This document shows positions 1 through 25,374 of a stretch of DNA of 25,374 nt, one piece after another. Positions within the stretch are counted from its first letter, which is position 1; each line of letters begins with the position of its first letter. The stretch is from a virus. Where the stretch lies: IMG/VR virus record IMGVR_UViG_3300042860_001014, positions 1 through 25,374 of that record. The stretch is one strand, 5' to 3'. The notes below the pieces were generated by a model. The model was not told where the DNA came from, made no database searches, and worked only from the letters and a program-made list of their open reading frames with translations. The position numbers were made by a program, and so were the translations under genes.

Positions 1-1323
1 GGCCCAGGTAAGTCTGCCAAGTTCGGCATGGTTGCCCACTGGCACATGAGCACCCGCATTGGTTCCACAACGATAGTGACCGCTAACACGGAAGGCCAGT
101 TGCGCAGTCGCACGTTTCCGGAGTACGCAGTTTGGTTCGGTGCCGCCATCAACGCTCATTGGTTTGAACTGGAAACCATGCGCATCGTGCCGGCCCCGTG
201 GCTGATGAACACCGTCAAGAAACTGCCGGAGGATGGCGGCCTGGGTGTGGATCCGAAGTATTGGTTCTGTGCTGGCCAAACGTGGAGTGAAGACAACCCC
301 AACGCCTTTGCTGGTGTACACAACCCTTACGGTTTGCTGCTGCAGTTTGACGAGGCGGCGGGTATCCCAAGCAAAATCTGGGAAGTGTCCGAGGGCTTCT
401 TCACCGAGCAGAACCCCTACCGCTATTGGATGGCCGCCTCACAGATGCGGGGTCGCTCCGGGCGGTTCTTTGAACTGTTTAATGACGCCCAGATGGGGGA
501 TGGCTGGGACTTGCGCACCCTGTCCACCCGTGGCATGGAGGGGGTTGACCAGGCCGTCGTAGAAGATCAGATCAAACGCTACGGCATTGACTCTGACTTC
601 GTGCGGGTCGAGATCATGGGCCTGCCGCCGCAGACATCCGAAGACCAGTTCATCCCGTGGGACGCAGTTCGTGCAGCGCAGCAGAACGCGCTGGCGCAGG
701 ATCACGGCGAACCGTTGATTTTGGGCGTGGACCCAGCGCCCCGCGGCAAGACCTCCTGGCGGTTTCGCCAAGGGCGTAATGCGCGGGACTGTTGCGGAAC
801 CGCAACAAAGGGGGCGTGGCTGGCGCAGGACAATGTGCAGATCGCCGCCGAGATCGTCAAGCTGGACATGCGATACAACCCGGACGCCATCTGCATTGAC
901 TTTGGAATGGGAACCGGTGTCATCGACATCCTGAAACGGAACAACCGGATACGGCACAAGATGCATGAAGTCAAGTTTGGTTCTTCACCCCACATCAAGG
1001 ACGGCGAGTTCGCCACCCACGCGGCTGAACTGTGGGGGCAGGTGCGCGACTGGCTGCCGGGTGGCATGGTGGAGAAGGACGGAGGCGAGAAGGGTTCGCT
1101 GTCACACCAGTTGACCGACCGGGGTTGGAAGTGGAGCGGGCGGGAGGAAAACAAAAAGATTCTGGAAACCAAGGAAGACCTGCAAAGCCGTGGGGTTAAG
1201 TCGCCTGACGACGCGGACGCCCTGGCTTGCACCTTTGAAGTCAACCCGCCTCGTCGTGATGACCGGCGGGCTTCTGGCGCGCGGGTGGTCGAAGGCACTT
1301 CGTCTTGGATGGGCGAGTCGTGA
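1..1323 (+). CDS. terL: Terminase large subunit (TerL), 5' end missing
   Basis: This is the packaging motor ATPase/nuclease that pumps phage DNA into the prohead and cuts it. The reading frame is open from base 1, so the gene begins upstream; the first internal ATG is at 28, but the nine codons before it encode GPGKSAKFG, a Walker A-like P-loop, so that ATG is not the start. In the visible 440 residues there is a Walker B-like LLLQFDEA (Asp117-Glu118). The C-terminal half has an RNase H-like nuclease signature: GVDPA (Asp near 244), CIDFGMGTG (Asp near 300) and DDADAL (Asp near 406), the usual three acidic positions. The family assignment rests on these motifs in order. TerL followed by a small ORF and a portal is typical of BPP-1-like podoviruses. 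The gene ends just before a strong inverted repeat. Confidence 0.95.
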   Translation, partial: GPGKSAKFGMVAHWHMSTRIGSTTIVTANTEGQLRSRTFPEYAVWFGAAINAHWFELETMRIVPAPWLMNTVKKLPEDGGLGVDPKYWFCAGQTWSEDNPNAFAGVHNPYGLLLQFDEAAGIPSKIWEVSEGFFTEQNPYRYWMAASQMRGRSGRFFELFNDAQMGDGWDLRTLSTRGMEGVDQAVVEDQIKRYGIDSDFVRVEIMGLPPQTSEDQFIPWDAVRAAQQNALAQDHGEPLILGVDPAPRGKTSWRFRQGRNARDCCGTATKGAWLAQDNVQIAAEIVKLDMRYNPDAICIDFGMGTGVIDILKRNNRIRHKMHEVKFGSSPHIKDGEFATHAAELWGQVRDWLPGGMVEKDGGEKGSLSHQLTDRGWKWSGREENKKILETKEDLQSRGVKSPDDADALACTFEVNPPRRDDRRASGARVVEGTSSWMGES

Positions 1324-1326
1324 TCT

Positions 1327-1356
1327 TGTCAGGAAAACACCCCTGTTTTCCTGACA
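1327..1356. repeat. Perfect 13-bp inverted repeat, hairpin after terL
   Basis: The left arm at 1327-1339 (TGTCAGGAAAACA) is the exact reverse complement of the right arm at 1344-1356, with a CCCC loop. It begins three bases after the terL stop codon. No T-tract follows, so it is not a canonical intrinsic terminator. The possible roles are an RNase III-type processing site, a transcript-stabilising hairpin, an operator, or a weak terminator. The right arm overlaps the -35 position of the promoter-like sequence just downstream, which would fit an operator. Confidence 0.8.
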
Positions 1357-1376
1357 CCATGGTTACGTGATATGAT
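1348..1376 (+). promoter_or_regulatory. Candidate extended -10 promoter for the portal operon
   Basis: TATGAT at 1371-1376 is preceded by TGA (1368-1370), giving an extended -10 element. TTCCTG at 1348-1353 lies exactly 17 bp upstream but is a poor match to the sigma-70 -35 consensus. The predicted transcription start near 1383 would leave only about 14 nt before the ATG at 1397, just enough for the AGGAGA ribosome site at 1385-1390. The same TTCCTG-17 bp-AT-rich arrangement is seen before the tailspike gene. This is inferred from sequence only. Confidence 0.4.
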
Positions 1377-1396
1377 GTAGGCATAGGAGAAACGCA

Positions 1397-1630
1397 ATGA
1401 GTGGCATCCTGAGTAAGCCTTCCATGCCCGCACCGCAGCCGGTGCCGGTAAACCCCGTCAACGATCCGGCCGCAGAAAAGTCACGGCTGGACGCCGAGCG
1501 GGCGGCATTGGCCGAGCGCAAAGGTGCTGGCCGTGCTGGCACCGTCGCCGCCGGTGGCGAACTGGCATCAACCATGCAAGCCGAACGCGGGCTGATGCGT
1601 AAGCGCGCGTCTTCGGAGATGCTCGGTTGA
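1397..1630 (+). CDS. Small hypothetical protein between terL and portal
   Basis: A 77-residue protein with a good ribosome site (AGGAGA, 1385-1390). The N-terminus is rich in Pro, Ala and Val; the middle (about residues 27-45) is rich in Ala, Glu, Arg and Lys and probably helical; the C-terminus is basic. I recognise no domain. Small ORFs at this place are common in podoviruses whose order is terL, small ORF, portal. Its stop codon overlaps the portal start as TTGA, so the two are probably translated together. A role in packaging or portal assembly is only a positional guess. Confidence 0.7.
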   Translation: MSGILSKPSMPAPQPVPVNPVNDPAAEKSRLDAERAALAERKGAGRAGTVAAGGELASTMQAERGLMRKRASSEMLG

Positions 1631-3270
1631 GCGAGAAGACGCAGTATCACATTCAGAAGCTGGGGCAACTCAGGTCTGACCGGGCCAACTTCGATACGCA
1701 ATGGGAAGAAGCGGCGTCGCTGATCATCCCGGCGCACCGCAACTCTTTTCAGGGCCGCGGGTCTGACAACGCCTTCGGCGCGCAGGGCCAGAAGAAAACC
1801 GAACTGCAGTACGACTCGTCGGTGGGTGTTGCTGCGCAACGCTTCTCCAGCGTGATTGAATCACTGGCAACCCCGCAAGCATCCGTGTGGCACCGGCTGG
1901 TGCCGGCGGACAAGATGCTGAAACGCAACCGCGCCGTGCGCCTGTTCTTTGATGACCTGAACGAGATTCTGTTCAGTCATCGTTATCGCCCCATGGCCAA
2001 CTTCGTGGGCAACAGCCAGCAAACCTACATGGGGCTGGGCACCTACGGCAACGGCGCCTTGTATGTGGACAAGCCGGAAGACGGCACCCGTGGCTTACGC
2101 TATCGCAACTTCCATTTGGGTGAAGTCTACTTTGTCGAGAACCACGCTGGCGTCGTAGACACGTTTTACCGTTCGTGGTTTATGACCGCGCGCCAGATTT
2201 CGCAGCAGTTCAATGCCTCCGGCGACAAGGTGCCGGAAGCCGTGACCGAAGCGTTGAAGAACCCGCAGCAGGCCGAGAAGAAGTTTGAAGTCCTGCACTG
2301 CGTCTACCCGCGGCAAGACTTTGATCCGCGCAGGGTTGACCCGAAGGGGATGCGTTACGCTTCGCTCTACATTTTTGCGCAGAACCAAGAGGAAATTCGG
2401 GAGTCAGGCTACAACAGCTTCCCGCTGCCGGTGGCCCGCTACACCCAGGTATCCGGTGAGATTTACGGTCGCGGCCCGGCGCAGTGGGTGCTGCCCGCCA
2501 TCAAGGTGCTGAACGAGCAAAAGAAGACCGTGCTGAAGCAAGGCCACCGTGTTGTGGATCCGGTCCTGCTGGCGCACGACGACGGCAACCTTGGTTCCTT
2601 TAGCCTGAAGCCCGGCGCGCTGAACGCCGGCGGTCTGAACAAAGATGGCAAACGCATGATCGACGTGCTGCCGACCGGCAACATTGCGGTTGGCGACAAG
2701 ATGATGCAGATGGAGAAGGATGTCATCAATGACGCCTTCCTGATTACGCTGTTCCAGATTCTGATCGACACGCCGCAGATGACGGCGACCGAAGTGCTGG
2801 AGCGGGCGCGCGAGAAGGGGATGCTAATCGCCCCGACCGCTGGCCGTCTGCAAGCCGAGTTCCTTGGCCGCATGATCGAACGCGAACTTGATCTCCTGTT
2901 CCAGCAAGGGCTGGTGCCGGAGATGCCGTCGATCCTGCGCAACACCGAGGCAGCAGAATACTTCATTGAGTACGACAGCCCGATGTCGCGGATGCAGCGG
3001 TCGGAGAAAGCCGCTGGCTTCATGCGGGCGCTGGACGTGGCGGCCAACTACGCCAAGAACACCGGCGACCCGTCGCCTCTTGACTTTTTCAATTTTGATA
3101 CCGCCATGCCGGAGATTCTGGACATCCAGGGTGCGCCGACCGCATGGACTCGTTCAATGCAGGACGTAGAAGCCATGCGTGCCGGTCGCGCGCAACAAGC
3201 CCAGACACAACAGATGATTGAAGCAGCCCCCGCCGTCGCCGGCCTGATGAAGTCAGCACCCGCTGCTTGA
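1627..3270 (+). CDS. Portal (head-to-tail connecting) protein
   Basis: A 547-residue protein forming the dodecameric ring through which DNA enters and leaves the head, and on which the T7-like tail assembles. The length and sequence character (an early QWEEAASLIIPAHR segment, a central YGRGPAQWVLPAIKVLN segment, and MTATEVLERAREK later) match the head-to-tail connecting protein family of podoviruses (T7 gp8 type). The start is TTG at 1627, overlapping the previous stop as TTGA, with GGAG at 1615-1618 eight bases upstream; no in-frame ATG lies near the N-terminus of the conserved part. It follows terL and precedes the scaffold and capsid genes as expected. Its own stop overlaps the TTG of the next gene in the same TTGA form. 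Confidence 0.93.
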   Translation: MSEKTQYHIQKLGQLRSDRANFDTQWEEAASLIIPAHRNSFQGRGSDNAFGAQGQKKTELQYDSSVGVAAQRFSSVIESLATPQASVWHRLVPADKMLKRNRAVRLFFDDLNEILFSHRYRPMANFVGNSQQTYMGLGTYGNGALYVDKPEDGTRGLRYRNFHLGEVYFVENHAGVVDTFYRSWFMTARQISQQFNASGDKVPEAVTEALKNPQQAEKKFEVLHCVYPRQDFDPRRVDPKGMRYASLYIFAQNQEEIRESGYNSFPLPVARYTQVSGEIYGRGPAQWVLPAIKVLNEQKKTVLKQGHRVVDPVLLAHDDGNLGSFSLKPGALNAGGLNKDGKRMIDVLPTGNIAVGDKMMQMEKDVINDAFLITLFQILIDTPQMTATEVLERAREKGMLIAPTAGRLQAEFLGRMIERELDLLFQQGLVPEMPSILRNTEAAEYFIEYDSPMSRMQRSEKAAGFMRALDVAANYAKNTGDPSPLDFFNFDTAMPEILDIQGAPTAWTRSMQDVEAMRAGRAQQAQTQQMIEAAPAVAGLMKSAPAA

Positions 3271-3806
3271 TAAAACTTAACCTTGGATGCGGCAGCAAGA
3301 AGCTGCCCGGCTTCGTCAACGTCGATTCCCAGCCGATGGAAGACCCGGACGTGGTTGTCCGGCTGGACGTTGATCGGTGGCCGTGGGATGACAACTCCGT
3401 CGAAGCCGTGGAGGCGTCGCACGTCATTGAACACATCGCTCCCGTCGAGCCGTTCTTCCACTTCATGCGGGAACTGCACCGTGTCTGCGCCCACGGCGCC
3501 CGCGTCCATGTCACCTTGCCGCACCCGAGCCACGATATTTTTTTGCAAGACCCGACCCACCAGCACGCCATTCTGCCCGGCACGTTGGCGATGTTCTCCA
3601 AGAAATATTCCGACATGCTGGCCAAACACGGCCACCAGTTGACACCGTTCTGGAAATACTTTAATATAGACTTTGATATGGGGCCGGTGCGGTATACGTT
3701 TGACCCGGCTGTAGACGGCAGCGACCCGGACTTGGAATACAAAGCCCGGCATTGCCGCAACATCATCAAGGAGTGGGAAACAACTATGGTCGTATGCAAG
3801 TCCTGA
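3267..3806 (+). CDS. Class I SAM-dependent methyltransferase
   Basis: A 179-residue Rossmann-type methyltransferase. LNLGCG at residues 4-9 is the SAM-binding motif I, Asp20 in NVD is the usual acidic residue binding the SAM ribose, and HVIEHI (52-57) followed by a FMRELHRVC segment matches the later Methyltransf_11-type motifs. The HPSHDIFLQDPTHQHAI segment probably lies near the substrate site. The start must be TTG at 3267 (TTGA overlap with the portal stop), since the next in-frame ATG is residue 24 and would remove the SAM motif; no good Shine-Dalgarno site is visible, suggesting coupling to the portal gene. The target (sugar, protein, DNA or small molecule) cannot be read from sequence. 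The glycosyltransferase just downstream suggests a carbohydrate substrate, but that is inference. Confidence 0.85.
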   Translation: MIKLNLGCGSKKLPGFVNVDSQPMEDPDVVVRLDVDRWPWDDNSVEAVEASHVIEHIAPVEPFFHFMRELHRVCAHGARVHVTLPHPSHDIFLQDPTHQHAILPGTLAMFSKKYSDMLAKHGHQLTPFWKYFNIDFDMGPVRYTFDPAVDGSDPDLEYKARHCRNIIKEWETTMVVCKS

Positions 3807-4081
3807 CCGATTGGTGGGAGCAGGTACGCCGGGTGTTGATGCGCCGGCGCCACGCTTACAACACCACGTTCCGTTCGCCGTTGGGCGAAGAAGTGTTGCG
3901 CGACCTGGCGCGGTTTTGCCGGGCGCATGAGTCCACGTTCCACGCAGACGACCGCGCGCACGCCATGGCAGAAGGCCGCCGGGAAGTGTGGTTGAGAGTG
4001 CAAAACCATTTAAATTTGTCGCCCGATGAACTGTGGCAGCTTTACTCTGGACGACCGAGCGGAGATACGAATGTATCGTGA
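3794..4081 (+). CDS. Bbp19-like phage head-region protein
   Basis: A 95-residue protein resembling the Bbp19 family named after Bordetella phage BPP-1: an aromatic/basic N-terminus (WWEQVRRVLMRRRHAY), then F-SPLGEEVLRDLARFCRAHEST, then an EGRREVWLRVQNHL segment. It should be mostly helical. Family members are found near capsid genes; the molecular function is unknown to me. I chose the ATG at 3794, which overlaps the methyltransferase by 13 bases; a longer reading from a TTG at 3752 lacks family-like sequence. Its 3' end overlaps the glycosyltransferase start by 11 bases, so it is embedded in the same coupled transcript. Confidence 0.75.
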   Translation: MQVLTDWWEQVRRVLMRRRHAYNTTFRSPLGEEVLRDLARFCRAHESTFHADDRAHAMAEGRREVWLRVQNHLNLSPDELWQLYSGRPSGDTNVS

Positions 4082-5063
4082 CGGCAAGATGATTGGTGAT
4101 GGACTGCCGATGAACTTCGTGTTGAACCACGGCGCATTGGGTGACGTGATCTGTTCGCTGCCGGCAGTGATTGCCGGGCGCGTAGCCGACCCATTTTCCG
4201 TTATCCGGGTGTGGGGACCGTCGTGGCAGCACGAATTGCTGGAGCACCTGCTGAAGCCCTACGGCGAGTTTGAGATCCGCAACTTTGAGGACTTTCCCAA
4301 GACCAAGGCCGAACGGGAAGAACGCAACCCCGGCCATGTGGCATTGAACCAAATGCCGTTCAACACGCACACCCGCAACCGTGTCCACATGGTTGACTAC
4401 GCTTTTGGTTGTCTGCTGGACTCGCGCCCGGAGAACATGCTGGAACGCAGCTACCCTACGCAGGCGCCCTTGGGCAAGCGTCGGTTCGATGAACCTTACG
4501 TGGTGTTCCCGGTAGGGGCTACATCCGACAACAAGCTATTCCGCGCCAGCGTCATGGCACCGGTAATTGAGTGGGTCAACGAGCAAGGCTACGTGCCGGT
4601 GCTGGTCGGCACCAAGACCAGCCACACGCAAGCCGAAGCTGGCGGCGTGCTGACGCCAATCACAATCATTGACGAAGTAGACAAGCTGCCGCCTTCCCTG
4701 CGCGTAGAGTGCATTGATCTGCGGGAGAAAACGACGCTGCTGGAACTACGCGACTTGCTGGGCTACGCGGAAGCGGTGGTTGGCGTTGACGGTGGCACGC
4801 TGCACTTGGCCGGGACGACCGACACCAACATCATCTACGCCATGGGGGCGACGATACCGCGCCACCGGTTCATCGCCCGCAACGGCGACCCAAGCTACAA
4901 GATACGTTACGTCGGCCCGCGTGACTTGGAGTGTACCGGTTGCCAATCGAAGTGGCGCATGAGCAGACATGATTTCCGGAATTGCCCGTACGGCGATTCC
5001 AAGTGCATGGAGCAGATACACTGTGACGATTTCATCAATGGACTGAAGGAGCTTGGACTATGA
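4071..5063 (+). CDS. GT9 / heptosyltransferase-like glycosyltransferase
   Basis: A 330-residue protein with the layout of glycosyltransferase family 9 (ADP-heptose:LPS heptosyltransferases), which transfer sugars from nucleotide-sugar donors. The N-terminal domain opens with NHGALGDVICSLP (GALGD at 21-25), matching the family's G-x-LGD motif; the C-terminal domain has the nucleotide-sugar-site pattern VGVDGGTLHLAG (Asp240 to His245) followed by an IIYAMGAT strand. Four cysteines (288, 291, 305, 312) form a CxxC...C...C cluster like the C-terminal cysteines of many GT9 proteins. I prefer ATG 4071 (GGAG six bases upstream) to the in-frame ATG at 4026. It overlaps the Bbp19-like gene before it and the scaffold gene after it (ATGA). 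A sugar transferase inside a head operon is odd; virion, host-surface or DNA glycosylation are all possible. Confidence 0.82.
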   Translation: MYRDGKMIGDGLPMNFVLNHGALGDVICSLPAVIAGRVADPFSVIRVWGPSWQHELLEHLLKPYGEFEIRNFEDFPKTKAEREERNPGHVALNQMPFNTHTRNRVHMVDYAFGCLLDSRPENMLERSYPTQAPLGKRRFDEPYVVFPVGATSDNKLFRASVMAPVIEWVNEQGYVPVLVGTKTSHTQAEAGGVLTPITIIDEVDKLPPSLRVECIDLREKTTLLELRDLLGYAEAVVGVDGGTLHLAGTTDTNIIYAMGATIPRHRFIARNGDPSYKIRYVGPRDLECTGCQSKWRMSRHDFRNCPYGDSKCMEQIHCDDFINGLKELGL

Positions 5064-5905
5064 CCGACACCGCCCCCGCATCTACCCCTGCACCCGCCCC
5101 CGCATCTACCCCTGCGCCTGATGCTGCTGCCCCGTGGCATGGTCTGACCGACCCGGACGCCGCCGCTTACATCTCCAACAAAGGCTGGACCGCGCCGGCG
5201 GACATCGTGAAGTCTTACCAAGGAGTCGAGAAACTGATTGGACGTGACCCGTCAACCCTGATTACCATGCCGCGCATGGACGACCCGGAAGGTGTCAAGT
5301 CCGTGTTTCAGAAGCTGGGCCTGCCCGAGTCGCCGGACAAATATGACATGACTGTTGGCCTGCCGAAAGGCGCCAAGGCGGACGAGGGCTTTGCCAAGAC
5401 CATGCAGAGTATCCTGCACAAGTCAAACGTGACGGACAGCCAGGCCAAGACGCTGGTGGCCGAGTGGAACACCATGCAGACGGCCGCGCGCGAACAGGCA
5501 GCCAAGGACTACGACCTGAACGTGGCGGCCGACAAGCAATCTCTGCTGGACGAATGGCGTGGCGGGCATGACCGGATGATGAACCGGGCCAAGACCGCCG
5601 CCACCACGCTGGGCTTCACGCCGGAATTAATTGACTCCATTGAAAAGAGTCTGGGCTACGCCGGCACCTACAAACTGCTGGCCGAGATGGGCGGCAAGCT
5701 GGGCGAAGACACGCTGGTCACGCCGAACAAGAACACCGACTTCGGCACCACCCTGACCCCGGACGAGGCCAAGAACCAACTGGCGACCGCGCGCAGCGAC
5801 CCGAACCATATCGCCGCGCTGAAGGACAAGAGCCACCCCGGTCACAAGATGGCGCAGGAAAAAGAGAACAAACTTTTTTCCATTATGTACCCGGGCAGTA
5901 AGTGA
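5060..5905 (+). CDS. Probable capsid scaffolding protein
   Basis: A 281-residue, highly charged, probably helical protein directly upstream of the capsid gene, the usual place for the scaffold that directs prohead assembly and is later removed. The N-terminus is a low-complexity Pro/Ala/Thr/Ser stretch made by a DNA repeat, followed by WHGLTDPDAAAYISNKGW and KSYQGVEKLIG, which resemble the N-terminal region of podoviral scaffold/capsid-assembly proteins. Residues from about 95 to 220 are rich in Lys, Glu, Ala and Asp, and the tail is basic (HKMAQEKENK). ATG 5060 overlaps the glycosyltransferase stop as ATGA, with GGAG at 5048-5051. The call rests mainly on position and composition. Confidence 0.75.
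   Translation: MTDTAPASTPAPAPASTPAPDAAAPWHGLTDPDAAAYISNKGWTAPADIVKSYQGVEKLIGRDPSTLITMPRMDDPEGVKSVFQKLGLPESPDKYDMTVGLPKGAKADEGFAKTMQSILHKSNVTDSQAKTLVAEWNTMQTAAREQAAKDYDLNVAADKQSLLDEWRGGHDRMMNRAKTAATTLGFTPELIDSIEKSLGYAGTYKLLAEMGGKLGEDTLVTPNKNTDFGTTLTPDEAKNQLATARSDPNHIAALKDKSHPGHKMAQEKENKLFSIMYPGSK
5071..5115 (+). repeat. Tandem direct repeat in scaffold N-terminus
   Basis: A 21-base sequence at 5071-5091 recurs exactly at 5095-5115 (period 24, in frame). It encodes the repeated PASTPAPA segment near the scaffold N-terminus. It looks like a recent slippage duplication in a disordered linker. Confidence 0.85.
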
Positions 5906-6081
5906 TGGACGAACGCGAAATCAAACTGCGGTGCATCGAAGCCGCAGCCAGAACCCCTACGGTCCACCTCAAAGGGCAGGCCGAAGGGGTAGTTGAAATT
6001 GCAAGTGCTTGGTTTAATTGGATTATTTCTTCACCGAAAGGGGAGCCTGTTAAGCCTTTGGGGTTGCCTGGGAAAAAGTAG
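5905..6081 (+). CDS. 58-aa hypothetical protein upstream of capsid gene
   Basis: A short ORF from ATG 5905, overlapping the scaffold stop as TGATG, to TAG 6079-6081. It begins MDEREIKLRCIEAAAR, contains a V-VEIASAWFNWI segment and ends in a Pro/Gly/Lys tail, which looks like a small helical protein with an aromatic patch rather than random translation. The coupling to the scaffold gene and coding-like composition support it. I believe similar small ORFs occur at this place in related podoviruses, but I cannot confirm that here. Function unknown. Confidence 0.65.
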   Translation: MDEREIKLRCIEAAARTPTVHLKGQAEGVVEIASAWFNWIISSPKGEPVKPLGLPGKK

Positions 6082-6090
6082 CGTGCAGTG

Positions 6091-6099
6091 TGGTAATAT
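6091..6099 (+). promoter_or_regulatory. Candidate extended -10 promoter for the capsid unit
   Basis: TGG (6091-6093) followed by TAATAT (6094-6099) forms an extended -10 element; no convincing -35 is seen at the right distance. The predicted start is near 6106, at the beginning of the candidate structured leader. Together with the terminator at 7660-7692 it would define a two-gene capsid transcript. Inferred from sequence only. Confidence 0.4.
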
Positions 6100-6105
6100 G
6101 GAGTT

Positions 6106-6239
6106 GTAGGGAAGTCGCGCGGACAAGGTGAAAGCCCCCGCAGTGTGATTGACCTGCATGGCCCCCGTAAGGGACAAGCCGGCGAAGTCCAGCCAGATTG
6201 GACAAACTGACTTGAAATTAAACACTTACGGAGTAAATC
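6106..6239 (+). ncRNA. Candidate structured 5' leader RNA of the capsid gene
   Basis: This non-coding stretch of about 134 bases lies between the 58-aa ORF and the capsid start. Hand folding gives three hairpins: 6119-6122 with 6138-6141 (GCGG/CCGC), with an inner GG/CC pairing; 6160-6162 with 6178-6180 enclosing CCC-GUAA-GGG (6164-6173), a GNRA-type tetraloop; and 6187-6191 with 6199-6203 (GUCCA/UGGAC). AAGUC at 6112-6116 can pair with GACUU at 6209-6213, closing all three into a junction, and a second AAGUC at 6185-6189 could compete for the same partner. Pieces (UAGGGAA, GGUGAAAGCC, CCCGCAGUGUGA) recall the cobalamin riboswitch core, but the match is incomplete. The ribosome site GGAG is at 6230-6233. 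The role (translation control, RNA stability, or riboswitch-like) is unproven. Confidence 0.35.
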
Positions 6240-7133
6240 ATGCCGGATAACATCACAGTTGCCTCAGTACAGCAGTACAAGGCCAACGTAGAGCTTCTGC
6301 TGCAACAAACCGATTCCCGCCTTGCCGGTGCCGTCACCGTTGGCAGTTACGTTGGCAAAGCCGCCAGCACTGTCGAACAGTTTGGTTCCGCTACGGCTGT
6401 CCAGCGTACCAGCCGTCACGCTGACACCCCGCTGCTCGATCTCTCGCAAGACAAGCGTTGGGTTTTCCCGACCGACTACGAATGGGCCTCGCTGGTTGAC
6501 AAGCAAGACCAACTGCGCGCCATCGTTGAACTGACCAGCCCGTATGCCATGGCCGGCGCCGCTTCAATGCAGCGTGTCAAGGATGACATCATCCTGGCCG
6601 CGATCTTCGGCACCAACTACACCGGCGAGAACGGTACGACCTCTGAGTCGTTCGGCACGCTGGGTTCCGGCACCTACGACGTGGGCGTCAACACGGGCGG
6701 CACCGCTTCGGCGCTGAACGTGGCCAAGCTGCAGTCGGCCATTCAGAAGCTGATGCTGGCGAACAAGGGCGAACTGAACGAGTCCGTCTACGGCGCCATC
6801 TCCAGCTACGAGCACGATGCGCTGCTGAAGGAAATGCAAGTCGTCAACAAGGACTACGGTAACAGCGCAGTTCTGGTGGACGGCAAAGTCAAGCGGTTCA
6901 TGGGTGTGGACTTCATCATCACTGAGCGCCTGACCATTACCTCCGGCAACCGCCTGATCCCGCTGTGGCTCAAGTCAGGTATGCATCTGGGCATGTGGGA
7001 CGAAGTTCGGGCTGAGATTGGCCCGCGCGCAGACAAGGGTTACGCAACCCAGGTCTACCTCGCCATGACCCTCGGCGCAACCCGCACGCAACTGGGCAAG
7101 CAAATCCGCATCCAGTGCGACGACCAGATCTAA
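6240..7133 (+). CDS. Major capsid protein
   Basis: A 297-residue protein building the icosahedral shell. The sequence matches the podoviral Phage_capsid_2-type family: N-terminal NITVASVQQYKANVELLLQQ, the RTSRHADTPL segment, WVFPTDYEWASLVDKQDQLR (about residues 78-97), and a conserved aromatic region KSGMHLGMWDEVRAEIGPRADKGY before the C-terminus. An HK97-like fold is expected from the family. ATG 6240 has GGAG six bases upstream. It sits directly after the scaffold and the leader region and before a probable decoration protein, the usual order. The clear coding signature and its own candidate promoter and terminator suit a protein needed in hundreds of copies. Confidence 0.93.
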   Translation: MPDNITVASVQQYKANVELLLQQTDSRLAGAVTVGSYVGKAASTVEQFGSATAVQRTSRHADTPLLDLSQDKRWVFPTDYEWASLVDKQDQLRAIVELTSPYAMAGAASMQRVKDDIILAAIFGTNYTGENGTTSESFGTLGSGTYDVGVNTGGTASALNVAKLQSAIQKLMLANKGELNESVYGAISSYEHDALLKEMQVVNKDYGNSAVLVDGKVKRFMGVDFIITERLTITSGNRLIPLWLKSGMHLGMWDEVRAEIGPRADKGYATQVYLAMTLGATRTQLGKQIRIQCDDQI

Positions 7134-7145
7134 GGAGAAGCTGAC

Positions 7146-7649
7146 ATGGCACTCGTATCAAGCTCGCAAGTTGTTACCGACCAGTCGGCAAGCCCGGCGG
7201 TCAAGACCAACCAGCTGGAAAAGGGCGGCATCCACCGCACGGCGCAAGGCTATCTGGCTGCTGCGTCGTTCACCGGCGGCACCGCTGGTCAGTGGTACAC
7301 GTTCGTTCGCCTTCCGGCGCGCGCGCGTATCACCGGCATCTTCCTGACCGGCGCCACCACGACCTCGGGCGCAGTCAAATGCGGCCTGTATCGCACCGAC
7401 GGCATCGCCATTGATGACGACGTGTTCGCCACGCTGTATGTGATGTCCGCTGAAAAAGATCGCACGCAGATCGACGTGACGCAGACCGCCCTGGAACGCG
7501 CAAGCGACCTGGCAACCGCCTATGTGACGGCCGTCGGCACCGCCGGCGCCACGGCTGATGTTGAGTTTGACATCGCCTTGACGGTTGTGACGGCACTGGG
7601 TGCAGGTATTGCGCACCTGATGGAAGTGGACTACGTTCTGCCGGAATAA
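7146..7649 (+). CDS. Probable capsid decoration/cement protein
   Basis: A 167-residue protein, rich in Ala, Thr, Gly and Val, with alternating hydrophobic segments that suggest a beta-sandwich (QWYTFVRLPARARITGIFLTG, VKCGLYRTDG, VEFDIALTVVTAL). No catalytic motif is seen. It follows the capsid gene by 12 bases with a strong ribosome site (AAGGAG, 7132-7137), and the pair is closed by an intrinsic terminator, so it is probably made in similar high amounts. That position is where cement/decoration proteins such as BPP-1 Bbp16 are encoded, but I do not see enough similarity to claim that family. It could be another head-stabilising protein. Confidence 0.65.
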   Translation: MALVSSSQVVTDQSASPAVKTNQLEKGGIHRTAQGYLAAASFTGGTAGQWYTFVRLPARARITGIFLTGATTTSGAVKCGLYRTDGIAIDDDVFATLYVMSAEKDRTQIDVTQTALERASDLATAYVTAVGTAGATADVEFDIALTVVTALGAGIAHLMEVDYVLPE

Positions 7650-7659
7650 CGGCGACTGA

Positions 7660-7692
7660 CCTCGGGGGCTTCGGCCCTCGGGGTTCCTTTTT
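7660..7692 (+). terminator. Rho-independent terminator after capsid genes
   Basis: A 10-bp stem (7660-7669 with 7674-7683, including two G-U pairs) is capped by a C(UUCG)G tetraloop and followed by TTCCTTTTT (7684-7692). This is a classical strong intrinsic terminator. It lies between the probable decoration protein and the next ORF, in the 55-base gap. It probably attenuates or stops the capsid transcript, so downstream genes need read-through or another promoter. Confidence 0.9.
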
Positions 7693-7704
7693 CGGGAGAA
7701 GCAC

Positions 7705-7938
7705 ATGGCAGTAGCCTCTGTTCAAGTCACCGGCACCAACGGCCCGCACGTCAACGGCAACGATGTTACGTTTGACGTTACCGGCGGCACGCTGGACAAC
7801 GCCAGTGTTTGCCAATTCAACTGGGATGACACGGTATTTGTCGGCATGGAAGGCAAGCAGCGTTTGCTGGCCCAGCTGAAAATCGTTTACGATCGTATTT
7901 CGACCGCAAAACTGTGGCCCGTAACGGCTGCGTCGTAA
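7705..7938 (+). CDS. Small hypothetical virion-region protein
   Basis: A 77-residue protein with GGGAGA before its ATG. The N-terminal half (VASVQVTGTNGPHVNGNDVTFDVTGG) looks like beta strands; the C-terminal half (GKQRLLAQLKIVYDRIST) may be helical. No known domain is recognised. It is the first gene after the terminator and precedes another probable head protein by nine bases. A minor head or head-completion role is a positional guess. Confidence 0.7.
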   Translation: MAVASVQVTGTNGPHVNGNDVTFDVTGGTLDNASVCQFNWDDTVFVGMEGKQRLLAQLKIVYDRISTAKLWPVTAAS

Positions 7939-7947
7939 GGAGCCGTC

Positions 7948-8523
7948 ATGCAAGTGATGCGTAAGCGTAGTTCGATCCTTGTGCCGTGCGTTGCTGGCGC
8001 ATACGGTGCCGGTGATGAAATAAGCAGCAGCCAAACTGCGGGGTCTGTTGTCCGCGCCACGTTTGACATGAGTGGCTTCACCCGCGGACGCATTTACGCA
8101 GCAGCCATAGACCTGACGGCCGCTTCCAGTGATGTAGTCACCACTGTCTGCGACTTAGAACTTTTGCTGTTCAGGACGCCGGACGCGCCGGCAGCTGTTG
8201 GTGATAACGTCACCCATCCGTTTGAGGCAAGCGTTCGCGCCAAAGCGGTTGCGGCGTTTCGCTTTGATGACACTGGCTGGACTGGGCCGCTCGGCACCGT
8301 TGCGGCAGGCACGTCACAGTTCCAAGCGGTCATGGCGCATCTGGTTCAGCCGCTGGCGACCAACGTGCTCCAAGCCCCGTGGTCCAACGGCTTCCACTTC
8401 AACTTTGAAGGGCAGACGCTGGCGCAACGCGAGTTCACAGTGGTGCTTCGCGCACTTGCTGCCTGGACGCCGCTGGCAGTCAACAACACTATTGGGATCA
8501 CGTTAGATCTGGAAGCTGAGTAG
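7948..8523 (+). CDS. Probable beta-rich virion protein
   Basis: A 191-residue protein with TAAGGAG just before the ATG. The pattern AYGAGDEI, then a hydrophobic strand series, then CDLELLLFRTPDAPAAVGDN resembles small phage structural proteins found beside capsid genes that begin with a similar AYxxGD segment and carry an LLFF/LLLFR strand. The C-terminal half contains LAQREFTVVLRALAAWTPLA and ends in a TLDLEAE strand, suggesting a jelly-roll or beta-sandwich. No enzymatic motif. It is likely a decoration, vertex or head-tail protein, but the exact role is not visible. It precedes the T7 gp11-like gene by five bases. Confidence 0.65.
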   Translation: MQVMRKRSSILVPCVAGAYGAGDEISSSQTAGSVVRATFDMSGFTRGRIYAAAIDLTAASSDVVTTVCDLELLLFRTPDAPAAVGDNVTHPFEASVRAKAVAAFRFDDTGWTGPLGTVAAGTSQFQAVMAHLVQPLATNVLQAPWSNGFHFNFEGQTLAQREFTVVLRALAAWTPLAVNNTIGITLDLEAE

Positions 8524-8528
8524 AAGCC

Positions 8529-9098
8529 ATGGCGATTAGTAATGTCGCCATTGCCAATCGCGCCTTGCAAAAGCTGGGCGCGAAACGCATCTCCAGTCTG
8601 GATCAGGACACGCCAAACGCACGCAGCATGAACGCGGCTTTTGAACGTGTCCGTGACGCAGAACTGCGCCGCTACGACTGGTCTTTCGCCATCAAACGCG
8701 ATTCAATCGCCGCCGATGGCGACGACCCGGTGTGGGGCGACTATAACCGTTACGGCCTGCCCAACGACTTCATCCGCCTGTTGCGGGATGACGAGTCGGG
8801 CGCTGCGGTGGACTGGAAAATCGAGGGCATTTACATTCTCAGCACAGATGCGGCACCGCTGGAAATCAAATACATCGCCCGCATTGAAGATCCGAACTAC
8901 TACGACCCATTGTTTGTGGAAGCCTTCGCTGGTCGCCTAGCCATGGAGTGCGCCAAGGAAATCACGGACAGCACTTCGGACAAGGAAAGCGTCAAGGACG
9001 ACTACAAGGCCGACATCGCAGAAGCCCGCCGCGTAGGGGCGATTGAGAAAGCCGCACAGGAGTTCCCGGAAGACCCGTGGCTGGCAGCTAGGTACTGA
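8529..9098 (+). CDS. Tail tubular protein A (T7 gp11-like)
   Basis: A 189-residue adaptor that in T7-like phages binds under the portal and carries the fibres and nozzle. NVAIANRALQKLGAKRISSL at the N-terminus, the RVRDAELRRYDWSFAIKRD helix and the YNRYGLPNDFIRLLR segment are typical of the gp11/tail tubular A family; length is close to T7 gp11 (196 aa). The C-terminal helix (AFAGRLAMECAKEITDS) also fits. The ribosome site is weak (GAAG), suggesting coupling to the preceding gene. It is followed one base later by the gp12-like gene, the standard pairing. Confidence 0.9.
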   Translation: MAISNVAIANRALQKLGAKRISSLDQDTPNARSMNAAFERVRDAELRRYDWSFAIKRDSIAADGDDPVWGDYNRYGLPNDFIRLLRDDESGAAVDWKIEGIYILSTDAAPLEIKYIARIEDPNYYDPLFVEAFAGRLAMECAKEITDSTSDKESVKDDYKADIAEARRVGAIEKAAQEFPEDPWLAARY

Positions 9099-9099
9099 C

Positions 9100-11622
9100 A
9101 TGGCCCGTGCCAGCCTGATTCAGAATACCTGTAACGCGGGCGAACTCAGCCCTCTTTTGCTTGGCCGGCAAGACATCGCCAAGTACAAGAATGGTCTGCA
9201 AGTCTGCAAGAACGCCATCCCGCTGACCCAGGGCGCGTGGACCCGCCGCCCCGGCACCGTCTACCAACAGCAGGCGCGGCATCACGACAAAGAGTGCCGC
9301 CTGTTCCCGTTTCAATTCTCCGTCACCCAGACCTACGTGCTGGAGTTTGGGGAGTATTACATCCGGTTCTTTACCGGCAACGCGCCGCTGACGGCAACCG
9401 GCCAAAATATCACCGGCATCACTAAAGCCGCAACAGCGGTATTGACTTATTCTGGCAGCGACACTTACGCCAACGGCGACCGTGTGTATGTCTCTGGCGT
9501 TGTCGGTATGACGCAGGTGAACCGCCGCGAGTTCGTTGTGACCAACATCAACACCGGCGCCAATACGTTTGAACTCTACAACAGCGATGGCACCGCGGTC
9601 AACAGCACGGGCTATGGCACATGGTCGTCCGGCGGCACGGTGGCGGAAATCTACCAGGTGACGACGACTTACGCCGAAGCTGACTTGGTTGATCTGCGTA
9701 TCGTCCAATCTGCCGATACGTTGTATATTCTGCACCCCGACTTCCCGCCGGCAACGCTGGTGCGTGTGTCCGCTACGTCCTGGACGCTGGCTGACATCAC
9801 GTTTGCCGATGGGCCGTATGAGTCAATGAACACCGGCACCACGACCCTGACCCCGGACACCGCAACGAATGGCACGCCGGTCGCCATTACTAACGCGGCA
9901 AATAATGGTTCAGGTCTTATCCGCATCACGGCGGCGGGCCACGGCCTGCTGACTGGCGAAGGCACCGAAATTGAAAACGTGCTTGGCACGACTGAAGCCA
10001 ACGAGCACTGGGTTGTCACCCGAATTAATGCCAACGACTTTGACTTGCAAGGCTCCGTCTACACCAACGCCTACGTCAGCGGCGGCACTTCAAGCCGGCA
10101 CCCGTTCATCACGGCCAGTGCCATCACTGGCATCAACGGCGGGCAAGGCTTTCTGAGCACCGACGTTGGCCGGTTGATCCGCATCCGGGAAGGTTCTGTC
10201 TGGGGCTACGTTGAAATCGTCCACTTCGTTTCGACTACCGTGGTGATTGGGCATGTCTACAGCACCTTGACCGACGCCACTTCCAAGACCGACTGGCGCA
10301 TGGGCCTGTGGTCAGACACCACGGGCTACCCGACCTGCGCCACGTTCCATGAAGACCGGCTGTTCTTTGCTGGCTCGGCCACGTCGCCGCAGCGTATTGA
10401 TGGCTCCAAGACCGGGCTGTATTCCAACTTCGCCCCGACCAGCACGGCGGGCGTGGTGGCAGATGACAACGCCGTGTCGTTCACTTTGAACGCAGATGAT
10501 GTCAATGCGGTCAAGTGGCTGGCCACCAACGAGAAGGGCTTGCTGGTCGGCACCACCCGCGGCGAATGGCAGGTAAAGCCTTCGGCATTGAACGAAGCCA
10601 TTACCCCTACCAACATTACAGGCAAACCGTCCACTCGCCACGGCAGCGCCGATGTGGCGCCCGTGTCCGCGGGCAACGCCGTGCTGTTCGTCCAGCGCGC
10701 GGGTCGCAAGCTGCGGGAACTGGCTTACGTATTTGAAGTCGATGGCTTTAAAGCCCCTGACATGACCATGCTGGCCGAGCACATCACCCGCCCGTCAATC
10801 ACCGAACTGGCCTACCAGACCCAGCCGCAGGCTATTGTCTGGGCTGTCCGGTCAGACGGCGTGCTGCTGGGCTTCACCTACGAGCGCGATCAAGACGTAG
10901 TGGCCTGGCACCGGCACGAACTTGGCGGCTACAGCAACGCCGGCAGCACCGCCATCCCGCTGGTCGAATCCGTGGCCGTGGTGCCGAACCCGTCCGCCAG
11001 CCGGGATGAACTCTACATGGTAGTCAAGCGTTACATCAATGGAGCCACCAAACGCTACATTGAATACATGAGCAAAATCTGGGAATACGGCGACACGCAG
11101 GTTGACGCTTTCCATCTGGATTGTGGCTACACCATCACCAACGCGTCGCCCAGCAGCACCGTGACGGGCCTGTGGCACTTGGAAGGGCAGAGCATCACCC
11201 CTTACGTGGACGGCGCCAAGCACCCGGCCGTGACCGTCACCAATGGCACCGTCACCCTGAACCACACCGCCACGGTCGTCACGCTGGGTTACAGCTACCA
11301 AAGCGACGGGCAGACCATGCCACTGGAAGGGGGGTCGCAGGATGGCACCTCGCAGGGCAAAACTAAGCGAATTCACCTTGTAGGGTTTTGGCTGATGGAT
11401 ACGTTGGGCTTGAAATTTGGCCCGGATTCTGCTAATCTAACTGAGATTCTTGCAACGACATGGGGGCAAAACTTTGGTGAGGCAACCGCGCTTGTGACTG
11501 ACGTTATCAGCGAACGAATGGAAGACGACTTTAACAGGCGTGGGCAAGTCTACTGGCGGGCTGACGGCCCGTTCCCGGCAACCGTGCTGGCCATCATGCC
11601 GAAGATCAATGTCTCGGACTAG
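9100..11622 (+). CDS. Tail tubular protein B / nozzle (T7 gp12-like)
   Basis: An 840-residue protein forming the distal tail nozzle. The N-terminus ARASLIQNTCNAGELSPLLLGR followed by IAKYKNGLQVCKNAIPLTQG and RRPGTVY is characteristic of this podoviral family, as are FPFQFSVTQTYVLEFG and the later beta-propeller-like repeats. The ORF is open further upstream (ATG 9043), but that extension overlaps the gp11-like gene and is basic, non-family sequence; ATG 9100, one base after the previous stop, gives the conserved N-terminus. T7 gp12 is 794 aa, so the length fits. The last bases overlap the next gene by 14 bp. Confidence 0.9.
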   Translation: MARASLIQNTCNAGELSPLLLGRQDIAKYKNGLQVCKNAIPLTQGAWTRRPGTVYQQQARHHDKECRLFPFQFSVTQTYVLEFGEYYIRFFTGNAPLTATGQNITGITKAATAVLTYSGSDTYANGDRVYVSGVVGMTQVNRREFVVTNINTGANTFELYNSDGTAVNSTGYGTWSSGGTVAEIYQVTTTYAEADLVDLRIVQSADTLYILHPDFPPATLVRVSATSWTLADITFADGPYESMNTGTTTLTPDTATNGTPVAITNAANNGSGLIRITAAGHGLLTGEGTEIENVLGTTEANEHWVVTRINANDFDLQGSVYTNAYVSGGTSSRHPFITASAITGINGGQGFLSTDVGRLIRIREGSVWGYVEIVHFVSTTVVIGHVYSTLTDATSKTDWRMGLWSDTTGYPTCATFHEDRLFFAGSATSPQRIDGSKTGLYSNFAPTSTAGVVADDNAVSFTLNADDVNAVKWLATNEKGLLVGTTRGEWQVKPSALNEAITPTNITGKPSTRHGSADVAPVSAGNAVLFVQRAGRKLRELAYVFEVDGFKAPDMTMLAEHITRPSITELAYQTQPQAIVWAVRSDGVLLGFTYERDQDVVAWHRHELGGYSNAGSTAIPLVESVAVVPNPSASRDELYMVVKRYINGATKRYIEYMSKIWEYGDTQVDAFHLDCGYTITNASPSSTVTGLWHLEGQSITPYVDGAKHPAVTVTNGTVTLNHTATVVTLGYSYQSDGQTMPLEGGSQDGTSQGKTKRIHLVGFWLMDTLGLKFGPDSANLTEILATTWGQNFGEATALVTDVISERMEDDFNRRGQVYWRADGPFPATVLAIMPKINVSD

Positions 11623-12043
11623 ACAAGTGGTGCCGTTTCGCCGCTGGCACATTGCGTGGCTGGTGGGAGCGGGGAAGCCGGAAAGCGGTTTCATGCCGTT
11701 GGATGTGGAAACCCTGATGGCGCTGGAGAAGCAGAACAGTTGGACGGCAGTGGTTGACGGAACGCCGGTGGCGTGCGGCGGGACGATCCAGCACTGGCCA
11801 GGGCGGCATCAAGGATGGATGTATCTGAACAAGGCCAGTGGCAAGTACATGCGGTTCATTACCATGGCCGCGGTAAAGCACATGGCCAAGGTAGAAGGGC
11901 GGCTGGAGATCAGTGTTCGGCGTGATTTTGCGCTGGGCCACAAGTGGGCAAAGATGCTGGGGTTCCGGGTGGAGACTGAGCGGATGGAACGCTTCGGCCC
12001 GGAAGGGGAAGACCACACGGGGTACGTGAGGATTACGGGGTAG
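11609..12043 (+). CDS. GNAT-fold protein in T7 gp13 position
   Basis: A 144-residue protein with GNAT acetyltransferase-like sequence: an N-terminal WHIAWLVGAGK segment, TAVVDGTPVACGGTIQHWPGR, and a C-terminal RRDFALGHKWAKMLGFRVETERMERFGPEGEDH, where LGF before the final strands is typical of GNAT folds. The acetyl-CoA loop (R/Q-x-x-G-x-G/A) is not convincing, so activity is uncertain. T7 gp13 is 138 aa and lies at the same place between gp12 and gp14. I chose ATG 11609 (14-bp overlap); the longer ORF from 11540 adds antipodal Arg/Ser-rich translation of the tail gene and was rejected. The role may be in core assembly rather than acetylation. Confidence 0.75.
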   Translation: MSRTRQVVPFRRWHIAWLVGAGKPESGFMPLDVETLMALEKQNSWTAVVDGTPVACGGTIQHWPGRHQGWMYLNKASGKYMRFITMAAVKHMAKVEGRLEISVRRDFALGHKWAKMLGFRVETERMERFGPEGEDHTGYVRITG

Positions 12044-12046
12044 AGC

Positions 12047-12637
12047 ATGTCACGGGCAGACAAACTTTGGGCGTTTGAGATTCCAGCCGGTAATCCGTTC
12101 GGCGGCCCGGCTTACGGGCTGCGCGAAGACCCCGGCACGCTGGCAATTATGGCGGCTGTTGGCGCTGGCGTACAGGCGGTCAGCGCCATCCAACAGGGTA
12201 ACGCTGCCAAGGCCGCTGCAGACTTCAACGCGGCAGTCGGTATGCAGAACGCCGAGATTGCGCGGGGTGACGCGGCGGCGCAGGCAAGCCAGATTGAACG
12301 TGAGAACGCGCTGCGGCTGGGTTCCATTCGGGCGGCGCAGGGCAAGAGCGGCGGCGCGGCAGACTCCGGCTCGGTGCTGGACGTGCTGGGCGACCAAGCG
12401 GCACAAGGCGAACTGGAGAAGCAATACGCGGTCTACCAGGGCGAACAGCGTGCGCGTGGCTTTGTGAATACGGCCAATCTGGACACGGCCAGCGGCAAGG
12501 CCGCGCGGACTGCGGGCTACATGAAGGCCGGCGGCGAACTGCTTAAAGGCGGTGCTGCGGCTTACAACATGAACCAAGGCAGGCTGACCCGCACTGGCGG
12601 TATCTCTGTCAGTTCTTACGACGACCCCGGATATTAA
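12047..12637 (+). CDS. Internal virion protein B (T7 gp14-like)
   Basis: A 196-residue protein, the same length as T7 gp14, which is ejected and forms the outer-membrane part of the DNA channel. AAVGAGVQAVSAIQQGNAAKAAADFNA followed by long Ala/Glu/Gln/Arg-rich helices (NAEIARGDAAAQASQIERENA) and a glycine-containing hydrophobic C-terminal region (AGYMKAGGELLKGGAAAY) are typical of this group. The first 34 residues are less typical; an ATG at 12149 would give a shorter form. It is followed two bases later by the gp15-like gene. Confidence 0.85.
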   Translation: MSRADKLWAFEIPAGNPFGGPAYGLREDPGTLAIMAAVGAGVQAVSAIQQGNAAKAAADFNAAVGMQNAEIARGDAAAQASQIERENALRLGSIRAAQGKSGGAADSGSVLDVLGDQAAQGELEKQYAVYQGEQRARGFVNTANLDTASGKAARTAGYMKAGGELLKGGAAAYNMNQGRLTRTGGISVSSYDDPGY

Positions 12638-12639
12638 CC

Positions 12640-14763
12640 ATGCCAAGACTGCCTACTCGTAGTGCCGACATTCAGCCGGGTGCCATCTCCGGCGGGCGGC
12701 GTGCCGGTGTTGAAGACACGAATTTTGTGGACATGGCTCCCGTTGGGCGGGCCATGCAAGGTAGCGCCGAATTGCTGATGCAAGGGCAAGAAACCCGTGC
12801 CAAAGAAGCCGAGCGTTTGCAACGCATTGCCGAAGCGCAAGCAGAACGTGACGCCAATATCAATAACGCTTCTGTTGTGGCAAAAGGGCGAAACGAGTGG
12901 CTGACGTGGTTGGATAACGCTGCTCAAAAGCCAATGGCAGAGGCGCCTGACGTTGTGGCGCAGTTTACCAAAGAGTTTGAGGACTTCAAAGACAAAGCCG
13001 TTGTCGGGCAGCAGCACCCGATGGGTCGCCGGCAACTTGAAATTGATCTGGACAACATGCGCGCTGGACTGATTGACAACGCCATGCGTTTGCAGTCGTC
13101 CCGCGCTGGTGCGGCAGCGCAGTCAGCAGTCAAAACAGTGTTTGACCAAAACGCTATTGCAGTGCAAAAAGACCCGAACCAGCTTGAAGCCTTGATGGTG
13201 CAAGAGCAAAATCTAATGGCAGGGTTAAACCTGACCGGGTTGACTGAAGCGCAACGACAGCGCCTGTCTGAAGAACGCCGCCACGTATTGCCTGGCATGG
13301 CGCTGGGTGCGCGCATTGCCTCCATTAGTGACAGCCGCGGCGCAAAAGCCCTAAAGTCAGAATTAGAAACCAACAACCGCTGGCAGCAATTGCTGTCCGG
13401 TGAACAATACGGGCGGGCGCTGAACGCGCTTAACACGGACATCCGCCAGTACGAAAACGCCGAGAGGCAACAACGTGCTGCTGTTGTTAGCGAACGCATT
13501 GCCGAACGCGCGGCCGGCGTAGAAAACGGGCTGTCAGTGCGGGAAGCTGGCGGCGACGCCAAATTAGCTGCGGCCATCAAAAGCGCCGATAGCATCGGGC
13601 GCGCGCGGGTGGAGGTGCGCAGTATGCCTTATGCCGACCTTACCAAGAAGATGCAAGAAGCGCAGGCAGCAATTGCGCAGCCCGGCAACTTCAAAGGTGA
13701 CGCAGCCTACATGGAAGCCTTGCAGTCCGCCGCGCGCGAACGTGACCGGGCTTTAAAGGAAGACCCGGCCAGCTACGCAGTGCAAAACTCTAACCCGGCA
13801 CGTAAAGCCTTTGACGCCATGGTACAGTCAAATTTTGCCCCGGAAGCCGTGCGCAGGTATTCGACGGTTGCCACTGAAGCCCAACGGGATCTTGGCGGGC
13901 CGGGACACACGCCGCGTCTGCTGCCAAAATCACTAATTGACCAAACGGTAGCGGACGTAGCCAGCTTGGCCCCGGAGCAAGCGGCAAACAAAATGGAAAG
14001 TTTGCAAAAGCAGTTCGGCCCGATGTGGGCAGAAGTGCTAGGCGAAATGCACGGAAAAATAGCTCCCGGCTACGCCACAATTGGCCGGCTAACCGCGCCA
14101 AGCGACGCACGCACCCGCACCGAATTAGCCAACGCATTAAAGGCTGGCCCTGACTTGCGCAAGAACATTTTGGACACCGACGCCAAAGATATTGACGCCA
14201 AAGTGGAACAGGCGCTGCAGCCCTATGCGCGTATCCTGTCGCAAGCCGGTCCCGGTGCGCAAGCCGTTTTGCGCGAAGAATTCGCAGCGGCTAAAGCGTT
14301 GGCTTATCAGTCGGTTGCCAAGGGGGAAAGCCCGGCTGCGGCTGCCAAAAGAGCGACGGCTGCATTGGTGTTTGACCGCTACGACGCGGGCGCCACCTTC
14401 TTGGCACCGAAAGGCGAGATAGGGGCGGCGCAGCGGGAAGCAGCGCGAATTATGCAGAACACCCCCGCCAGCGCGTTTGTGCCTGCGGCCGGCGGCGACG
14501 CGGCGCTGTCCGACACCTACCGGCGTGACGCCAACCGGCGCGAAGCTATGCGGGGCTTCTGGGCCAACGTCACTGACCAGAGCACCAGCAGACTTGGCAT
14601 TGAATGGCGCAACAGTGACGGCACCCCCGTTACGCTGGATTCCGGTGAGCGGGTTCGCCTTTACTTTGACGACTTGAAAAACCTGCCGCCGCAAGCAACA
14701 CGCGGGGCGCTACCGGCTGGCGTCAATACCACCCCTGGCGGCGCAGCCGTTCGGGCGCGATAA
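12640..14763 (+). CDS. Internal virion protein C (T7 gp15-like)
   Basis: A 707-residue, almost entirely helical, Ala/Gln/Glu/Arg-rich protein in the gp15 position (T7 gp15 is 747 aa). Gp15 proteins are stored in the internal core and ejected to build the periplasmic part of the DNA channel. Early residues include VDMAPVGRAMQGSAELLMQGQETRAKEAERLQRIAEAQAER, a coiled-coil-like stretch; I see no lysozyme or transglycosylase motif. The C-terminus ends in a Gly/Ala/Arg tail. The assignment rests on order, size and composition rather than a specific motif. The stop overlaps the next start as TAATG. Confidence 0.78.
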   Translation: MPRLPTRSADIQPGAISGGRRAGVEDTNFVDMAPVGRAMQGSAELLMQGQETRAKEAERLQRIAEAQAERDANINNASVVAKGRNEWLTWLDNAAQKPMAEAPDVVAQFTKEFEDFKDKAVVGQQHPMGRRQLEIDLDNMRAGLIDNAMRLQSSRAGAAAQSAVKTVFDQNAIAVQKDPNQLEALMVQEQNLMAGLNLTGLTEAQRQRLSEERRHVLPGMALGARIASISDSRGAKALKSELETNNRWQQLLSGEQYGRALNALNTDIRQYENAERQQRAAVVSERIAERAAGVENGLSVREAGGDAKLAAAIKSADSIGRARVEVRSMPYADLTKKMQEAQAAIAQPGNFKGDAAYMEALQSAARERDRALKEDPASYAVQNSNPARKAFDAMVQSNFAPEAVRRYSTVATEAQRDLGGPGHTPRLLPKSLIDQTVADVASLAPEQAANKMESLQKQFGPMWAEVLGEMHGKIAPGYATIGRLTAPSDARTRTELANALKAGPDLRKNILDTDAKDIDAKVEQALQPYARILSQAGPGAQAVLREEFAAAKALAYQSVAKGESPAAAAKRATAALVFDRYDAGATFLAPKGEIGAAQREAARIMQNTPASAFVPAAGGDAALSDTYRRDANRREAMRGFWANVTDQSTSRLGIEWRNSDGTPVTLDSGERVRLYFDDLKNLPPQATRGALPAGVNTTPGGAAVRAR

Positions 14764-16337
14764 TGGCTGATCTCTTTTTCCCCGAAGTCCCAGTCAACCA
14801 GCGGGCAACGGCGCTGGGGCTGGAGATCATGCCCGCCACATTTGGAGAGGGTTTTGGTGCGGCGTTTGAAGAAACCCTGACCCGCAATCCTATACCCTCC
14901 GCTTTCCGGGCAACTGCGCGGGCGCGATACCGCGACGGGGCTTACGTTGACGAATTCGGCAACGAACAAACCGCCGGGCGGCTGCCATCAAATATTTTGT
15001 CGTCAGAAGAAGCCAGTTCAAAATATGGACTACAAGGCCGATTAAAGTTTGATGCACCGACGCCGGAACCGATAGCGGAAAGCCTGTATCGGTTGAAAGT
15101 GCGTGAACTGGAATTGCAAGACACCAAGCGCCGCGCTAATGCGGGGCTAGGCACTGCGCTAACTGCGGGTATCTTGGGGTCGTTGCTGGATCCGTTAAAC
15201 GTGGCGCTGGCCTTTGTGCCGATTGTAGGTCCCGCACGGCAGACAGCGTTGGCTGCTCGGCTGGGCGTCGGCGGCGGGCGGGCAGCCACCGGGGCAATTG
15301 AGGGTGCGGTTGGCGCGGCGATTATTGAGCCGCTGGTGCTGGGGGTAGCTAGGGAAGAACAGGCTGACTACACTGCGGTTGACAGTTTGGCCAACATTGT
15401 GTTTGGCACCGCCATCGGCGGCGGGCTACACTTCAGCGCAGGCTACATAGGGGATCGGTTTAAAGCGCGCGCAGAAGCCGGCCCCTTGGCAAAAACCATC
15501 GACAGCCTGCCTCACCAAGATCAAGCCGCGTTAATGCGAACTGCGGTGGCGCAGGCGCTTGAGGGGCGGCCAATTGACATTCGAGTGCTGATGGAAGTTG
15601 CCGCTGGCAATCGCAGCCCGCAAACTAATCTTGACTTCATTGGCGGGCTGCGCCGAGAATGGGCGCGGGATGTGGACAACGAATTGGCCCGGATAACGGG
15701 CGACCGTGCCGCAGGGTTGCCAACAGCAATGGCCGAAGACTCGCCGCTGGCGCAGTTGGTAGCCCGAGTCGCTGACGAGACAGACCGCGGATTGGCCGGG
15801 ACATTGGCAAAAAAGATCGACAGTCTTGAGCCTGACCTGAAAGCTATATTCCCGCAGCCGGAGCCGAAAGGGGCGCCAGCGCTGACATCTGAGCAGCAGT
15901 TCCGCGCTGCAATAAAAGAGATGCAAGCTGACCCCGCTAAAATGTTTGAGGCAGCAAGATCTAAACCGGAAATATTTAAAACATTGGCAGAAGTTGCTGA
16001 TGAGTTAAACACTGCATTGATCGACACCCAGCCGAAAGTGATCGCGCCGGAACGCGAAGCGGCTATCAAAGAAGCCGTCGCTAAAGCGCAAGAGCCGCAC
16101 GTTGATAAAGCAGACTCGGATGGCATAGCGGCTGCAGATCAGCGCGTGGCTGACGAAGCTAATGTAAAAACCATAGACGACGAGGCGACCCGGATGCAAG
16201 AAGAAGTTACAGAACTGGAAGCCTACTCCCCTGAAGGCATTGAGCCAAGCCAAGCCGTCAAGGACGCGGCCAAAGAAGCGTCGCTGTATGCGCGTGCTTG
16301 GAAAGCCGCCGCCGCCTGTGGAATGAGGAAAGCCTAA
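14763..16337 (+). CDS. Internal virion protein D, N-terminal component (gp16-like)
   Basis: A 524-residue protein. Three hydrophobic stretches near residues 127-157 (containing LLDPLNVALAFVPIVG), 175-195 and 207-225 look like membrane-active helices, and the AREEQADYTAVDSLANIVFGTA segment resembles podoviral ejection proteins. With the next gene it adds to 1353 residues, close to T7 gp16 (1318 aa), so the pair probably divides the gp16 job of crossing the inner membrane. The N-terminal lytic transglycosylase domain of T7 gp16 is not visible. The C-terminal third is Glu/Ala/Lys-rich and helical. It starts at a TAATG overlap and ends at another. Confidence 0.72.
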   Translation: MADLFFPEVPVNQRATALGLEIMPATFGEGFGAAFEETLTRNPIPSAFRATARARYRDGAYVDEFGNEQTAGRLPSNILSSEEASSKYGLQGRLKFDAPTPEPIAESLYRLKVRELELQDTKRRANAGLGTALTAGILGSLLDPLNVALAFVPIVGPARQTALAARLGVGGGRAATGAIEGAVGAAIIEPLVLGVAREEQADYTAVDSLANIVFGTAIGGGLHFSAGYIGDRFKARAEAGPLAKTIDSLPHQDQAALMRTAVAQALEGRPIDIRVLMEVAAGNRSPQTNLDFIGGLRREWARDVDNELARITGDRAAGLPTAMAEDSPLAQLVARVADETDRGLAGTLAKKIDSLEPDLKAIFPQPEPKGAPALTSEQQFRAAIKEMQADPAKMFEAARSKPEIFKTLAEVADELNTALIDTQPKVIAPEREAAIKEAVAKAQEPHVDKADSDGIAAADQRVADEANVKTIDDEATRMQEEVTELEAYSPEGIEPSQAVKDAAKEASLYARAWKAAAACGMRKA

Positions 16338-18826
16338 TGGCCGCCAAGGATTGCATCGACGCGGTAAAAGAAGCACTCGGGGAAGACAATACCGAGAAAC
16401 AACTTAATGATATTTTTGAGTTGCTGGACCGGCGTTCAAAAGCGCAACTCCGTGACAACCCAACGATGACCAACGAGCAGGCAATTGTCGCCGCCGCGGA
16501 GTCACTGGCGTCGGAAAAAAAGCTGGCAGCGCTGATAGAACGCCGCAACGAAGCCATTAATCGGATGCGTAACTTGTCCCGTGAAGATTTCTACAAGGGA
16601 TTGGAAGGCAAGAAAGTCAAACGAGCAGAGGCTATTCGGGCGCTGACCGTTGGTAGGGAAGGGCCGTGGCAAGACGCTGGCCGCAGTGTAGATGCCGTCA
16701 AGCACGCTTTGGAAGCCGAGATGCTTGGCCCGATGGTAGTGGAACTGGAACGAGCCAACCTGCTGGAAGCCGCAGTAATGAAAGACCCGGACTTTGAGCG
16801 CAACGTGGCGCGGGAAATGGCTATCGCCAACGGCGCCAAGAATGTCCAACCGACTGGCGACTCTAACGCCCAGGCACTTGCTGCCATTTTCGCCAAATAC
16901 ACGGAAACCGCCCGCACGTTGCAGAACAAGGCAGGCGCCTACATTAGAAAAATGGAAGGTTACGTGGCGCGGCAAAGCCACGACCAGCTAAAAATTGCCA
17001 AGGCAGGGTTCGATGTTTGGAAAGCCAAGATCACGCCGCTGCTGGATGTGCGCACATTTGACGACGCTTTGGATGTTGACAAATTCTTGACGGCCGTTTA
17101 CGCCAATTTAGCCAGCGGCAACCACATGAGAGCCACTGGCGCGTCAGACTGGATGGGGGGCTTCAAGGGGTCGGGTAATCTAGCCAAACGTATCAGCCAA
17201 GAACGAGTGCTGATGTTTAAAGGCCCGGACGAATGGCTGGCTTACAACAACGAGTTTGGCCGGGCTTCGCTGTACGAATCAGTCTTGGACAGTTTGGGTT
17301 TTGCCGCACGCAACACGGCGTTGATGCGCACGTTTGGCACCAACCCGGAAGCGGCGTTTCGTGCCGACATTGACCGCGCTATCGAGTCAGCTAAGAAAAC
17401 CGCAGACATTAAAGAGATTAACGCCCTCGGCAGTTCTATGCTAGAAGCCGAGTTTAATCAGATCAGCGGCGGTGTTCTGCAGCATGGCAACCCGAACGCG
17501 GCGGCCATCAACGGCGGTATTCGTTCGGTCATATCAATGGCCAAGCTGGGCGGTGTGGTGCTGTCCTCCCTCCCTGACATTGCGGTTCGCGCTTCTGTCC
17601 TTCGGCACAACGGCGTTAATCTGTTTGAGGGATACAAGAACTCACTGGACTCGCTGTTTGGCAATTTCCGTGGCAGTGGTAAACGGGAGGTAGGTGACTT
17701 ACTGAACGCAGGCACGCAGGGTATTCTTGGCGGCGTTTACGAGCGGTTTCATGCCACAGACAGTGCGCCCGGCACTCTGACTCGACTCAGCAATATTTTC
17801 TTTAAAGCCACAGGGTTGACGTGGTGGACGGATGCAATGTCCCGCGGCATGGGGGTAATGCTCTCCCGCAACATGGCTATCCAAGTCGGCAACAAAGTGC
17901 CTTACGCCAATCTTGACCCCTTATTGCGCACCACCCTTGGCCGTTACGGTATATCAGAACGGGCATGGGGCGCGCTGCAAGAAGCCAAATTGCATGAAGC
18001 TGACGGGCAGACGTTCCTGACGCCGGATGCGGTTGATGGCTTGTCTGAGGCAGCCATCCGTAGCTACTTGGACAAAGCAGACGCGTCAACCCGCGCAGTA
18101 GACGAAGGCCGCGACAACTTGAAAACCAGCCTGTCAGCCTACTACACCGACCAAGTGCGAGAGTCAATGACCTTTGCCGGCGCCAAGGAGCAGGCGTTGA
18201 CAACCTTTGGCAGTTCCTCCGGCACGCCGTTAGGCGAAGCGGTGCGCTACATCATGCAGTTCAAACAGTTTCCAGTGACTTACATAGTGAAGCATTTAGG
18301 CAGGGAGCTAAACCGAGGTGACACCGTAAACGCCGGCGGGCTGGCAAACTTGATCGTAGGCACTACGGCGCTGGGCTACGTGGCCATGACGGCCAAAGAA
18401 TACGCCAAAGGGCGCAACCCGCGGGAGCCGGAAGACGCGGCGGGCTGGGCCAAATTGGCTATGGCGGCCATGCAGCAGGGCGGCGGCGTGGGCATCTACG
18501 GTGACTTTTTGTTTGGCAACACCAACCGGTTTGGCGGCGGGGTTGTTGGCACATTAGCCGGTCCCGCTGCTGGATTGCTGGAGCAATACGTAGGGGTGTT
18601 GCAAGCGGCGCGAGATGGCGACGATCCCCGAGCCAAAGCAGTCCGGGCGGCGGTTGGATCCACTCCGTTTGCTAATATATTTTACGCCCGCCTAGCACTG
18701 GATCATCTAATCCTGAACAGCACAATGGAAGCCTTGAACCCTGGCTATTTGCGACGCTACGAACGACAGGTGGAAAAGGACAACAGCCAAACCTTTTGGT
18801 TGCCACCCAGCGAGGCCGCGCGATGA
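16337..18826 (+). CDS. Internal virion protein D, C-terminal component (gp16-like)
   Basis: An 829-residue protein, mostly helical with hydrophobic segments near the middle and end (ISMAKLGGVVLSSLPDIAVR, GLANLIVGTTALGYVAM). The C-terminal region GIYGDFLFGNTNRFGGG...GYLRRYERQ...QTFWLPP matches the conserved end of large podoviral ejection proteins of the gp16 class. ATG 16337 overlaps the previous stop as TAATG with GAGGAA at 16325-16330; the ORF is open upstream to 16298, but that part overlaps the previous gene and is not family-like. Probably co-packaged with the previous protein in the core. The stop overlaps the next start as ATGA. Confidence 0.8.
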   Translation: MAAKDCIDAVKEALGEDNTEKQLNDIFELLDRRSKAQLRDNPTMTNEQAIVAAAESLASEKKLAALIERRNEAINRMRNLSREDFYKGLEGKKVKRAEAIRALTVGREGPWQDAGRSVDAVKHALEAEMLGPMVVELERANLLEAAVMKDPDFERNVAREMAIANGAKNVQPTGDSNAQALAAIFAKYTETARTLQNKAGAYIRKMEGYVARQSHDQLKIAKAGFDVWKAKITPLLDVRTFDDALDVDKFLTAVYANLASGNHMRATGASDWMGGFKGSGNLAKRISQERVLMFKGPDEWLAYNNEFGRASLYESVLDSLGFAARNTALMRTFGTNPEAAFRADIDRAIESAKKTADIKEINALGSSMLEAEFNQISGGVLQHGNPNAAAINGGIRSVISMAKLGGVVLSSLPDIAVRASVLRHNGVNLFEGYKNSLDSLFGNFRGSGKREVGDLLNAGTQGILGGVYERFHATDSAPGTLTRLSNIFFKATGLTWWTDAMSRGMGVMLSRNMAIQVGNKVPYANLDPLLRTTLGRYGISERAWGALQEAKLHEADGQTFLTPDAVDGLSEAAIRSYLDKADASTRAVDEGRDNLKTSLSAYYTDQVRESMTFAGAKEQALTTFGSSSGTPLGEAVRYIMQFKQFPVTYIVKHLGRELNRGDTVNAGGLANLIVGTTALGYVAMTAKEYAKGRNPREPEDAAGWAKLAMAAMQQGGGVGIYGDFLFGNTNRFGGGVVGTLAGPAAGLLEQYVGVLQAARDGDDPRAKAVRAAVGSTPFANIFYARLALDHLILNSTMEALNPGYLRRYERQVEKDNSQTFWLPPSEAAR

Positions 18827-19035
18827 TTGACGCTATAATGGAGTCTGCACGGCGGTCTTCGGCTTACCGGTTTGGCTCCGAAGAAGATCGGCAAGAGATA
18901 CTGGAACAAGCACAGCGGGCTATCAACCAAGAGATGTTTTTTAGACAACCGCCAGTGATTAGGAAAGAGGAACCGGCGCCCGTTGTGGCGGCTCCGGCAC
19001 CCGTAGCTGAACGGCGAATTAGGGCAACCCGATGA
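18823..19035 (+). CDS. Small hypothetical protein after ejection genes
   Basis: A 70-residue protein starting at the ATGA overlap with the gp16-like stop; the longer ORF from 18796 was rejected because it runs into that gene. The first 45 residues (ESARRSSAYRFGSEEDRQEI...) are charged and helical; the rest is Pro/Ala-rich (EEPAPVVAAPAPVAERR) and probably disordered. No domain is recognised. It overlaps the next gene by four bases, so both are likely translated together. Confidence 0.65.
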   Translation: MIDAIMESARRSSAYRFGSEEDRQEILEQAQRAINQEMFFRQPPVIRKEEPAPVVAAPAPVAERRIRATR

Positions 19036-19394
19036 TACTCGACCTTGGCAATGGCAGGGAATTGAAGCTGCCGGATGACACGTCAGACGAAACCGCGCGG
19101 CAACTCGGGCGGCTGATCCTGGTGCTGGAAGACCGCGCCATCGCCGCCGAGCGCATGACTGCGGAACTGCAAACGCAGATTGATGAACTGCGCCGGGAAG
19201 TCCGTAAGCCCGTTGAAGTGGAAGAAGCCGACGAAGAAGACGCCCCGGAAGACGCGGCGCTGGTGGCGGCAATTGAGAAGTTGGAAGTGTCGCTGGCGAA
19301 GCGCATGGATAAGATGATTCAGGCCGCTTTGGCCGACCGCGTGATGGTGCCTGATGAACTCGGCACCATGCGGTCCAGAACCGTACTACGTTAA
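19032..19394 (+). CDS. Small coiled-coil protein
   Basis: A 120-residue acidic protein starting at an ATGA overlap. After a beta-like ILDLGNGRELKLPDD start, residues of about 18-60 (ETARQLGRLILVLEDRAIAAERMTAELQTQIDELRREV) have heptad-like hydrophobic spacing of a coiled coil, followed by a Glu/Asp-rich linker (EVEEADEEDAPEDAA) and a second helix. It could be an oligomeric fibre-chaperone or tail linker, but this is a guess from its position before the fibre genes. Confidence 0.65.
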   Translation: MILDLGNGRELKLPDDTSDETARQLGRLILVLEDRAIAAERMTAELQTQIDELRREVRKPVEVEEADEEDAPEDAALVAAIEKLEVSLAKRMDKMIQAALADRVMVPDELGTMRSRTVLR

Positions 19395-19406
19395 TCGGAG
19401 ACAGCA

Positions 19407-19820
19407 ATGCCAACCGCATCATTCGTAAAAATCAACGCGGCGATTGAGCCGTTGTTTGAAGCCGTCAATGCTGGCTCCGACACTTGGGCGGTTGCCTTGT
19501 CTGCCGCTGCGCCGGCCAACGCCGCCTTCACGCCGGGCACCACGGACTTGGCCACTGGCGGCGGCTACACGCAGGGCGGCAATTCTGCCGCGGTATCCAG
19601 CGCCACGCAATCTGGCGGCACCTACAAACTGGTGCTGACTTCCCCGACCGCGTGGACGGCCAGTGGCGGTGGCTTCACCTTCCGCTACGCCTTGCTGGTC
19701 AACAGCACGAACAACAACGTGATTGGCTACTGGGACTACGGCAGCAGCCAAGTGGTCGCAGCAGGCGAGACAGTTACCGTCACTCTTGACGGCACCAACG
19801 GCGTATTCCAGGCCACGTAA
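19407..19820 (+). CDS. Beta-rich phage structural protein
   Basis: A 137-residue protein with GGAG before the ATG. The sequence follows a pattern known from small phage virion proteins: a VALSAAAPANAAF segment, GGYTQGGNS, LVLTSPTAWTASGGGFTFRYALLVN, then IGYWDYGS and a final TVTLDGTNGVF strand. It is likely a beta-sandwich. Such proteins are often next to tail-fibre genes; their exact role is unknown. The stop overlaps the next start as TAATG. Confidence 0.7.
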   Translation: MPTASFVKINAAIEPLFEAVNAGSDTWAVALSAAAPANAAFTPGTTDLATGGGYTQGGNSAAVSSATQSGGTYKLVLTSPTAWTASGGGFTFRYALLVNSTNNNVIGYWDYGSSQVVAAGETVTVTLDGTNGVFQAT

Positions 19821-20170
19821 TGCCATACATCGCTGACAGGGTTCAAGAGACTACCGCCACCACAGGGACGGGGGCCGTCACCCTTGCGGGGGCTGTCACC
19901 AACTACCGCACCTTTGCTTCAGCGTTCGGCAGTGCGTCGCTGAAAGTGACCTACCTGCTGGTGTCTGGAGCATTGTGGGAAGTGGGTGAAGGTGTGTTCA
20001 ACGGTACTACGGGGTTGACCAGAGACTTGATACGGAGCAGTTCTAATTCAGGAAACGCGATCACGCTGGCAGGGACATCGAATGTCTACTGCACAGCGAC
20101 AGCAGAGACAGTCAGCCACGCAAACGTAGGCTACCAAGTTGCACAGTTTAACGGCATGGCAATGCCATAA
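19820..20170 (+). CDS. Small fibre-region protein
   Basis: A 116-residue protein starting ADRVQETTATTGTGAVTLAGAV and containing TFASAFG, ALWEVGEGVF and LIRSSSNSGNAITLAGTSNVYCTATAE. This set is a familiar pattern in podoviral and siphoviral proteins near tail fibres, where it often forms the N-terminal domain of larger fibres or stands alone. It is probably all-beta and part of a fibre or its adaptor. It begins at a TAATG overlap; the next gene follows after 11 bases. Confidence 0.75.
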   Translation: MPYIADRVQETTATTGTGAVTLAGAVTNYRTFASAFGSASLKVTYLLVSGALWEVGEGVFNGTTGLTRDLIRSSSNSGNAITLAGTSNVYCTATAETVSHANVGYQVAQFNGMAMP

Positions 20171-20181
20171 GGAGATAGACA

Positions 20182-20631
20182 ATGCCCGGTAATAATGACC
20201 CAATCTATAGCAAGGTAGCAGACATTCAGTGGAACGGCACGTCCGCGCTGATCGCTACTGCAATGACCGCCGCCAACGTGTCCGGTTTTAACGGCAGCGA
20301 TGCCAATGCTGTGCTGTTGTTCACGGCGGACGCCACCAATGGCGGCTTTGTGCAAAGAGTGCGCGCCAAGTGCGCAGCCATCACCGGCACGTCCACCGCA
20401 TCGGTGTTGCGTCTGTTCCTGAACAACGGCAGCACCCCGGCCACCCCGGCCAACAACGTGCTAATCGGTGAAGTGACACTCCCCGCCACGGCATACAGCA
20501 TCGTCGCAGCGTCGCCTGACATTGAGTACACGCTGAACATGGCCATCCCTCCCGGCTATCGCATCTATGGAGGGATTGGCACGGCAGTCACCACCGGCTG
20601 GGCCGTGTCAGTCATTGGCGGCAAATACTGA
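20182..20631 (+). CDS. Beta-rich probable virion protein
   Basis: A 149-residue protein with AAGGAG before its ATG. The strands VLLFTADATNGGFVQRVRAKC, ASVLRLFLNNG, NNVLIGEVTLPAT, DIEYTLNMAIPPGYRIYGGIGT and a final WAVSVIGGKY suggest a jelly-roll; I recall this arrangement from small phage proteins next to tail genes. No enzymatic motif. The stop overlaps the next start as TGATG, so it is coupled to the glycine-rich protein. Confidence 0.7.
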   Translation: MPGNNDPIYSKVADIQWNGTSALIATAMTAANVSGFNGSDANAVLLFTADATNGGFVQRVRAKCAAITGTSTASVLRLFLNNGSTPATPANNVLIGEVTLPATAYSIVAASPDIEYTLNMAIPPGYRIYGGIGTAVTTGWAVSVIGGKY

Positions 20632-21560
20632 TGCTGGACTTTTCCCACACTCCGAAGTCAACAGGCGCCGCTGATGTTCAGTGGTTCTTTGGCGACGCGG
20701 TAACTGCTGGCACGTCTTGGAAAACGTGGACCAAGCCACGTGGCAAGTCCATGCTGTCCATTGTGCTGGTTGGCGCCGGTGGTAATGGCGGCACTGGTGT
20801 GGTCGGCGCGAACTCAACCGCTGCTGGTGGTGCGGGCGGGCAAAGTGGGGCAATCACGATACTTCAAATGCCCCTGGCTGTATTGCCGGATCGGCTGTAT
20901 TTATCACTGGCGGGGCGCAAACCCACGGCAACGGCAAACTTTGCCAGCTATGTGGCGATCGAGCCGGCCACCGCCGCGAACGGCGTCATCGCGTTTGCCA
21001 ACGGCGGCTTACATGGTGGCAACGCTTCGGGTGCAACAGGCGGCACGGTCGGCACCGCTGCGGCGATTGCTGCCGCAACCAACATGCCGCTGGGCTGGAT
21101 GTATGCGATTCAAGTGCTGGCGTCACAAGTCGGCACGGCAGGCGGTGCGACTGTCGCGGCGGCCAACCTGACGCTGCCGACCACCGGCGCGTTTGTTACG
21201 GGCGGCACGGGCGGCGGCGGACTGCCGGCAGCAGCGGCGACCGGCACCAACGGCGGACAATTAACGGGCGCGGGTGCCTTTCCCACGCTGCTTGGCGGGC
21301 AGGGTTCCGCTACGGCCACCGTTCCTGCGGCTTTTGGCAATGCTGGTTTCCGGCCGGTTGCGAATCTTGGCTACTTCATAGGCGGCACCGGCAGTGCTTC
21401 CACACACGGCACTGCTTTAACCACCGGCCTCGTTCAAGGCCGTGGTGGCCATGGCGCGCCAGGCTGCGGCGGCGGGGGCATGGGTGGTGCACTGACCACA
21501 TCTACCGTCGGCCAGGTGGGCTTCGGCGGCGATGCGTTCGCCATCCTGACGTGTTGGTAA
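20631..21560 (+). CDS. Glycine-rich probable tail adhesin
   Basis: A 309-residue protein. After a W-x-x-W-type start (SWKTWTKPRGKSMLSIVLVGAGGNGG) it becomes glycine/alanine-rich with many GG and GGG clusters (GGTGGGGLP, GGHGAPGCGGGGMGG), then ends in a short hydrophobic strand (DAFAILTCW). This layout is typical of phage glycine-rich fibre or adhesin proteins, whose polyglycine-II helices can present receptor-binding loops, as in the T4-type gp38 adhesins. Here it is a separate protein upstream of the tailspike. The receptor cannot be deduced. Confidence 0.7.
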   Translation: MLDFSHTPKSTGAADVQWFFGDAVTAGTSWKTWTKPRGKSMLSIVLVGAGGNGGTGVVGANSTAAGGAGGQSGAITILQMPLAVLPDRLYLSLAGRKPTATANFASYVAIEPATAANGVIAFANGGLHGGNASGATGGTVGTAAAIAAATNMPLGWMYAIQVLASQVGTAGGATVAAANLTLPTTGAFVTGGTGGGGLPAAAATGTNGGQLTGAGAFPTLLGGQGSATATVPAAFGNAGFRPVANLGYFIGGTGSASTHGTALTTGLVQGRGGHGAPGCGGGGMGGALTTSTVGQVGFGGDAFAILTCW

Positions 21561-21563
21561 CGC

Positions 21564-22094
21564 ATGATCGCCTACGGCACCATAGCCGACGGCACGATTG
21601 CCGACAACCCAGCAAGCGGTGGGGCGCCGGTCAACTACGACATCACGGCGCAGCACGGCACGTTCAGCCTGACTGGTCAGTCGGTTACGATCAGCCGCAA
21701 CCGGGCGCTATCGCCGACCCACGGGACGTTCAGCCTTTCAGGGCAGAACATCACGCTGCTGCGCAGCAAGCTGATCGAAGCCAACCATGGCACGTTCAGT
21801 CTGACCGGCCAGGATGCTGCGCTGGCCCGCAACCGCGCGCTGTCGCCTTTGCATGGCAGCTTTGCGCTGGCCGGGCAAGACATCGACATCACATACACGC
21901 CGGTCACAGCGGGTTACGAACTGGTGGCGCAGCACGGCACGTTCAGTGTGACGGGGCAGGATGCGGAACTCAGCGTCACCCGACTGCCCCCGCCCATCGC
22001 ATACTGGGACGTGATGGCCATGTCGGTGCAAACGCCAACAAAGAAAAAGCAACGGAAACAAGAACTTGAAACAATGTTCCTGCTCTTAGGGTAA
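21564..22094 (+). CDS. HGTFSLTGQ-repeat protein
   Basis: A 176-residue protein with five copies of an HGTFSLTGQ-like motif, starting at residues 31, 53, 75, 97 and 124, the first four with an exact 22-residue period. Between them lie short TISRNRALSP-type linkers. Each unit probably contributes one or two beta strands, so a solenoid or stacked beta structure is likely. After residue 140 the sequence becomes Pro-rich and then basic (TPTKKKQRKQELE). No enzymatic motif. The location suggests a fibre, neck or adhesin accessory. It may vary in repeat number among related phages. Confidence 0.7.
   Translation: MIAYGTIADGTIADNPASGGAPVNYDITAQHGTFSLTGQSVTISRNRALSPTHGTFSLSGQNITLLRSKLIEANHGTFSLTGQDAALARNRALSPLHGSFALAGQDIDITYTPVTAGYELVAQHGTFSVTGQDAELSVTRLPPPIAYWDVMAMSVQTPTKKKQRKQELETMFLLLG
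21654..21959 (+). repeat. Tandem 66-bp coding repeats
   Basis: Repeat starts are at 21654, 21720, 21786, 21852 and 21933 (spacing 66, 66, 66, 81 bases). The cores share bases such as CACGGCACGTTCAG (first and fifth copies identical there). The spacing in whole codons shows they are selected as protein repeats. Confidence 0.85.
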
Positions 22095-22105
22095 ACTGGA
22101 ATATA
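22077..22105 (+). promoter_or_regulatory. Candidate promoter before tailspike gene
   Basis: TTCCTG (22077-22082), 17 bp, then AATATA (22100-22105) preceded by TGG (22097-22099). It resembles the arrangement before the portal operon (1348-1376), although neither hexamer is a good sigma-70 match. The AGGGGA ribosome site follows directly at 22105-22110, leaving a very short leader. Weak evidence. Confidence 0.28.
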
Positions 22106-22116
22106 GGGGATTAAAA

Positions 22117-24585
22117 ATGACTGTCAGTTCAGTAACTAACCGCAAGACCTTCGCTGGCAACGGTGTTACGACCAGCTTCGCCACGTCGCCAGTGGTCTTC
22201 TTTGACACCAGTGACCTTGTGCTCACGGCGGTCACGGACTCAACCGGCGCGTCCGAAGCCTTGGTCGAAAACACGGACTACACGGTATCCGGCGGCGCAG
22301 GAGCCACCGGAACGGTTAGTTTGGCTGGCGGCTCCAGCCCCTACGGCGCACCGGCTGCGGGGATTACGCTGGTTATTCGCCGCGTGCTGCCCCTGACACA
22401 AGACGACGACTTCCTGAACAACGACATCAACGACGCGGAAGTGCTGGAAGACCGGCTCGACCGGTTGACCATGATCGACCAACAGATTGATGAAGAAATA
22501 GGTCGGTCACTGAAAGTGCCGTCATCTGAGGGAGAGCAAACTGACATCACTGTTACAGGCAAAGCAGGTTATTACCTCCGCCGCAATGTGGCAGGCAACG
22601 CCTTTGAGTTAGCAGTGGGTGACGCCAACACCAGCACGTTTACACAATCAGGAACTGGCGCTGTTGAACGCAGCGTTACCGCAAAACTTGGCGAGAGTGT
22701 CAGCGTCAAAGACTTTGGTGCTGTCGGTGATGGTGTCACTGATGATACTGCCGCAATCCAGAGAACGATCAGCGCGGTAGAAGCCTCAACCGCGACAAAG
22801 GGTTTGATCTACTTTCCACCGGGCACTTATCTTGTGTCCTCCGAGATACGTATTAGCAATGATCGTATAAATCTTCGCGGCGATGGGCCTCAATCCAGCA
22901 CCATTGATTTTCGGCCATCAGGGGAGGCAACATGCGTTCGCTTCCAAAAAGCCACGGCGACTCAGTTGGTGCAGTCCTCTATAAAGGGTATCGGCTTTAT
23001 TAGCGGCGGCGGCAACACGCAAACCAAAACCGCGCTCAATGTTGTTGATGTGAACCTCTTTGTATGCGAGGACTTCGCGGTTAATTCTTGGGCGGGGTCT
23101 AGCATCGGGATAAAGACCAATGGACGAGATGCGTCATATTTCAGCCGCATCGCAATCAACTGCCTGCGGCCTCTGCTGATTTCTACGAATCCTAATTACG
23201 CTCCGATTGACATAGATCACTTTGAATTTAACGATGTTTACCTAATTACGACCGCCAAGGCCGTCGAAATAGAAAGCGGCGTCGATTTGTCGAACGTGAA
23301 GTTTTCCGGTACTCAAGCATGGGTAGGAGGAACGCACGGTTTGTATTGGGTCAGCACAGCGGCGACTGGTATTTCCTACCCTCTTTCTATAGAAAATTTA
23401 CGCACCGAACAAGGCAACGCAGGGTACTGGCCTATCTACATTGACCTATCAGCAGCGCAACTTCTGCGATCTTTTGCTTTGTCGGATTCTTACCTGGGTA
23501 ACGAGAACGGAATTTATCTCAGGAACGTCAGCAACATTTCACTTAGGAATATCAGCTCCGGTGGCGGGGCAGGAAAAACTGCTCTTGACATTACCGCACA
23601 AGCGCGTTCGTTGTTGGTGTGTGAGAACGTGCAGATTCAAGACTTGGCCACGGTTACGTTGACGACTTTTACGCGACTGTTTGAGTCGATGCCAACGTCC
23701 ACAAACTCCCCGCTTGGGGAGTACGCGGTCTATTGTTACAACGGCAACTCGCCGCTGATGCGACACGCGCTTGTTGTAAGCGCCGATCTGCCAGCACCAC
23801 TAACCGGGAGAAGCGGTGGCCTTATTTTAGAGGACGCTGGACGAGGACACATCGAGTTAGTTGCCTACGGTAGCAATGAACGCCACCGCATCAGCCGAGC
23901 GATCACGAAGCGCGTAGAGCATTTTGACGACTTCCTTGGCGATTTTCTGGCCGACGAGTGGGGTTCGCAAATAGGCAGTGACCCGCAAGTTGTGGCTCCT
24001 GCTGTTGTGATTGCGACTCACGGAACCATGCGAATGACTACCGGGGACGACGCGGCCGGGACGATGGCGACGAACGGAGTGCAACTTCATTCTCAACTTA
24101 CATGGCGTCCCGCGCAAGGCGGCTTCGCTTGCGAGTTTCGACTGCAAATTAGCGCCATTACGAACGTCGCCGTGTTCGTCGGGATGACGGACCAGATCGC
24201 TGCTTTGGAATTCCCCATCGAGTCTGCGGCGTCTGCGGACACGATCAATACCAACGCGTCTAATGCCTTCGGGGTCATGTTTGACACGTCGATGTCTACG
24301 GATAACTGGTGGGCTGTGGGGGTCGCCACGGATGTTGATGCGGTCCAGCAGAACATGGGTGTAGCGCCTGCTGCAGCAACTTACGAGACGTGGCGAATTG
24401 AAGTAGATGACGGCACCGGCGCCGCAACCTTTTACAGAAACGGCGTTCTTGTTGGAGTTACTGTTGCTGGGGCTGTTACACCAAACACGCCGATGACTCC
24501 GGTTGTTGCAGCGATATCGCGTTCGACCGCCACAAGGAACGTGACCGTGGATTATGTATACGTTCACCAGAACAGGCTTACGTAA
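22117..24585 (+). CDS. Tailspike / tail fibre with beta-helix domain
   Basis: An 822-residue receptor-binding protein. Residues 1 to about 150 resemble the T7 gp17 N-terminal anchor (NRKTFAGNGVTTSFATSPVVFF, then DDDFLNNDINDAEVLEDRLDRLTMIDQQIDEEI), which attaches to the gp11/gp12 tail. From about 195, VSVKDFGAVGDGVTDDTAAIQ and LIYFPPGTYLVSS are the classical start of a pectate-lyase-type beta-helix, which continues to about 580. From about 604 a new domain (DDFLGDFLADEWG...) with strands such as YETWRIEVDDGTGAATFYRNG looks like a lectin-like beta-sandwich. Such spikes usually bind and often cleave capsule, LPS or exopolysaccharide; catalytic residues cannot be assigned. From about 22800 the codon usage looks different from the neighbours, suggesting exchange of the receptor-binding part. 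Confidence 0.88.
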   Translation: MTVSSVTNRKTFAGNGVTTSFATSPVVFFDTSDLVLTAVTDSTGASEALVENTDYTVSGGAGATGTVSLAGGSSPYGAPAAGITLVIRRVLPLTQDDDFLNNDINDAEVLEDRLDRLTMIDQQIDEEIGRSLKVPSSEGEQTDITVTGKAGYYLRRNVAGNAFELAVGDANTSTFTQSGTGAVERSVTAKLGESVSVKDFGAVGDGVTDDTAAIQRTISAVEASTATKGLIYFPPGTYLVSSEIRISNDRINLRGDGPQSSTIDFRPSGEATCVRFQKATATQLVQSSIKGIGFISGGGNTQTKTALNVVDVNLFVCEDFAVNSWAGSSIGIKTNGRDASYFSRIAINCLRPLLISTNPNYAPIDIDHFEFNDVYLITTAKAVEIESGVDLSNVKFSGTQAWVGGTHGLYWVSTAATGISYPLSIENLRTEQGNAGYWPIYIDLSAAQLLRSFALSDSYLGNENGIYLRNVSNISLRNISSGGGAGKTALDITAQARSLLVCENVQIQDLATVTLTTFTRLFESMPTSTNSPLGEYAVYCYNGNSPLMRHALVVSADLPAPLTGRSGGLILEDAGRGHIELVAYGSNERHRISRAITKRVEHFDDFLGDFLADEWGSQIGSDPQVVAPAVVIATHGTMRMTTGDDAAGTMATNGVQLHSQLTWRPAQGGFACEFRLQISAITNVAVFVGMTDQIAALEFPIESAASADTINTNASNAFGVMFDTSMSTDNWWAVGVATDVDAVQQNMGVAPAAATYETWRIEVDDGTGAATFYRNGVLVGVTVAGAVTPNTPMTPVVAAISRSTATRNVTVDYVYVHQNRLT

Positions 24586-24686
24586 TGGCCTCAATTACGA
24601 TAAAAGTCGAAGCGTTTATGGGAGAGGCCGTCACCGTCGTAACTGACGGAAGTTATAACAGGCTTACTGTGAAAAGGATTGAGTAA
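24585..24686 (+). CDS. Possible 33-aa small protein
   Basis: A 33-codon ORF starting at a TAATG overlap with the tailspike stop: MASITIKVEAFMGEAVTVVTDG and then SYNRLTVKRIE. It has alternating hydrophobic residues like a small beta hairpin, and its own stop overlaps the next start as TAATG. Coupling on both sides supports translation, but the length is too short for certainty. Function unknown. Confidence 0.4.
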   Translation: MASITIKVEAFMGEAVTVVTDGSYNRLTVKRIE

Positions 24687-24742
24687 TGACAACACTTTCT
24701 AAAGCAAGACAGAACGCCGCACGCGGAAAGTCACCGCGGTAA
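24686..24742 (+). CDS. Possible 18-aa basic peptide
   Basis: An 18-codon ORF with a TAATG start overlap, MTTLSKARQNAARGKSPR. It is strongly basic and resembles the short Lys/Arg tails of small phage proteins in this region. It could be a true micro-ORF or simply a leader that carries ribosomes toward the holin-like gene. Very uncertain. Confidence 0.25.
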   Translation: MTTLSKARQNAARGKSPR

Positions 24743-24770
24743 ACACAACAACATGACAAGGGGCGGTAAA

Positions 24771-24956
24771 ATGGTGCAGCAAACGGATCAAGTTAAGCAC
24801 CTAGCCGACGCAGCGGCTTATGGTACGGTATTCGCTGCGTGGCTCGGGGTGTTCTCTACCGCGCTGACCATCATCGCCACCATTGCCGCTATTGTCTGGA
24901 CGTGCATTAGGATATACGAAACGCAGACTGTGCAGGACTGGCTGCGCAAAAAATGA
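24771..24956 (+). CDS. Small membrane protein, holin candidate
   Basis: A 61-residue protein with a short charged N-terminus, one long or two short membrane segments between about residues 14 and 47 (AAAYGTVFAAWLGVFS / ALTIIATIAAIVWTCI) and a charged tail (RIYETQTVQDWLRKK). Size, topology and the IVWTxIRIYETxTVQ ending fit small podoviral holin-like proteins that open the inner membrane for lysis. ATG 24771 is chosen because AAGGGG (24758-24763) lies seven bases upstream; the ATG at 24753 has no ribosome site. Its stop overlaps the next start as ATGA. Sequence alone does not prove holin activity. Confidence 0.65.
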   Translation: MVQQTDQVKHLADAAAYGTVFAAWLGVFSTALTIIATIAAIVWTCIRIYETQTVQDWLRKK

Positions 24957-25294
24957 ACTTTGACGAGAGTGACCTGCGCGCGGGTTACTGCTTCCTCAAA
25001 AAGATTGCGTTCAGCAGTGACCGCCGCCTGCCCTCGGTCAACAAGATGGTGTTCGTGGCCAAGCCGCTCAAAGCCCATGGCTACCATGGCAAGGCTGGCG
25101 ACAACCACTGTATCTGGGTAGACACCACCGACACAAAATCACTGGACATGCTGCTCCGCATCCTAGCGCATGAAATGCTGCACGCGGCTCTCGGTCACGA
25201 CCAGGTGCCAAACAAGTACGCGCACGACACCGACTTCAAGGAAGCCGCCCGTGCCATTGAGATTGAAATGGGCTGGTCAAAGGGGAGCGTATGA
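24953..25294 (+). CDS. SprT-like HExxH putative metallopeptidase
   Basis: A 113-residue protein with HEMLH at 73-77, a zinc-binding gluzincin motif, in the context LRILAHEMLHAALGH and followed by HDTDF (His91) 14 residues later, at the place of the third zinc ligand in SprT-type proteins. The preceding strand CIWVDTT is typical of minigluzincin folds. No signal peptide is visible. It is encoded between a holin-like gene and a membrane-anchored gene, so a peptidoglycan or protein-cleaving role in lysis is possible, but SprT-like proteins elsewhere act on DNA-protein complexes. The start ATGA overlaps the previous gene. Confidence 0.72.
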   Translation: MNFDESDLRAGYCFLKKIAFSSDRRLPSVNKMVFVAKPLKAHGYHGKAGDNHCIWVDTTDTKSLDMLLRILAHEMLHAALGHDQVPNKYAHDTDFKEAARAIEIEMGWSKGSV

Positions 25295-25374
25295 AAACCA
25301 TTGTGCAAGGTGTTATCGCTGTCGGGTTGCTGTTTATTTGGGTCGGGCTGTACGCCGCACCCATCGCCGCGGCC
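25291..25374 (+). CDS. Membrane or exported protein, 3' end missing
   Basis: Only 28 codons are visible. The N-terminus MKTIVQGVIAVGLLFIWVGL then YAAPIAAA has a Lys at position 2, a hydrophobic stretch and small residues, so it is a signal peptide or signal anchor. A strong ribosome site (AAGGGGAG) lies in the end of the previous gene, and the start overlaps its stop as ATGA. The position suggests an Rz-like inner-membrane spanin or another lysis protein, but the family cannot be told from this fragment. Confidence 0.6.
   Translation, partial: MKTIVQGVIAVGLLFIWVGLYAAPIAAA

Follow-up and report, generated by a model that had tools for sequence, protein, structure and literature searches.

Most glycosyltransferases of family 9 (GT9) with a known function act on lipopolysaccharide (LPS). 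The autotransporter O-heptosyltransferases (BAHT, TIGR04414) TibC and Aah are protein-modifying, and TibC needs an N-terminal beta-barrel for its protein substrate. Among phages, the glycosylated particles described in the literature that we searched are those of mycobacteriophages, whose glycosyltransferases (Che8 gp110, Corndog gp38) modify capsid and tail-tube proteins (PMC12363180); in Maravista, a relative of Che8, the glycosyltransferases are encoded close to the genome's 3' end and not in the head operon (PMC11256854). These enzymes are phage-encoded, like the GT9 studied here, but they belong to Mycobacterium phages and are likened to it by description. The HTVC010P-like podophages, which are Pelagibacter phages, share homologous portal, scaffold and capsid genes and the same gene order with our locus, but have neither a GT9 nor the methyltransferase (MT) described below, the scaffold gene following directly after Bbp19. 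Predicted viral structures already include GT9/RfaF/TibC-like proteins of uncultured phages, so phage GT9s are in themselves not new; a search of the open-access literature found no report of a phage GT9 or heptosyltransferase in a head operon. What is new here is a GT9 that is fixed in a clade within the head operon, together with its exchangeable methyltransferase.

The DNA analyzed (the window) is a stretch of 25,374 nt from the IMG/VR virus record IMGVR_UViG_3300042860_001014 and corresponds to the late part of a podophage genome. A terminase gene (28-1323), its start truncated by the contig edge, is followed on the plus strand by genes for the portal or head-tail connector (1627..3270; Head-tail_con, E 8.6e-95; phrog_332), a class I SAM methyltransferase of 179 aa with a TTG start (MT, 3267..3806; PF08241, E 1.6e-4; phrog_6636, E 3.1e-14), a Bbp19-like head-region protein (ORF 3752-4081; PF25181, Phage_Bbp19, E 1.2e-17), the GT9 glycosyltransferase (ORF 4026-5063, likely 4071..5063; PF01075, Glyco_transf_9, E 1.6e-11), a scaffold-like protein (5060..5905; phrog_3742, E 4.5e-31, whose function is not annotated) and an HTVC010P-like major capsid protein (6240..7133; Phage_capsid_2, PF19821, E 2e-67), which is 40.5% identical to the HTVC010P capsid. 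Its place ahead of the capsid gene suggests the name scaffold for 5060..5905. Three small genes that are variable among relatives and may encode head decoration follow on the same strand (7146-7649, 7705-7938 and 7948-8523), and further downstream lie a tail protein with a pectate-lyase-like domain (22117-24585, E 9.8e-23), pointing to a host that probably has a surface polysaccharide, and an SprT-like gene (24953-25294, E 6.3e-6).

The ORFs and the Pfam and PHROG matches confirm what had been read from the sequence alone, namely that both enzymes are sited between portal and scaffold with the Bbp19-like gene separating them, and that short stop/start overlaps join them to the structural genes. 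By homologue alignment the Bbp19-like protein probably starts at ATG 3794, and homologues of the GT9 start at ATG 4071, which is preceded by GGAG, so its length is taken as 330 aa rather than 345. Given these starts, the successive overlaps are 4 nt (portal/MT, TTGA, 3267-3270), 13 nt (MT/Bbp19), 11 nt (Bbp19/GT9) and 4 nt (GT9/scaffold, ATGA, 5060-5063). The motifs named in the same reading are likewise all present: LNLGCG in MT, and GALGD, DGGTLHL and a four-Cys tail in the GT9.

The GT9 scores 44.4 bits against PF01075, above the gathering cut-off of 22. Its motif residues are D25 (in GALGD), T151, K155, D240 and H245, with cysteines at 288, 291, 305 and 312; in an alignment of 40 GT9 sequences all of these are invariant except K155, which is conserved in more than 90%. 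The AlphaFold2 model (pLDDT 91.5, pTM 0.91) has a GT-B fold with the catalytic Asp in GxGD and D-x-G-x-x-H at the sugar site. WaaC and WaaF have the family, the fold and the GxGD, Lys and D-x-G-x-x-H positions in common with it, the GD, the DNK-lysine and D-G-G-x-x-H of the phage enzyme aligning with GD, DDK and D-T-G-x-x-H of WaaC. They differ from it in that sequence similarity is weak and that the window GT9 is unlinked to LPS genes; the four-Cys tail is absent from E. coli K-12 WaaC/F/Q/U. Structure prediction, proposed earlier for comparison with WaaC/WaaF and class I methyltransferases, gave confident folds for both enzymes and placed the GT9 closest to TibC: TibC chains take the first 21 places among the Foldseek matches in the PDB (best E 2.8e-15, TMq 0.69), followed by WaaF (1psw, E 4.5e-13), 3tov and WaaC (E 5e-10). 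All equivalog profiles score below their cut-offs, both for heptosyltransferases I and II (TIGR02193, 34.3 vs. 185.3 bits; TIGR02195, 24.7 vs. 134.6 bits) and, by far, for BAHT/TibC (TIGR04414, 22.6 vs. 200 bits).

The likeness to TibC extends to the catalytic Asp, a Thr-x3-Lys element with the same spacing (Thr-226/Lys-230 in TibC, T151/K155 here; PMC4358343) and four cysteines arranged as a long-looped knuckle (CX2C-X13-C-X6-C in the GT9, CX2C-X15-C-X11-C in TibC by the positions in PMC4358343). In contrast to TibC, the phage enzyme has no N-terminal beta-barrel, carries its catalytic Asp at position 25 instead of 110, has an apparent His at the place of Trp-305 in a motif alignment, and is encoded in a phage head operon with no autotransporter. 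Membership of the TibC group on the strength of the four-Cys tail was considered and rejected, since 16 of the 19 acidobacterial GT9s that have the sugar-site motif also have a CxxC..C..C tail; it is a widespread GT9 knuckle and therefore neither identifies the acceptor nor marks protein substrates. Such tails resemble the TibC iron finger in most of the acidobacterial GT9s examined (L191-L229), although the TibC paper terms the motif unique.

MT carries the motifs LNLGCG (motif I) and HPSHDIFLQDPTH, scores 22.7 bits against Methyltransf_11 (PF08241; curated cut-off 21.2) and matches PHROG 6636, annotated 'methyltransferase'. Its AlphaFold2 model (pLDDT 94.4) has a Rossmann-like fold, for which Foldseek returns generic class I methyltransferases (3cc8, 3l8d and 3dli, the last sharing a DPTH motif with MT). 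Between the window and near relatives dN/dS is 0.05-0.13 for the GT9 and 0.04-0.18 for MT, the same range as for portal, capsid and scaffold; both enzymes are intact and under purifying selection. At 10 of the 17 distinct MT junctions compared, portal stop and MT start share the tetranucleotide NTGA (N being any base), which is TTGA in the window and ATGA, GTGA or CTGA in relatives. Start codons of MT are mainly non-AUG (window 3267-3270; L034:4974, L037:5208, L073:1307, L091:238), with apparent CTG among them. Translational coupling combined with a mostly non-AUG start suggests that MT expression is low and late, as would be expected of an enzyme made alongside structural proteins. A seemingly degenerate MT in L073/L074 proved to have an intact motif I, its CTG start having been overlooked by the ORF caller.

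To relate the two genes to phage descent, GT9 loci were gathered from viral contigs (41, later 64); a survey seeded with the capsid, together with the reference phages HTVC010P, MW202898, BUCT708 and 1.182.O, supplied GT9-negative relatives. All covered positive loci have the GT9 after Bbp19 and ahead of scaffold, a few of them having a Bbp19 too divergent for scoring or an extra gene intervening, and its place is unchanged despite endonuclease insertions nearby. In a portal tree with 92 rows, a branch with support of 100 sets apart all 41 GT9-positive rows, and GT9 requires one change. As most of the positive loci had originally been found through their GT9, we added a portal-only search, in which all four new covered clade members (L241, L248, L250 and L251) were positive and the relatives lacking GT9 had portals of 59% identity or less. 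The GT9 is thus fixed as far as the clade has been sampled, and marks one clade of HTVC010P-like podophages with a single gain on the portal tree and loss never seen. Neither enzyme occurs in 63 relatives with a covered Bbp19-scaffold stretch, which bears out the earlier view that they are dispensable for head assembly; the latter evidently needs no GT9.

Sought among isolate phages and prophages, the GT9 of the window has no match in 50,697 phage records. In a genome collection its sole match belongs to an uncultured acidobacterial MAG, on a contig that has these phage head genes as well, and in a plasmid collection there are weak matches to other GT9s and nothing closer. The capsids of L091 and L092 are about 80% identical to that of the window, but their GT9s just 41-42%, so this gene is either fast-diverging or exchanged.

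MT behaves differently from the GT9. A survey of co-occurrence, suggested by the sequence-only reading, found it in 25 of 56 GT9-positive loci and never in the 63 negative relatives; within the clade, no locus covered at both sites had MT alone. The early-branching members L078, L082 and L088-L090 carry MT, and about seven changes are needed within the clade on the portal tree, which reads as an old gene repeatedly lost, about seven times. A strict GT-MT pair is rejected on this count: both enzymes do lie among the head genes, but the GT9 is clade-fixed and MT an accessory. The relatives with one of the two genes do not have degraded active sites, that of the GT9 being intact where MT has been lost. 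MT has moved once, to directly downstream of GT9 in L090, and no MT was found at other places in the MT-negative records, which are fragments. An FkbM-family methyltransferase (TIGR01444, E 1.9e-23) stands directly before GT9 in L070, where it has apparently replaced MT; some FkbM enzymes O-methylate glycosides. The nested distribution is consistent with a methylase whose substrate is the GT9 product, although the restriction of MT to GT9-positive loci may partly reflect descent, as the positive and negative sets are separate clades.

We propose, with chances that we regard as about even, that the GT9 glycosylates a virion protein late in infection using a host-supplied nucleotide sugar, and that the product is optionally O-methylated. 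The GT9 would be an active cytosolic GT-B enzyme, produced late alongside the head proteins. Its donor would be ADP-heptose or a comparable activated (nucleotide) sugar drawn from the host, since genes for the synthesis of such a sugar were not found in the phage: two near-complete relatives of about 44 kb have no nucleotide-sugar, second glycosyltransferase or base-hypermodification family among their Pfam matches. The acceptor, modified before or during assembly, would most likely be a capsid or head-decoration protein, the capsid (6240..7133) being the candidate in the window and the products of the small post-capsid genes (7146..8523) alternative candidates. MT, where present, would cap the GT9-added sugar by O-methylation, which would make MT dependent on GT9 and GT9 independent of MT, and the benefit may lie in an altered particle surface. 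More specifically, and only tentatively, capsid glycosylation by GT9 with host ADP-heptose or a like sugar may be a fixed part of head morphogenesis in this clade, the methyl cap being exchangeable and coming and going from lineage to lineage.

Virion proteins, LPS and DNA had all been offered as acceptors. The first is the most likely, in view of the position in the head operon, the TibC fold match, the lack of an LPS or nucleotide-sugar partner in the Pfam matches of the two relatives of about 44 kb, and the mycobacteriophage precedent; against it count the missing TibC-type beta-barrel, the apparent His for Trp-305 and the fact that the place in the operon gives a timing and names no target. 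The main rival, possible if somewhat doubtful, is modification by both enzymes of the LPS or another envelope glycan of the infected cell, such as addition of a core or O-chain sugar and its capping with methyl, which would allow progeny to avoid binding to debris and superinfection. The best-known GT9 members are LPS heptosyltransferases, the NCBIfam matches are to heptosyltransferase I/II profiles, albeit below cut-off, the tail protein has a pectate-lyase-like domain, and the O-antigens of some bacteria are capped by terminal methylation. Yet expression with the head genes comes late and leaves little time for surface remodelling, the two relatives of about 44 kb show neither a Gtr-type partner nor any other LPS gene in their Pfam inventory, and the protein-modifying TibC is a better fold match than WaaC/WaaF, by a modest margin.

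It is unlikely that MT acts independently of the sugar, methylating a protein or small molecule and having just the late operon in common with the GT9. Its frequent absence and a class I fold that leaves the substrate undefined would suit this explanation, but not its absence from all GT9-negative relatives, nor the FkbM methyltransferase adjoining GT9 in L070. Glycosylation and methylation of phage DNA is very improbable. DNA glucosyltransferases are known from some phages; GT9, however, is not known as a family of DNA glycosyltransferases. A DNA acceptor is further disfavoured because the two near-complete relatives (the genome in the window being incomplete) encode no hydroxymethylase, thymidylate-synthase homologue or other base-hypermodification family, and do encode separate Dam and MT-A70 DNA methylases. 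If glycosylation of a virion protein is correct, a GT9 acquired once and kept in the head operon of a diverse uncultured clade, with its optional methylase, would bring virion glycosylation to HTVC010P-like podophages. The two enzymes would then make up a simple system of protein O-glycosylation, and the GT9-negative relatives would be natural controls for testing the role of a phage sugar coat.

Several other features of the relatives were observed. Small free-standing endonuclease-like genes occupy varied head-operon junctions (L015:4796-5242, L010:5262-5744, L033:5572-6000, L034:6759-7121, L035:1937-2434, L007:5510-6070 and L069:898-1317); family search identifies that of L015 as HNH and that of L010 as endonuclease VII, the rest being judged by eye. 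The genes after the capsid differ even between nearly identical phages, a 191-aa product in the window (7948-8523) corresponding to products of 138 and 612 aa in L002 (5628-7886), and this swapped module, which has no Pfam match, is possibly a head decoration. One relative of 44.4 kb encodes, on the minus strand, an OmpA-like outer-membrane beta-barrel (L107:19439-19999, E 7e-27) and a tyrosine integrase (L108:238-1206, E 7.8e-17). In a podophage from a spring (L053, MW202524), the structural genes are preceded by genes annotated as glycosyltransferases and by two for methyltransferases.

Follow-up and report, generated by a model that had tools for sequence, protein, structure and literature searches.

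A repeated bulged-hairpin RNA leader, most likely a protein-binding switch, precedes the major capsid gene of uncultured phages

We found that the major capsid gene of an uncultured podovirus-like phage is preceded by a structured, probably sensing, RNA leader with its own promoter. Tests of conservation, covariation and SD complementarity strongly support its control of capsid synthesis. These tests compare sequences, and they identify a promoter, two motif hairpins, a pseudoknot, complementarity to the SD region, two mutually exclusive pairings and an association with capsid genes. Our data suggest that the leader, apparently unrecorded in Rfam, is most likely a new class of cis-regulatory phage RNA, a protein-binding translational switch. 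The original prediction had proposed a capsid-controlling leader with kinship to cobalamin riboswitches; the control stands and the kinship does not.

The window (record IMGVR_UViG_3300042860_001014, 25,374 nt, the whole stretch of DNA analysed) encodes a terminase, a head-tail adaptor, a scaffold/protease-like gene, a 58-aa ORF and the major capsid gene. The features of the locus are:

5060-5905: scaffold/protease-like gene
5905-6081: 58-aa ORF, read off the sequence, overlapping the scaffold stop codon
6091-6099, plus strand: extended -10 promoter TGnTAnnnT (TGGTAATAT), predicted transcript start about 6106
6106-6157, plus strand: P1, a long stem (6106-6118 with 6142-6157) that carries hairpin A, with partner-specific arms
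6119-6141, plus strand: motif hairpin A, GCGG-A-CAA-GG...CC-C-CCGC, with an A·C mismatch and a CAA bulge, the bulge on the 5' strand
6160-6180, plus strand: motif hairpin B (P4/P5), GGC-C-CCC-GUAA-GGG-A-CAA-GCC, the bulge on the 3' strand at 6175-6177
6165-6171, plus strand: anti-SD strand CCGUAAG, the 5' arm and loop of hairpin B, pairing with 6225-6231 (CUUACGG)
6181-6203, plus strand: H-type pseudoknot, S1 6181-6183 with 6192-6194 and S2 6187-6190 with 6200-6203
6225-6233, plus strand: SD region CUUACGGAG, with SD GGAG at 6230-6233, sequestered by 6165-6171 in the alternative state
6240-7133, plus strand: major capsid protein gene (PHROG 3437, E 6e-61; PF19821, E 2e-67)
7658-7690, plus strand: intrinsic terminator (12-bp stem, UUCG loop, T-run) 3' of the gene downstream of the capsid gene

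A candidate -10 had been proposed at 6091-6099, and we found an extended -10 at that exact place. TGnTAnnnT is present in all 36 distinct close-relative leaders, compared to 5% in shuffled sequence, and its spacing to hairpin A is 16-22 nt in 34 of them, the other two being parse offsets. The leader (6106-6239) begins 7 nt 3' of this element. Beyond the close family the extended -10 is not enriched (9 of 111). Since an extended -10 lies before the capsid gene and a strong terminator after the next gene, the two bound a capsid transcription unit. Within 5850-6400 there are 0 terminator-like sites, and a transcription-attenuation leader was rejected for this reason. A small ORF also occupies the place equivalent to 5905-6081 in MW202898, HTVC010P and HTVC028P. 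MW202898 additionally carries a second 'major capsid protein' annotation (25459-26031) at the tail tubular/adaptor position, which is probably a mis-annotation.

The leader has a folding energy of -42.4 kcal/mol compared to -34.1 kcal/mol for shuffles (z -2.52; 2 of 200 shuffles as good), in agreement with the hairpins originally predicted here, the one with the GUAA loop being hairpin B. When leaders from 80 viral loci, each encoding a capsid relative, were aligned, invariant GGACA, CCCC and GGACAAGCC blocks were separated by variable loops. Counted on alignment A4, the structure model has 92% of cells paired, and nine pairs carry double changes compared to 3.7 in shuffles and far fewer with slid partners. 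P1 arms match their own partners better than permuted ones (z -11.5, 0 of 2000 permutations, with leader relatedness partly remaining in the test), and near-perfect covarying versions of P1 occur in two relatives (L041 and L043). A lack of compensatory changes in homologous leaders had been named in advance as evidence against a regulatory element; on the contrary, such changes are abundant. Comparison across relatives therefore indicates that the leader is a real, strongly conserved folded RNA. The long-range AAGUC/GACUU stem once thought to enclose the hairpins (6112-6116 with 6209-6213) was dropped, since it occurs in 3 of 33 relatives, does not covary and is not partner-specific: AAGUC at 6112-6116 and at 6185-6189 gave z +0.6 and -0.5 with GACUU at 6209-6213.

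The pseudoknot can form after hairpin B in 36 of 36 close relatives and is limited to this close family. Its layout is GGC, a stem of approximately 5 bp, usually A, GCC, 4-5 nt and the stem again. S1 has two compensated variants, in which GGC/GCC becomes AGC/GCT or GGU/ACC, and S2 is partner-specific (z -9.1, leader relatedness again partly remaining).

Hairpins A and B share one motif: an outer helix, an A opposite a single C, a 3-nt YAA bulge and an inner helix, i.e., GAYAA opposite CC. No other strong copy occurs in the 25 kb window. In 145 non-redundant capsid leaders we enumerated de novo all combinations of X plus a 3-nt bulge opposite Y and found A-CAA-C 118 times and A-UAA-C 56 times, with 0.4 expected for each; A·C with a CAA or UAA bulge thus occurs 174 times compared to 0.8 in shuffles. 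Hairpin A has an invariant GGACA core and covarying stems. In a set of 115 B and 103 A hairpins, several flanking positions show almost the full range of Watson-Crick pairs, the G-C pair 5' of AYAA is nearly fixed and the apical loops vary in length and sequence, leaving the internal A·C and YAA bulge as the conserved part. The majority of strong motifs (192 of 232) lie within 150 nt before a capsid start, 12 are on the opposite strand, and hairpin B is mostly 36-60 nt 5' of capsid starts in diverse phages.

Variation within the motif may say something about its partner. The last bulge base of hairpin A is changed from A to C (ACAC) in L014, L029, L042 and L085, and in L014 and L029 hairpin B is altered as well (AUAC), paired changes hinting that both hairpins have the same partner. 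In leaders of alphaproteobacterial prophages with the same capsid family, where numbers are small and some leaders are near-duplicates, a variant in which G·U replaces A·C is enriched (10 compared to 0.3 expected) and A·C itself is found 9 times compared to 0.4, while A-U in this position is not enriched (1 compared to 0.7). The two wobbles, A·C and G·U, are alike in geometry. Since G·U exchanges with A·C, this suggests, within the limits of few and partly near-duplicate leaders, selection on the shape of the mismatch pair. The alphaproteobacterial capsid-gene leaders L361, L362, L478, L482, L484 and L486 have either the G·U variant loop (of the GGGUCC...GGGCAACCC type) or divergent copies.

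We found that the 5' arm and loop of hairpin B are also complementary to the SD region. Own partners pair at -12.9 kcal/mol compared to -9.3 kcal/mol for permuted ones (z -9.0, 0 of 2000 permutations, leader relatedness partly remaining), while control segments in the same test were flat (z +1.7 and 0.0). The specificity persists when one leader is kept per distinct hairpin (z -8.3) and, less strongly, in a set of 48 diverse leaders (z -5.9). Some of these diverse leaders (e.g., L243, L244 and L310) show weak complementarity, so not every member need share the same output. In L007 the SD pairing comprises 12 bp and spans the whole of hairpin B; because it runs through the entire hairpin, the two pairings cannot coexist. 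The SD-paired fold is favoured in 33 of 33 relatives, by 4.7-26.8 kcal/mol (mean 14), in energies that omit the pseudoknot, ligand and co-transcriptional folding. Hairpin B covaries and the SD pairing is partner-specific; since these are two conserved pairings unable to coexist, one of them hiding the SD, the leader has the signature of a translational switch. A competing fold had been foreseen and does exist, but it is formed by 6165-6171 with 6225-6231 and not by the second AAGUC at 6185-6189.

Masking of the SD also bears on whether the leader is regulated at all. It might instead be a constitutive 5' stabiliser or a ribosome standby or enhancer site that gives high, unregulated capsid output, as the T7 gene 10 leader does, with the SD complementarity merely setting the level. 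The capsid is the most abundant late protein, the RNA starts with a stable stem adjoining the promoter and the unit closes with a strong terminator, all of which would suit such a role. A stabiliser, however, needs neither an invariant A·C and YAA bulge in two to four copies nor maintained complementarity that masks its own SD, and we consider this explanation unlikely.

We therefore lean, with some reserve, toward reading the leader as a translational switch that acts in cis on an mRNA dedicated to the capsid. This mRNA would begin at about 6106, transcribed from the extended -10 inside the late operon, and hairpins A and B and the pseudoknot would be made first and could fold before the SD is transcribed. 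With hairpin B intact the SD would be free and capsid synthesis ON; with its 5' arm and loop paired to the SD region, capsid synthesis would be OFF. A trans-acting factor would recognise the GAYAA/CC bulge in both hairpins and stabilise the hairpin state, and the presence of two to four copies in a leader points to a protein that is multivalent or dimeric. We infer that the leader acts on translation and in which direction, and also that there is a factor, which would be, in order of preference, a phage assembly protein (scaffold or capsid), a conserved host RNA-binding or ribosomal protein, or a small molecule.

We asked whether known RNA families account for the leader. No Rfam 15 family matches the window or ten further loci (L071, L229, L241, L245, L278, L286, L308, L332, L346 and L374); a scan of 5900-6400 returned nothing at E up to 10, and the window has no match at gathering score. 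A missing Rfam match, which the original prediction had also listed as counting against it, is thus what we found. Likeness to a cobalamin riboswitch consists of the short strings GGUGAAAGCC and CCCGCAGUGUGA and an SD-sequestering output; the strings are present as predicted, but they are part of the two YAA-bulge hairpins. The cobalamin riboswitch (RF00174, RF01689) was rejected, with no covariance-model match and a gene context of capsid or scaffold: the downstream genes identified are structural, and none is cobalamin-related. Some other metabolite riboswitch, with a small-molecule aptamer in the bulged hairpins and pseudoknot, appears quite unlikely. The two-state anatomy with an SD-sequestering expression platform would fit it, and tandem copies exist among known riboswitches, but besides the missing Rfam match, the strictly shared part is only a tiny bulge motif, the pseudoknot stops at the close family and the genes found to be regulated are structural rather than metabolic. 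CsrA-type binding was dropped on inspection: ACAAGG occurs in hairpin A only, and B has ACAAGCC with the flanking G's paired.

Protein-binding RNAs offer closer comparisons. MS2/PP7 coat-protein operators are small bulged hairpins bound by a protein that controls translation of a virion gene. The leader resembles them in the idea of a small bulged hairpin as protein-recognised translation control, with binding here conjectural; it differs in belonging to a dsDNA tailed phage and in having an internal A·C and YAA bulge. An MS2-type operator proper, in which a conserved hairpin-loop sequence is recognised, was rejected since the apical loops vary freely. HK022 put RNAs are antiterminators in which a phage promoter is directly followed by two adjacent hairpins, and this placement is the one feature that leaders of the close family share with them. 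The leader differs in its SD complementarity, downstream terminator and capsid-start spacing. A put-like transcriptional element, making RNA polymerase terminator-resistant through its two hairpins, is very unlikely: the hairpins do stand immediately 3' of the promoter, but a strong terminator follows one gene later, most diverse members lack a recognisable adjacent promoter, hairpin B keeps a distance of approximately 36-60 nt from the capsid start codon and the SD complementarity would be left unexplained.

Mu-gpT-DE RNA is linked to Mu gpT, a phage major head gene, and like the present leader it is a conserved candidate RNA associated with such a gene. It is an existing family (RF03012; PMC7657543), with no covariance-model match here, and belongs to other phages and other capsid genes. 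The S6:S18 rpsF leader, a ribosomal-protein autogenous leader, works in a similar way: the gene for an assembly component is preceded by a structure in its mRNA, and the protein bound there controls translation (PMC4647458). The phage leader, with its putative binding protein, differs in repeating its bulge motif within one leader and in lying in a capsid mRNA. Our literature search found no description of the element, though it could be an unnamed entry in a large candidate list. Such lists of structured RNAs were reportedly compiled for bacteria in 2017 and for viruses and phages in 2023.

We searched for the motif more broadly with a context-blind DNA pattern for hairpin B, which recovered dozens of new contigs; a pattern scan (GCGGACAAGG...CCCCGC) mixed real copies with chance coding matches, and alignment A1 was too diverse for use in locus searches. 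The capsids of the new contigs are 22-49% identical to that of the window, and those checked belong to PF19821/PHROG 3437. Among leaders fetched via the capsid protein alone, 38 of 48 have the motif within 150 nt compared to 1 of 786 control windows, a rate valid for the motif-bearing part of the family because the query alignment was built from motif-bearing phages. Within that part, the motif is, as far as sequences tell, a general feature of PF19821 capsid genes. Three or four tandem motif hairpins, spaced approximately 40-50 nt apart, precede the capsid start in L278 (1822-1990), L286, L288 and L308 (8713-8827), with the coordinates of L278 and L308 given on the capsid-coding strand. This breadth bears on the suggestion that the conservation is non-regulatory, i.e., a DNA-level packaging or replication signal or recent common descent without function. 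The element is short, intergenic and fixed in its place within the head-gene cluster, which would suit such an origin, but the motif is strand-specific, its stems covary through nearly all pair types, its loop lengths vary freely and it persists between capsids so divergent, making this exceedingly improbable.

The motif also occurs in a lineage with a PHROG 14242 capsid (L345-L350, L352 and L355), where up to four GAYAA-bulge hairpins surround the scaffold-gene start (e.g., L346, 1655-1807), two of them in the leader and the other two within the scaffold coding sequence; sister phages L351, L353, L354 and L356 are without motif copies. Conservation of the coding copies may be partly protein-level, because they coincide with a repeated AP-x-GQA peptide. 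Since the motif stands before PF19821 capsids and also in phages whose capsid family is apparently unrelated, it would have spread horizontally or evolved twice for the same factor. For the same reason the PF19821 capsid itself is mildly disfavoured as the sensed factor, and a host or shared assembly factor mildly favoured.

Cultured phages are distant, the best reaching 54% identity to one motif-bearing capsid. A nucleotide search with the leader found no match among them, and pelagiphage HTVC010P and its relatives have no strong motif match; Vibrio phage 1.182.O (MG592548) has a B-like hairpin 64 nt 5' of its capsid start. A prophage of Dongia mobilis shares the capsid family and has at best a divergent version of the element. 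Across 190 Alphaproteobacteria genomes the pattern was not enriched (8 genomes with a match; the reversed-pattern control matched more), so there is no sign of a host mRNA family in Alphaproteobacteria.

To our knowledge, the matching of capsid and scaffold output to assembly in dsDNA phages is understood for only a few model phages. The element described here accompanies the capsid gene in a large group of uncultured phages, and its base-level predictions (bulge, anti-SD strand and SD) make the question directly testable and may point to a new RNA-protein pair. It is conceivable, although we hold this tentatively, that GAYAA opposite CC, with A·C exchanging with G·U, is a widespread, previously unnamed RNA recognition module that lets tailed dsDNA phages adjust the synthesis of capsid or scaffold in response to either an assembly component or some common host factor.
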